A stretch of DNA of 43,463 bases. It comes from a virus. Of the stretch, positions 1 through 43,463 are shown in pieces. The translations under genes and the position numbers were made by a program. The notes under the pieces are model-generated. The model had not been told where the DNA came from. It did not search any database and was given only the letters and a program-made list of their open reading frames with translations. The stretch covers positions 1-43,463 of IMG/VR virus record IMGVR_UViG_3300021601_000001, one strand, 5' to 3'. Position 1 is the first letter of the stretch, and each line of letters begins with the position of its first letter.

Positions 1-127
1 GGTAGAGGTTAATTTAATCTTGATAGCCTTAGCCGAGCCGATGCCATTTAAAGGGGCAATTGTTCCCTTGTATCCCGACCATATCGACGTACCCCAAATA
101 GCCGTACCCCAAAGACTATTAGCATTA
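1..127. repeat. Terminal direct repeat, left copy
   Basis: Bases 1-127 are identical to 43337-43463. The repeat lies inside the nozzle gene, whose frame is continuous across the join. A length of exactly 127 is a common largest k-mer in assemblers, so this is most likely an assembly overlap showing circularity rather than a biological terminal repeat. Confidence 0.95.
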
Positions 128-1461
128 TTCATCCCCATGTTTAACGGATAGCTAAACGTCTGATTATTATAATCGCCTTGAAGGGTTATTTCAACCAATA
201 ACACCCCTTGACTTTGTACATCCGCTACAATGGCTAACGACTTATATTTTTTACCTTGTAATAACGACCCATGAGCAATAAATTTGCTTTCCCATAACAA
301 CGGAAATACAACATTATTAGCCGTTGTAGTGTTGAAATGGTTGTAAATTTGCCCTGTAGCGTCTGCATGAACCACGTTATTATTAAAGTAGGTGAAACAA
401 GACACTTGAGCTAATTCGTTTCTAAATTGGTTAGCTCCTGTAATGGTATCTATTTCAAGCCATGTTTTAGCGGTGTTTACGTTTGCATTGGCTAACACTA
501 AAATATATTGTCCGTTTTTTTCGTCATAAACTGCTACGTTTTTGTTTAAAACAGACCGTGTATTGTTAATTGTTTTGAAATAATCCCTAATAGGGTATGT
601 AACCGTGCTAGCAGACGTTCCCGCTTGTGTTTGCGTAGGCTCAATTTTAATTACGCCACCACTAGATAAAAACCAATGAGCGTTATTAATAGCCACCAAA
701 GAACGAGGGCTAATACACCCAATCGCATCTTGAACAACAAATTTAAAGAAAGGGTTTGTACCATCTGCAGGTGTCGTGCCACTAATTGCCCGAATACTAC
801 TCGTTTTGTAAACCGCCAAAATCTTGTTAGCATAAGCTTTTAACCCTGTAATCTCCCCAGCCCCATCTATTGGGAACGTATCGTAAGGCTTCGGGTTGCC
901 CGAACCATCATTACCAAAATCAAGAAACGTCCCAGCCACAGGAGTCCAAACACGGCTAGTATCATTAGCCGTCCAGCCGTAGAATATCCGCCCACCGTAA
1001 CTATCGCAGTATTGGGGTTTTGTCGTCCCCCAAATGCTTTTAGGGTCTGTTAGCGTTGGCACAGTAACCGTTGTACCATTGTACACAAGGGGTAAATCAA
1101 GCCCATTACACATAACCAAGTTGTTAGCATAATAACACGCCGTGTAGAAGCCCCCAGCCGTTGCCCCAGTATACAATTGCGTTAAAGTTACACCATTAAC
1201 CCGATAAACTTTGCCATTACCGCAGGCAATCAATTCTTGCCCGTTCGCACCGTTCCAAGTAAACAACCCTTCGGGTTCAGCACCCATTAACGTGGTTAAT
1301 AATGAATAATACCCCCCCATAGCACGCAAACCAGCATCGGTTAAATAAAGGTTATTGGCATTTTCACAAATAACCGCCCCAGCTGAATCATTAGCAATCA
1401 CAATGCTTGATTGTCGGGTATCCACCCCACCGCTAAAATCTGAATAATAAACGTTAGGCAT
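1..1461 (-). CDS. Tail nozzle/hub protein, N-terminal 487 codons (cut by contig end)
   Basis: The start ATG is at 1459-1461 and the frame stays open to base 1. It continues at 43336 (the end of the window repeats the start) and stops at 43268-43270, giving a 509-aa protein. It begins MPNVYYSDFSGGVDTR, then NNLYLTDAGLRAMGGYYSL, then repeated short beta-rich blocks with GN/YNG/WTPV motifs. This resembles the beta-propeller tail-hub or nozzle proteins of podoviruses (P22 gp10-type packaged-DNA stabilisation protein, 472 aa), which close the portal-adaptor channel. Its position right after the adaptor gene agrees. The start overlaps the adaptor stop by 8 nt. The family call rests on remembered motifs and gene order, not on a search. 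Confidence 0.75.
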   Translation of the reverse strand, partial: MPNVYYSDFSGGVDTRQSSIVIANDSAGAVICENANNLYLTDAGLRAMGGYYSLLTTLMGAEPEGLFTWNGANGQELIACGNGKVYRVNGVTLTQLYTGATAGGFYTACYYANNLVMCNGLDLPLVYNGTTVTVPTLTDPKSIWGTTKPQYCDSYGGRIFYGWTANDTSRVWTPVAGTFLDFGNDGSGNPKPYDTFPIDGAGEITGLKAYANKILAVYKTSSIRAISGTTPADGTNPFFKFVVQDAIGCISPRSLVAINNAHWFLSSGGVIKIEPTQTQAGTSASTVTYPIRDYFKTINNTRSVLNKNVAVYDEKNGQYILVLANANVNTAKTWLEIDTITGANQFRNELAQVSCFTYFNNNVVHADATGQIYNHFNTTTANNVVFPLLWESKFIAHGSLLQGKKYKSLAIVADVQSQGVLLVEITLQGDYNNQTFSYPLNMGMNNANSLWGTAIWGTSIWSGYKGTIAPLNGIGSAKAIKIKLTST

Positions 1462-2149
1462 TATTAACTCCAAAAATTAAATTTCTTGAGCGGGCTTCTG
1501 TTACTTCACGCTTAGTTCTAATGCGGTTTGGCATCCCATAATTGCAGTTAATCTGCCCCATCGCCAATTTTTTCCAATAGCCCGCTTTAGCCGTGTAATA
1601 ATCGGCGTTTTGTTCATTCTTATTAGCTAATTGTTCCATCGCCATAAATTTAATAGCATTGTGAAACTCATCGGGCAGTAAAGGCGTAGAACTGTCAATC
1701 GTCAAGGGCGTATAGGCTTTTAACCCACGTACTAACAAGGTATTGCCTAAAGCAAAAGCAGGGTATAGGTAAAGTGAACCGCCGTAAACCGAATACCAGT
1801 TAGGGTAACCAATATTATTAGTTAATATCCAGCCAGTTGATTTTCTTTCTAAAAACTCTTGCCACGGTAAGGCAATTAACGGCGTAAAGTTGTTATAATA
1901 AACCGCCCATACTTCATTTAACGTTGAAGGAATTGCCACGCTGGGCGTATTAGCAGAAATGGTAACAGAAACTTCTGTTTGTGCCAGTGGGTTTTTAGCC
2001 CCTAACTCAAGCCACAACTCATTGTAAGCATTGTTAATAAAATTCTTGATGTTAATCGTATTCGGGTCAGACGCATTGGCTAACGTTGTAGGCACAACAT
2101 GGCTAAACACTTGAGCTATTTCTTGAGCCATTGATAAAAATGTTGCCAT
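1454..2149 (-). CDS. Head-to-tail adaptor protein
   Basis: A 231-aa protein from ATG 2149. The frame is open further up, but GAGGTG sits 4 nt before this ATG and decides the start. The N-terminus is helical (AQEIAQVFSHVV... NFINNAYNELWLELG) and the C-terminal half carries DEFHNAIKFMAMEQLANKNE, the helix-rich layout of podoviral adaptor (gatekeeper) proteins that bind under the portal. It is the first gene after the terminator that follows the capsid gene and overlaps the nozzle start. The call depends mostly on size, helical ends and gene order. An alternative is another connector-type protein. Confidence 0.6.
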   Translation of the reverse strand: MATFLSMAQEIAQVFSHVVPTTLANASDPNTINIKNFINNAYNELWLELGAKNPLAQTEVSVTISANTPSVAIPSTLNEVWAVYYNNFTPLIALPWQEFLERKSTGWILTNNIGYPNWYSVYGGSLYLYPAFALGNTLLVRGLKAYTPLTIDSSTPLLPDEFHNAIKFMAMEQLANKNEQNADYYTAKAGYWKKLAMGQINCNYGMPNRIRTKREVTEARSRNLIFGVNNA

Positions 2150-2161
2150 AGCACACCTCAT

Positions 2162-2192
2162 AAAAAAAGGGGCAGGCGGTTAAGCCCACCCC
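2162..2192 (-). terminator. Rho-independent terminator after the capsid gene
   Basis: Read on the minus strand: a 9-bp G/C stem (2184-2192 with 2169-2177, two G-U pairs), a 6-nt loop, then seven T (2168-2162). It lies between the capsid stop (2213) and the adaptor start (2149). It would reduce transcription of tail genes relative to capsid, as the terminator after gene 10 does in T7. Confidence 0.85.
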
Positions 2193-2212
2193 TACAGAAC
2201 GGAAGGAAACAA

Positions 2213-3391
2213 TTAAGGGGTTAAGTTACGAAGAACTTTCACGCACTGTTTGAAGTTACGAGCTTCCGCCGTAAATTCGCCCGCAATGATACGTTTATCT
2301 GCTAAACCAGTTTTGGCTAGTTGATATTCTTTTAAGCCTAACCCTTGCACTGCTTGAATCTTGAATTTAGTTCTATCCAAGATAATTAAATCAGTATCTT
2401 TGATACCAGCAGGGCAGAACAAGAAATCAACACCCAACCCATTAACAAACTCATAGCGTGTTAATGCTTTGTTGATAGAAGTCTCGTTGTTAGTAACACC
2501 GCCACCACCAGTTAATAACGCTGTTTTAATGGCGTTAATCCGTGCTTGCTGTTTAGCCGACGCTAAAACAAGCAAGTTGGTATATTCGCCAGTAGCGTTA
2601 GTGTAATCAGTTAAGGCGTTAATTAACATGGTTTCGGTTAGCACACCGCCAGTAGTATCTACTTGGTTAAAGGAAGCAGCGTAGTCAACAATACCACCCA
2701 TTGTGCGAACCAAGCCGTTACCTGAACGGTATTTTTTACCGTACAAAGCAGCCAACTGCATCTCTTGTTTAATCTCATCCATTGCAATTTTAGCCTGTTC
2801 TTTAAAGCTGTTTAAGGCTTGAGAACCGCCGTTGGTTTCAATGGCTTGAGCCGTGTGGGACATTGCCAAGGTACGGAAGAAGATTTGTGTAAAGTTCGAG
2901 TTAATCGTCCCATACAAGCTATCATCGCCAGAAATATCTTGAGCTTCAGACACGTTAGCCCCGCCAATGGTAATTTGAGTACCAGCCGTGTGAGCGGCAG
3001 CAGTCGTACCATTTTGAGCACCCGTAACGCTGTAAGTAGTCGTTGTTGTGGTTTGAGATGTTTGAGAGTTCACTAAGAACAACTCATCATCGATTAACAA
3101 CAAAGTACGAGTTGGGTAAATAGCAGAAGGGATAACAGAACCAGTATCAATGACTAAAGAAGTCGCACCACTGGAAATGTTAGCGTTCAAGTTAAACCGA
3201 AACGACCGTAGGTTAACGTCGTTCCATTCAATTTGAACTTGAGTCCGTTGTTTAGAGGGGTCCCAAAATTGGTCAAAAATAGCCGTGTTACGGTTACCCT
3301 TGAAAGATAAACCAGCGTTCAGGTCTCTTAACAGTGTTCCCGAAGCTGTAATCGCTCCCCAGTCAGGAGAGTTAGCCATCATCATCATCAT
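2213..3391 (-). CDS. Major capsid protein (HK97-like fold, DUF5309/SU10-type)
   Basis: A 392-aa protein forming the head shell. It opens with five consecutive Met codons; AAGGA about 7 nt upstream fits the first ATG. An inserted beta-rich, Ser/Thr-rich stretch lies at about residues 70-150. It is followed by SEAQDISGDDSLYGTINSNF then TQIFFRTLAMSHTAQAI, which recalls the DUF5309 capsid family of phage SU10. The long spine-like helix (EQAKIAMDEIKQEMQLAALYG) and an NNLVLASAKQQ-like A-domain segment come next. It follows the scaffold gene and is followed by a terminator, the usual setting for the most expressed structural gene. The family is recognised from motifs only. Confidence 0.85.
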   Translation of the reverse strand: MMMMMANSPDWGAITASGTLLRDLNAGLSFKGNRNTAIFDQFWDPSKQRTQVQIEWNDVNLRSFRFNLNANISSGATSLVIDTGSVIPSAIYPTRTLLLIDDELFLVNSQTSQTTTTTTYSVTGAQNGTTAAAHTAGTQITIGGANVSEAQDISGDDSLYGTINSNFTQIFFRTLAMSHTAQAIETNGGSQALNSFKEQAKIAMDEIKQEMQLAALYGKKYRSGNGLVRTMGGIVDYAASFNQVDTTGGVLTETMLINALTDYTNATGEYTNLLVLASAKQQARINAIKTALLTGGGGVTNNETSINKALTRYEFVNGLGVDFLFCPAGIKDTDLIILDRTKFKIQAVQGLGLKEYQLAKTGLADKRIIAGEFTAEARNFKQCVKVLRNLTP

Positions 3392-3405
3392 GTTTTATTC
3401 CTTGT

Positions 3406-4407
3406 TTAATAGATTGCATCCCAAAACGCATCTGCATTCCCCCGAGCCACGGCATCACGTACGGCGGATTCTTTGCTATTTGGTAGCGTAACTTGTTGGT
3501 TGGTTGGGGAAACACTCGACACAAACCCCGATTTAGCTCTAGGAGAGGCAACCCCTAAGCTTGAAAGTATCCCTTTTATTTCAGGGGCTACTTTTACTAC
3601 TGTTGCCTCAAATACTTGTTTGTTCGCTTCTAATTGCTTATAGGCTTTGTTGCCATCAATCGGCGGTTGCCCAGCCCGTTGACGGCTTTCGTTAATAGCG
3701 TTAATTCTGTTTGTAATTTCACCCTTTAACGCAGTATCAAACGTATTTTGCGTCAATCGCCAAATGGCATCATGTTGAGGCGTATTTTTCTTTTCAACTA
3801 AAGCATCTAGGATAGGAGCTAAAGTAGGCACTTGTTCTTTAAGCGAAACTAAAGCGTTGCCAATGTTTTCTTGCACCGTTTGCGTATGCCGTGCTTCTGC
3901 TTCTTGTTGCATCGGTTCATGAACATATTGCTTTAATACCGAGTTTATACGGTTTTCAAGCAATTGTTCAAAACGTGATTCCAGCCCTTGAAAAACAGGA
4001 GCTAAATATTCTTTTGTGTCATCATCTAACGCGTTCAAATAATCCAGCGTTTCAGGGGTAAGAACACTAGGGGCAGGCTCCTTTTGTGGCACTACAGGGC
4101 TAGAAACAGGCTGTTGCCCGCCGTCTAATGCGTCCAAATCTAAACCATGATACTTCGCCACCGCTACAGGGTCATGTGAAATTAACTGTAATAGTTGGTC
4201 TTCTGTATAGCCTTGAAATTCGTTATTAGCATCTTTCGCAGGCTTGGCTTCTTGAGCAGGTAGCGTTTCTTGCGGTGCTTGTTCTTGTTCAGCAGGTTTT
4301 TCATTGTACAAACTTTCCAAAAAACTATCCATTGATTCTTCTGACCCGCTAGATTCTACTGCTTGGGGTTCATTGGATTGTTCACTTGCCACATCATCCA
4401 TCATCAT
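3406..4407 (-). CDS. Capsid assembly scaffolding protein
   Basis: A 333-aa protein directly upstream of the capsid gene. It starts MMMDDVASEQ, with GAGG 8 nt before the first ATG. The N-terminal ~150 residues are Glu/Gln/Pro-rich and probably disordered (ESSGSEESMDS, AEQEQAPQETLPAQEAKPAK). The middle and C-terminal parts are helical (ENIGNALVSLKEQVPTLAPI; NAINESRQRAG). Acidic, helical composition plus its place between portal and capsid genes is the podoviral scaffold pattern. No catalytic protease motif was seen, so it is unlikely to be a maturation protease. Confidence 0.8.
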   Translation of the reverse strand: MMMDDVASEQSNEPQAVESSGSEESMDSFLESLYNEKPAEQEQAPQETLPAQEAKPAKDANNEFQGYTEDQLLQLISHDPVAVAKYHGLDLDALDGGQQPVSSPVVPQKEPAPSVLTPETLDYLNALDDDTKEYLAPVFQGLESRFEQLLENRINSVLKQYVHEPMQQEAEARHTQTVQENIGNALVSLKEQVPTLAPILDALVEKKNTPQHDAIWRLTQNTFDTALKGEITNRINAINESRQRAGQPPIDGNKAYKQLEANKQVFEATVVKVAPEIKGILSSLGVASPRAKSGFVSSVSPTNQQVTLPNSKESAVRDAVARGNADAFWDAIY

Positions 4408-4410
4408 AAA

Positions 4411-4800
4411 TTAAGCCTCTTCAATCGTTACTACTTTTAATGGTTTTGAAAAACCATCTAACTGAAAATCTACACCGCCTGTTTGCACGTTGTTCAATAT
4501 CAACCCAGTAGGGGCTTCACCTTCTAAAAACGCCCGAGCTTCACCTAGTAAGCCGTTAAACTCAAAAACAGTCGTTCCTAAATTATTGCCAACGCCATCT
4601 TCAAGGCGAACGTAGTATTTTAAAGCCACTTCACCCAAATTAGTACTTCCATCGGGGGTTCCTTCTACGGTTGGTTCTACTACTGTTTCAACAGTCGGTT
4701 CAGTTACTGGTTCTATTACTGTTTCAGGCGTAACGCCTTCAATTAACACTGGTTCATTTACCACTTTTTGGGGTCTCCCACGTTTTTTAATTACTTCCAT
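4411..4800 (-). CDS. Head-region protein with an RGRP motif and EP repeats
   Basis: A 129-aa protein of unknown function between portal and scaffold. Residues 5-12 (KKRGRPQK) form an AT-hook-like basic motif. Residues ~17-50 are a Glu-Pro-Thr-Val low-complexity run (VIEPVTEPTVETVVEPTVEG), and the rest is a small beta-rich domain (LKYYVRLEDGVGNNLGTTVF). It overlaps the upstream 93-aa gene by 14 nt and ends 4 nt before the scaffold start. It could be a minor head or decoration protein. The RGRP motif suggests, but does not prove, contact with packaged DNA. Confidence 0.6.
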   Translation of the reverse strand: MEVIKKRGRPQKVVNEPVLIEGVTPETVIEPVTEPTVETVVEPTVEGTPDGSTNLGEVALKYYVRLEDGVGNNLGTTVFEFNGLLGEARAFLEGEAPTGLILNNVQTGGVDFQLDGFSKPLKVVTIEEA

Positions 4801-5068
4801 TAGCTTGTGTTCTCATTCTACCTACTGGTGTTTTAAACTCTCCCATTGATTCAAGCAACCCAATCAGCTCTTTAGTGGCTACCGCTACGGCTAATGCCTT
4901 GGCTACATCAATAGCCCCATTTGTACCGCCGTTAGTCGTCAGTATCATCGCTTGATTGATTTGATGCTCCACCTTTGCTAGTAGGCGTGGTTTTATCAAT
5001 TCCAACCACGGTCTGCTTTTCAGGGTTTTTTGCCATTCTTTCGTTAATTCCTCGTTGATGCTCACCAT
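4787..5068 (-). CDS. Small helical protein overlapping the portal C-terminus
   Basis: A 93-aa protein of unknown function. Its first 137 nt lie inside the portal gene in another frame, then it runs 14 nt into the next gene. GGAG lies 11 nt before ATG 5068. The sequence is helical (INEELTKEWQKTLKSRPWLE; AIDVAKALAVAVATKELIGL). Both reading frames of the overlap encode reasonable protein. Small proteins at this position in podoviruses are usually head-completion or unknown factors. Confidence 0.6.
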   Translation of the reverse strand: MVSINEELTKEWQKTLKSRPWLELIKPRLLAKVEHQINQAMILTTNGGTNGAIDVAKALAVAVATKELIGLLESMGEFKTPVGRMRTQANGSN

Positions 5069-7040
5069 TAGTCAGCGTCTCCTCTAGTTCTATCTGCTTA
5101 ATTTCAAGCTCTTTTAGCTTAATTTGCTTGTCTAACACTTCCATTTGTTGGTCATGCTGTTGTTGTTGGGCTTTCAGTTGAGCGTCAAATTCTTTCAAGC
5201 GGGCATCAGCTTGTTTTAACGCAACTTCAGCATCTTGCAATTGCATTTGTTTCTGTTCAACCTGTTGTGCTTGTTCTTGATGCGATTGTTGAGCCTTAGC
5301 CTCTTCTTCCGCCTCTTCGTCTGATTTAAACCACTGGTCAGTGTCTAAGTTGACGCTATGCAGTACGCCTTTAGCCGTTCTTTTAACGCTAAATAAAGAC
5401 AGTGCTGCTTCACCAAACGGAGCCAATATTTCACTAGCCGTTTTAAGCCCTTGCAGAGAGTCTTGTTTCTTTTTGAAATTCTCATAGCCCACCGCTTTAA
5501 TGTTCAATTCTAGCGAAGGGCGTAACGCCGTTAATACCTTTTGTTTTGGGTCAACTTCCGTAGGGGCTTGTTGTTGCTCCATACCCTCATTTTCGTTAGG
5601 CACCGATACCAGCGTCGGGTCATTGGGCGTAGGCTTTTCTTGCGTAACTTGAATGATTGACTCAAGCAACGGTTGAAACGGCTCGTTTTGCTCCCTTACG
5701 GCTTCTTGGTGTATCATGTTGTAAAACATTTCAACCAACGGTACGTTAATATCGTCGTTGATATCACCAGCCATTAAGTCCATCTTGCTATTAGCAGAAT
5801 TGTGAACGGTATTTATCTCGGTAGCGGTACGATTATTTTCTTCGATAATGCCTTTTACCGCTTTAGGCACAGTAACGCTTTCAAATTCAGACTTGGCAAA
5901 GCTAACAGCATTAAACGCCCCTTGTACGTCCCCTTCGGTCATCTGTAACCTAAATACTGTTTGAGGACTCCCCATAGGGACTAAAGCCCCGGGTGTGGAA
6001 ATTATGTTTTGCGGGTCAAACATAGCATCTGTAGGGATATACCCATTAGGAGGGGATATATTCAAAGCCTGTTGTTGCATGGCATCGTTGACGTTATCGC
6101 ATGACAGCAACCAAAGGTCATGCACAGAAGAAGTCAGCGGATACCCGAAGAACTCCCCGTTTATTGCACTTAAAGCCGTCCAAACAAACGGTGAACTGTT
6201 ATAGGGTAGGTTGTTATCCACCCACCGAACAAGCCACTTGTTTTCTATCACCAATGCCACTTTGTTTTCAAAAGAAACGCCATCGGTTAGCACCAATTCA
6301 GGTATCCACGCCTCATCGGCAACGTATTTATCTTCTTTAGGCTTCCGTTTTTGGTCTGCTAGCCACTCTTTGAAATCAGGGTCTTGAAAGTACCCCTCAT
6401 CTTGGCAATTAAGCAGTTTTTCCAGCCCTACAATGCTATGGTAGGTACGGTGAATTTTAACTGCTTTTTCAAATTCACCCGATAGTGGATACGGAAAGAA
6501 ATCTTTGGGGTCAATTGCATCTACAGAGGGCTGGTGAAATACCAAGCGTGGCTCTGATTCACCAATAACTTGCTTGTACTCTGTTTTCCACTTAATTTTA
6601 TACCCACCAGACCCCTTTAATGCCAGTTCTTTTACCCACTTTTTAGCTTTTTTGTAAAAGCCATCTCTATCAAAGCAATAACCCGTGTACCGTTCTAACA
6701 GTTCACTATCCAGCTCATCTGAATAATTGCGTCCCTCAATAGCGAAGAAGTTCTCACCCCGAGGGTACAACGTAGGGGCTAAGTGGGCAACTAATGAATC
6801 AACCGCATCTTTAAACCACGGTAACGAATACTCACGTTCGTACTGGATGTTGTTAGTGGTGTTAGCCCTTTTTTGAACGCCTAAATAACCAGCTTCGGCA
6901 TACTCCCCAGCCGTCATGTACTTCTTTTTGCCCTTTTCCGACTTTTCACGCTTTTTGGTAATCCATCCAACAATGCGTTTCTTTTGCTCATCCGTTGGCA
7001 TCGTGTTATCAGGCGTAGTCGTTAGTATCTCTTTATCCAT
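4932..7040 (-). CDS. Portal protein
   Basis: A 702-aa portal (head-tail connector), the dodecameric ring through which DNA enters and leaves. The length suits P22-type portals, which carry a barrel extension. The N-terminal half holds wing/clip-like sequence (EREYSLPWFKDAVDSLVAHL, then WVKELALKGSGGYKIKWKTE). The last ~170 residues are a Gln/Glu/Lys-rich coiled coil (QEQAQQVEQKQMQLQDAEVA), consistent with a helical barrel reaching into the capsid. The gene overlaps TerL by 8 nt and the next small gene by 137 nt. The call comes from place after TerL, size and architecture. Confidence 0.85.
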   Translation of the reverse strand: MDKEILTTTPDNTMPTDEQKKRIVGWITKKREKSEKGKKKYMTAGEYAEAGYLGVQKRANTTNNIQYEREYSLPWFKDAVDSLVAHLAPTLYPRGENFFAIEGRNYSDELDSELLERYTGYCFDRDGFYKKAKKWVKELALKGSGGYKIKWKTEYKQVIGESEPRLVFHQPSVDAIDPKDFFPYPLSGEFEKAVKIHRTYHSIVGLEKLLNCQDEGYFQDPDFKEWLADQKRKPKEDKYVADEAWIPELVLTDGVSFENKVALVIENKWLVRWVDNNLPYNSSPFVWTALSAINGEFFGYPLTSSVHDLWLLSCDNVNDAMQQQALNISPPNGYIPTDAMFDPQNIISTPGALVPMGSPQTVFRLQMTEGDVQGAFNAVSFAKSEFESVTVPKAVKGIIEENNRTATEINTVHNSANSKMDLMAGDINDDINVPLVEMFYNMIHQEAVREQNEPFQPLLESIIQVTQEKPTPNDPTLVSVPNENEGMEQQQAPTEVDPKQKVLTALRPSLELNIKAVGYENFKKKQDSLQGLKTASEILAPFGEAALSLFSVKRTAKGVLHSVNLDTDQWFKSDEEAEEEAKAQQSHQEQAQQVEQKQMQLQDAEVALKQADARLKEFDAQLKAQQQQHDQQMEVLDKQIKLKELEIKQIELEETLTNGEHQRGINERMAKNPEKQTVVGIDKTTPTSKGGASNQSSDDTDD

Positions 7041-8358
7041 TGTGGCGTTTTCCCCTTGAATAATAGGTTTGCTTGGCGGTTGAATGTACGCCTACGTTTT
7101 CAATAAACAAATACCGTAGGCAATCTATAACGTCCTCATAAGGGTGCTTACCCTCGAAGGCTTCTTGCTTGTCATCATACCGACTGCTTTTATATCGGTA
7201 CCCATGTTCTAAAGCTTCAACCAACGTAGGGCAATTCAACGCATCCACTTGAAACGCAGGGCTACCATCGATTAACTTACCCATTAGCGATTTAAGGGCA
7301 TCAACGCCGTTTTTAATCAGTCTGTTTTCAAGCACACGGTCAAATCGTGGGTAGATGCCTAACTTGTTTAAATTGGCAACGTGGCTAACATCGTGGGAAG
7401 TAGCAAAGCCCTTAGTATTGCCCGCAGGGTCGCAAGTATCGCTCCACGTTACGCTTTTGGGTAAATACATGGCTTCCCATTGTTGAACAATGCCCGCTAT
7501 TTCTTCCGTGTTGCTGTCTTCTAACACAAACTCTTTTAATATCCGTAACCGCCCCATATTATCCGTTTGCCCAATAATACACGCACAAGTCATGCCAAAG
7601 TCCCATGCCCTTAATAGCGGTCTACCCACGTCAATTGCCCCAAAGTCTGTAGGTTCTACCTTATGCAAGGCTTTAAAGCCTTTGAACACGGCATTATTAT
7701 CCCGAAGGCTTCTAAACTCCCCCTCCCACACATGCCCGTAGTCATCAGGGCGTGCTCGCTTATCGTTTAGCCTTTCCATCTCCAGCACGTTAGGAAACCA
7801 CGGATTATCGCAGTAGTTTAGTTTCACAATTTTAGCGTTATGCGGTGGATTATCAAGAAACCGCTTGGTAGTAGCTGAATTCTTATCTGCTGGATTCCAA
7901 GTAAGCCATATCTCTGAACCTTCCGCGCGTATAGTCGGAGTTAAAATAGACCAGCTTTCCTCTGATACTTTTTCCGCTTCTTCTACCCAGCAGATTTTAA
8001 TCCCTTCAATGGACTTGATAGACTCCTCCACATCGGAGCGAATGCCCTTAAAGATAAATTCAGACCCATTTTTTCCCCTAATAAATGATTGTCCCCACTC
8101 GAAGTTGGAAGCAAGCCACGGGGTGGACTTTAAAACACTTATCAACTGGCTATGCACTGATTCCTTAATAGAGTTCTGCAACTCCCTAGCACACAATACC
8201 CGAATAGGCTCTTGATAAGCACGCACAAGGCACATCAACGCAAAAGAATAACTTTTACCGCTACCACGCCCACCGTATGCCCCACGATAACGACTGCCAT
8301 CGCTGAAATCAAACACGTTTAGCAGTTTTTCAGGCAGTTTAATCGTTGCTTGTTGCAT
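7033..8358 (-). CDS. terL: Terminase large subunit (ATPase and nuclease)
   Basis: The 441-aa DNA-packaging motor. Walker A is GGRGSGKS (residues 29-36), Walker B ICWVEEAE (122-129, catalytic E126/E127), and the coupling motif TWNP is at about 153-156. The C-terminal RNase H-like nuclease shows WDFG (D253), SDTCDP (D307/D310) and HPYEDVIDCLRY (D409/D412). This is the Terminase_3/PBSX-type arrangement, a group that includes headful-packaging phages. Headful packaging would give circularly permuted DNA and explain the circular assembly. It overlaps TerS by 20 nt. Confidence 0.95.
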   Translation of the reverse strand: MQQATIKLPEKLLNVFDFSDGSRYRGAYGGRGSGKSYSFALMCLVRAYQEPIRVLCARELQNSIKESVHSQLISVLKSTPWLASNFEWGQSFIRGKNGSEFIFKGIRSDVEESIKSIEGIKICWVEEAEKVSEESWSILTPTIRAEGSEIWLTWNPADKNSATTKRFLDNPPHNAKIVKLNYCDNPWFPNVLEMERLNDKRARPDDYGHVWEGEFRSLRDNNAVFKGFKALHKVEPTDFGAIDVGRPLLRAWDFGMTCACIIGQTDNMGRLRILKEFVLEDSNTEEIAGIVQQWEAMYLPKSVTWSDTCDPAGNTKGFATSHDVSHVANLNKLGIYPRFDRVLENRLIKNGVDALKSLMGKLIDGSPAFQVDALNCPTLVEALEHGYRYKSSRYDDKQEAFEGKHPYEDVIDCLRYLFIENVGVHSTAKQTYYSRGKRHNG

Positions 8359-8797
8359 CGGGCTTAACGCCTTCTAGGTTAATTATTGAGACCTTGCCTT
8401 CAACCCTACCGCTTAGGTTGTTGTTCAAATTCTGATTATCCGCCCAACCTTTGGCTATTTTAGAAAGAACGCCCAAACTCGACACAATCCCACGACTCAC
8501 CAGCTTTTCTTCAATAGCAAAAAATGGAGCTTCTTCTTTTTCTCCGCTTTTTCGTGCCTCTCGAACTTCTGCCCGAAAGTCCTCAATATTTTCATTGTGA
8601 ACAGCCACCACAGCCATATGGTTGGCTATTACAGACGCTTCCCATACTTGATTAAATTCAGGGTCTTTCAAAGTCCACAAGCAAATGGCTTGAGGGGTAA
8701 CACCGACAGCTTTAGCAGTTGCCCGAACAGACAACCCTGTTTTTAACAGTTCCAACGCTTTTGCTTTATTTTGTTCTGTTACTTCAGGTTTTTGCAT
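8339..8797 (-). CDS. terS: Terminase small subunit
   Basis: A 152-aa protein that recognises the packaging site. The frame extends up to a TTG at 8827, but GAGGA 5 nt before ATG 8797 sets the start. The N-terminal helix-turn-helix is clear (ALELLKTGLSVRATAKAVGV, then TPQAICLWTL). It is followed by a long acidic helical region (oligomerisation) and a C-terminal tail that would contact TerL. It overlaps TerL directly. Family identity is inferred from HTH, size and position. Confidence 0.8.
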   Translation of the reverse strand: MQKPEVTEQNKAKALELLKTGLSVRATAKAVGVTPQAICLWTLKDPEFNQVWEASVIANHMAVVAVHNENIEDFRAEVREARKSGEKEEAPFFAIEEKLVSRGIVSSLGVLSKIAKGWADNQNLNNNLSGRVEGKVSIINLEGVKPDATSND

Positions 8798-8826
8798 AAA
8801 ATCCTCTAAAGCTCTTAAGGTGTGCA

Positions 8827-8856
8827 ATTATACTAATTTTACCTACTGCTTACCAA
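8827..8856 (-). promoter_or_regulatory. Possible promoter before terS
   Basis: On the minus strand: -35 TTGGTA (8856-8851), 18-nt spacer, -10 TATAAT (8832-8827), about 30 nt before the TerS ATG. The spacer is nearly all made of a 17-bp sequence that occurs once more at 34562-34578 before a tail gene. The -10 is perfect; the -35 matches at 4 of 6 positions. Confidence 0.45.
8834..8850 (-). repeat. 17-bp late-region repeat, copy 1
   Basis: Minus-strand AGCAGTAGGTAAAATTA. An identical copy is at 34562-34578 just before the 382-aa fibre gene. The core AGTAGGTA also lies at 9226-9233, ahead of the first late gene. Confidence 0.7.
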
Positions 8857-9200
8857 CGCACCCCGAGCATGGTTTCTAATTGCCGTCTATCAACGTGTAA
8901 CAACTGCATCCGACGTGTAAACGCCGTTCTCAAATCACGAACACGCTTATTTACGCTAAACGCCGTTTGTTCAATCGTGTAACCCTTCTTAAGCAACGCA
9001 ACCGCCTTGCCTAGCAACGGTGTTAACGGCGGTATGATTGGCACGCTTTCAGGCAAATTCCCATTAACAACCATCCACTTAACGGCGTGGTGAATTTTGC
9101 AACGGGGTTGATTATAGCCATATGCTACAAGGCTACATTGTTGGCAGTTATACTGCACTGCAAGGCACTCTTTTGCTTGTGGTGTCCATTCCAAAATCAT
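8850..9200 (-). CDS. Zinc-binding, helix-turn-helix protein; first late gene
   Basis: A 116-aa protein at the head of the leftward operon. AAGGGG precedes ATG 9200. Residues 19-38 hold CxxC (C19, C22) then C34 and HH 37-38, a likely treble-clef zinc site. Residues ~72-98 (KKGYTIEQTAFSVNKRVRDL) look like a helix-turn-helix. A small Zn/HTH protein opening the late operon could be a late transcription regulator or a packaging accessory. No family is recognised. Confidence 0.65.
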   Translation of the reverse strand: MILEWTPQAKECLAVQYNCQQCSLVAYGYNQPRCKIHHAVKWMVVNGNLPESVPIIPPLTPLLGKAVALLKKGYTIEQTAFSVNKRVRDLRTAFTRRMQLLHVDRRQLETMLGVRW

Positions 9201-9301
9201 TATAGCCCCTTTATTTAAACGCTATACCTACTATTTAATTATTAACTTATCTGTTTAATAAATCAACCCCTCCTTTATTTAGATGAGCTTCATAGAAAGT
9301 A

Positions 9302-9330
9302 TTGACAATGTATATATTCAATGCTATGAT
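9302..9330 (+). promoter_or_regulatory. Strong early promoter with extended -10
   Basis: -35 TTGACA (9302-9307), 17-nt spacer, TGC plus -10 TATGAT (9325-9330). This is the best sigma70 match in the window and starts the rightward early genes. Direct repeats ATGTATA at 9308 and 9329 (21 bp apart, two helical turns) and the palindrome TGTATACA at 9330-9337 overlap it and could bind a regulator. The predicted transcript begins at about 9337, on an ATG. Confidence 0.85.
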
Positions 9331-9387
9331 GTATACATGGATGAGGGAAGCGGTTCTCTCCCAAACAAAGAAGGAATTAAAAAAAAG

Positions 9388-9639
9388 ATGACTATCATTG
9401 TTGAAAAATTAAACCAAGTTCCAACCCCTTATTTTCATAATAAGTTTTTTTATGCGATTAGGACTGATGAAGCTATAGATGCAACACAAGCAACAGAATT
9501 TTTAGTAAATGAACTTAATAAGATTGCAAAAAGAGGCGTTAAAAAATCAAAAAGTTTTTCAAATATGTTTGAAGTAACCCAGTTAGCTCATAAAAAACTA
9601 GAGTCGAAATTACAAAAGTTATTAACAAAGGAGGCGTAA
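9388..9639 (+). CDS. First early protein, unknown function
   Basis: An 83-aa basic, helical protein (MTIIVEKLNQVPTPYFHNKF ...; C-terminus KKLESKLQKLLTKEA). GAAGGA lies 11 nt before this ATG. The frame is open further up: ATG 9337 sits on the predicted transcription start and would give a 100-aa leaderless product starting MDEGSGSLPNK. ATG 9283 lies upstream of the promoter and is unlikely. As the first gene behind the strongest promoter it is probably an immediate-early host-takeover protein, which is inference from position only. Confidence 0.65.
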   Translation: MTIIVEKLNQVPTPYFHNKFFYAIRTDEAIDATQATEFLVNELNKIAKRGVKKSKSFSNMFEVTQLAHKKLESKLQKLLTKEA

Positions 9640-9642
9640 GCC

Positions 9643-9909
9643 ATGTACTACGTATTTGAGACCGACGAAACAAGCCATGAAGTAATGCAGTCAATTTATG
9701 ATTACATTGACGAAAACTCCGATGATGACAGCTTGTTATTAGAGGCTTCCCCGATGGGTGAGGCTTGGTTTTTAAACGGGGCTGGCGATGATGAGGAGTA
9801 CCACGCTTTAGACCGTGCTAGAGAGGTTGTGGGTTGGTCTACGTTTAACCATGTAGTGGTAGTTGATAGCGATGATAACAGTTTTATAACCATAGAGAAG
9901 GAGGCGTAA
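9643..9909 (+). CDS. Very acidic early protein, possible DNA mimic
   Basis: An 88-aa protein with 23 Asp/Glu against three Lys/Arg, net charge about -20. Acidic residues are spread through the chain (DYIDENSDDDSLLLEASPMG; GAGDDEEYHALDRAREVVGW). The second gene behind the strong early promoter, with GGAGG before the ATG in the block GGAGGCGTAAGCCATG, which recurs before the next gene. Size, charge and immediate-early position recall DNA-mimic inhibitors such as T7 Ocr, which blocks restriction enzymes. No sequence similarity is claimed. Confidence 0.7.
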   Translation: MYYVFETDETSHEVMQSIYDYIDENSDDDSLLLEASPMGEAWFLNGAGDDEEYHALDRAREVVGWSTFNHVVVVDSDDNSFITIEKEA

Positions 9910-9912
9910 GCC

Positions 9913-10146
9913 ATGAATGATACTGTTGATTTAATTGTTGAATATATTTGGCTTGATGTTAATCGACTGATTGACATCAAAGAAAAAGCTTTGTTGTCTG
10001 CTGATACCATCGGTCAATTAGGGGCTTATGGCAGAGGCATTTTGTACACGAAAAAAGAGTTTAAGGCATATCTATTAGAAAACCAATGGTTGATTGAAGA
10101 ATTAACAAAGGCTATGCCATCCGAAGCATTAAAGGAGGCTAGCTAA
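9913..10146 (+). CDS. Small early protein, unknown function
   Basis: A 77-aa mainly helical protein (MNDTVDLIVEYIWLDVNRLI ...). It starts behind the same initiation block as the gene before it (GGAGGCGTAAGCCATG) and overlaps the next gene by one base (TAATG), so translation is probably coupled. No family recognised. Confidence 0.7.
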   Translation: MNDTVDLIVEYIWLDVNRLIDIKEKALLSADTIGQLGAYGRGILYTKKEFKAYLLENQWLIEELTKAMPSEALKEAS

Positions 10147-10367
10147 TGCCGTTTGAAAAAGGACATCAAAGTTATAAGCACGAGACGCCATGGGTTAGCG
10201 GTAAAGGGGTTAAGTCTACCAAGGTGTTACCCCCCGCACTTATCAAGGCGTTTAATGGAACCACGGAGGGAGGTAGAAAATTTGGTTTATTGTGCGAACG
10301 GTTGGCAATGATGCCACAATCAGACCTTGATTCAATTTATAAATTTATAGACAACTTAAAAAACTAA
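10146..10367 (+). CDS. Small early protein, unknown function
   Basis: A 73-aa basic protein beginning MPFEKGHQSYKHETPWVSGK, ending in a helix (PQSDLDSIYKFIDNLKN). AAGGAGG precedes its ATG. It is the last gene of the first early block; a terminator follows 20 nt later. No family recognised. Confidence 0.7.
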   Translation: MPFEKGHQSYKHETPWVSGKGVKSTKVLPPALIKAFNGTTEGGRKFGLLCERLAMMPQSDLDSIYKFIDNLKN

Positions 10368-10385
10368 CAATCCCAATAATCCACC

Positions 10386-10410
10386 AACGCCTCCACACGG
10401 GGCGTTTTTT
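10386..10410 (+). terminator. Terminator of the first early block
   Basis: AACGCC (10386-10391) pairs with GGCGTT (10401-10406), followed by a T6 tract ending at 10410. An outer CCACC/GGTGG pair frames it. It ends the 9.3-10.4 kb operon. Confidence 0.8.
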
Positions 10411-10478
10411 ATTGCTTTGGTGGAATATGCCTAAAGCCCCTGTTTCGCTTTACTACACCGCTAGAAAAAAGCTTAGAA

Positions 10479-10814
10479 TTAGTCTTCACTGTTTCCAATC
10501 AACCAAGCGATACCCTTCCAAGCTTTTTTCCGTTCTTTGTTGAATGCTTTTCTATCCACTTCCTGCCCGTTGGGTGGGTCTAGGTTGTGAATAACATCCG
10601 AGTGTTCACGGTGGAAGGTATCCGTTACGGTAGCCAGTGGAGAGCTTGCCTTACGCCCGATGTGATGAAGATTGACGTGCAAGCCGTCTGTTCCTATCGG
10701 AGCTTTGCCTTTAGCCATGCGTGCTAGGTTTTCTTCGGTGTGTTCAAAACACGCTGGGTTGACGTGAACGGTTTTTTTAATTGCTGGTATGCCAATGGCT
10801 TGAAAGATGCTCAT
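10479..10814 (-). CDS. LHH-type HNH/endonuclease VII superfamily nuclease
   Basis: A 111-aa protein encoded against the surrounding early genes. The core is VNLHHIGRKASSPLATVTDT followed by FHREHSDVIHN: Leu-His-His at 49-51, then H68, H71 and H76. This matches the LHH nuclease domain known mainly as the toxin tip of polymorphic toxins, a metal-dependent DNase fold. Here it stands alone, without trafficking domains or an obvious immunity gene. It lies next to the putative origin, behind its own TATAAT box. Roles could include host DNA degradation or homing. Confidence 0.75.
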   Translation of the reverse strand: MSIFQAIGIPAIKKTVHVNPACFEHTEENLARMAKGKAPIGTDGLHVNLHHIGRKASSPLATVTDTFHREHSDVIHNLDPPNGQEVDRKAFNKERKKAWKGIAWLIGNSED

Positions 10815-10820
10815 ATAGCC

Positions 10821-10826
10821 ATTATA
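10821..10826 (-). promoter_or_regulatory. -10 box of the LHH nuclease gene
   Basis: Minus-strand TATAAT in the context ACCGATATAATG, six nt before the ATG at 10814, so the transcript would start on the start codon. No convincing -35 and no Shine-Dalgarno were seen. The same 12-bp context recurs at 17816-17827 before a membrane protein gene. Confidence 0.45.
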
Positions 10827-10849
10827 TCGGTGTTTTGTGATGGTTTTGT

Positions 10850-11150
10850 GAAAAAGTTTAATGGACTAATGGGCTTAATGGGCAAAAACATTAGCCCATC
10901 TTCTAAAGCCAGTGATAGCAACGTTTTACGCCGATGGACTTAATGGACGAGTCAAGATATGGTAGATATATATTTCAGTTAATAGAATAGGGGGAAAATA
11001 TATAAATAAATATAATAGTTTATTATTCTATACCCATCTAGTCCATCTAGTCCATCAACCTTAAAGCCAGTGATAGCAATACTCTTAATCGACTAGTAAA
11101 AATTGAACTTTTTTAGTCCATTAGTCCATCAACTAGTCCATTAAAAAACT
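10850..11150. other. Putative replication origin: iteron-like repeats and AT-rich core
   Basis: Intergenic stretch without a gene. ATGGACTA/TAGTCCAT-type units occur at about 10861, 10934 (inverted sense), 11038, 11046, 11113, 11121 and 11133. A 17-bp direct repeat AAAGCCAGTGATAGCAA is at 10905-10921 and 11063-11079. Between them is an AT-rich core (10970-11035) framed by the inverted repeat ATAGAATA (10982-10989) and TATTCTAT (11024-11031). It sits directly before the ATPase-primase gene. Iterons plus an AT-rich unwinding element is the usual form of an initiator-dependent origin; function is inferred. Confidence 0.6.
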
Positions 11151-11173
11151 TTAAATATACTACAAATAGATGA

Positions 11174-11202
11174 TTACTAAGTGGTTTCTACTGTGCTATA
11201 CT
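11174..11202 (+). promoter_or_regulatory. Promoter of the ATPase-primase operon
   Basis: Weak -35 TTACTA (11174-11179), 17-nt spacer ending in TGC, -10 TATACT (11197-11202): an extended -10 promoter. The predicted start at about 11209 leaves a leader of about 120 nt before the ATG at 11330. Confidence 0.55.
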
Positions 11203-11259
11203 TAAAGTGCGAAGATGAGGAATGGTTATTTTTTAGTTTTAACTTGAGGCGAAAGCCTG

Positions 11260-11311
11260 CCCCCTCCAAACCTTTCCTGCCTTCGCAAGCATTAAAAGGA
11301 GGGGGTTTTTT
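11260..11311 (+). terminator. Terminator-like attenuator in the primase leader
   Basis: CCCCCTCC (11260-11267) pairs with GGAGGGGG (11298-11305), followed by six T. It stands between the promoter and the gene, so it must be passed for expression. A small GGC-GAAA-GCC hairpin (11248-11257) precedes it. CTTG/CGAA (11243-11253) could instead pair with TTCGCAAG (11282-11289) inside the loop, so alternative folds are possible. Confidence 0.65.
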
Positions 11312-11329
11312 ATTTTCTGAAAAGGTATT

Positions 11330-13573
11330 ATGAAAAGGTTTGTAAGTGAAAAGGGTTTAAGTGTGCATAAGAGACTTGAAACAATTGTAGATTTACTTTC
11401 AAAAGCAGACCCTGAAAGTGGGAAGCAATTGGTAAGGGCTTTCTTTATCGACGAGCTTTTTCAGTTTCTTGGCAGAACGCAATGCTTGTTTTTGACTGCA
11501 ACGTTGCCTTATTCAACGTTGCCACTAACTACTTGTATGTTTACCGTAGCACCTACAGGTGGCGGTAAGTCGAGAATTAAAACATCATTGGGGTATATTT
11601 TCAAAGAATACCAACAGGCGTACAGTAGGGCTTTGCATGACAAACTCGGTAAGTACAATGAGGGGGTAGAAGCTGAAGCTATTGTAAAATTTGGGGATAA
11701 CGATAAGCAAGCAAGCAAGCGTGATGCTTATTTTAAGGCGAATAGCATAAACGGTTTTGTAAGAGTTAATGACCAAATAGGGACGAGCCAAGGCGTAGCT
11801 CAAGCCGTAAACACAATGAAGCTTTTGAGGCTTGGTAGTTATTGCCACCGTTTTGATGAGTGTGCGAAAACCATTGTTTCAAGCAATCAAAACACAAGGG
11901 ATTTTTTAGAAAATTTATTGTCTTTTACAGGTGGGGCTACCACTATTGGGCGAACTATCAAAGGTGAAGTCCTTGAGCTTGACGCAACAGGCGTATCGTT
12001 TAATATTCACTTTTTTGGAAATGAAGAACCACTAGGTGAAAACCCTAGGAACTTAAGCATATTCAGAGCGTTTTTAAGAGAAGGGTTTTCTCGTAGATGC
12101 TTTTATACTTACATTAAAGAACGTCCTAGTTATACTCGTGAAGATATGGACGTGGTACCCGATGAGAGCAAGTTCAATTCTTTTTCTAAGCATTTTTTGA
12201 ATGAGTTTAATAGATTGATGCAATTAGAAAATAAGGTTTTTACTTTTACGGACGAGGCTAAAAAGTTTTTAAAAGATTACAAGTTTGATAATAGATTACC
12301 AACAGGCAATGTAGATGCTGATAATGAACGTATCGACCATGTTTTTAAGTGTCAGAAAATGGCGTGTGCGTTGGCGTTTTTAGATAAAACCTTTTTAGTT
12401 GATGAGGGGCATTGTATCTCTGCGATGCAGTATGTGCAAGAGTCGGCAAATGCCTATTTGGAGCTACTAGGAAGCATCCAGCGTAGTGTTCAATCAAAAA
12501 CAGATACTTATCCATTACAGATTTTTGAAGAGCTTTCACAAAAAGGTACATTAACTAAGAAGCCGTTGCTTAGAAGCCTTCACCCTTCACCGCAAGGGCA
12601 AAGTTCAGAAAAATGGGAGTCTTATATCGCTGATGCTAGTAAATTTGCAGAGGAAGAAGGGTTTTTTTTAATTGCTGAACCCACTAAGAACGGCAGGGGG
12701 ATGCAATACAGACTAGAAGAGATGCAGGAAACAACCAACGCAATGGTTACTTACTCCATTAAAGCCCCTGATGTTCTTGAAGAACCTAAAAGATGCCTTG
12801 CAAAGGGGTATGAAGTTATGACTACTTCTTTTGAAGATTTTACTTTATTGTCGTCATGCCTTCACGTTTCCCCAGCTATATTTAAAGACGGGCACCGCTC
12901 AACGGATAATGTGGAATACTTAGGCAACCTAGCGTTTTTTGATATTGATAACGAAGTAACAACAGACGCTATGCTTACCATCGAAGACGCACAACGCCGT
13001 TTGTTTGGCTACCAAGGCGTTATTATTGAGTCAATGAGCAGTACAATCGAACAACCCCGCTTTAGAGCGGTGGTTGTTCTTGATAAGCCTGTTAAAGGAA
13101 TTAGCAAAGAAAGCTACAAGCAAGTATTAAGCAACATTGCAAAGCATCTAGGTATAGATGGAGCAATAGATAAGGCTTGTATAGAGCCAGCTAGATACTA
13201 TGCACAAACTGCTAGAGAAGCAGGGAAGGGTGTTTACTACTCCAATATGTATGGAAAGCCTTTAGAGTGGGAAGCGTTTCTAGGCGTCAATCCTAGCATT
13301 AGCAAGCCTACTGTTTATTCAAAGGGTACGCTTGATTTTTCACAGGATGAAGTAAAAAGACGGTTCCATAAAGCCGTTCAAACGTCTGTTAAAAAATACT
13401 GGAGAGAGGGAGTTCGCAACAATCTTGTTTATTATTTAGCAAAACTAGGAAGGGAAAAAGGTATTGTTGACCTAGATATAAAACAGATGATTGACAACGA
13501 AACAAGCAACAGTGGTTTACCACTTTTACCCAAAGAACTTGAAGTTACTATTGCCAATTCAACTAGATATTAA
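11330..13573 (+). CDS. ATPase/helicase-primase fusion, replication protein
   Basis: A 747-aa protein. The N-terminal half is a P-loop ATPase: Walker A APTGGGKS (K80), Walker B-like CHRFDE (D176, E177), similar in style to DUF3987/YfjI helicase-like proteins. The C-terminal part looks like an archaeo-eukaryotic primase: AFFDIDNE (D538, D540), QPRFRAVVVLDKP (R577-R579) and IDGAIDKACIEPARYYAQ (D610 on). Primase-helicase fusions usually place the primase first, so this order is reversed. It lies just after the putative origin and is the only replication enzyme seen. The primase assignment is by motif, without a search. Confidence 0.75.
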   Translation: MKRFVSEKGLSVHKRLETIVDLLSKADPESGKQLVRAFFIDELFQFLGRTQCLFLTATLPYSTLPLTTCMFTVAPTGGGKSRIKTSLGYIFKEYQQAYSRALHDKLGKYNEGVEAEAIVKFGDNDKQASKRDAYFKANSINGFVRVNDQIGTSQGVAQAVNTMKLLRLGSYCHRFDECAKTIVSSNQNTRDFLENLLSFTGGATTIGRTIKGEVLELDATGVSFNIHFFGNEEPLGENPRNLSIFRAFLREGFSRRCFYTYIKERPSYTREDMDVVPDESKFNSFSKHFLNEFNRLMQLENKVFTFTDEAKKFLKDYKFDNRLPTGNVDADNERIDHVFKCQKMACALAFLDKTFLVDEGHCISAMQYVQESANAYLELLGSIQRSVQSKTDTYPLQIFEELSQKGTLTKKPLLRSLHPSPQGQSSEKWESYIADASKFAEEEGFFLIAEPTKNGRGMQYRLEEMQETTNAMVTYSIKAPDVLEEPKRCLAKGYEVMTTSFEDFTLLSSCLHVSPAIFKDGHRSTDNVEYLGNLAFFDIDNEVTTDAMLTIEDAQRRLFGYQGVIIESMSSTIEQPRFRAVVVLDKPVKGISKESYKQVLSNIAKHLGIDGAIDKACIEPARYYAQTAREAGKGVYYSNMYGKPLEWEAFLGVNPSISKPTVYSKGTLDFSQDEVKRRFHKAVQTSVKKYWREGVRNNLVYYLAKLGREKGIVDLDIKQMIDNETSNSGLPLLPKELEVTIANSTRY

Positions 13574-13584
13574 GGAGAATTTTT

Positions 13585-13842
13585 GTGTTGTTTAACCTTT
13601 TTAAAACAAAGAAAAACCTTCAAAGATTCCACTCTGATATTTGCAAAAAAATTGATAATAAACGAGTAAAGTTAGAATTTGAAAATAACAGCTGGATTGC
13701 TAAATTTGATGAAGATAAAGGTGTTTTAGTGCTAAACCACTATAAAAAGTGTTATATACCTTTAATTAGTTATTACGAAACAGCACTTAAAAAAGTTGTT
13801 AAAAAAGATATTATTGTTAAAACAGATATGTATTATGAATGA
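13585..13842 (+). CDS. Small Lys-rich protein, unknown function
   Basis: An 85-aa protein with a GTG start 7 nt after GGAG. Very Lys- and Asn-rich, with beta-type sequence (RVKLEFENNSWIAKFDEDKG). It is translated directly behind the replication protein and stops with TGA. No family recognised. Confidence 0.65.
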   Translation: MLFNLFKTKKNLQRFHSDICKKIDNKRVKLEFENNSWIAKFDEDKGVLVLNHYKKCYIPLISYYETALKKVVKKDIIVKTDMYYE

Positions 13843-13847
13843 TTATT

Positions 13848-13866
13848 AACCGCATTTCAAGCGGTT
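13848..13866 (+). other. Intergenic hairpin
   Basis: AACCGC (13848-13853) pairs with GCGGTT (13861-13866) over a 7-nt loop. Only TTT follows, so it is at best a weak terminator or RNA-processing hairpin. The repeat CGTTACCGTTACCG lies just after it. Confidence 0.45.
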
Positions 13867-13909
13867 TAAACGTTACCGTTACCGAGAAAATCAAGTAGGA
13901 GATTGAAAG

Positions 13910-14122
13910 ATGAGCCAGTTTATAGTTGTTAAAAATCCAGTCAACGTAGATATGGAAACAAAACCTTACACTGAAAAAGCAATTTTTTTTACTAAAGATA
14001 TTAAAGAGGTTTACCATTATCAAGAAGAAAATAGTAATAGCACTATTGAATTTAATGATAATTCTTTAGTAATGATTGAAAACACTATTGAAGATATAAC
14101 CGACCAGCTGAAAGGGCAATAG
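13910..14122 (+). CDS. Small acidic protein, unknown function
   Basis: A 70-aa acidic protein (C-terminal half EENSNSTIEFNDNSLVMIEN ...). AGGAG lies 9 nt before ATG, and its stop codon abuts the next start. It is probably co-expressed with the following four-domain winged-helix protein. No family recognised. Confidence 0.65.
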   Translation: MSQFIVVKNPVNVDMETKPYTEKAIFFTKDIKEVYHYQEENSNSTIEFNDNSLVMIENTIEDITDQLKGQ

Positions 14123-15169
14123 ATGATGACTAATTACATTAAATCAACGGTAAAAGACCTACCAAAGAAGAAAGTAAATTTAGATACAAAAGACAAGCCG
14201 ACAGCTATTGCAGAATGGTTGAGAGATTGGCTTATTTCAAGACAAAAAAATGGAAAGATTTCAGATAACCATCTTTTACCATTAAAGAAAGATATTGCTG
14301 ATTATTTAGGTACTAGCATAGGAACGGTTCAGACCGCAGTTTTAAAGTTACAGGATGATGGGCTTGTAATTGGAATGCAACGCATAGGGTCTATAGTCTG
14401 CCCTTTATATGTTGATATTGATATTGATGTTAATAAAAACCGCTATTTGAAGCTTTCGTCTAAAAGAGATTCTGCTATTAGTGTTTTAAAAAAATATATT
14501 ATCAATAGCAATATGCAAGTAGGCGATAGCCTCCCTTCAGCTAGGGATTTAGCAACTTTAATTGGTGGGGGAGCTAGCAATGTTAGGTTAGCCTTAAATT
14601 ATTTAACAAAGCAAGGTATTGTTGTTTCAAAAGGGGGTAGTAGTAAAACAGGTGGCTGGAAGTTGGCAGTTTTACCAGTTCTTAATGAAGATACAGATTG
14701 CTCAATGGTTGTTAGAAGTGAAAGTATGGTAGCTAAGCTAACCCCATTAGTTGAAGCTTTTTTATTAGGAAATTACAAACAAGGTGAAAGAATACCTTCT
14801 TTTAATGATTTAGCAACTATTTTTAATGTCTCTATTAAGACAATTAGCGATGCGATTGTTTTGTTGCAACAAAAAGGTTTCCTCTACAGTAAAAGAGGAA
14901 GGCATGGTACTTTTTTGTCTAACGGTAGCTATCAGCCCGCAACCGATTTTTACCATTATGAAAAAGCTTTAGAAAAATTAAAAGCTTTATTTGCCAATGA
15001 TTTAAACACAAAAAGCCCTGTTAAAACAAAAGAACTTTCTGATTTAATAGGTTTTCATTACATGACAGTCAGAAGAGCTTTGTTGCATTTAAAAAAAGAA
15101 GGTTTAATTTCTTTTGTTCGTGGCGTAAAAGGCGGTGTTGTTGTGAACAACAAGGAGCTAATATGCTAA
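14123..15169 (+). CDS. DNA-binding protein with four GntR-type winged helices
   Basis: A 348-aa protein. Four copies of the GntR pattern (basal Pro/Leu, helix-turn-helix, then hydrophobic-Gly wing) are visible: residues 51-82 (LKKDIADYLGTSIGTVQTAV), 137-167 (LPSARDLATLIGGGASNVRL), 224-254 (IPSFNDLATIFNVSIKTISD) and 289-319 (KTKELSDLIGFHYMTVRRAL). No ligand-binding (FCD/UTRA) domain is present. Multiple winged helices in one chain suit binding to a repeated DNA site, so it may be the iteron-binding initiator for the origin at 10.85-11.15 kb, or a master early regulator. Function is inferred. Confidence 0.75.
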   Translation: MMTNYIKSTVKDLPKKKVNLDTKDKPTAIAEWLRDWLISRQKNGKISDNHLLPLKKDIADYLGTSIGTVQTAVLKLQDDGLVIGMQRIGSIVCPLYVDIDIDVNKNRYLKLSSKRDSAISVLKKYIINSNMQVGDSLPSARDLATLIGGGASNVRLALNYLTKQGIVVSKGGSSKTGGWKLAVLPVLNEDTDCSMVVRSESMVAKLTPLVEAFLLGNYKQGERIPSFNDLATIFNVSIKTISDAIVLLQQKGFLYSKRGRHGTFLSNGSYQPATDFYHYEKALEKLKALFANDLNTKSPVKTKELSDLIGFHYMTVRRALLHLKKEGLISFVRGVKGGVVVNNKELIC

Positions 15170-15642
15170 CCCTTAAATTCCCATTCATACCACCCACGGC
15201 TAACCACGCACAGAAAAGTCGTATCGTTAAAGGTAAGGGTAAAGCTCCCTTTATGGTTCGATACAATACGCCTGAATACAACGCTTTTAAAGCCAATGTA
15301 GAAAGAGAGCTAGGGAAGTTAAACGAAGCCACTAGGGCGGAGCTAATAGCCCTAATGCAAGCCCCACACATGATGTTTATGACTATTGCCAGCCCTAACG
15401 TCCTGAAAAAAAACGGAACAACACATAAAACTTTTGGTGATAGCGATAACAGGGAGAAAGTAGGGGCAGATGCTATTTACAACGCACTTGGTACTAATGA
15501 TGCTTACGATTACATTCCAGTAACCAACAAAACCGTAAGTGATGACACCTACACGCAAGTTAGTTGGTTACCGTTTAAAAGCTGGAAGGAAAAAGATTTT
15601 ATTTTAGTTGACCATATTAGAGACGTAGTGGAAGGATTGTAA
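15163..15642 (+). CDS. rusA: RusA-like Holliday junction resolvase
   Basis: A 159-aa endonuclease resolving branched DNA from recombination or replication. It shows the RusA signature: an N-terminal PFIPPTANHA strand, FGDSDNREKVGADAIYNAL (D93, D95, K99, D103) and TNDAYDY (D113). AAGGAG precedes the ATG and the gene overlaps its neighbour by 7 nt. Together with the ERF annealase and SSB it forms the phage recombination set. Confidence 0.85.
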   Translation: MLTLKFPFIPPTANHAQKSRIVKGKGKAPFMVRYNTPEYNAFKANVERELGKLNEATRAELIALMQAPHMMFMTIASPNVLKKNGTTHKTFGDSDNREKVGADAIYNALGTNDAYDYIPVTNKTVSDDTYTQVSWLPFKSWKEKDFILVDHIRDVVEGL

Positions 15643-15643
15643 G

Positions 15644-15841
15644 ATGCAACAAGATTTTACATGGCTAACCACTAGGCAAGTAGCCGACCAATTGAAGGTA
15701 ACGCCAGCAACAGTGAGAAGGTGGATTAAACGGGGTGAATTACCAGCCAGTGATTTATTGCCGTATTTAATTTGGAACAAGGACTTGGACGCATTTATTG
15801 AGGCACGGATAGAAGCAATTAGAAAGAAAGCAGGTAAGTAA
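15644..15841 (+). CDS. MerR/excisionase-type helix-turn-helix protein
   Basis: A 65-aa protein with a typical short HTH: WLTTRQVADQLKVTPATVRR, WIKRGELPAS, then a wing ending LIWNKDLDAFIEAR. This is the HTH_17 form used by excisionases and small regulators. With no integrase in the genome a regulatory or architectural role is likelier than excision. It overlaps the next gene by one base. Confidence 0.75.
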   Translation: MQQDFTWLTTRQVADQLKVTPATVRRWIKRGELPASDLLPYLIWNKDLDAFIEARIEAIRKKAGK

Positions 15842-16104
15842 TGAAGCACGCAGGATTGATACAGATTTATTTAACAGAAGACACACAAGAACCGTGGGTA
15901 GCTAGAGTCATATCCGAATTTAGCCTATATTCAACTGGCAAAACCCCCATTGAAGCAATGCAAGGGTTAATAAAAGAGGCTATCCCTTGTTATATTGAAG
16001 CCGAACAGTTGGCTGGTAATAATGTTAGTAAAGTGTTAATAGATTTGTTTAACGATTTATACGTTTGCTATTCCCCTACATTTGGGGGTGGAGAAAGTAA
16101 GTAA
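15841..16104 (+). CDS. HicB-like small protein
   Basis: An 87-aa protein. YLTEDTQEPWVARVISEFSL ... TGKTPIEAMQGLIKEAIPCY follows the HicB pattern (beta strands, then Thr-x-Glu-Glu-Ala helix ending in YIE). No HicA partner (dsRNA-binding toxin) and no DNA-binding tail are seen, so it may be a stand-alone relative. It starts with TAATG overlap after GCAGGTAAG, an initiation block used repeatedly in this genome. Confidence 0.55.
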   Translation: MKHAGLIQIYLTEDTQEPWVARVISEFSLYSTGKTPIEAMQGLIKEAIPCYIEAEQLAGNNVSKVLIDLFNDLYVCYSPTFGGGESK

Positions 16105-16307
16105 TGAAAACACACGTTTTAATGTTTAATATAGCCGTAAAAACTGAGGATGACCGAGTTATTACTAAAGAAGAAATTGAAGCCTTAGAAGCCCTTATTA
16201 ACCATTCTTTAGGAAATATCGGTGTTGCCAAGTTCGCTAATAACGTAACGGCTGATTACACACATGCAGGGATTATTAACCAGCATCTACATCAAACAGA
16301 GGACTAA
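16104..16307 (+). CDS. Small protein, unknown function
   Basis: A 67-aa protein (MKTHVLMFNIAVKTEDDRVI ... TADYTHAGIINQHLHQTED) overlapping its neighbour by one base. It closes the 11.3-16.3 kb operon; a new promoter follows. No family recognised. Confidence 0.65.
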   Translation: MKTHVLMFNIAVKTEDDRVITKEEIEALEALINHSLGNIGVAKFANNVTADYTHAGIINQHLHQTED

Positions 16308-16319
16308 ATAAATTACTTA

Positions 16320-16348
16320 TTGACAACATGATTAAAAGGTGTTACTCT
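16320..16348 (+). promoter_or_regulatory. Promoter upstream of the ncRNA block
   Basis: -35 TTGACA (16320-16325), 17-nt spacer, -10 TACTCT (16343-16348). The upstream 15-mer CTAAATAAATTACTT (16304-16318) is identical to that before the promoter at 21526 and may be an UP element. The leader carries an ACGA tandem run (16367-16380) and lacks a strong Shine-Dalgarno. Confidence 0.7.
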
Positions 16349-16391
16349 AATTACATAAGCAAACGAAACGAACGAACGAAAGAAACACCCA

Positions 16392-16724
16392 ATGGATACA
16401 CCTCAAGAAGTTATTAGCAGCTTACTTTCCCCACTGTTTACAGATATTAAAATCAGTGAACTAATGGGGTTTACACATTTTCAAGTTTACAGTCAATTTA
16501 AGATTGGTAAATTCAAAAATAACAAATTTAAGAACTTAGCTCTTTTGTTGTTTAACGTTGAAGACAAGATACCGAAAGAACTGTATGATAAACTTTACTT
16601 AGAATTGAAGCCGTTTATACCAGCACCAACAAGAGCTGAAACTGCTAGGTTCTTACACTTCCTTTACGCAAACAACGCATTTGATGCCATCCCGTTTTTA
16701 ATTGGTGAGTTGAAAAGCAAATAA
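16392..16724 (+). CDS. Small helical protein, unknown function
   Basis: A 110-aa protein (MDTPQEVISSLLSPLFTDIK ...; MGFTHFQVYSQFKIGKFKNN). The first third resembles a short helix-turn-helix followed by a basic loop, so DNA or RNA binding is possible. Its ATG follows a leader with only weak GAAAG complementarity to 16S rRNA. It lies alone between its own promoter and a terminator, directly before the large structured RNA. No family recognised. Confidence 0.65.
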   Translation: MDTPQEVISSLLSPLFTDIKISELMGFTHFQVYSQFKIGKFKNNKFKNLALLLFNVEDKIPKELYDKLYLELKPFIPAPTRAETARFLHFLYANNAFDAIPFLIGELKSK

Positions 16725-16741
16725 CAGAGAAACTACATCGT

Positions 16742-16767
16742 GGCAGTGTTACATGACTGCCCTTTTT
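16742..16767 (+). terminator. Terminator before the large structured RNA
   Basis: GGCAGT (16742-16747) pairs with ACTGCC (16756-16761), 8-nt loop, then five T (16763-16767). The short stem may allow read-through into the RNA that follows. Confidence 0.75.
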
Positions 16768-16768
16768 C

Positions 16769-17496
16769 TAAAGCTAGCCCCATTAGGCACATATCCCTTA
16801 GTAAGAATACGCCTAGTGGACGCTGGTTTTAAAAAGAGGTAACGCATTACCCCTTTAATGGATACACAGCATTGATATCTTATCCCCCTACAGGTTAAGG
16901 TGCTTATAACGTTTAATGTGGTAGCCAAAAAACTACCAGTGTATCCGCTAAATAGGTAACAAAACAAATAACCATTACGCCATTATGTGGTCAAGCGTTA
17001 TTTGTGTTGCTTTGTACATTGACAATTGAAGTATTTTAAAATCCATTGATACTACCGCACCGCCTTAGGAATGCGGGTCAAATCTTATCAATGGTTCGCC
17101 CCCTGTTGCGAATACAAAGCAGGGAAGATAGCAGGCAACTGTCTATCATCGCTGGTTGAGATTGCCAGCAGTTGGCAAGTTGAACCCGACTTGCAATCAG
17201 AGATGTTGACTCTTAAATAAACAACAGGCTTGCAGGGTGTTAAATCCCTGCCTCTTGCCTACAGTAGAAAACACCACACTGGCAAAAGCGAGCATAGCAA
17301 GTAACTAGTGTAAAAGAACTTAGAGAGGGTTGGTGAAGCCTCATTAAAAAGAAACCGTGGATGTTCGGTGGGTAAGGTTCGGTGCAAGGCTTTGCTTTCT
17401 TCTGTAGGCAAGGGAAACCTTGCAACCAATAGAAAAGTCAGGGTATCTATTCTGCAATATAGTGTGACAGCTTAGTAGCATAGATGCCTTTTTTTT
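16769..17496 (+). ncRNA. Large ornate noncoding RNA candidate (~0.73 kb)
   Basis: No plausible plus-strand protein. Helices seen by eye: 16780-16788/16811-16819; 16833-16842/16847-16856; 16860-16867/16939-16946; 16919-16924/16933-16938; 16964-16972/16997-17005; 17043-17051/17086-17094 enclosing 17055-17059/17072-17076; pseudoknot 17095-17099/17108-17112 with 17101-17105/17120-17124; 17127-17134/17139-17147 capped by GCAA; three-way junction 17160-17198; 17232-17237/17246-17251; long-range 17255-17264/17402-17411; 17336-17341/17387-17392; 17408-17413/17418-17423 capped by GAAA; terminal hairpin with T8. Length, phage setting, pseudoknot and GNRA loops are like the GOLLD and ROOL large RNAs. 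Membership is not established, and the promoter is uncertain (16320 by read-through, or internal). Confidence 0.75.
17442..17496 (+). terminator. Terminator of the large RNA
   Basis: GGTATCTAT (17442-17450) pairs with ATAGATGCC (17480-17488), one G-U pair, followed by eight T (17489-17496). The Shine-Dalgarno GGAGG of the next gene starts two bases later. Confidence 0.8.
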
Positions 17497-17505
17497 GGAG
17501 GAAAC

Positions 17506-17760
17506 ATGACGGTTGAAATAGCGATTAAAAAACACCCCTTTGATACTTACCAAACAATCGCTAGCTTTACTTCTGAATACGATGCGGAGGATTATGTAGA
17601 GAGCCACTTTAAAGGGTGGAAGCAAGATAAAAGCTCTAAACATTGTATTCAACGCTGGATAAGTAAGAAGCTAGTCAATGGTTGCCAGTCAGTCATTGTA
17701 AAAGATATGATTAGAAAGGAAAAAGAAGCATCTATTTACGCTTACAGACGAAAAAAGTAA
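17506..17760 (+). CDS. Small basic protein, unknown function
   Basis: An 84-aa Lys-rich protein (MTVEIAIKKHPFDTYQTIAS ... EKEASIYAYRRKK). GGAGG lies 5 nt before the ATG, immediately after the RNA terminator, so its message probably comes from read-through. Its position and basic charge would allow it to bind the RNA, which is speculation. No family recognised. Confidence 0.65.
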   Translation: MTVEIAIKKHPFDTYQTIASFTSEYDAEDYVESHFKGWKQDKSSKHCIQRWISKKLVNGCQSVIVKDMIRKEKEASIYAYRRKK

Positions 17761-17815
17761 CGGTATCCACCAAACGTATGAACTAAACAGTAAAACTAAA
17801 CTTTCCCCATTGAAT

Positions 17816-17827
17816 ACCGATATAATG
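17816..17827 (+). promoter_or_regulatory. -10 element shared with the LHH nuclease gene
   Basis: ACCGATATAATG contains TATAAT at 17821-17826, about 24 nt before the ATG at 17850. The identical 12-mer precedes the LHH nuclease gene on the other strand. No good -35 is seen in either place. Confidence 0.45.
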
Positions 17828-17849
17828 AGTATGAAAGGAAACAAACAAC

Positions 17850-18128
17850 ATGAACAAAACAAAAACCTTGATTTCAGTTTACGGTACCGTCCTAGCCTAC
17901 TTAATTTTTGTTTTTACTTGGTGCTACGGTGTAGCCCACGGAACAATGTTATCCCCTTGCGGTGGTAACGACCCTAGGACAACCGCACCGTATTCTTTAT
18001 CCGACTGTAAAGACCCACTAACTTTTTTACCTTGCACATTTACCACTATGGATAAGAACTACAAAGCCCGATTAAAGTACAATGAAGAATGTATCGAACG
18101 CCCAGTAAAACAGAAAGGTAACAACTAA
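17850..18128 (+). CDS. Cys-rich membrane-anchored small protein
   Basis: A 92-aa protein. Residues 7-32 form one hydrophobic segment (LISVYGTVLAYLIFVFTWCY), followed by a short polar domain with four more Cys, suggesting a periplasmic, disulfide-bonded tail. AAAGGAAAC precedes the ATG. It has its own -10 element. An early, membrane-anchored small protein could act in superinfection exclusion, but no family is recognised. Confidence 0.65.
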   Translation: MNKTKTLISVYGTVLAYLIFVFTWCYGVAHGTMLSPCGGNDPRTTAPYSLSDCKDPLTFLPCTFTTMDKNYKARLKYNEECIERPVKQKGNN

Positions 18129-18129
18129 T

Positions 18130-18294
18130 ATGATGACTTACGATAAAAGTAAATGGACGACGCAACCTCAAAAACCAAAGCCTCAAGAGAAGCCAAAGCC
18201 CGAAAACATTAACTTAAACGCTTTTACTTGGTCTAATAACGTACTTGATAAAATCGCCAACGCCGTGAAAGGAACAAAGCCTAATGGAAATTAG
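18130..18294 (+). CDS. Short Pro/Lys-rich protein
   Basis: A 54-aa open frame starting MMTYDKSKWTTQPQKPKPQE, Pro-Lys-Glu repeats then a helix (SNNVLDKIANAVKG). It begins two bases after the previous stop and overlaps the next small frame by 11 nt. The tight spacing supports it being a gene. Function unknown. Confidence 0.55.
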   Translation: MMTYDKSKWTTQPQKPKPQEKPKPENINLNAFTWSNNVLDKIANAVKGTKPNGN

Positions 18295-18367
18295 AGAGAA
18301 TCTTTGGCAAGCCTTTATTGGCTTTTCAATCGTGCTTGCTTTACCTTTAATGTGGTTTTTTCTGTAG
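18284..18367 (+). CDS. 27-aa membrane microprotein
   Basis: Frame MEIRENLWQAFIGFSIVLAL followed by PLMWFFL: a short polar start then one membrane helix. Overlaps the previous gene by 11 nt and ends 9 nt before the next ATG. Small, so uncertain. Confidence 0.4.
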   Translation: MEIRENLWQAFIGFSIVLALPLMWFFL

Positions 18368-18375
18368 GAGGCTAG

Positions 18376-18588
18376 ATGGATTTTTCACGATTAAACATTG
18401 CCCTTTGGAATCATTACAAAATTCAAGACAAACAAGCGGAGATTGCCCATGTTAAACAACAACTTTCATCCCCACCCAAAGCTAGCACCAGTACCACAAC
18501 AGGTAATGGCTCAAACCCCAGTGCCAACAGTGAAAAAGGAACACAAGCCAACAGAAGCCCCAGTGCCACACCCAAAGCACTTTTTTAA
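18376..18588 (+). CDS. Ser/Thr-rich short protein, overlapped by another frame
   Basis: A 70-aa frame with a strong start (AGGAGGCTAG then ATG). The first ~30 residues are helical (MDFSRLNIALWNHYKIQDKQ). The rest is Ser/Thr/Asn/Pro-rich and is read in a second frame by the gene starting at 18449. Either the head is real and the tail a by-product, or both frames are used. Confidence 0.5.
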   Translation: MDFSRLNIALWNHYKIQDKQAEIAHVKQQLSSPPKASTSTTTGNGSNPSANSEKGTQANRSPSATPKALF

Positions 18589-18637
18589 TGTTCTTAATAC
18601 TGGTTCTGAAAACGAACAAAAATCTTGGTTGATGTAG
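18449..18637 (+). CDS. Pro-rich short protein in the overlapping frame
   Basis: A 62-aa frame (MLNNNFHPHPKLAPVPQQVM ... ending NVLNTGSENEQKSWLM), with GGAG 8 nt before ATG, inside the 18376 gene. It extends 49 nt past the other frame and ends 7 nt before the next gene. The C-terminal part looks more like ordinary protein than the competing frame does. Confidence 0.5.
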   Translation: MLNNNFHPHPKLAPVPQQVMAQTPVPTVKKEHKPTEAPVPHPKHFFNVLNTGSENEQKSWLM

Positions 18638-18644
18638 GTTAAGT

Positions 18645-18824
18645 ATGAAACTATTTCAAATAACACACAATTCCCCCGTAGGCGTTAAATTAACCGCCGA
18701 AGTGATAGCTCCAACCGCCGATAAAGCGGTTGAAGCTTTCTATAAAGGTCAAGTACGAACTCAAGAGGTAGAGCGGTCTACTTCTAACAAAGACGAATTT
18801 ATCATTCAAAGGAAGAAGGTTTAA
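18645..18824 (+). CDS. 59-aa protein, unknown function
   Basis: MKLFQITHNSPVGVKLTAEV ... EAFYKGQVRTQEVERSTSNK: a compact alpha/beta small protein starting 7 nt after the previous stop. Its end carries the AAGGAAGAAGG that serves the next gene. No family recognised. Confidence 0.6.
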   Translation: MKLFQITHNSPVGVKLTAEVIAPTADKAVEAFYKGQVRTQEVERSTSNKDEFIIQRKKV

Positions 18825-18825
18825 A

Positions 18826-19137
18826 ATGAACTTATTAGAAATTGGCGAATACATGATTGGTGAACCAGTTTATGAAGTGAAAGCAAGCCCACGGCTTGAT
18901 TTTTCAAAACCATTAAAACACGCATATGATATTGTTTACCATGGTTTTGAGTTTTGTAGTGGTTTTGACTTTTTGCGAAACTACCCAGTAGTTGCAGATG
19001 AATGTGATTATACAAAAGCTTTGGGAGAAGCCATTAAACACAAAGAGGGTCTTTACTATTGCCTTATTAAAAACGGCGTTATTTTTTCAATGCAGTATGT
19101 GCGATGTGAAAGCCAAGTGCGGATGGTGGAGGATTAA
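18826..19137 (+). CDS. Small protein, unknown function
   Basis: A 103-aa protein (MNLLEIGEYMIGEPVYEVKA ... YCLIKNGVIFSMQYVRCESQ). AAGGAAGAAGG lies just before the ATG, and it begins one base after the previous stop. Mixed alpha/beta sequence. No family recognised. Confidence 0.65.
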   Translation: MNLLEIGEYMIGEPVYEVKASPRLDFSKPLKHAYDIVYHGFEFCSGFDFLRNYPVVADECDYTKALGEAIKHKEGLYYCLIKNGVIFSMQYVRCESQVRMVED

Positions 19138-19140
19138 CCA

Positions 19141-19329
19141 ATGTGTACCGTAGCAGACCTTGAACGAACAGCACTATCGCCACCCGAACATAACAACACC
19201 GAACACCCCTTGTGTGATGAGTGCGGTTGTTCGTTTACCGATGAGAACTTTTGTAGCTATTGTGGAGACGAACTGCTTACCGAAGAAATAACCATTGAAG
19301 TAGGGGGAGAAACTAATGCAAGCGATTAA
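19141..19329 (+). CDS. Small zinc-ribbon protein
   Basis: A 62-aa protein with two CxxC knuckles, CDECGCSFTDENFCSYCG, forming a zinc ribbon, and an acidic tail. It overlaps the next gene by 14 nt. Zinc ribbons of this size bind nucleic acid or act as adaptors; the partner is unknown. Confidence 0.7.
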   Translation: MCTVADLERTALSPPEHNNTEHPLCDECGCSFTDENFCSYCGDELLTEEITIEVGGETNASD

Positions 19330-19720
19330 GATTGATTACTTTGATAATCACGGCGATAATCAAGACCAAGAAAACAAAGGTAGATTGTACGCTAGAAACT
19401 GTATTTTTGAGTTAGGTATTTTTTATAATCATAGAATTAACACATTAAGGGCTATAGAGATATTAAGAGAACAGGCAAACAATGCAAATTGGGTAGGTAA
19501 TACAAAGTCTAACTTTTGGTTCGGTACTGGCTTCCTAAACGAGCTTTACTTTATTGAAAAGCAAGTAGAACAAGAGCAACAAGACCAACAAATGGAAGCT
19601 TATAGAGCTTTAATTAAACGTTGCCATGATAAAACAGCAGTTACTCATCCTCAAGATGCTAACTTTATTGCTACGCATCCCGATGCTACCGTTCCACCAC
19701 GCTTTAGAAAGAAAGGTTAG
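19316..19720 (+). CDS. Helical protein, unknown function
   Basis: A 134-aa protein. Middle part EQANNANWVGNTKSNFWFGT, then a Gln/Glu coiled coil (FIEKQVEQEQQDQQMEAYRA) and a Pro/Arg/Lys tail. It lies between two zinc-ribbon genes. No family recognised. Confidence 0.65.
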   Translation: MQAIKIDYFDNHGDNQDQENKGRLYARNCIFELGIFYNHRINTLRAIEILREQANNANWVGNTKSNFWFGTGFLNELYFIEKQVEQEQQDQQMEAYRALIKRCHDKTAVTHPQDANFIATHPDATVPPRFRKKG

Positions 19721-19722
19721 GT

Positions 19723-19923
19723 ATGAACGCCACAGCTTTACTCGAACGCCCTGTTGAAGCCGTTGTGTGTTGCAAACACTGCAACTCTCCCATGGTTCAA
19801 TATGAATCACTTTACGGTAGTTTTTCATTGCTTGAAATGGCAGTTATGCCATCTTATGAGATGATGGAAGAATGCAGTAATCCCGAATGTATCAGTAACA
19901 ACCCAACGGAGACCCCATTCTAA
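19723..19923 (+). CDS. Second small zinc-ribbon protein
   Basis: A 66-aa protein with CKHC near residue 18 and CSNPEC near residue 52, a split zinc ribbon around a hydrophobic middle (SLLEMAVMPSYEMMEE). Such proteins (Lar/DUF-type) often sit in phage recombination operons. It overlaps the next gene by one base. Confidence 0.65.
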   Translation: MNATALLERPVEAVVCCKHCNSPMVQYESLYGSFSLLEMAVMPSYEMMEECSNPECISNNPTETPF

Positions 19924-20288
19924 TGGAATTACAAGAATTAGCAGATGATTACGCCAAGTACAAAACAATGAAGGCAGAGGCTGAAAGACAGTTGAGAGTT
20001 ATTGAGCCTAAACTGTTAGCTTTGTTGAATGAACCAGTCAACAATAGCGATAACTCATACACGGTTAAGAAGGTTCAAAAAGAAGGGAACTGGACTCCTA
20101 CAGCCGATACTATAGCTTATCTTAAAGGGTTGCCACTAGATGAGCTTGAGCCGTTTATTAAACCAAATGCTAAAAGCATTAGAGACAACCTATCAAAAGG
20201 TAACGCTACACACTTACTAACAACTGGTTATTTCCCAGTTAAAGATAGCCTAGAGCTTGAGGGGTTACAAAATGACTGCTATTTATGA
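19923..20288 (+). CDS. Recombination-operon protein, unknown function
   Basis: A 121-aa protein. The N-terminal helix (LADDYAKYKTMKAEAERQLR) is followed by a small domain with LPLDELEPFIKPNAKSIRDN. It overlaps the ERF gene by 17 nt, so it is probably translated together with it. A 20-bp piece coding LELEPFI-type sequence (20142-20161) recurs exactly at 22196-22215. No family recognised. Confidence 0.65.
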   Translation: MELQELADDYAKYKTMKAEAERQLRVIEPKLLALLNEPVNNSDNSYTVKKVQKEGNWTPTADTIAYLKGLPLDELEPFIKPNAKSIRDNLSKGNATHLLTTGYFPVKDSLELEGLQNDCYL

Positions 20289-20865
20289 TAATGAAACACC
20301 CGACGCTAACGAGTGTTTTGCAAAGTTTATCAAAGCAAAAAAAGCTTTTGGTAAAACTGTTAAAAACGCAACTAACCCACATTTTAAAAATAGGTATGCT
20401 GATTTATCTTGTGTTTTAGAAGCAGTAACAGACTCATTAAATGAAAATGGGTTAATGGTTACTCAAATTGGCGAAAAAGTAGAAGGCGATTTTGTTATTA
20501 GAACGATGGTGTTTGATGAAAATGGACACTCTATCGATTTTGGTATTACTCCAATTAAAACAACAAAGGACGATGCTCAAGGCTTTGGTAGTGGCTTAAC
20601 ATACGCCCGACGGTATGGATTAATGACCGCATTCGGCTTAGCTCCTGAAGATGACGACGGAAACCTTGCTAGTGTTGCTCCATCTCAAAAAGATGTGTTA
20701 ATTGCACAGGTTAAAAAATTAGGTAATGAATGCCTACAAAAAGGCTATACAACGGAGGATGTTCAAAAAGCCCTTTTAGGTGTTCCCTCTGCCGATTTAT
20801 CAGAGGCACAGGCAACTAAAGGCGTTGAAGCGTTACAGGCACTAATACAAGCTAAAAAGGTATAA
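20272..20865 (+). CDS. erf: ERF-family single-strand annealing protein
   Basis: A 197-aa recombinase that anneals complementary single strands. It carries clear ERF motifs: NPHFKNRYADLSCVLEAVTD (residues ~35-54), then GFGSGLTYARRYGLMTAFGL and APEDDDGN. GAGGGG precedes ATG 20272, chosen over an upstream TTG. It works with the SSB encoded three bases later and the RusA-like resolvase, as in P22-type recombination modules. Confidence 0.93.
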   Translation: MTAIYDNETPDANECFAKFIKAKKAFGKTVKNATNPHFKNRYADLSCVLEAVTDSLNENGLMVTQIGEKVEGDFVIRTMVFDENGHSIDFGITPIKTTKDDAQGFGSGLTYARRYGLMTAFGLAPEDDDGNLASVAPSQKDVLIAQVKKLGNECLQKGYTTEDVQKALLGVPSADLSEAQATKGVEALQALIQAKKV

Positions 20866-20868
20866 AAA

Positions 20869-21210
20869 ATGTCAATTACAGTTAAGGGTAAAGTTGTAAA
20901 ATTAACGGTAAAACAATGGAATGACGGTACTAGTACCACTCAATTTTCATTAGCAGTTTATCAAGGTAAAGTAAAAGGTGAGATGGACGAACAAGGTAAG
21001 CCTGTTTATTGTCCTACTCTATGGTTTAATGTTTCAGCGAAAAGCGATATTGCTATACCACCGCTTAAAGATAAAGATGAAGTATGGGTAGATGGTTGGT
21101 TTGGTGGAAAACGCCTAGCAAACGGCAGTATATGGATAACGTTAAATGCTAACGCTATTTCTTTAGCAGTTAATAATCAAGTTGCAGATAGCGAAGAAGT
21201 ACCTTTTTAA
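20869..21210 (+). CDS. ssb: Single-stranded DNA-binding protein
   Basis: A 113-aa single OB-fold protein (MSITVKGKVVKLTVKQWNDG ... LWFNVSAK... VDGWFGGKRLANGSIWITLN) ending in the acidic tip EEVPF, the partner-binding tail of bacterial SSBs (DDIPF in E. coli). It binds ssDNA during replication and ERF-mediated annealing. The linker is very short compared with cellular SSB. A terminator follows. Confidence 0.9.
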   Translation: MSITVKGKVVKLTVKQWNDGTSTTQFSLAVYQGKVKGEMDEQGKPVYCPTLWFNVSAKSDIAIPPLKDKDEVWVDGWFGGKRLANGSIWITLNANAISLAVNNQVADSEEVPF

Positions 21211-21231
21211 CTTTGTTACCTGAATGGATAC

Positions 21232-21261
21232 GGAGGGGATGCGATTACCCCTCCTTTTTTT
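21232..21261 (+). terminator. Terminator after ssb
   Basis: GGAGGGG (21232-21238) pairs with CCCCTCC (21248-21254), 9-nt loop, then seven T. It ends the recombination operon. Confidence 0.88.
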
Positions 21262-21280
21262 ACCCAAAGGAGATAATTTA

Positions 21281-21520
21281 ATGAACTTTATAGAACCAAC
21301 CTCAATAAAAACAGTAACCCCTACTGAACAGCTAGCAGACCGTGTGCAGTTGCTTGAAGAACAGCTTTGCATACTTACTACCATGTTCCTTGATTTACAG
21401 CTAACCACACTTACGGATGACTCCTCTAAGCTCCAACGGCTAGAACTGATTGCACAAAACAAAGACCTAAAAGACAATATGAGAAAACGATACTACAACA
21501 AACAAACGGCATCTAAATAA
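21281..21520 (+). CDS. Small coiled-coil protein
   Basis: A 79-aa protein from ATG 21281; AGGAG lies 8 nt upstream and the terminator occupies the upstream part of the frame, so longer starts are rejected. Leu-heptads run through PTEQLADRVQLLEEQLCILT TMF. Probably oligomeric. No family recognised. Confidence 0.65.
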   Translation: MNFIEPTSIKTVTPTEQLADRVQLLEEQLCILTTMFLDLQLTTLTDDSSKLQRLELIAQNKDLKDNMRKRYYNKQTASK

Positions 21521-21525
21521 ATTAC

Positions 21526-21554
21526 TTGTTTATACCCTCATTGTATGTTAGTAT
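21526..21554 (+). promoter_or_regulatory. Promoter of the 21.6-28.6 kb gene block
   Basis: -35 TTGTTT (21526-21531), 17-nt spacer ending TGT, extended -10 TAGTAT (21549-21554). It is preceded by CTAAATAAATTACTT (21513-21527), identical to the sequence before the 16320 promoter. Confidence 0.6.
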
Positions 21555-21558
21555 CTAA

Positions 21559-21696
21559 TTAAGGAAGGAAACAAAACAAATGGTAACACTTGCACCTGAA
21601 GAAGGTATCGCCCTAGGGGTTTTATTTTTATTTTTAATAGTTCTTGCAATAAGTTGTGTAGACGAATTTAGTTAAGGAAGGAAACAAAACAAATGG
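21559..21696 (+). repeat. 25-bp duplicated initiation region
   Basis: Positions 21559-21583 and 21672-21696 are identical over 25 bp, each holding AAGGAAGGAAAC, an A-rich spacer and ATGG. Each starts a small membrane protein. A shortened form (GGAAACAAACAACATG) starts the gene at 17850. Confidence 0.85.
21580..21675 (+). CDS. 31-aa membrane microprotein
   Basis: MVTLAPEEGIALGVLFLFLI then VLAISCVDEFS: one membrane helix with a short acidic end. It starts behind a strong purine-rich site that is repeated exactly before the next gene, which supports translation. Confidence 0.6.
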   Translation: MVTLAPEEGIALGVLFLFLIVLAISCVDEFS

Positions 21697-21905
21697 ATTG
21701 GTTTAACTCGTTTTTATTTTACAAATACTACGCTAGTGTTCAAGCAGTAGGATGGGTATTTTTTGTAGTTAGCATTTTGGCGAATGAATATGCGACACAA
21801 GCAAAGAATAAGTTGTTTCAAAATTTTTTTACGGACATTGTAGTTTTTACCGTACTTCTTTTTGCAGGCACTGGTTTTGTTCATATGTGGATTCAATTTT
21901 TTTAA
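21693..21905 (+). CDS. Small membrane protein with two helices
   Basis: A 70-aa protein with hydrophobic segments at ~10-30 (AVGWVFFVVSILA) and ~45-68 (FFTDIVVFTVLLFAGTGFVH). It uses the same 25-bp initiation region as the 31-aa gene before it. No family recognised. Confidence 0.65.
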   Translation: MDWFNSFLFYKYYASVQAVGWVFFVVSILANEYATQAKNKLFQNFFTDIVVFTVLLFAGTGFVHMWIQFF

Positions 21906-21922
21906 TAGAAAGCAGGTAAGTA

Positions 21923-22873
21923 ATGCCAAGCCCTAAAACGATTAAAGAATTACTAAAGCTGAAGCCTTGTCCTTTTGAAGATGGGCAAATAATCACAGCT
22001 AAAGAATTTGATTATGCTAATGATAACGACTTAATTCATCGTTGCTTATGGCACAATGCACACGATTATGTTTATAACTCTTTTGGTCTTGAGTGGGAAT
22101 ATCCCTATTTAAAACCCTTCAAAATGCCCGATGGCTACTACCACCTACCGCCCAACAAACAGCTTGGGTTGCCGTTGGGGGAGTGGACGTTTGAAGAGCT
22201 TGAGCCGTTTATTAAGACATTGGCGTTTGGAACCTTAAAGGAATATACGGGCAAATCCAGTATTGCCGAGCTAAGCAAAGGTGGGTGTCTTCTTTTGGAT
22301 GATTTACATTCTTGGCACGAAGACCCTTGGAAAATCTGCATAAAGAAACAACCCCCTAACCTTTACAACCCACTAGACCCTAAAGAAGAAATGCTAAGGG
22401 AAGATAATAGTGCTAATGAAGAACAACCAGCAAAGGAAACCGAAACAATGGAATTACCGTGGCGGGATATTAGTACAATAGAAGAGTGTGGAATAGGTTT
22501 GCCTATTTTTTGTTGTACCGATGACCATGAAGACCCTCATTATTACATTTACGAAAAATCTAAGGATATAAAGTTTTTTAAAGAACACTACAACTATTGG
22601 ATGCTAGCACCTAAGTTAGCACCATTACCAAACCCCCCAGCGGTTGAAGTGCCTGTTGAGCCTGGAAGGGTTAGCGTGCAGGAGTTTGCAAAAGCCCCTT
22701 TAGGCAAGTGGTTTAAGCTAGGAAGAATGCAATACAGGGCGTTTGTTGAAGAAGATGACTACGCAAAAGAATGTATATCGGTTAGAGAAATTATCGAACA
22801 AAATGACCTAATATACGCCACCGACCCAACGGCGTGGTTAGCACACAAAGCAGAACAAGAAGGGAAGAATTAG
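21923..22873 (+). CDS. DUF551-like domain protein
   Basis: A 316-aa protein. Residues ~180-240 (PWRDISTIEECGIGLPIFCC ... YNYWMLAPKLAPLPNPP) resemble the DUF551 pattern that ends WMPLPEPP, common in phage early regions and of unknown function. The N-terminal ~150 residues are unrelated, with GEWTFEELEPFIKTLAFG. The first and last thirds look like separate modules joined by an acidic linker. The initiation block is GCAGGTAAGTAATG. Confidence 0.65.
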   Translation: MPSPKTIKELLKLKPCPFEDGQIITAKEFDYANDNDLIHRCLWHNAHDYVYNSFGLEWEYPYLKPFKMPDGYYHLPPNKQLGLPLGEWTFEELEPFIKTLAFGTLKEYTGKSSIAELSKGGCLLLDDLHSWHEDPWKICIKKQPPNLYNPLDPKEEMLREDNSANEEQPAKETETMELPWRDISTIEECGIGLPIFCCTDDHEDPHYYIYEKSKDIKFFKEHYNYWMLAPKLAPLPNPPAVEVPVEPGRVSVQEFAKAPLGKWFKLGRMQYRAFVEEDDYAKECISVREIIEQNDLIYATDPTAWLAHKAEQEGKN

Positions 22874-22875
22874 AG

Positions 22876-23268
22876 ATGACAAATAAATCAAATAGCTTGA
22901 AAAAATGGACGACCAAAGCAGGGTTAGAAGCAGAGGTAGTTTATTATCCGCCTCAACACCACGCCTTAGGAGCTTGGCATTGTGGTTATGTTCAAGTGCC
23001 AGTGGATAGCCCTCTAAATGGGGTTGACTTCATGGACTCCTCATTGAAACGTGTAGAAGTGCATGGTGGACTAACTTTTTCAGGAAGAGACAAAGAAGGG
23101 CTATGGTGGTGTGGGTTTGATACTAACCATTACCAAGATTCAGTATTTGAGCAACACCAAGAATTCGTCGAAAACCAGTGCGAAAAGTTAGCGTTACAGT
23201 TAAAAACCTTAATTGACAAACAAGAAACCAAGGAGGCACAAACGAGTGATGACAGCGTTTTTATTTAG
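22876..23268 (+). CDS. Protein of unknown function
   Basis: A 130-aa protein from ATG 22876, two bases after the previous stop (MTNKSNSLKKWTTKAGLEAE ... WHCGYVQVPVDSPLNGVDFM). Aromatic-rich, beta-type middle (GLWWCGFDTNHYQDS) and a helical end. It overlaps the next gene. Looks like the many phage proteins read from operon ends; no family recognised. Confidence 0.6.
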   Translation: MTNKSNSLKKWTTKAGLEAEVVYYPPQHHALGAWHCGYVQVPVDSPLNGVDFMDSSLKRVEVHGGLTFSGRDKEGLWWCGFDTNHYQDSVFEQHQEFVENQCEKLALQLKTLIDKQETKEAQTSDDSVFI

Positions 23269-23470
23269 AAAGTATTTTGCACTTATAATATTGCCATGGG
23301 CTTGGGTACTAAGAGTATTGCTTTATATAGCTCAATCAGTATCCTATAACCTAGAAGCCAGCTTTAGCTACTGTATGGAAGCATCAGACAGTGCTTACTT
23401 ACACGCTTTAGACCTATTGAGAGAAGGCTACAAAGAAACCAAGGGGGGACAAGCCGATGAAGACACCTGA
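23246..23470 (+). CDS. Small membrane protein
   Basis: A 74-aa protein with start GTG 23246, 9 nt after GGAGG; ATG 23249 directly follows it. One hydrophobic segment (YFALIILPWAWVLRVLLYIA), then an amphipathic helix and an acidic end. It overlaps both neighbours. Confidence 0.6.
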   Translation: MMTAFLFRKYFALIILPWAWVLRVLLYIAQSVSYNLEASFSYCMEASDSAYLHALDLLREGYKETKGGQADEDT

Positions 23471-24119
23471 AACCGTTACCCTCATTGATTTAGAGGGGAA
23501 GCCAATAGAGCTTTTTAAAAGTAATTGCAGTCTTTTGAACGAAGACGTAAAGGATAAAATCGTTTTATTGGACGTAATAAAGAACAAACCCATTATCTAT
23601 TTTGAGTATTTACACGCAATTATTAACACCATTTACTATCAAGATGATACTGTCGTTTCAGTAGACCTTTGCCGTAATATGTATCCCTTTGAGAACGGTA
23701 GTTTAAAAGGTGAATACGATAGACAAGAAGGTATACAGTTAAAAAATCTCATCAACGACCAGCTAACCTTCATCCGCAACGGGATGTGGGAGACCCTAGC
23801 CATCTACCAAACCACGCTAGGGCGGTACTGGGAAGTGCCGTGGTATAATTCATTCCACTTTAACTTTGACCTACCTATAGTATATGAGCTGTGTGAGACC
23901 GCTAGACACGATTACATTTCTTGCAAGAAAGATAGGGTAGGCAAGTTAGTTTTTGTGCCATGTAATAGGCACGGATACCCAATAGGAGATGATGTTTTAA
24001 GTGAATCCAAGTTTGTTAAGCAGTTTAGCAGAGTAAGACCTAGTGCAAATTGGTTTTTGAGCCACTACCACAAAGTTTTCAGCAAGCTAACACCGTATGA
24101 AGGAGAATCACCTAATTAA
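23457..24119 (+). CDS. Protein of unknown function
   Basis: A 220-aa alpha/beta protein (MKTPETVTLIDLEGKPIELF ... PFENGSLKGEYDRQEGIQLK). GGGGGG precedes the ATG and it overlaps its neighbour by 14 nt. Aromatic-rich C-terminal half (RYWEVPWYNSFHFNFDLPIV). No catalytic motif recognised. Confidence 0.65.
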   Translation: MKTPETVTLIDLEGKPIELFKSNCSLLNEDVKDKIVLLDVIKNKPIIYFEYLHAIINTIYYQDDTVVSVDLCRNMYPFENGSLKGEYDRQEGIQLKNLINDQLTFIRNGMWETLAIYQTTLGRYWEVPWYNSFHFNFDLPIVYELCETARHDYISCKKDRVGKLVFVPCNRHGYPIGDDVLSESKFVKQFSRVRPSANWFLSHYHKVFSKLTPYEGESPN

Positions 24120-24324
24120 ACTACTTCATTGGTTACTTCACTTAATTTTAGATTTACAAATCCCCGCCATTCTAGGGATGTACCTAGGGTGGTTAATACA
24201 AAAGAAAGCAAAAGAAGAATGTTTAACTTTTTTAAAGAAAAACAACAGCCCGAAGATGGAAGCGAATCAACCGCTAAATCAGAACAAAGCTACGAAAAAC
24301 GAAGACTCCACTACGAATCAATAA
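24097..24324 (+). CDS. Small membrane protein
   Basis: A 75-aa protein with a hydrophobic N-terminal half (LIKLLHWLLHLILDLQIPAI LGMYLGWLI) and a polar Lys/Asn/Gln tail. It overlaps the previous gene by 23 nt and the next by 106 nt. The ribosome site before ATG 24097 is weak; a good AAGGAG lies just inside the frame, so the true start may be slightly downstream on a rare codon. Confidence 0.5.
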   Translation: MKENHLIKLLHWLLHLILDLQIPAILGMYLGWLIQKKAKEECLTFLKKNNSPKMEANQPLNQNKATKNEDSTTNQ

Positions 24325-24740
24325 AAACGATTACGGTAGACGAATTGAAAGAACTACAAGAAAAAGCAATGCACCCTACTGTTGCCGTAAAGCAGTTGGA
24401 GATACTACATGAACAAGGACTTAACGATTTAAAGCAGTACATCGGTGAAATTACTATAATAGAATATGATGTTGATAAGGCTTTAAATTCAGTCGGTCTA
24501 AGGCTAGATAGAGACCTTAGATACTGTAGAGAGTCAAGTACACCAAATGTTTATGGTTTGATAGAAACGTTTTTGTCTCATGTATTACAAAATAAAAAAC
24601 AAAATCTACCTGAAGTAAAATCTTACAATCAGCATAATTTTATTTTAGAAAAAGTAACAAGTAGAATCGCATCAGGTGATTTAATTGTAGAATGTGTGAA
24701 AGGAGAATCGACGGATGATAACAAAGTTCATTCTTGTTAA
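24219..24740 (+). CDS. Helical protein of unknown function
   Basis: A 173-aa protein from ATG 24219 (MFNFFKEKQQPEDGSESTAK ...). Helical middle with ITVDELKELQEKAMHPTVAV and a C-terminal domain (DLRYCRESSTPNVYGLIETF). The frame is open to a TTG at 24129 but that part overlaps the membrane gene. It ends 26 nt inside the next gene. Confidence 0.6.
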   Translation: MFNFFKEKQQPEDGSESTAKSEQSYEKRRLHYESIKTITVDELKELQEKAMHPTVAVKQLEILHEQGLNDLKQYIGEITIIEYDVDKALNSVGLRLDRDLRYCRESSTPNVYGLIETFLSHVLQNKKQNLPEVKSYNQHNFILEKVTSRIASGDLIVECVKGESTDDNKVHSC

Positions 24741-24990
24741 TGGTACTAAGGTATCAGGAGAGTTTAAATACTGTTGGTGGAGGGCTTGCTACATTGCAAA
24801 AATAGCAATGTATACCTTTCCTACAACGCAAAAAATCGGAGGTATACTATCTCGGGATGGGTGGAGAGGAGGCGGTGCTGATGCTACAGCGTATTATTTA
24901 AACAATGTAATACTAACTAACCAGTATAATACCGAAACAGTTACCAATGTTAAAATCCCTCGTACTGCCGTTTTGCTTATTTCAGAATAA
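24715..24990 (+). CDS. Small protein of unknown function
   Basis: A 91-aa protein (MITKFILVNGTKVSGEFKYC ...), with AAAGGAG 8 nt before the ATG. Trp/Cys-rich early part (CWWRACYIAKIA), Gly-rich loop, beta-type C-terminus. No family recognised. Confidence 0.6.
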   Translation: MITKFILVNGTKVSGEFKYCWWRACYIAKIAMYTFPTTQKIGGILSRDGWRGGGADATAYYLNNVILTNQYNTETVTNVKIPRTAVLLISE

Positions 24991-25005
24991 GGAGTCAACC
25001 ACCTA

Positions 25006-25176
25006 ATGAGAATCGGTAAAAATGGATATATTAGAGGCTTCTACGACCAAAGCAACCCCAATAATACAGGCAAAACAGTAGAGGTATTCTATACGGATGA
25101 AGAACAAGGAACACCTGAATGCCACGACGATGACGAAGAAACGGAGCAAGCACCAAATGACCTCACTGGAGATTAG
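25006..25176 (+). CDS. Short acidic protein
   Basis: A 56-aa protein: MRIGKNGYIRGFYDQSNPNN ... then an acidic tail ECHDDDEETEQAPNDLTGD. AAGGAG lies upstream. It overlaps the following disrupted gene by 20 nt. Confidence 0.6.
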   Translation: MRIGKNGYIRGFYDQSNPNNTGKTVEVFYTDEEQGTPECHDDDEETEQAPNDLTGD

Positions 25177-25372
25177 ACTATATTGCGGTTTATCCCTTCT
25201 ATTTAGCCCTTGAATTCTAGCTAGTATATTAGTTAATGAATTAGGACAGCCACATTATTTTAAAACAATCCCCTGTTTTATTGAAGTAATAGGCTGGTTT
25301 ATTTACGGATTATTCATAGGCAAAGAACACCCAACATTAAAGGATGTGAAGAAAGAATATGACCCCAAATAA
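25157..25372 (+). pseudogene. Small membrane-protein gene interrupted by an in-frame TGA
   Basis: ATG 25157 opens a frame of 72 codons that ends at TAA 25370-25372, but codon 19 is TGA (25211-25213). Without that stop it reads MTSLEIRLYCGLSLLFSP, then ILASILVNELGQPHYFKTIP, then a membrane segment (FIEVIGWFIYGLFIG) and a charged tail. It overlaps both neighbours as intact genes here do, so the frame was probably one gene. TGA acts as a normal stop in other genes of this genome, so nonsense mutation (or a sequencing error) is more likely than recoding. Confidence 0.6.
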
Positions 25373-25850
25373 CGAAGTTAAAGCCCCACGCCCCTGTACG
25401 CTACCGAAAGAGTGGAAGGGCGAAAGAACTTTTAATATCTACAACTTCACAGAAATAGAGTATATTTATGAGAGGTCGGATTATTGGACACCTGATTGTG
25501 ATGTATGTGGTTCTATTCGTATAAATGTTTACATCAAAACGAATGCTTCTATTGACCCTTTTAGGCATACACAATGGTACGATAAAGAAAAAGATGCCAT
25601 CAAAGAAGCTCAATTGTTCTCAATGGAAGTCATCCGAGCCATCGCATCCGCCCAGCGTCAGTGGCTTAAAGCGAAATGGTTTCAGTTTGTGGATGGGGAA
25701 GAATACGAAATACTTAGTAAAGCTTATGAAAAACATATAGATACAGTATACAATGCTACGGCTTCAGACTATATACTAGCCTTCAAACCCATTAGCGATT
25801 CACAAGAAGCGTGGGACGCAGTAGCACATGTTGAAGTGTGGGAGGGTTAA
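25359..25850 (+). CDS. Protein of unknown function
   Basis: A 163-aa protein (MTPNNEVKAPRPCTLPKEWK ...). It contains CDVCGSIRINVYIKTNAS and a helical C-terminal half (QRQWLKAKWFQFVDGEEYEI LSKAYEK). It overlaps the end of the disrupted gene. No family recognised. Confidence 0.6.
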   Translation: MTPNNEVKAPRPCTLPKEWKGERTFNIYNFTEIEYIYERSDYWTPDCDVCGSIRINVYIKTNASIDPFRHTQWYDKEKDAIKEAQLFSMEVIRAIASAQRQWLKAKWFQFVDGEEYEILSKAYEKHIDTVYNATASDYILAFKPISDSQEAWDAVAHVEVWEG

Positions 25851-25852
25851 AG

Positions 25853-26068
25853 ATGCAAACATTATTATCTTGCCCAATAAATTTTGCTTTAACTAATATT
25901 GAAATTAAGTATAACGGAATTTTAACAGCTGATTGTATCGGTAATCTAATTCAAATGTTACAGTATGCACAAAAATTACGCCCTACCCGCCAAGAATATG
26001 AATTAAGATTATTTACATTTTTTATTACGATGTTTAAACTAGGAGCAAAGATAGAATATGTGGTTTGA
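25853..26068 (+). CDS. Small protein of unknown function
   Basis: A 71-aa protein from ATG 25853, with GAGGG 7 nt upstream (MQTLLSCPINFALTNIEIKY ...), mostly helical. It stops with TGA. Function unknown. Confidence 0.55.
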   Translation: MQTLLSCPINFALTNIEIKYNGILTADCIGNLIQMLQYAQKLRPTRQEYELRLFTFFITMFKLGAKIEYVV

Positions 26069-26084
26069 TGAGGAGTGCGAAACG

Positions 26085-26264
26085 ATGATGCGATATGCTG
26101 AAATAAAACAAACGCTAATTGAGAACTTTCATACAAAAGAAGAAAAGGCTAGATTGATAAAAGAACTAGACGGTATTGTTCGCAAGATGGTTAAAAGAAA
26201 AGAAACACCAAAGACTGTATACCCACTTATGAACAGTAAACAAAAACAGAAATTGGAGGGTTAG
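26085..26264 (+). CDS. Small basic helical protein
   Basis: A 59-aa protein (MMRYAEIKQTLIENFHTKEE ... GIVRKMVKRKETPK). GGAG lies 11 nt before the ATG pair at 26085. A longer version from ATG 26058 (68 aa) overlaps the previous gene but lacks a ribosome site. Lys/Arg-rich end. Confidence 0.55.
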   Translation: MMRYAEIKQTLIENFHTKEEKARLIKELDGIVRKMVKRKETPKTVYPLMNSKQKQKLEG

Positions 26265-26266
26265 TG

Positions 26267-26590
26267 ATGCTTATCGGCTATCGTCGTTTACAACACGCAT
26301 CACCTAACGAAATAAGAAAGCATGCTTTATATGGCGTTTTTGTTCCTTTTTTCTGTATTTTGATGCTACCTATAGGATTGCCTATTGCATTTTTTTTGGG
26401 TATTTTTCGGCATACCGTAGAATTGTTTACCGAGCTATTGGAACAAGTAGGAGATGTTATTGAGAATATTGCTTATTTTTTAAAAAGCCCAAAAAACAAG
26501 ATTAAAGACTACCTAGAACATTCTCAAATGTTAATTACAGGCAAACTACCAAACCGTATTATTAAAGAGCTTGAAGAGGAAGATAGCTAA
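26267..26590 (+). CDS. Membrane protein of unknown function
   Basis: A 107-aa protein. One or two helices in a 30-residue hydrophobic block (YGVFVPFFCILMLPIGLPIA FFLGIF) followed by amphipathic helices and an acidic end. GGAGGG precedes the ATG (a GTG directly before it is a possible start). It overlaps the next gene by one base. Confidence 0.65.
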   Translation: MLIGYRRLQHASPNEIRKHALYGVFVPFFCILMLPIGLPIAFFLGIFRHTVELFTELLEQVGDVIENIAYFLKSPKNKIKDYLEHSQMLITGKLPNRIIKELEEEDS

Positions 26591-27111
26591 TGACACGCAA
26601 ACTAACGGATGAGCAGGTGAAGTACATTAAAGAAGACCTAAAAGTGTCTTGCAATACATGCAGAATACGCTTACTGCAATCCAAGGTAGAAGAAGATACG
26701 TGGCATATGATTGTTATTGAAAAACCTAAACATGGTAGAGATGACAATAGAGTAGTTAGAACAACTTTTGGAGAAAATAACTTTGAAACAGCCGACGAAG
26801 CCATAGCCTACGCCGAACACCTACTTAACCAACACTATTGCTGGCTACCCCAACAACAAAGTTGGATTACTAGCGGAGAGCTTTACAACTTTGCTAACAA
26901 TGGGGCTAATAAGGTGCTGGAGCTGATGCACTTGGCTTATGCTAGTTATTGGGATGAAAGAGAAGACGTTTGGTACACTAGAGAATGTATTTGGAATGGT
27001 CAAACTAGCATAACTCAACAGATAGGAATGCCGACAAGCGAAGAATGGAGTAAAGGCATAACTATTCACCCCGAAAGCCCTATTTGGGATGCTGTGAAGG
27101 GAGTTGTGTGA
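26590..27111 (+). CDS. Protein of unknown function
   Basis: A 173-aa protein (MTRKLTDEQVKYIKEDLKVS ...). CNTCRIRLLQ near residue 22, then EEDTWHMIVIEKPKHGRDDN and a Trp-rich second half. It stops with TGA overlapping the next ATG. No family recognised. Confidence 0.6.
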   Translation: MTRKLTDEQVKYIKEDLKVSCNTCRIRLLQSKVEEDTWHMIVIEKPKHGRDDNRVVRTTFGENNFETADEAIAYAEHLLNQHYCWLPQQQSWITSGELYNFANNGANKVLELMHLAYASYWDEREDVWYTRECIWNGQTSITQQIGMPTSEEWSKGITIHPESPIWDAVKGVV

Positions 27112-27344
27112 TGGAGCTAGCAAAAAACGTATGGCATAATATTTCCATGTTACCTCCTTTTCTTCTTAGTCCAATTGTATTTTATGACGATAGCCCACGT
27201 TCTGTTTTTAGTGAACGGTGGGAACCGTTTTTAAACCCCTATTTAATTAACAACTACGGTTTAATAAAGAGCGATATCGATTATTGCAAGCGGTTTTCCC
27301 AGTTTATGATTCTTAGCAATCCAAATGAGAAAGCAGGTGAATGA
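27111..27344 (+). CDS. Small protein of unknown function
   Basis: A 77-aa protein from ATG 27111 (MELAKNVWHNISMLPPFLLS ...), with GGGAG 7 nt upstream. Aromatic-rich, with YFDDSPR-like middle and an ending typical of these operon genes (ATGA overlap). Confidence 0.6.
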   Translation: MELAKNVWHNISMLPPFLLSPIVFYDDSPRSVFSERWEPFLNPYLINNYGLIKSDIDYCKRFSQFMILSNPNEKAGE

Positions 27345-27451
27345 TGGAACATGATTTATTTGATTATGTATTTTTAGGGATTTTTTGTTTTCCTATTTTA
27401 GCAGTTTGTATTTCTTTTGTAATTTTTACTCGGCGTTTATTTAGAAAGTAG
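27341..27451 (+). CDS. 36-aa membrane microprotein
   Basis: MMEHDLFDYVFLGIFCFPIL then AVCISFVIFTRRLFRK: one membrane helix with a basic inner end. GCAGGTGA precedes the ATG pair; it overlaps the previous stop. Confidence 0.55.
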   Translation: MMEHDLFDYVFLGIFCFPILAVCISFVIFTRRLFRK

Positions 27452-27458
27452 GTAAGTA

Positions 27459-27629
27459 ATGGAATCACTACAACAAATTAAAAATGAACACACGGATTAC
27501 CACACTTACTTAATCGTTGAACAAAGAAAAAAGGCACTTGAAACTTACAACGCTATCCGTGAAAAGCTAGCAGATAAAAAAGACAATGGTAAACGTGTGC
27601 AGTTATTACTACAACTTGAAGGAGTTTAG
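27459..27629 (+). CDS. 56-aa helical protein
   Basis: MESLQQIKNEHTDYHTYLIV ... ALETYNAIREKLADKKDNGK: a charged helical protein behind GTAGGTAAGTAATG, a recurrent initiation block here. Function unknown. Confidence 0.55.
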   Translation: MESLQQIKNEHTDYHTYLIVEQRKKALETYNAIREKLADKKDNGKRVQLLLQLEGV

Positions 27630-27632
27630 AAA

Positions 27633-27803
27633 ATGACCGCATTAGAAAATGTTAGAAATTTTTTAATTATAGAAATGGCATTAACTGCCATTATTTATTT
27701 TGTAAAAGACGGTGAGCCTAGAGGTATATATTCTTTTAAGGAATATATATTTTCTACAATTATATCGTTTACAATCTATTATTTTTGCGGTTTGTTCAGT
27801 TAA
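27633..27803 (+). CDS. 56-aa membrane protein
   Basis: MTALENVRNFLIIEMALTAI ... two hydrophobic segments around a short charged loop (KDGEPRG). GGAG lies upstream; it starts 3 nt after the previous stop. Confidence 0.55.
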   Translation: MTALENVRNFLIIEMALTAIIYFVKDGEPRGIYSFKEYIFSTIISFTIYYFCGLFS

Positions 27804-27828
27804 TAAGCTAATAGAAGGAGTTTAATCG

Positions 27829-28050
27829 ATGCTAGAAAAAATACACGGATTAGTGAAAATAGTGCAATGGGTTTCTATAGCAAACTCTTTAGTCCTTCCT
27901 TTTTTGCCTTTGTTAGTTTTATTGTCTTTTTCGTTTAGAATCTTTTGCCCTAAAAGTCTGAACGGTTTAGCGGGATTACTTATTATCACATTTGTTGTTT
28001 TGTTTTTTGTATTAAGCCATTTTGATAAACACAATGGATTATTTAAATAA
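27829..28050 (+). CDS. Small membrane protein with two helices
   Basis: A 73-aa protein (MLEKIHGLVKIVQWVSIANS ...), helices at ~12-38 and ~45-65, with AGAAGGAG upstream. Its stop codon runs directly into the structured element that follows. Confidence 0.65.
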   Translation: MLEKIHGLVKIVQWVSIANSLVLPFLPLLVLLSFSFRIFCPKSLNGLAGLLIITFVVLFFVLSHFDKHNGLFK

Positions 28051-28172
28051 GCTAAACCCCCTACATCGTCATGTAAGGGGAGCGGTATTAGCTTGTGGTT
28101 CTCCCACGCTTGCCGAGGCTGGAAAGGAAGGAAACAGGAACTCGGCAAGGTGCTATCCCGACAAGGAATAGC
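28049..28172 (+). ncRNA. Structured RNA element, four successive stem-loops
   Basis: Perfect outer stem AAGCTAA (28049-28055)/TTAGCTT (28088-28094) enclosing CCCC-TAC/GTA-GGGG. Then GTGG/CCAC (28095-28107), then a 9-bp perfect stem CTTGCCGAG (28109-28117)/CTCGGCAAG (28141-28149) whose 23-nt loop holds AAGGAAGG, then GCTAT/ATAGC (28152-28172). The purine loop matches the ribosome-binding motif repeated before several genes. It may be a leader, a small RNA or a processing site. No known class recognised. Confidence 0.5.
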
Positions 28173-28187
28173 TAGTATTAGTATTAT
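28158..28187 (+). promoter_or_regulatory. Possible promoter
   Basis: CCGACA (28158-28163), 18-nt spacer, TATTAT (28182-28187), just before the start region of the next gene. It overlaps the last stem of the structured element. Confidence 0.4.
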
Positions 28188-28206
28188 AACACACGAAGTT
28201 TTGAAA

Positions 28207-28425
28207 GTGAAGATTGAAACAGACGCAGAGTATAAACTCATATCAAAGCTAGCTTACAATCTTAGTTTTAACGCTCCTTTTGATGGGGTGGAGTTTACGC
28301 AAGAAGATATAAACGATTTAGCAGATGCCATTGATGCTTATGATGTTGAACATGGATATGTAATGAATGAGCCATCACAAGAAGCGATAGACGAACACGA
28401 AAGGGATAGGAATAATGCCATTTGA
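28207..28425 (+). CDS. Small acidic protein
   Basis: A 72-aa protein from GTG 28207 (TTG 28201 is equally possible): KIETDAEYKLISKLAYNLSF ... FTQEDINDLADAIDAYDVEH. The frame is open further up but that part is the structured element and a promoter. It overlaps the next gene by 11 nt. Confidence 0.5.
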   Translation: MKIETDAEYKLISKLAYNLSFNAPFDGVEFTQEDINDLADAIDAYDVEHGYVMNEPSQEAIDEHERDRNNAI

Positions 28426-28579
28426 TGATGAAGATTATAAAGTGTTAGGTATTGAACCACCATCGCAATATGAAGAGCATCGACTTACAGGGGAAATGAC
28501 GCTCAATGATACCCTGTTTATGGACAAGAGCCGAATGGTTAGGAAGCTCTTTCTCCGTTTTTTAGGCGGGCTAAATTAA
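28415..28579 (+). CDS. 54-aa protein, last early gene
   Basis: MPFDDEDYKVLGIEPPSQYE ... then a basic C-terminal end (SRMVRKLFLRFLGGLN). AGGG lies upstream of the ATG. It closes the rightward block before the terminators. Confidence 0.55.
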   Translation: MPFDDEDYKVLGIEPPSQYEEHRLTGEMTLNDTLFMDKSRMVRKLFLRFLGGLN

Positions 28580-28593
28580 CGTTACTACCGTTG

Positions 28594-28628
28594 ATGATGC
28601 CCCTATTATTCAGTAATGGGGGCGTCAT
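28594..28628 (+). terminator. Strong hairpin at the end of the early block
   Basis: A 15-bp stem (28594-28608 with 28614-28628, two G-U pairs) with a 5-nt loop. Only TTT follows, so it may protect the 3' end while the next hairpin terminates. Confidence 0.6.
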
Positions 28629-28640
28629 GCTTTAAAACAA

Positions 28641-28679
28641 TAAAGCCCCCTTGACAAAAGGAAAACAAAGGGGCTTTTA
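28641..28679 (+). terminator. Bidirectional-looking terminator
   Basis: AAAGCCCC (28642-28649) pairs with GGGGCTTT (28670-28677), A-rich on the left and T-rich on the right. It ends the early block. Confidence 0.65.
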
Positions 28680-28719
28680 GTTAGAAACCTAATTACCTAA
28701 ACGATTTATAAATATGACG

Positions 28720-28917
28720 ATTTGCGGTAGTCATCTAAGCTTTTATATAGTAACACATCCCTAACAAAAAAACTACCCCTGCTCGTTATCCGAAGAAGAA
28801 TCACAAGCAAGGGTCTACAGTAGTTTATCATTTTCAGAGCAGTTACTATGAAGTCTAATTTGCGGTTAGAACAGGATTTTATACTAACACATCTTCAAAT
28901 AAAAATCTACCCATGCC
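28720..28917. repeat. Imperfect ~60-bp duplication in the convergent region
   Basis: 28720-28783 and 28858-28917 share ATTTGCGGT, then TTTATA, AACACATC, an A-rich tract, CTACCC and ATGCC/CTGC in the same order and spacing. They flank the late terminator. No gene lies in 28680-28900. Confidence 0.6.
28766..28826 (-). terminator. Late operon terminator
   Basis: Minus strand: AAACTAC (28826-28820) and CCCTTGCT pair with AGCAGGGG and GTAGTTT (28783-28770), and the T run is 28772-28766. This ends leftward late transcription facing the early terminators. Confidence 0.7.
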
Positions 28918-29110
28918 ATTGTTGTTTAATTTGCTTCAACCAACGCTTAGCAAACTGCAAAACCGTATCACTTTTACGGCAGGTTTCTTGCACCTTGCTA
29001 TCTACCACAGGTAGGCAATTCAACGCCGTATAACCGATTCTAGGATTGACGACACGGCTCCGTTTCATAGCATCAGGAAGTATAACTATCGGGTGTTTAT
29101 GAACTAACAA
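28907..29110 (-). CDS. Possible small protein, last late frame
   Basis: A 67-aa open frame with a TTG start overlapping the winged-helix gene by 14 nt (KHPIVILPDAMKRSRVVNPR ... basic helical end LQFAKRWLKQIKQQWHG). There is no good ribosome site; an internal ATG at 29068 would give 53 aa. It lies inside the late transcript, before the terminator. Confidence 0.35.
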   Translation of the reverse strand: MLVHKHPIVILPDAMKRSRVVNPRIGYTALNCLPVVDSKVQETCRKSDTVLQFAKRWLKQIKQQWHG

Positions 29111-29351
29111 AGTTTAATTCTCCATCATTAACGGCTAGCTTATAAATCCTAGTGCAACCGCATCTTGTATTGGTTCTAACTCTTTTTGAAGTAACTAGCT
29201 TTTTATCTTCAATCAATCGCATCTTTTGGATGACAACCCATTTGTTTAATTCTGCAAGTTCCACAATTTCAGCAATGCTTTTGTAGTCTTTCAAGTGTTC
29301 CTTGATTTTTTCGTACAATTCCATATGCGTAAAACGATAACCTCTTTTCAT
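29097..29351 (-). CDS. Small winged-helix DNA-binding protein
   Basis: An 84-aa protein: EHLKDYKSIAEIVELAELNK WVVIQKMRLIEDKKLVTSKR then a wing (TRCGCTRIYKL), a complete winged helix. AAGGGG lies before the ATG, as before the first late gene. Encoded after the lysis genes, it may regulate late or host transcription. Confidence 0.65.
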   Translation of the reverse strand: MKRGYRFTHMELYEKIKEHLKDYKSIAEIVELAELNKWVVIQKMRLIEDKKLVTSKRVRTNTRCGCTRIYKLAVNDGELNFVSS

Positions 29352-29403
29352 ATTATACCCCTTTGTTTTTATTTTGTCCTACAGTGTCCTTTTGTATTAT
29401 AGA

Positions 29404-29763
29404 CTATTTTCTTTTTGATGGGGGCGTTTTTGTAATAAGCCCCTTCAAATAGTTGATTTCAGCGTCTAATTCATTAACCCTTGCTTCCAACTTTTCAAAA
29501 GCAATGAGTTGGGTTTTAATCAATTCGCTAATATGGGAAAGCTCCTGCTGTAAGCCTTGCAATGCTAACGTTACCGCCTTAAAATGCGGTATGCCATATT
29601 TCCATGCTAGCCAAACCAAAGCCGTAACCCCCGCGGTTAATAGTAATGCAAACAATGTTGAAATCAGTGCCAATGCTCCACTGCTAGCTATAATCTGTAG
29701 TGATTGTACGATTGTTTCGTATAGCCCTAATTGCTGAACCACTGGTACTAACTCTCCTACCAT
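29404..29763 (-). CDS. Holin or spanin-like membrane protein
   Basis: A 119-aa protein with one long hydrophobic segment (~30-55, ALALISTLFALLLTAGVTAL), then a coiled coil (LQQELSHISELIKTQLIAFE KLEARVNELDAEI) and a basic end. A membrane anchor plus periplasmic or cytoplasmic coiled coil fits an inner-membrane spanin (Rz-like) or a holin. It is directly next to the endolysin. No separate outer spanin was found. Confidence 0.6.
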   Translation of the reverse strand: MVGELVPVVQQLGLYETIVQSLQIIASSGALALISTLFALLLTAGVTALVWLAWKYGIPHFKAVTLALQGLQQELSHISELIKTQLIAFEKLEARVNELDAEINYLKGLITKTPPSKRK

Positions 29764-29764
29764 T

Positions 29765-30172
29765 TTAAAAACTAGCCTCTTTCACTTTTCCGTTAATTAT
29801 ATCTAAATTTTCACCACGCATATTGTAACTAACATGAACCCATGTTTCTTCCAAGATTAACTGGTCATATTGAAGGTTGTTTTTAATCCATTTTGCCAGC
29901 TCTTTGTTTGATACTTTAGGGTGCGTAATGTCTACCGCTTCCCCCCTCAAGTGTTGGCTTGTAGTAGAACCTCCTACCGTTTTATTAACGGCAACGCTAC
30001 GGAATGCACTATTAGGTGAAAACGCCCCAAACTTTGCACGGATAGGCTCAAGAATATGCTTGGCTAATTGGGTTAAGCATTTAATTTGTGCAGGGTTTGG
30101 ATTGTTGCGTAACCCAGTACTTGTTACGGTTAATTCTTCAAGCGTAAAATTTGGTGTTAGCTTGGTTAGCAT
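29765..30172 (-). CDS. Endolysin, M15-family zinc peptidase
   Basis: A 135-aa lytic peptidase that cuts peptidoglycan stem peptides. M15A-type signature: SAFRSVAVNKTVGGSTTSQH (R58, H74), LRGEAVDI (D81), then YDQLILEETWVHVSY (E109, H113), the zinc ligands and catalytic Glu. There is no cell-wall-binding domain and no signal peptide, typical of phages of Gram-negative hosts. Start ATG 30172 follows GAGG. Confidence 0.88.
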   Translation of the reverse strand: MLTKLTPNFTLEELTVTSTGLRNNPNPAQIKCLTQLAKHILEPIRAKFGAFSPNSAFRSVAVNKTVGGSTTSQHLRGEAVDITHPKVSNKELAKWIKNNLQYDQLILEETWVHVSYNMRGENLDIINGKVKEASF

Positions 30173-30447
30173 GGGGGCTTCCTCATGTTAATAAATCGTC
30201 GTTTTGTTTACACGTTGTGCTTGTCATGTAAATAAAAAGGTGTTTTTTGTGTATAAAAAGTATATCAACACACGTTTAATCGGTTTTTTGTGCAAAGAAC
30301 GTGCAAATAAATAACTCAATAATAATCAGTGTTTCAAGGTTTTTGTTTTTACATTACAAACAAACAAGTGAACAAATAATTGATTAAAGAAAAAGGCGTG
30401 AAAGCGGTAAATGCCCCCCCGCCCGAGGACAATGTATCTCTCTTGGT
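30173..30447 (-). promoter_or_regulatory. AT-rich leader with a possible lysis promoter
   Basis: No gene in this stretch. Minus strand carries TGATATACT, an extended -10 (TATACT at 30264-30259), about 80 nt before the endolysin ATG; the -35 is poor. Just upstream GTGCAAA occurs twice 11 bp apart (30292 and 30303), one helical turn, suggesting a bound regulator. A weak GC hairpin (30395-30425) may terminate upstream transcription. Confidence 0.4.
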
Positions 30448-30615
30448 TTACACTTTAGGTTCTGATTTTAAAACCCGACGCTTTAATAATTCTAAAGCAT
30501 TGCGAACAATACCAACAACAAAATCATCCGTTTTAGATGGTGTTGCCTTAGCCCATGACTCGGCTAATGGTAATAGCTCATCTACTTTTTGTACAATTGT
30601 TTCAAATAAACTCAT
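30448..30615 (-). CDS. 55-aa helical protein
   Basis: MSLFETIVQKVDELLPLAES ... DDFVVGIVRNALELLKRRVL. ATG 30615 lies 20 nt after the fibre stop, with AAAGGG upstream. Amphipathic helices. It might be a lysis helper or tip protein; unknown. Confidence 0.6.
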   Translation of the reverse strand: MSLFETIVQKVDELLPLAESWAKATPSKTDDFVVGIVRNALELLKRRVLKSEPKV

Positions 30616-30634
30616 GGTTAGTTACCCTTTCTTA

Positions 30635-33016
30635 TTAAAAGCCGAAAAAGTGCATCGGTGCAAAAGTGGCTAGCTCTTGTACCTCATTTTGGTTTAACTC
30701 TTTATCATATAGGAATACACCCGACGCTATACCGTTTAGGTTGTGCAAGTAGTTACCCATTGCCAACTTTGCGTTGCTATCCCATTGAGCTACGTTAGCA
30801 AAGCCGATGCGGTCTCCATACCCACCATCAACGTTACCAACTGCACCACCAATTAGAGGCATACCCCATAACCGAGTGGTGCCTTTGCGATACAGTAGGT
30901 CTCTAGCGGATAGGCTTGCGTTAGGGTCAAATGCGTTGTTATTCCAGCTAAACACAATCAACATGGGTATTCTATCAGTCATTGGGTTAGATAGGTTTGA
31001 GGCAGGGTTGATACGCCCTTCAGGTATGTAGGATTCCCTCCCCATGTGGAGTTTAAGGTAAGCAGGGGTAAACGAATCACCCGTTGTTACTACCCAGTCA
31101 TTATTGTAGTTTGCTGGGTCTTGGTCGTTAGGGATGGTTTGGGTTGCACCAGCTGGTACGGGTAGACTCCAACCTGTAGCATGAGATGGTTGCAGGTACT
31201 TAGTAACGGCTTGCAATGAACCCGCTGCGTTAGCATCGCTTAACCCTGTTAAAGAGGTTACGCCGTTCACATCTTTAGAAGAATGTGCAGCTGTCATACC
31301 GCAAACTGTAAGGTGATGTGTGGTTACCCCTGCATTAAATTGGTCGGAGTTACCCGAACCATCCACAATATAGGTTGAGAGGTTTTCGCTAGTGAATCCT
31401 GCAAAGGAAACAAGGTCTGCCATACCTGCTTTAGTCCAAGCAACTACCGCAATCGTACCTTGAGCCATGTAAGCGGGCGGTGTAAAGTTGGAAGTCCAAA
31501 AGTTAGAACGAACCGCCCTTGAAGCTGTTAATCCTAAATACGTTCCTTTTAACCCGCTAACAGGTTCTACATAATTGTAGTTGTATTCAGGGGGTACACC
31601 ATTCAAAGCAGTTTGGTTGAACGTGGCAACGGATGCACTTTTAGCAAAGGTTTTAGTGTTAGTAGCGTTGTCAAAGATGACGTAATCCAACATATTAGCT
31701 TCAAGTTGAGCCTTGGTAACAGGTGCATGGGCTTGAACATAAGTCATCCAACGAGCATGAATAGACGAACGCTCCGTTGCCGTTAGGGTCTTAGTAACAA
31801 TAACACCACTCATAACTGAGTTAGCCGAGATTGTACCATTACCTAATGAGGTAGCGTAAACGTATCCAACTCTTAAAGAAACGCCTGTTAAGTTGCCAAC
31901 GGCGGTTACTGCTGGAGCCGTTAAGGTGTATTTGGCGTTAGCAACCAGCTTGCCCCCTTCGTACACACCAAAGGTATAGTTTGTGGAATCAGTGGTTTCT
32001 AACGCCATTGTCATTACACGGGGGGAATACTGCTTAACATCTCCTAGGTTTGAACCTGAAACTTGGATGCTTTCCGTACCAACCCCTGTGTCGGCAGCGA
32101 AAGCCAAGAATCGTGAATAGTCGGGGGTGTTTCCACCTACTTGGCAGAACATCCCGTTGTTGCCGTTAGTCTTCCCGTAGGAAACAAGTGTTTCAGCACC
32201 ATTAGTTGCACTAAGCCCTGTATAGTCAATAGTACAGTTACCACTAGTAGATTGGCTATCTAATGCGGTGTAGATGTAGTTGTTAGCATCAGTAACAGAT
32301 GCTACGGTATAGGTGCCGTTAATCAAGTTGCCCGTTGTTTTATAGGCAGTGATTTTTTGACCAGCTTTAATACCATGAGCCGTGTTAGTAACCGTAACCG
32401 CCATGACACTCTGCACATAGGTACAAGCTGGCATTAAGCCAGTTTTACGCTTCATTGATTGGTGGCGAACGTGGAACTCTAAACCATCTGCTCGTGAATA
32501 AGTGCAACTAGATTGCTCTAAATAAGCAAAGTTTGTAGCGGTACCATCAGATATTTGGCAATAGCCTTGTGAGCCTTTGGTGTTATCCATTATCAAGGCA
32601 CCTGTGGTTTGGTCTAAGGTGTAGCCATCAGTAATTCTGCCAACACCTAGCTTCCACATCCACAATTGCCCTGTACCAACCTTAACAACAGGCATATAGG
32701 TTGCACCGTACCAAAGCCCCTCAAGCACTAAATCTGCACCAGCTCTAAAAGCTTCAGATGTGGTATAATCATAGTTGTTTATTGAGTCTAATCCAATATC
32801 CAACGTTTCATTAGCAGTGGTTACGTTGGCATTACTAATACGTCTAACCTTGGCAACATATCCAGTATATCCTGCTGGTCTACCGTATAGCGTAAACTCT
32901 GCAATGGTTTTACCAGCCCCGAGTAAGCTTGTAATAACAGGCATAACAGGAGAAGAACTACCACCAGTAGCACCGCCACCATAAAGATAAACAGATGGGT
33001 ACGTTAAATAAGCCAT
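30635..33016 (-). CDS. Tail fibre/tip protein with ArfB-like N-terminal part
   Basis: A 793-aa protein. The N-terminal part (LYGRPAGYTGYVAKVRRISN ... ETLDIGLDS ... TSEAFRAGADLVLEGLW) follows the pattern of alpha-L-arabinofuranosidase B-type lectin domains used in phage fibres. It is followed by long Gly/Thr/Asn-rich beta segments and a C-terminal concanavalin-like part ending GVFLYDKELNQNEVQELATF. It probably binds the host surface sugar; enzyme activity is not claimed. Overlaps the preceding 119-aa gene by one base. Confidence 0.65.
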   Translation of the reverse strand: MAYLTYPSVYLYGGGATGGSSSPVMPVITSLLGAGKTIAEFTLYGRPAGYTGYVAKVRRISNANVTTANETLDIGLDSINNYDYTTSEAFRAGADLVLEGLWYGATYMPVVKVGTGQLWMWKLGVGRITDGYTLDQTTGALIMDNTKGSQGYCQISDGTATNFAYLEQSSCTYSRADGLEFHVRHQSMKRKTGLMPACTYVQSVMAVTVTNTAHGIKAGQKITAYKTTGNLINGTYTVASVTDANNYIYTALDSQSTSGNCTIDYTGLSATNGAETLVSYGKTNGNNGMFCQVGGNTPDYSRFLAFAADTGVGTESIQVSGSNLGDVKQYSPRVMTMALETTDSTNYTFGVYEGGKLVANAKYTLTAPAVTAVGNLTGVSLRVGYVYATSLGNGTISANSVMSGVIVTKTLTATERSSIHARWMTYVQAHAPVTKAQLEANMLDYVIFDNATNTKTFAKSASVATFNQTALNGVPPEYNYNYVEPVSGLKGTYLGLTASRAVRSNFWTSNFTPPAYMAQGTIAVVAWTKAGMADLVSFAGFTSENLSTYIVDGSGNSDQFNAGVTTHHLTVCGMTAAHSSKDVNGVTSLTGLSDANAAGSLQAVTKYLQPSHATGWSLPVPAGATQTIPNDQDPANYNNDWVVTTGDSFTPAYLKLHMGRESYIPEGRINPASNLSNPMTDRIPMLIVFSWNNNAFDPNASLSARDLLYRKGTTRLWGMPLIGGAVGNVDGGYGDRIGFANVAQWDSNAKLAMGNYLHNLNGIASGVFLYDKELNQNEVQELATFAPMHFFGF

Positions 33017-33375
33017 TAACCTACAATCCTTAAACGATAAGCTACTGTAACGTTTGCGGACGCAGTAAATGAAATACCCCCACTAGGGCTAGTTTCTAAT
33101 GTTTTTGAAATAAACACTTCAGTAAATTGTTGCCAAGGCAAATGAAGCGGAAAGCCTGTTTTTAATGGAATTGCAGTTGAAACGCCATCAACTGTAATGG
33201 TAAACGTGCCACCATCTACGCCACCAACAACAAACAAACTAGCTAAAGCACATTGCCTGCCTTTTTCATTTGTCCAAACAGGATAAGGCGTTGTGCCTAC
33301 AGTAATACCTTTTTCATTGATAGCCGCCGAACGATAACCAATTAAAACCTCTTGTGCCGTGCTATTTTTTCCCAT
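33016..33375 (-). CDS. Small tail-tip or fibre-associated protein
   Basis: A 119-aa beta-rich protein (STAQEVLIGYRSAAINEKGI TVGTTPYPVWTNEKG ...; VDGVSTAIPLKTGFPLHLPW). GGAGGG precedes the ATG. Its place between two fibre genes suggests a short fibre or linker. No family recognised. Confidence 0.6.
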   Translation of the reverse strand: MGKNSTAQEVLIGYRSAAINEKGITVGTTPYPVWTNEKGRQCALASLFVVGGVDGGTFTITVDGVSTAIPLKTGFPLHLPWQQFTEVFISKTLETSPSGGISFTASANVTVAYRLRIVG

Positions 33376-33393
33376 TATTAAAACCCTCCTAGG

Positions 33394-34542
33394 TTAAATC
33401 CAAAAATTGGTAAAATTACATCTAAATTCACGAACGCCAACGTGTGCAGAAGCTACGTTATTAGCAAACCGCATACGCCGAGAAGTGATAGGCAATAATG
33501 GTGTTTGCAAGGTATCTGTTGACGTTGTGTTGACTGGATAACTTTCGACTGTATAACTACCCGACCCATTAAAGCTCTCAATCCCTATAATCATTTGAGA
33601 GTTAGACCCACCTTTAATATGCAAACCCACCGCATCTGCTTCAGGAGGAACTAACCACATAGGCTGACCGCTTAAAGAAACGTTCATACAAGCCAAATTT
33701 TCGACGTAAAAAGATGAGCTATAAGGTTTATTTTTTGATACCAATGTAGGGGCATTTGTGCCGTTGTTGTTAAAAGCATTCGGAAAACGGCTAATATAAG
33801 TAATGATAGGATTATTACCTCCATCACGTCCCCAATTGCTGATAAGATGCTCAATAAACGCCCCCTCTCTACCACTACCAGTAATATCTGTTACGGTGTC
33901 TCCACCATTCTGATAAGTGGCATTCACAGGGTTTGTAGCACACGCCCACGGTAGCAATCTACGCCATGTGTAGCCAGTTGGCATTGTTGGAGCAGTGTTG
34001 CTTGCACTAAATAAGCCAGCCAGCGTGCCGTCATCCTTGCCAATGAGCCATAGGTAATATATTTGACCGCTAACTCTTGCAACGTCAATACCATTAGCCA
34101 CCCCTACGCTTGTTGTTGCAATGTTTAAGTTACTACCAGTGAACTGTTTAAAATAAGGCACTGCAACCGCAGTAGGGCTAAACAACGTGGCTTGTATTGT
34201 GCCATTTATTTTAATTTCAAATAAATTGCTTGCCGTTTGAACAGGTTTAGGAATTGACTCATAGCTAAAAGGCACACCGTTTTGTGTGGAAATAAACCCA
34301 CCAATTGCTGTAGTAGCACCTTGCACCGTAATACCGCCAATTGCTGTAGTAGCACCTTGCACCGTAATGTTGCCAGTTAATGTTTTATTGCCAGCTAGCG
34401 TAGCGTCTGTTTGCAAAGTAGCGTTAATATTAGATATATTGTTTTCGCTGGCAGTAATTGCATTAACAATAGCGGTATTATTTGAGTTGTAAAAAGGGGC
34501 TTCGATTGCCGTAGCTGTAACGGCTTGAGGTAAAGTGTTCAC
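33394..34542 (-). CDS. Tail fibre protein
   Basis: A 382-aa protein from GTG 34542, 9 nt after GGAG. N-terminal helical/coiled repeat region (NAITASENNISNINATLQTD), then a 12-residue tandem repeat ITVQGATTAIGG twice, then a beta-rich C-terminal domain (FNGSGSYTVESYP ...). Trimeric fibre with a repeated shaft is likely. The repeat is a 36-bp DNA duplication. Confidence 0.65.
   Translation of the reverse strand: MNTLPQAVTATAIEAPFYNSNNTAIVNAITASENNISNINATLQTDATLAGNKTLTGNITVQGATTAIGGITVQGATTAIGGFISTQNGVPFSYESIPKPVQTASNLFEIKINGTIQATLFSPTAVAVPYFKQFTGSNLNIATTSVGVANGIDVARVSGQIYYLWLIGKDDGTLAGLFSASNTAPTMPTGYTWRRLLPWACATNPVNATYQNGGDTVTDITGSGREGAFIEHLISNWGRDGGNNPIITYISRFPNAFNNNGTNAPTLVSKNKPYSSSFYVENLACMNVSLSGQPMWLVPPEADAVGLHIKGGSNSQMIIGIESFNGSGSYTVESYPVNTTSTDTLQTPLLPITSRRMRFANNVASAHVGVREFRCNFTNFWI
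34301..34372. repeat. 36-bp tandem repeat in the fibre gene
   Basis: 34301-34336 and 34337-34372 are near-identical 36-bp units, encoding ITVQGATTAIGG twice. Slippage at this shaft repeat could change fibre length. Confidence 0.85.
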
Positions 34543-34561
34543 GGCATAATCTCCTATACCG

Positions 34562-34578
34562 TAATTTTACCTACTGCT
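34562..34578 (-). repeat. 17-bp late-region repeat, copy 2
   Basis: Identical to 8834-8850 (minus AGCAGTAGGTAAAATTA). It overlaps the stop of the 992-aa gene and precedes the fibre gene. GGTATAGG follows instead of TATAAT, so promoter function here is less clear. Confidence 0.7.
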
Positions 34579-37549
34579 TTTTTAGCTTCCAAAGCAAAAA
34601 CTCTTCTTTTGGCGGTAGATTGTAGCCATCAATAATTTTGCTAGCATTATCAACAGCAGATTTAATTTGTGAAACCTTTATTTTAACTGGTAATTCATTA
34701 AAACCGTCCGTGTTTATTCGTTTTTTAACAGCTTCGTATACCGTTTTATTGTGTATTTCTTGCCATTTGGCGTAGTCGGAAGCGTTTAGTTTCATGGTTT
34801 GCGGTTCAATGCCATAGTCTCTAAATTTAAATGCCAATTCCTTACCAATTTCAAAGCTATTATCCACTTGTTTTAGTTGCACATCTTCCCCCGACTCTTT
34901 GGAGATTTTAGCAAGCTCCCGAAGGATGGGGTTTGCTTTGGCTAGTTTTTTGGGGATGCCTAAAAACTTACCAAAGCCGTTGCTTTTAGGAGTTTCCCCT
35001 GTAATATCCGTTTTAACAGGTAAGGAGTTACGGAATGCAGTACCGCTTAGGTATTGATTCCAAGCCGTTCCAAGGGTGCTATCCGTTTTTGTTACTCTTT
35101 CTTTATCATCTATTACAGTGGCAATATCCCTACCCACACTACCAGTAAATGGCACTTTAGGTAATCTTTCAGTAATGCTTTCTAGTGGTGCTTTAACGGC
35201 TTTAGCCAAGTTAAACAGCCCAGTGCCGTCCCCAAATTGGTTTTGTGAAGCCTCAAAGAAGTCTGAAACGGCGTTAGCTTCATCACCGTTTAATTCTTCC
35301 CCTTTACTTAATCGTACAGCCGTTTTAGCCCCAAATAGATGTTGACCCAGTATTTTAGATAAAGGAATTAACGTATCGCCTTTTTGGTTTTTACCGTTCC
35401 CGCCAAACGTCAATCGTAACAAAGCAGTGGAGTTATAATAAAAGTCGTTTCTAGTTTCTTCTGCCTCTTGAACATCTGACGTTTTTTTGTCGTAACCAGT
35501 AGAAAACACATCGGTATTTTGAGCTAGTGCGTAAATTGCCACGCCCAGCCCACCAGTAGTAGCTAGTTTTACAATTCCTTGCACCATTTCAAAATCATGT
35601 TGCTTGTCTGCTATTAAAATAGGTTTGTTGGTTTTTTCGTCTAATTGAGCTTCTACATAGGCTACGCCATTTTTACCTTTTTTTAATTCATACTTGGTAA
35701 TCCCAGCGTTCAACAATTTAGAAACAACATCAATACCAGTATCTAATTTATTAGCAATGTTATCATCGTATTTTTCCCTTACTTGTTTTACCCATTCTTC
35801 TTTGTTTTTATTTAAGCCCTTGCCAATATAACCAAACAGAAAACGAATATCAGCAAGCCCTTGTACATCTAAGCTTCTTAAAGCAACGTTTGTAGGTGTC
35901 CGTGTGTATCTTTGGATGATTGACCCAATAGGGATAGTTAATTTATTACCGCCAAGGTCTAATTTAAAATTAAAGAAATCTCTCAATGATTTGATGTTTT
36001 CACTAACCACGTTATCATTTTTGAATAACAACCAGTTAGTGAAAGCGTGAGCATTTTTAACATCTTCTTCTGTTAGCTTAAAATTAGGGTCTTGTTTTAA
36101 CCCATCACTAATAACTTCAGCTATTCTGTTTCTATAAACATAGTCTAAAAACGGCATATCGGTAGCATTTAAACGGATATTACCCAGTATTTCATAATGG
36201 TGTACGGTAGTTTCTACTAAATCTGCAAGTGAACCGCTGATTTCTCCAAGTTTCTTGTTTTTAAGCCCCCTACCAAGCCGTTTCCAAGGCTCTTCAAACC
36301 CTTTATTTTCATAGGCAAATGCAGGTCTTAATTTACCACTACTGGTATCGTCATGCCCTAAAGGAACGTGTCCCTCTAAAGCGTATTGTATAGGCTTCCA
36401 TAGCGTGCCAGTGTCCCTAGCCTCAACCCATTTTTGGCATGCCTTAATAGGATGGAATCCAGCATCTAAAGCAAACGCAACGTTATTTACAAACCCAGTG
36501 GTTAGCTTGCTTATGGCTTTGCCAGTGTTGGTAGCCTCTTTCCCTAAATCTATGCTTTTAAGTTCTTTACCTAAAGTTGCTAACGAAGCTTTCGGGTCTT
36601 TAGGGTCAAACTTCATTAAAAATCGTGTCATGCCATTTAAATAGGCGTGGCTAGCTACAGCGTTAGCAGAACCTAAAACGTCGCCTACAGCAGAACCCAT
36701 GTTGAGTAGTGGCTCAACAAACAACGGCATATTAAACTTATCCCCCATGTTAGGCTTAATTAAGCTAGACAATTGAGCGTTAATTTGCCCACGCAATGCT
36801 AATATCTCATCATGTTTAATATCAGCCCTTTTATCGGAAGCGTTTACTTCGTCTATTTTCTTGCTTAACTTCCTTAGTTCAATTTCAACATAATTAGGAA
36901 CGCCAGCATCTGAAACGGTTAATTGGTCTTTCAGCACCTTTTTAGCCAGCTTGCCAAAAGCCTCATTATCCAGCGTGCCATCTTCTGATTGTCGGGCAAC
37001 CATCAGTAACTTATCTAAAACAGTTTGCCTAGCCCGTTTATCGACCTTCTTTTCTTCTAAAAACTTATTGAATTGTTTAACTTGTGCGTTTAGTCGGGCA
37101 TCATTTACGGTAATGCGTCTCATGTTAATTGCGTGTTGGTTAGTGGCTAATTGCTCCGCTTCTGCATCGGTAAATTTGCCTTTTTTGTAGGCTTCAATTA
37201 AGGCTTGTTTACCGTTCAATTCTGCATCCGATTTTGAAACACGCAGGTAGTTGTCTGTGAAAATGTTCCGCAAGTCCTTATTAACAGGCTTCATGCGTTC
37301 TTTTTGGGCTGCTATTTCGGGCATGGTTTCTTTAACTGGCTTTTCGTATCGCTTTAAAGCCTTTTTTTGATTTTCATAAATTTTTTCTTCTAACGTGCCT
37401 AATTCCTTTTTTTTAGCCCCTGTTTTAGTAGGCTTCTTCCCTTTAAGCTCATTGATAATAACCCCTAATTCGGCGTTGTCTTCACCTTCTACGGTTGATT
37501 TTTTCAATGCCTCTAATAATGCCTTCGGCGTGCAAAAATGGTCTCTCAT
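34571..37549 (-). CDS. Internal virion (ejection) protein, 992 aa
   Basis: A large, Lys-rich helical protein from ATG 37549, overlapping the previous stop (TAATG). N-terminal charged helices (GAKKKELGTLEEKIYENQKK), a middle with hydrophobic stretches (GSAVGDVLGSANAVASHAYL), and KLATTGGLGVAIYALAQNTD. Large helical proteins after the nozzle in podoviruses are carried in the head and form the DNA-ejection channel. No transglycosylase motif was recognised. Confidence 0.7.
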   Translation of the reverse strand: MRDHFCTPKALLEALKKSTVEGEDNAELGVIINELKGKKPTKTGAKKKELGTLEEKIYENQKKALKRYEKPVKETMPEIAAQKERMKPVNKDLRNIFTDNYLRVSKSDAELNGKQALIEAYKKGKFTDAEAEQLATNQHAINMRRITVNDARLNAQVKQFNKFLEEKKVDKRARQTVLDKLLMVARQSEDGTLDNEAFGKLAKKVLKDQLTVSDAGVPNYVEIELRKLSKKIDEVNASDKRADIKHDEILALRGQINAQLSSLIKPNMGDKFNMPLFVEPLLNMGSAVGDVLGSANAVASHAYLNGMTRFLMKFDPKDPKASLATLGKELKSIDLGKEATNTGKAISKLTTGFVNNVAFALDAGFHPIKACQKWVEARDTGTLWKPIQYALEGHVPLGHDDTSSGKLRPAFAYENKGFEEPWKRLGRGLKNKKLGEISGSLADLVETTVHHYEILGNIRLNATDMPFLDYVYRNRIAEVISDGLKQDPNFKLTEEDVKNAHAFTNWLLFKNDNVVSENIKSLRDFFNFKLDLGGNKLTIPIGSIIQRYTRTPTNVALRSLDVQGLADIRFLFGYIGKGLNKNKEEWVKQVREKYDDNIANKLDTGIDVVSKLLNAGITKYELKKGKNGVAYVEAQLDEKTNKPILIADKQHDFEMVQGIVKLATTGGLGVAIYALAQNTDVFSTGYDKKTSDVQEAEETRNDFYYNSTALLRLTFGGNGKNQKGDTLIPLSKILGQHLFGAKTAVRLSKGEELNGDEANAVSDFFEASQNQFGDGTGLFNLAKAVKAPLESITERLPKVPFTGSVGRDIATVIDDKERVTKTDSTLGTAWNQYLSGTAFRNSLPVKTDITGETPKSNGFGKFLGIPKKLAKANPILRELAKISKESGEDVQLKQVDNSFEIGKELAFKFRDYGIEPQTMKLNASDYAKWQEIHNKTVYEAVKKRINTDGFNELPVKIKVSQIKSAVDNASKIIDGYNLPPKEEFLLWKLKKQ

Positions 37550-40500
37550 TAGCAACTAAACTCCTCTGCTAAAGCGTTACGTGCTTCAGGCGATAATCCT
37601 TCAACAATACGGGTAAATTGGGCATCGTCTATATTGCCATTTTCAACATCATATTTCAGCTTTTTAGCAGTTGTTTTAGCATCTTTCAATACTTTATTTT
37701 GAAGTGTACGCTCCAGGCGTACAGTAGGGCTTAATAAAGCCATCTCATTTTCAAGCTTTAACACCTTGTTAGTTTCAACTTCTAACTGCTTTCTAAGCTT
37801 TTTTAATTCTTCCGTAGCCTTTAATTGCCGTGTGTCGTCGGCTTTGGCTACACGGTTATCCACCTTGCCTTGATAATCAGCCTCAAGAGCTTTATGGCGG
37901 TCGTCCCAGTGCTTATAAAACTCTTCATGAAACCCATCTTGATAATCATTTTCACGCTCTGAAACATACTTTTCAACGGCGTTTAATTCTTCGGGTGTTT
38001 TGGCATTATCCAGCAAAGTAAACGCTTCCGCTTCACGACTTGTTAGCAAACCGCCATCTTTAGGTAAGCCCTCCCCATAAGCCGTTAGTTTTTGCTTTAA
38101 GTCGGTCTCATTAAGGGTTAAATCCTTAGGGTCTAAATCATCAATTAAGCCTTTAACCACATCGCCAGCCTTACGCTTAACCAACCCAGCTTCAAACGCC
38201 CCCTCCAACTTGTTACGACGGAGCAAGCTACCCAGTGAATCACCTTTATAAAGTTGTACCTTTTTACCGCCAATCTGAACAGACCACCCAATGCTATTAG
38301 CATCGCCACTAAATTTCTTGTATTTCAACGGATACCCTAGGGCTTCTAGCGTCTCTTTGGCTAAAAAGCTATCATGTCCCATTAACACGCCAGCACCACG
38401 GCGGATATCATCGGGCGTTTGCGGTTGTGTGCCTTGTAAGGCTTTCAAATCTTGCAGTTGGGTGTCAATATCCCGACTGCCTTTGTTAATGGCTTTAATA
38501 GGCATTTCAGCCTCATCAATTGAATCAATAATGGCTTTTGTTTCAGCTTTTACCTTAGCAATATCAACATTCCCATTCTCTTTTAAGTTCTTGATACCTT
38601 CCTCAAAAGCCGTAGGGGCATCTTTTACAGCAATTGTTTTCCCTTGTTCGGTTAAAACATCCAGCCCCACAATGGCGTTAGCTTCAATATCTCTTAATAC
38701 GGTTGTATCTTCACCCTTAGCATCAGCCTCTAAAATACGGTCATTGGCTAGCTTTTTAATGCGTTCGTTTGCTTTTGTTGTTTCAGGACTAGGGGCTTTG
38801 TCTCTAAAATGTTCGGAGGCTTTTAGTAACTCATCATTACTTAACTCTTTTAATGGCTTGCCAGTAAATGCCCCAATATCGGCATCGGCTTTATCGCCAG
38901 CAATTTTCTTGCTTGTTTTTTCGTATAGTGAAACTTTACCATTTAAAAGGGATTCTTTTTTTAATCCCATGCCTTTTTCTACTTGCTTTTCAAGCCTAGC
39001 ACGGTAATCATCGAAGCTTTCACCATCTTTTACAGGAGGAGCTTTATCGCCGTTTTTAAGCAATCCCTTTGTAGGCATTGGCTCAACTATCTTAGCCTCA
39101 ATTGCCGAGCTTTCCTTGGCAGTTGGGGCTTCTATTTGAGGCTGTTCTATTTTCCCGTTTAAAGTGTTGTACAAATCTTTAAAAATAGCTTTTTGCTCTT
39201 GTGTAGGAATATCTCTGTAATATCTATTAGAAAGAACCCCATCTTTATATTGAAAGCGTCCTTTATCAACACCTTTAACAAAGAAAGTATCAGGGAACTT
39301 CCGCCATTGTGTTATTTTCCCCGAGTCTAATAGCTCAACAATAGAAGGAGGCAAGCTGTTTTTAACAAATTTAGACTGCTCTACTTTTACAGCTTCTTTT
39401 TCAATGGCTTTTTTGGTTTTTTCAATTTCTGCTAGTTGGTTTCTAATAGCATCATCGTTTTTATCCGACTTTTTAAAGTGGGATGCTCCACTTCTTTTGT
39501 CGTTCATGGGTTGCCCATTGGTTTGTTTCCAATGGGAAAATTGATTTTCAAATAAATCGTTTAACTTAGCTTCTTTTTTTTCTAAGGATGCCTTTAAAAC
39601 ATCTGTTCTAGTTGTTTCCCCAGTGGTTGTTTCTGTTTTGGAAACATCCACATTCGCAGGTTTCGCAACTTCCGCAGAATGAGGAACATTATCAGGAACT
39701 TTCGCACCGTTTTTTGTGTTAAACGCCGTTGTTTTACCCTTGGCTTGAGCTTCATATCGTTTTAACCGCAAATCAGCGTGTCTTGCTTTTAATCGAACGT
39801 TAATATCAGGGCTTTGTAAGTCTGTTTGAATGGCTTGTTTAGTTTGCTGTATTTGTTCAGGTGGCACTTCCACATGAGGTTTTTTAGCCCCTTTGCCAGC
39901 TCTCTTATCCAGCAGGTGTTTAAAGCCAGCCCCAGCCAGTGGAAAACCAGCCCCAAAGAGTGTACCCATTTCAGGAGCAACTAAACTAGCGTCCGCCGTG
40001 CCAGTCGTGGCATAATCTAAGGCTTTTCTAGTAGCATAATCTTGAGCGTACCCTAAACCAGCCCCTGTTAACGCTTTTTTGGCTAACCCCTTGCCTAAAT
40101 ATGCAGGAAGAAACGACGTTAAAGCACCAGCCGTTCCAGCAATACCGGCAGACTGCCCTTGTAAATCTTTAATCTTTTGAGCTTGGTTAAAATCACCAAT
40201 AGCCCCAGCTTCTTGGCTAGCTTGCTGGTTAGCTTCTAACGCTTGGTTCGCACTGGTTGCACCAAACCATCCAGCCCCTAAAAAAGGGTTTGCAAGGGTC
40301 AATCCAGCTCCAACTGCTAACCCTGTAGGTATAGCTGTAATGTTCCGTACCCATTCGTTGTTAGGACTGCCAAGAATACCGAACTTATCATGCAAAGTAT
40401 CGCCGTAATAGTCTGTTGTACGCCCCGTAACGCCTTGTACAATACCTTCACCTAAATTAGCCCCAATGTCTGCTAAACCTTCAAAAAGAGATGGTTTTTT

Positions 40501-40767
40501 AGCTGAAATTGTAGTGGTATTGTTAAACACAGGTAGCTGTTTTATATCATCTTTAGTAACAGTTATACCACCTTTATAGGTTATCTGATTAGCCAAATCG
40601 CCTAAAATAGCATCTTGTTCATGGGCAGGCAAACTACCAACTGTTTGGTAAGGAGAATAACCGTATTGGTTAGCCGTTTGAGATTGAATTTGTGTGCTAA
40701 TAGTATCTAGCAACGCCTTTTTTTTAGGGGTTGCATCCATTAAAATAGGGTCATTTGAAGATGCCAT
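37549..40767 (-). CDS. Internal virion (ejection) protein, 1072 aa
   Basis: A very large protein from ATG 40767, directly after the previous stop. The first 250 residues are Gly/Ala-rich and hydrophobic (ITAIPTGLAVGAGLTLANPF LGAGWFGATS; GIAGTAGALTSFLPAYLG), fit for membrane insertion. The remainder is Lys/Glu-rich and helical with coiled coil (ATEELKKLRKQLEVETNKVL KLENEM). It belongs with the 430- and 992-aa proteins as the ejection set. No enzyme domain is recognised. Confidence 0.7.
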   Translation of the reverse strand: MASSNDPILMDATPKKKALLDTISTQIQSQTANQYGYSPYQTVGSLPAHEQDAILGDLANQITYKGGITVTKDDIKQLPVFNNTTTISAKKPSLFEGLADIGANLGEGIVQGVTGRTTDYYGDTLHDKFGILGSPNNEWVRNITAIPTGLAVGAGLTLANPFLGAGWFGATSANQALEANQQASQEAGAIGDFNQAQKIKDLQGQSAGIAGTAGALTSFLPAYLGKGLAKKALTGAGLGYAQDYATRKALDYATTGTADASLVAPEMGTLFGAGFPLAGAGFKHLLDKRAGKGAKKPHVEVPPEQIQQTKQAIQTDLQSPDINVRLKARHADLRLKRYEAQAKGKTTAFNTKNGAKVPDNVPHSAEVAKPANVDVSKTETTTGETTRTDVLKASLEKKEAKLNDLFENQFSHWKQTNGQPMNDKRSGASHFKKSDKNDDAIRNQLAEIEKTKKAIEKEAVKVEQSKFVKNSLPPSIVELLDSGKITQWRKFPDTFFVKGVDKGRFQYKDGVLSNRYYRDIPTQEQKAIFKDLYNTLNGKIEQPQIEAPTAKESSAIEAKIVEPMPTKGLLKNGDKAPPVKDGESFDDYRARLEKQVEKGMGLKKESLLNGKVSLYEKTSKKIAGDKADADIGAFTGKPLKELSNDELLKASEHFRDKAPSPETTKANERIKKLANDRILEADAKGEDTTVLRDIEANAIVGLDVLTEQGKTIAVKDAPTAFEEGIKNLKENGNVDIAKVKAETKAIIDSIDEAEMPIKAINKGSRDIDTQLQDLKALQGTQPQTPDDIRRGAGVLMGHDSFLAKETLEALGYPLKYKKFSGDANSIGWSVQIGGKKVQLYKGDSLGSLLRRNKLEGAFEAGLVKRKAGDVVKGLIDDLDPKDLTLNETDLKQKLTAYGEGLPKDGGLLTSREAEAFTLLDNAKTPEELNAVEKYVSERENDYQDGFHEEFYKHWDDRHKALEADYQGKVDNRVAKADDTRQLKATEELKKLRKQLEVETNKVLKLENEMALLSPTVRLERTLQNKVLKDAKTTAKKLKYDVENGNIDDAQFTRIVEGLSPEARNALAEEFSC

Positions 40768-40768
40768 T

Positions 40769-42061
40769 TTATCTACCAATACTGATGTTTATAGGAGGAT
40801 AAACAATACCATTAGAAGCCTTATATCCACCTTGTGTGGTACGGCTTGCACCGCCCTTACTACCCTTTGGCACTAACTTTGCAAGGGGAGGTTTAGGTGT
40901 TGTTTTTTGGGGAATTTTAGCTAGTTGCTCTTGTTTAGCCTGTTCTATTTCAGCAGAAGCTTGTTGGAATTCTTGTTGTGAGATAGCTCCATTTTTAAAC
41001 TGATTAGCAAGGTTGTTTTTAGCGTTAGCCACTTGAGAAAGAACCGATAATTTAGCAGGAGGCTTTTCCCCAGCAGGTGTTTTTTTAGCAGAAATCATGT
41101 GAGCCGTGGCGTTTTGTTGGGCTATGCCTTCCGCTGTTTGGTTATGCCGTTTTGTTTCACCTAACCCAGCCTGCTGTATGCCAACACGTTTTTGCCCAAG
41201 CCCTAGTTGACCTTGTCTATAGGTCTGTAAATTTTTTTGAGAAGCTTCAAATTGTTTTTGTTGAGCTTCTGTTTTTTTAGTACCCAATAACACTTCAGGC
41301 TTAATTAACCCTAAAGGAATACCGCCTTTTGAAACGCCAGCTTGATAAGTAACCTTTTTAGTTTTTGGGTCAACTACTTTTATTGCTGGAGGGGTTTCAC
41401 CTTCTAGTTTTCTACCCAAAGTAGCTCCGTTTGTCGCCTCATTTATAGCTTGCTCATAAGCGTGCTTAGCTTCTTCTGCTTGTTTAGCTAGCCGTTCTTT
41501 TTTAAAAGCACCCTGTTTTGTACTGTAAGAAGTGCTAGGGTCTCCTAAAGCGTTTAAATCTCTAGTATTTTCTAATTGCGTTAAAGCCTCCAAGTAATCC
41601 GCTTCACGCCCTTTAACAAACTTGTTTCCAATAACTCCCCCAGCTAACCCACCTACAGGGCTACCCGTTAATGCCATCCCAGCAATCGCAGGCAAGCCAA
41701 CGGCTAACCCACGCCCTAGCCGTGAATCTAAAAAGCTAGCAGGGTGTAACTTGTCAATATCGGCGTTACCCGTAGTTTTGTGATACGTCGGGTCTAACAG
41801 ATAATGCTTGGCTTTACCTAAAAAACCACCGCCCACTTGTTGCGGTTGCATCTGTTGCCCTGTAAAGCCACCGTTAAATGGTTTAATCCCTGTTTGTTGA
41901 GCCAATGCGTTAATATCAAAAGGGGGTAATTGCTCATCAAGCCCACCAGTCATAGGGGCTTTTGCAGGGGGTAATAATGCAGGCAAGGCGTTAGCAATAC
42001 CAGCATTTTTAGACCCCTTGCTTTTCTTTAATAACTCTAGTATTTGAGCTAAATTAGCCAT
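40769..42061 (-). CDS. Internal virion protein, 430 aa
   Basis: GGAG precedes ATG 42061. Residues ~115-150 are Gly/Ala-rich hydrophobic (GRGLAVGLPAIAGMALTGSP VGGLAGGVIG), followed by Gln/Lys-rich helices (KKTEAQQKQFEASQKNLQTY). Composition and location match the ejection protein set. No family name. Confidence 0.65.
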   Translation of the reverse strand: MANLAQILELLKKSKGSKNAGIANALPALLPPAKAPMTGGLDEQLPPFDINALAQQTGIKPFNGGFTGQQMQPQQVGGGFLGKAKHYLLDPTYHKTTGNADIDKLHPASFLDSRLGRGLAVGLPAIAGMALTGSPVGGLAGGVIGNKFVKGREADYLEALTQLENTRDLNALGDPSTSYSTKQGAFKKERLAKQAEEAKHAYEQAINEATNGATLGRKLEGETPPAIKVVDPKTKKVTYQAGVSKGGIPLGLIKPEVLLGTKKTEAQQKQFEASQKNLQTYRQGQLGLGQKRVGIQQAGLGETKRHNQTAEGIAQQNATAHMISAKKTPAGEKPPAKLSVLSQVANAKNNLANQFKNGAISQQEFQQASAEIEQAKQEQLAKIPQKTTPKPPLAKLVPKGSKGGASRTTQGGYKASNGIVYPPINISIGR

Positions 42062-42075
42062 TGTTTACACTCCTT

Positions 42076-42780
42076 TTAAGGTGCACCAGCCGCTGCTTTT
42101 GCACCAGTGCCAGCAGCACCAATTAATGCTTGCAACAGTGCGGCTTGTCTATTCTTACCAGCTTGGAAATTACCCGAATAATTACCCGTCGTGTTAGAAG
42201 CCAAACTTCCCTGTAATTGAGCTTGTTGTTGAGAGTTTTGTTGGTTCTGCAACTGTCCCCCACTATAAAGGCTGTACAAGTCCATATAGGGTTTAGCACG
42301 CATGGAAGGCAAGTTAAAGCTCTGCAAGTAGGCATTATTAGCAATATCCGCTTTGGTGTTAGCTTGGTTTTGAGCAATGTTGCCATATTGGCGTAATGCC
42401 CCAGCACTGCTACCCATTCCCGAAGCAATCGCCCCTTGGTTAAAGTCATTCTCCGCTTGGCTATACGCTTGGTTAGCTTCCCTTGTGGGAATAGTCGTTA
42501 ATGCGTCGTTATACCTTTGGTAATCCGCAGTAGATGGGTCATAGGCACTGTTAATTTTACCTAATAACGAGGGTATTTGTTGGTCAGCGTTAGTATCAAA
42601 AGCATTTTGAGCATCACTATTAGTAACGTCCGACCGATACCCGTTAATATTAGGGTCATACACTCTTGAACCAATCAGTTTGCCATTTTGGTATTGGTAT
42701 TCGTTTTTCTGCAAACTATCATTAGAGGCATTGCTATTGCCTTTTTTATAAAACCCTGTAGGGGAATATCCGCTACCCAT
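42076..42780 (-). CDS. Internal virion protein, 234 aa, Asn/Gln/Tyr-rich
   Basis: GGAGG before ATG 42780, with TAATG overlap. N-terminal beta segment (YQYQNGKLIGSRVYDPNING), then helices rich in Gln/Asn (QAYSQAENDFNQGAIASGMG; QNQQNSQQQAQLQGSLASNT) and an Ala/Gly end. Similar in style to the smaller ejection proteins (gp14/gp7-like roles). Inferred from position. Confidence 0.65.
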   Translation of the reverse strand: MGSGYSPTGFYKKGNSNASNDSLQKNEYQYQNGKLIGSRVYDPNINGYRSDVTNSDAQNAFDTNADQQIPSLLGKINSAYDPSTADYQRYNDALTTIPTREANQAYSQAENDFNQGAIASGMGSSAGALRQYGNIAQNQANTKADIANNAYLQSFNLPSMRAKPYMDLYSLYSGGQLQNQQNSQQQAQLQGSLASNTTGNYSGNFQAGKNRQAALLQALIGAAGTGAKAAAGAP

Positions 42781-43268
42781 TACTTAGCCTCCTTTTTAAG
42801 CAGGTACAATTCTACTAAATCTACGGCTTTACCACCCACAAACAAATGAGCTACTTTAATGCCTTGCTTCTTAAAGCCGTTTTGTACTTTCAATCTTTTT
42901 TCCATTGTTAAAGCCTTGCCTTTTTTAGCCTTGAGTAATGGTTGCAATACTTCTATTTTACGTAGTGCTAAAACGTCCCAACAAAAAGAAATCACGCTAT
43001 CTATGGTTTTTACCCCTTTTGGAACAAACGCAAAATGCAATAAACCCACACCGTGCGTTACATAATCCACCCAAAACGCCCCTAAAAAGCCCGCAGTGCT
43101 TTTAACCACATACGCAGGGGTATATTCTTTAATTGACTGCAAAAACCTTGTTACGGGCTTTGGGGCATCATCGATTGTTACAAAATCAGCGTGTTTAAAC
43201 GCCAACGCAGACACAAATTTAACCGCTTCTTTATCCGACCAATCTAATGGCACTATTGACACTTCCAT
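42780..43268 (-). CDS. GNAT-like acetyltransferase-fold protein
   Basis: A 162-aa protein between nozzle and ejection genes. The order of elements (HFAFVPKGVKTIDSVISFCW, LRKIEVLQPLL, NGFKKQGIKVAHLFVGGKAV, DLVELYLLKKE) follows the GNAT fold ending in GF-x-GI ... G-x-x-x-D-x-x-x-Y. P22-type phages carry DUF2824 GNAT-like proteins near head genes. The acetyl-CoA loop (Q/RxxGxG/A) is not obvious, so activity is doubtful. Start overlaps the nozzle stop (TAATG). Confidence 0.55.
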   Translation of the reverse strand: MEVSIVPLDWSDKEAVKFVSALAFKHADFVTIDDAPKPVTRFLQSIKEYTPAYVVKSTAGFLGAFWVDYVTHGVGLLHFAFVPKGVKTIDSVISFCWDVLALRKIEVLQPLLKAKKGKALTMEKRLKVQNGFKKQGIKVAHLFVGGKAVDLVELYLLKKEAK

Positions 43269-43463
43269 TATGATGCTCTATCTCCTATGTAGCTGTAATT
43301 CAATTCAATACCTGTTATGTTTAACCGCAACCCTTGGGTAGAGGTTAATTTAATCTTGATAGCCTTAGCCGAGCCGATGCCATTTAAAGGGGCAATTGTT
43401 CCCTTGTATCCCGACCATATCGACGTACCCCAAATAGCCGTACCCCAAAGACTATTAGCATTA
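43268..43463 (-). CDS. Tail nozzle/hub protein, C-terminal part
   Basis: Continues the frame of the gene that starts at 1461: reads KLTSTQGLRLNITGIELNYS then YIGDRAS and TAA (43268-43270). Bases 43337-43463 are the same DNA as 1-127, so only 43268-43336 (22 codons and stop) are new. Full gene length is 1530 nt. Confidence 0.8.
   Translation of the reverse strand, partial: NANSLWGTAIWGTSIWSGYKGTIAPLNGIGSAKAIKIKLTSTQGLRLNITGIELNYSYIGDRAS
43337..43463. repeat. Terminal direct repeat, right copy
   Basis: Identical to 1-127; marks the overlap where the assembly closes into a circle. Confidence 0.95.

Follow-up and report, generated by a model that had tools for sequence, protein, structure and literature searches.

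What is encoded by the long gap between two small early genes, here called A and B, of the phage represented by IMG/VR record IMGVR_UViG_3300021601_000001 (43,463 nt, analysed over its full length and referred to below as the window)? A preliminary description had proposed that positions 16769-17496 specify an ornate noncoding RNA of ~730 nt lying between two terminators, possibly a divergent member of the GOLLD or ROOL families or a new class of RNA. Large structured phage RNAs are few; the best known, GOLLD and ROOL, have lately been found to assemble into RNA-only cages, whose function is unknown. The questions are therefore whether the structure is real, where the element begins and ends, and whether it acts on its own or on the gene that follows it.

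The folding of this region stands out in a scan of the whole genome on both strands, in which the 728-nt segments at 16745(+) and 16769(+) come first and second among 238, their z-scores being about -6 relative to a genome-wide mean of -0.66 (sd 1.5). The plus strand of 16769-17496 has a minimum free energy of -230.2 kcal/mol (z -5.4 versus dinucleotide shuffles), the minus strand is weaker (z -4.3), and three parts of the RNA are each significant (z -4.9, -3.7 and -3.5); by way of calibration, the same method gives z -3.05 for E. coli rnpB (RNase P RNA). A coding gene was ruled out by codon scores and by the lack of a conserved frame, as the preliminary description had supposed in finding no credible plus-strand protein: ORFs within the region have codon log-odds at or below 0 with a single exception (+0.01 per codon), compared with +0.1 to +0.4 per codon for most of the adjoining small genes, and no reading frame is conserved between this RNA and that of the relative described below.

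The helices described previously are all present, and the further coordinates given for the window are correct. Pairing is 9/9 in 17043-17051/17086-17094, 92% in 16960-16972/16997-17009, 81% in 16847-16867/16939-16959 (which includes an 8-bp core), and 90% in the 20-nt long-range helix 17254-17273/17393-17412. Both of the GNRA tetraloops noted earlier are also there (GCAA at 17134-17137 and GAAA at 17414-17417), but the GAAA hairpin reuses the GCAAGG of the long-range helix, so the two structures are mutually exclusive. As to the flanking terminators, the downstream one stands, whereas the supposed upstream one corresponds to hairpin HPA and helix P1 (Table 1): the U-tract of the upstream hairpin (16742-16768) pairs with 16833-16839 and forms the 5' strand of P1, as its counterpart does in L083, which places the start of the element near 16742 and its true extent at about 16742-17496 (+), or ~750 nt.

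Table 1. Features of the locus in window coordinates, with their counterparts in the related contig L083.
Feature	Position	Strand	Remarks
Likely sigma70-type promoter of gene A and the RNA, predicted from sequence	16320-16348	+	TTGACA, 17 nt, TACTCT, with TG before it; falls short of the 9/12 cut-off used in the consensus scan; L083 has TTGACT, 17 nt, TAGTAT at the same place
Gene A, 110 aa	16392-16724	+	L083 homologue at 6025-6360, 74% identity; no Pfam match
Hairpin HPA	16742-16761	+	GGCAGU/ACUGCC; 0 nt between HPA and P1
Long helix P1	16762-16838	+	16762-16777 with 16823-16838, extending inward; U-tract in 5' strand; also in L083, with 4 double compensatory changes
Conserved block AAAAAGAGGTAACG	16831-16844	+	3' strand of P1 and the single strand after it
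Extra folded domain of the window phage	16845-16949	+	Missing from L083; flanked by direct repeats AAAGAGGTAAC/AAATAGGTAAC
P2/P3 stem-loop	16955-17027	+	Carries conserved block TTATTTGTGTTGCTTTGT..TTGACAATT at 16998-17027, the highest sequence conservation in the locus
9-bp hairpin	17043-17094	+	L083 has an unrelated hairpin here
Further hairpins of the window phage	17095-17228	+	Without L083 counterpart; a GCAA-capped one at ~17126-17146
Hairpin HPB	17232-17251	+	GCAGGG/CCCUGC, abutting PB; 3 double compensatory changes relative to L083 7090-7105
3' domain closed by helix PB	17252-17414	+	17252-17269 with 17397-17414, 17 pairs and 1 mismatch; in L083 (7106-7310) 18 pairs, 6 double compensatory changes; the hairpins it encloses are not the same in the two phages
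Hairpin competing with PB for GCAAGG	17408-17423	+	GCAAGG-GAAA-CCUUGC
Conserved tail CCTTGCAACCAATAGAAAA	17418-17436	+	
Intrinsic terminator	17441-17496	+	Hairpin of -17 kcal/mol, T8; weaker L083 counterpart
Gene B, 84 aa	17506-17760	+	83% identity in L083; AlphaFold2 model of the protein unusable (pLDDT 51)

Comparison was possible with one relative contig, IMGVR_UViG_3300042502_001009 of IMG/VR (37 kb; L083), which was recovered by a combined query of the flanking genes and returned again by a second alignment query. Neither blastn nor queries with the terminase, primase and GntR-like protein, or with words and pseudo-peptides derived from the RNA, found useful relatives of this unclassified, orphan phage; terminase relatives in IMG/VR have 32-55% identity in their best segment, and an Akkermansia match (L082) was rejected as chance. 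L083 and the window phage have most early genes in common, in the same order, and also lysis genes (a holin-like protein is 89% identical), with different virion modules, which points to whole-module exchange between phages.

A divergent form of the RNA sits in L083 between its homologues of genes A and B. The blocks that can be aligned between the two RNAs are all short (AAAAAGAGGTAA(A)CG, TTATTTGTGTTGCTTTGT..TTGACAATT, hairpin-CCTCTTGCCT and CCTTGCA(A)CCAATA). L083 is without the two window segments 16845-16949 and 17095-17228, and it contains two small ORFs with no counterpart in the window. One of these, ORF c (about 50 aa), separates the 5' and 3' modules, is flanked by two copies of hairpin-CCTCTTGCC and is preceded by a terminator-like UUUU hairpin; the other lies upstream. 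This natural variant, in which the RNA is split by a gene, suggests which of its parts must be continuous. We also note that just before ORF c (L083:6868-6925) a GTGGGG/CCCCAC hairpin is followed by a second GTGGGG strand and TTTT, a possible three-strand attenuator.

Each of the two RNAs was folded separately, and both contain modules of a common plan: a short G+C-rich hairpin, a gap of 0 nt, a 16-18-bp helix enclosing fast-changing arms, and a conserved tail. Module I (HPA then P1) lies at 16742-16761 and 16762-16838 in the window and at 6600-6645 and 6646-6722 in L083; module IV (HPB then PB) lies at 17232-17251 and 17252-17414, and at 7090-7105 and 7106-7310, respectively. The pairs of these four elements are formed at 46 of 46 positions in L083 and 44 of 46 in the window, and 15 of the 46 differ on both strands yet stay paired, in a comparison of two sequences only and for helices chosen after both folds had been seen; plain MAFFT alignments of the RNAs misalign the arms and were left out of the pair counts. 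Redealing the changed 3' letters restored full pairing in 0 of 100,000 trials, and when the conserved outer anchors were fixed and the interior shuffled, separately for each phage, helices of the length of PB or P1 arose in 0.05-0.4% of shuffles. When 20 kb of the window's early region were scanned blindly for hairpins directly adjoining a helix of 12 bp or more, the two modules were the only sites found.

Because these helices are kept in L083 by compensatory change, the RNA structure is very probably selected, as had been argued from the density of helices, and covariation, which had been named as a check, is seen against the one relative available. Further support comes from the fold of L083, whose noncoding modules carry the signal (z -4.0 and -2.3) while its coding sequence loses it (-0.2 in ORF c, +0.8 in gene B), and the G-U pairs present on the plus strand in both phages support a plus-strand RNA. 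The locus very probably yields a rightward transcript that carries a modular structured RNA of ~750 nt whose fold is under selection.

The gene order makes a cis or a trans role of this RNA directly testable. The start codon of gene B is 9 nt after the T8 run of the terminator with a GGAGG Shine-Dalgarno (SD) sequence between them, so any promoter of its own would lie inside the RNA, and a consensus scan found none scoring at least 9/12 between the terminator and gene B; in L083 gene B begins directly after a U-rich run and SD, in the same order. Gene B is thus promoterless by consensus scans, and an intrinsic terminator immediately preceding the SD of such a gene is the arrangement that marks attenuators. 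The same layout recurs at the primase gene, where hairpin GGCGAAAGCC abuts a strong terminator standing 17 nt ahead of the ATG; the leader concerned (11139-11330) is 84% identical in L083 and, from its sequence, appears to be a second attenuator-like leader. The repetition of the gene B layout in L083 and at the primase favours a role in cis.

Our preferred reading, to which we give a probability of roughly 0.45, is that the RNA acts in cis, as an intercistronic leader governing how far the terminator is read through into gene B, by a mechanism that we infer as follows. Polymerase would start upstream of gene A in the early operon, copy gene A and the structured RNA, and then reach the terminator, with gene B being expressed only upon read-through. 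Folding of the modules may set the extent of read-through, for example by competition between PB and the GCAAGG/CCUUGC hairpin, the equivalent of which is present in L083; alternatively, polymerase, a ribosome or a phage factor might bind the modules. This switch remains putative, since the competing hairpin and the terminator stem do not overlap, and neither an alternative fold clearly rivalling the terminator nor an antiterminator overlapping it was evident. A leader of ~750 nt is very long for an 84-aa protein, and its 5' module is 600 nt from gene B; the terminator may also simply be leaky, or give way to general phage antitermination, in either of which cases the RNA would act in trans. 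In favour of the leader, gene B sits right behind the terminator in both phages without a recognisable promoter, and ORF c with its own UUUU hairpin splits the L083 locus as separable leader units would.

Some of the same observations can be accommodated by a stand-alone RNA made in infection and acting in trans, like GOLLD, ROOL or the ~800-nt RNA of Vibrio phage ICP1, and this alternative commands a substantial minority of our belief. Such an RNA would be cut or started near 16742, end at 17496 and fold into a particle or scaffold, with leaky read-through supplying gene B. Its size, complexity and strong z-score, and a 3' end at a strong terminator, would be as expected, as would two domains joined by a tolerant linker that holds extra sequence in L083 (compare the variable linker of GOLLD; PMC12286853), and ICP1 illustrates that phages can carry such RNAs away from tRNAs (PMC7567579). 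However, a scan of the 300 nt before 16742 for promoters scoring 9/12 or better found nothing beyond two weak sites inside gene A, gene B would have no promoter that can be recognised as its own, and an ORF and a terminator-like hairpin interrupt the RNA in L083. Since the first U-tract also belongs to P1, the earlier picture of an independent ~730-nt RNA between two terminators is doubtful, and we lean towards the intercistronic leader.

It is improbable that the locus is instead a recombination-prone gap where small genes have come and gone, leaving behind a mixture of terminators and hairpins whose helices persist as terminators or processing sites, with no single RNA function. The two small ORFs confined to L083, one of them between hairpin-CCTCTTGCC copies, and the direct repeats around the window's extra domain would suit such a history, but the 18-bp PB and 16-bp P1 are maintained by compensatory change, conserved unpaired blocks persist, and hairpin-plus-long-helix elements are absent from the rest of the 20 kb scanned in the window's early region. 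Very improbable, in our judgement, is a modification of RNA polymerase of the kind mediated by HK022 put, in which abutting nascent stems would bind polymerase and cause it to ignore terminators. The abutting stem pairs upstream of terminators and of genes without recognisable promoters recall the two stem-loops of put RNA, which have almost no linker (PMC9378689); put is ~70 nt, though, and follows early promoters, whereas here the helices enclose 45-170 nt and the element is mid-operon.

Several other features of the early region deserve mention. Upstream of the primase gene, 10850-11150 contains iteron-like repeats (TAGTCCAT, GGACTTAATGG) and an 18-nt direct repeat TAAAGCCAGTGATAGCAA, and from these repeats is a candidate replication origin; an origin at the RNA locus was rejected, the iteron-like repeats being here instead. 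An LHH-type HNH nuclease gene (Pfam PF14411) at 10479-10814 (-) is on the opposite strand to the neighbouring operon, and the 348-aa product of 14123-15169 (+) has three or more GntR-type winged-helix domains in tandem, which is unusual in a phage.

How does this RNA compare with known families and systems? It is noncoding, its fold beats shuffles and it covaries (between two sequences), as is general for large structured noncoding RNAs. With Rfam 15, no credible plus-strand match was found in the window or L083 at gathering or permissive (E<=10) filters, GOLLD and ROOL included, and a direct search of both records with the GOLLD model (RF02032) was empty; weak minus-strand matches to isrP and pestivirus families in the window were attributed to chance. 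No tRNA was found in the window, and no tRNA or tmRNA identity was detected for the RNA. GOLLD is often near tRNA islands, although this is not a strict requirement. The proposal of a divergent GOLLD or ROOL thus did not hold up: the locus is a real, selected structured RNA without an Rfam family, and by the tests used it is neither of these. A new class is possible. In its fuller version this would be a large RNA of phages with no relation to GOLLD or ROOL, made of repeated hairpin-plus-long-helix modules and a linker into which genes can be inserted, and it would work in trans, either as an RNA particle or by acting directly on RNA polymerase; this version we consider unlikely on balance.

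The likeness to GOLLD is in being a large phage RNA with 5' and 3' domains joined by a variable linker, as described for the 5' and 3' regions of GOLLD (PMC12286853); the window RNA differs in failing the covariance model, with its conserved 3' region, in the absence of a window tRNA and in its helix plan. ROOL is similarly large, ornate and of similar size, but the window RNA fails its model. The most abundant transcript of ICP1 is a noncoding RNA of ~800 nt that is not near tRNAs (PMC7567579), and the corresponding orf-less space (80097-81107) has a fold z of -3.0 and is below every Rfam gathering score. The two RNAs are thus alike in size, in having no Rfam family above threshold and in lying away from tRNAs, but they share no sequence similarity, and ICP1 has ~110 nt with a promoter-like TTGACA between the terminator and the next gene where gene B follows at 9 nt. 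Like HK022 put, the window RNA places abutting stems ahead of terminators in an early phage transcript; put is ~70 nt, near promoters and proven to bind polymerase, whereas the window RNA departs from it in size and position and its binding is hypothetical. Compared with attenuator leaders the window RNA is far longer, and a ligand, a leader peptide and a terminator-overlapping antiterminator were not identified, but it resembles them in that its terminator stands only 9 nt from gene B and is preceded by structured RNA with competing helices.
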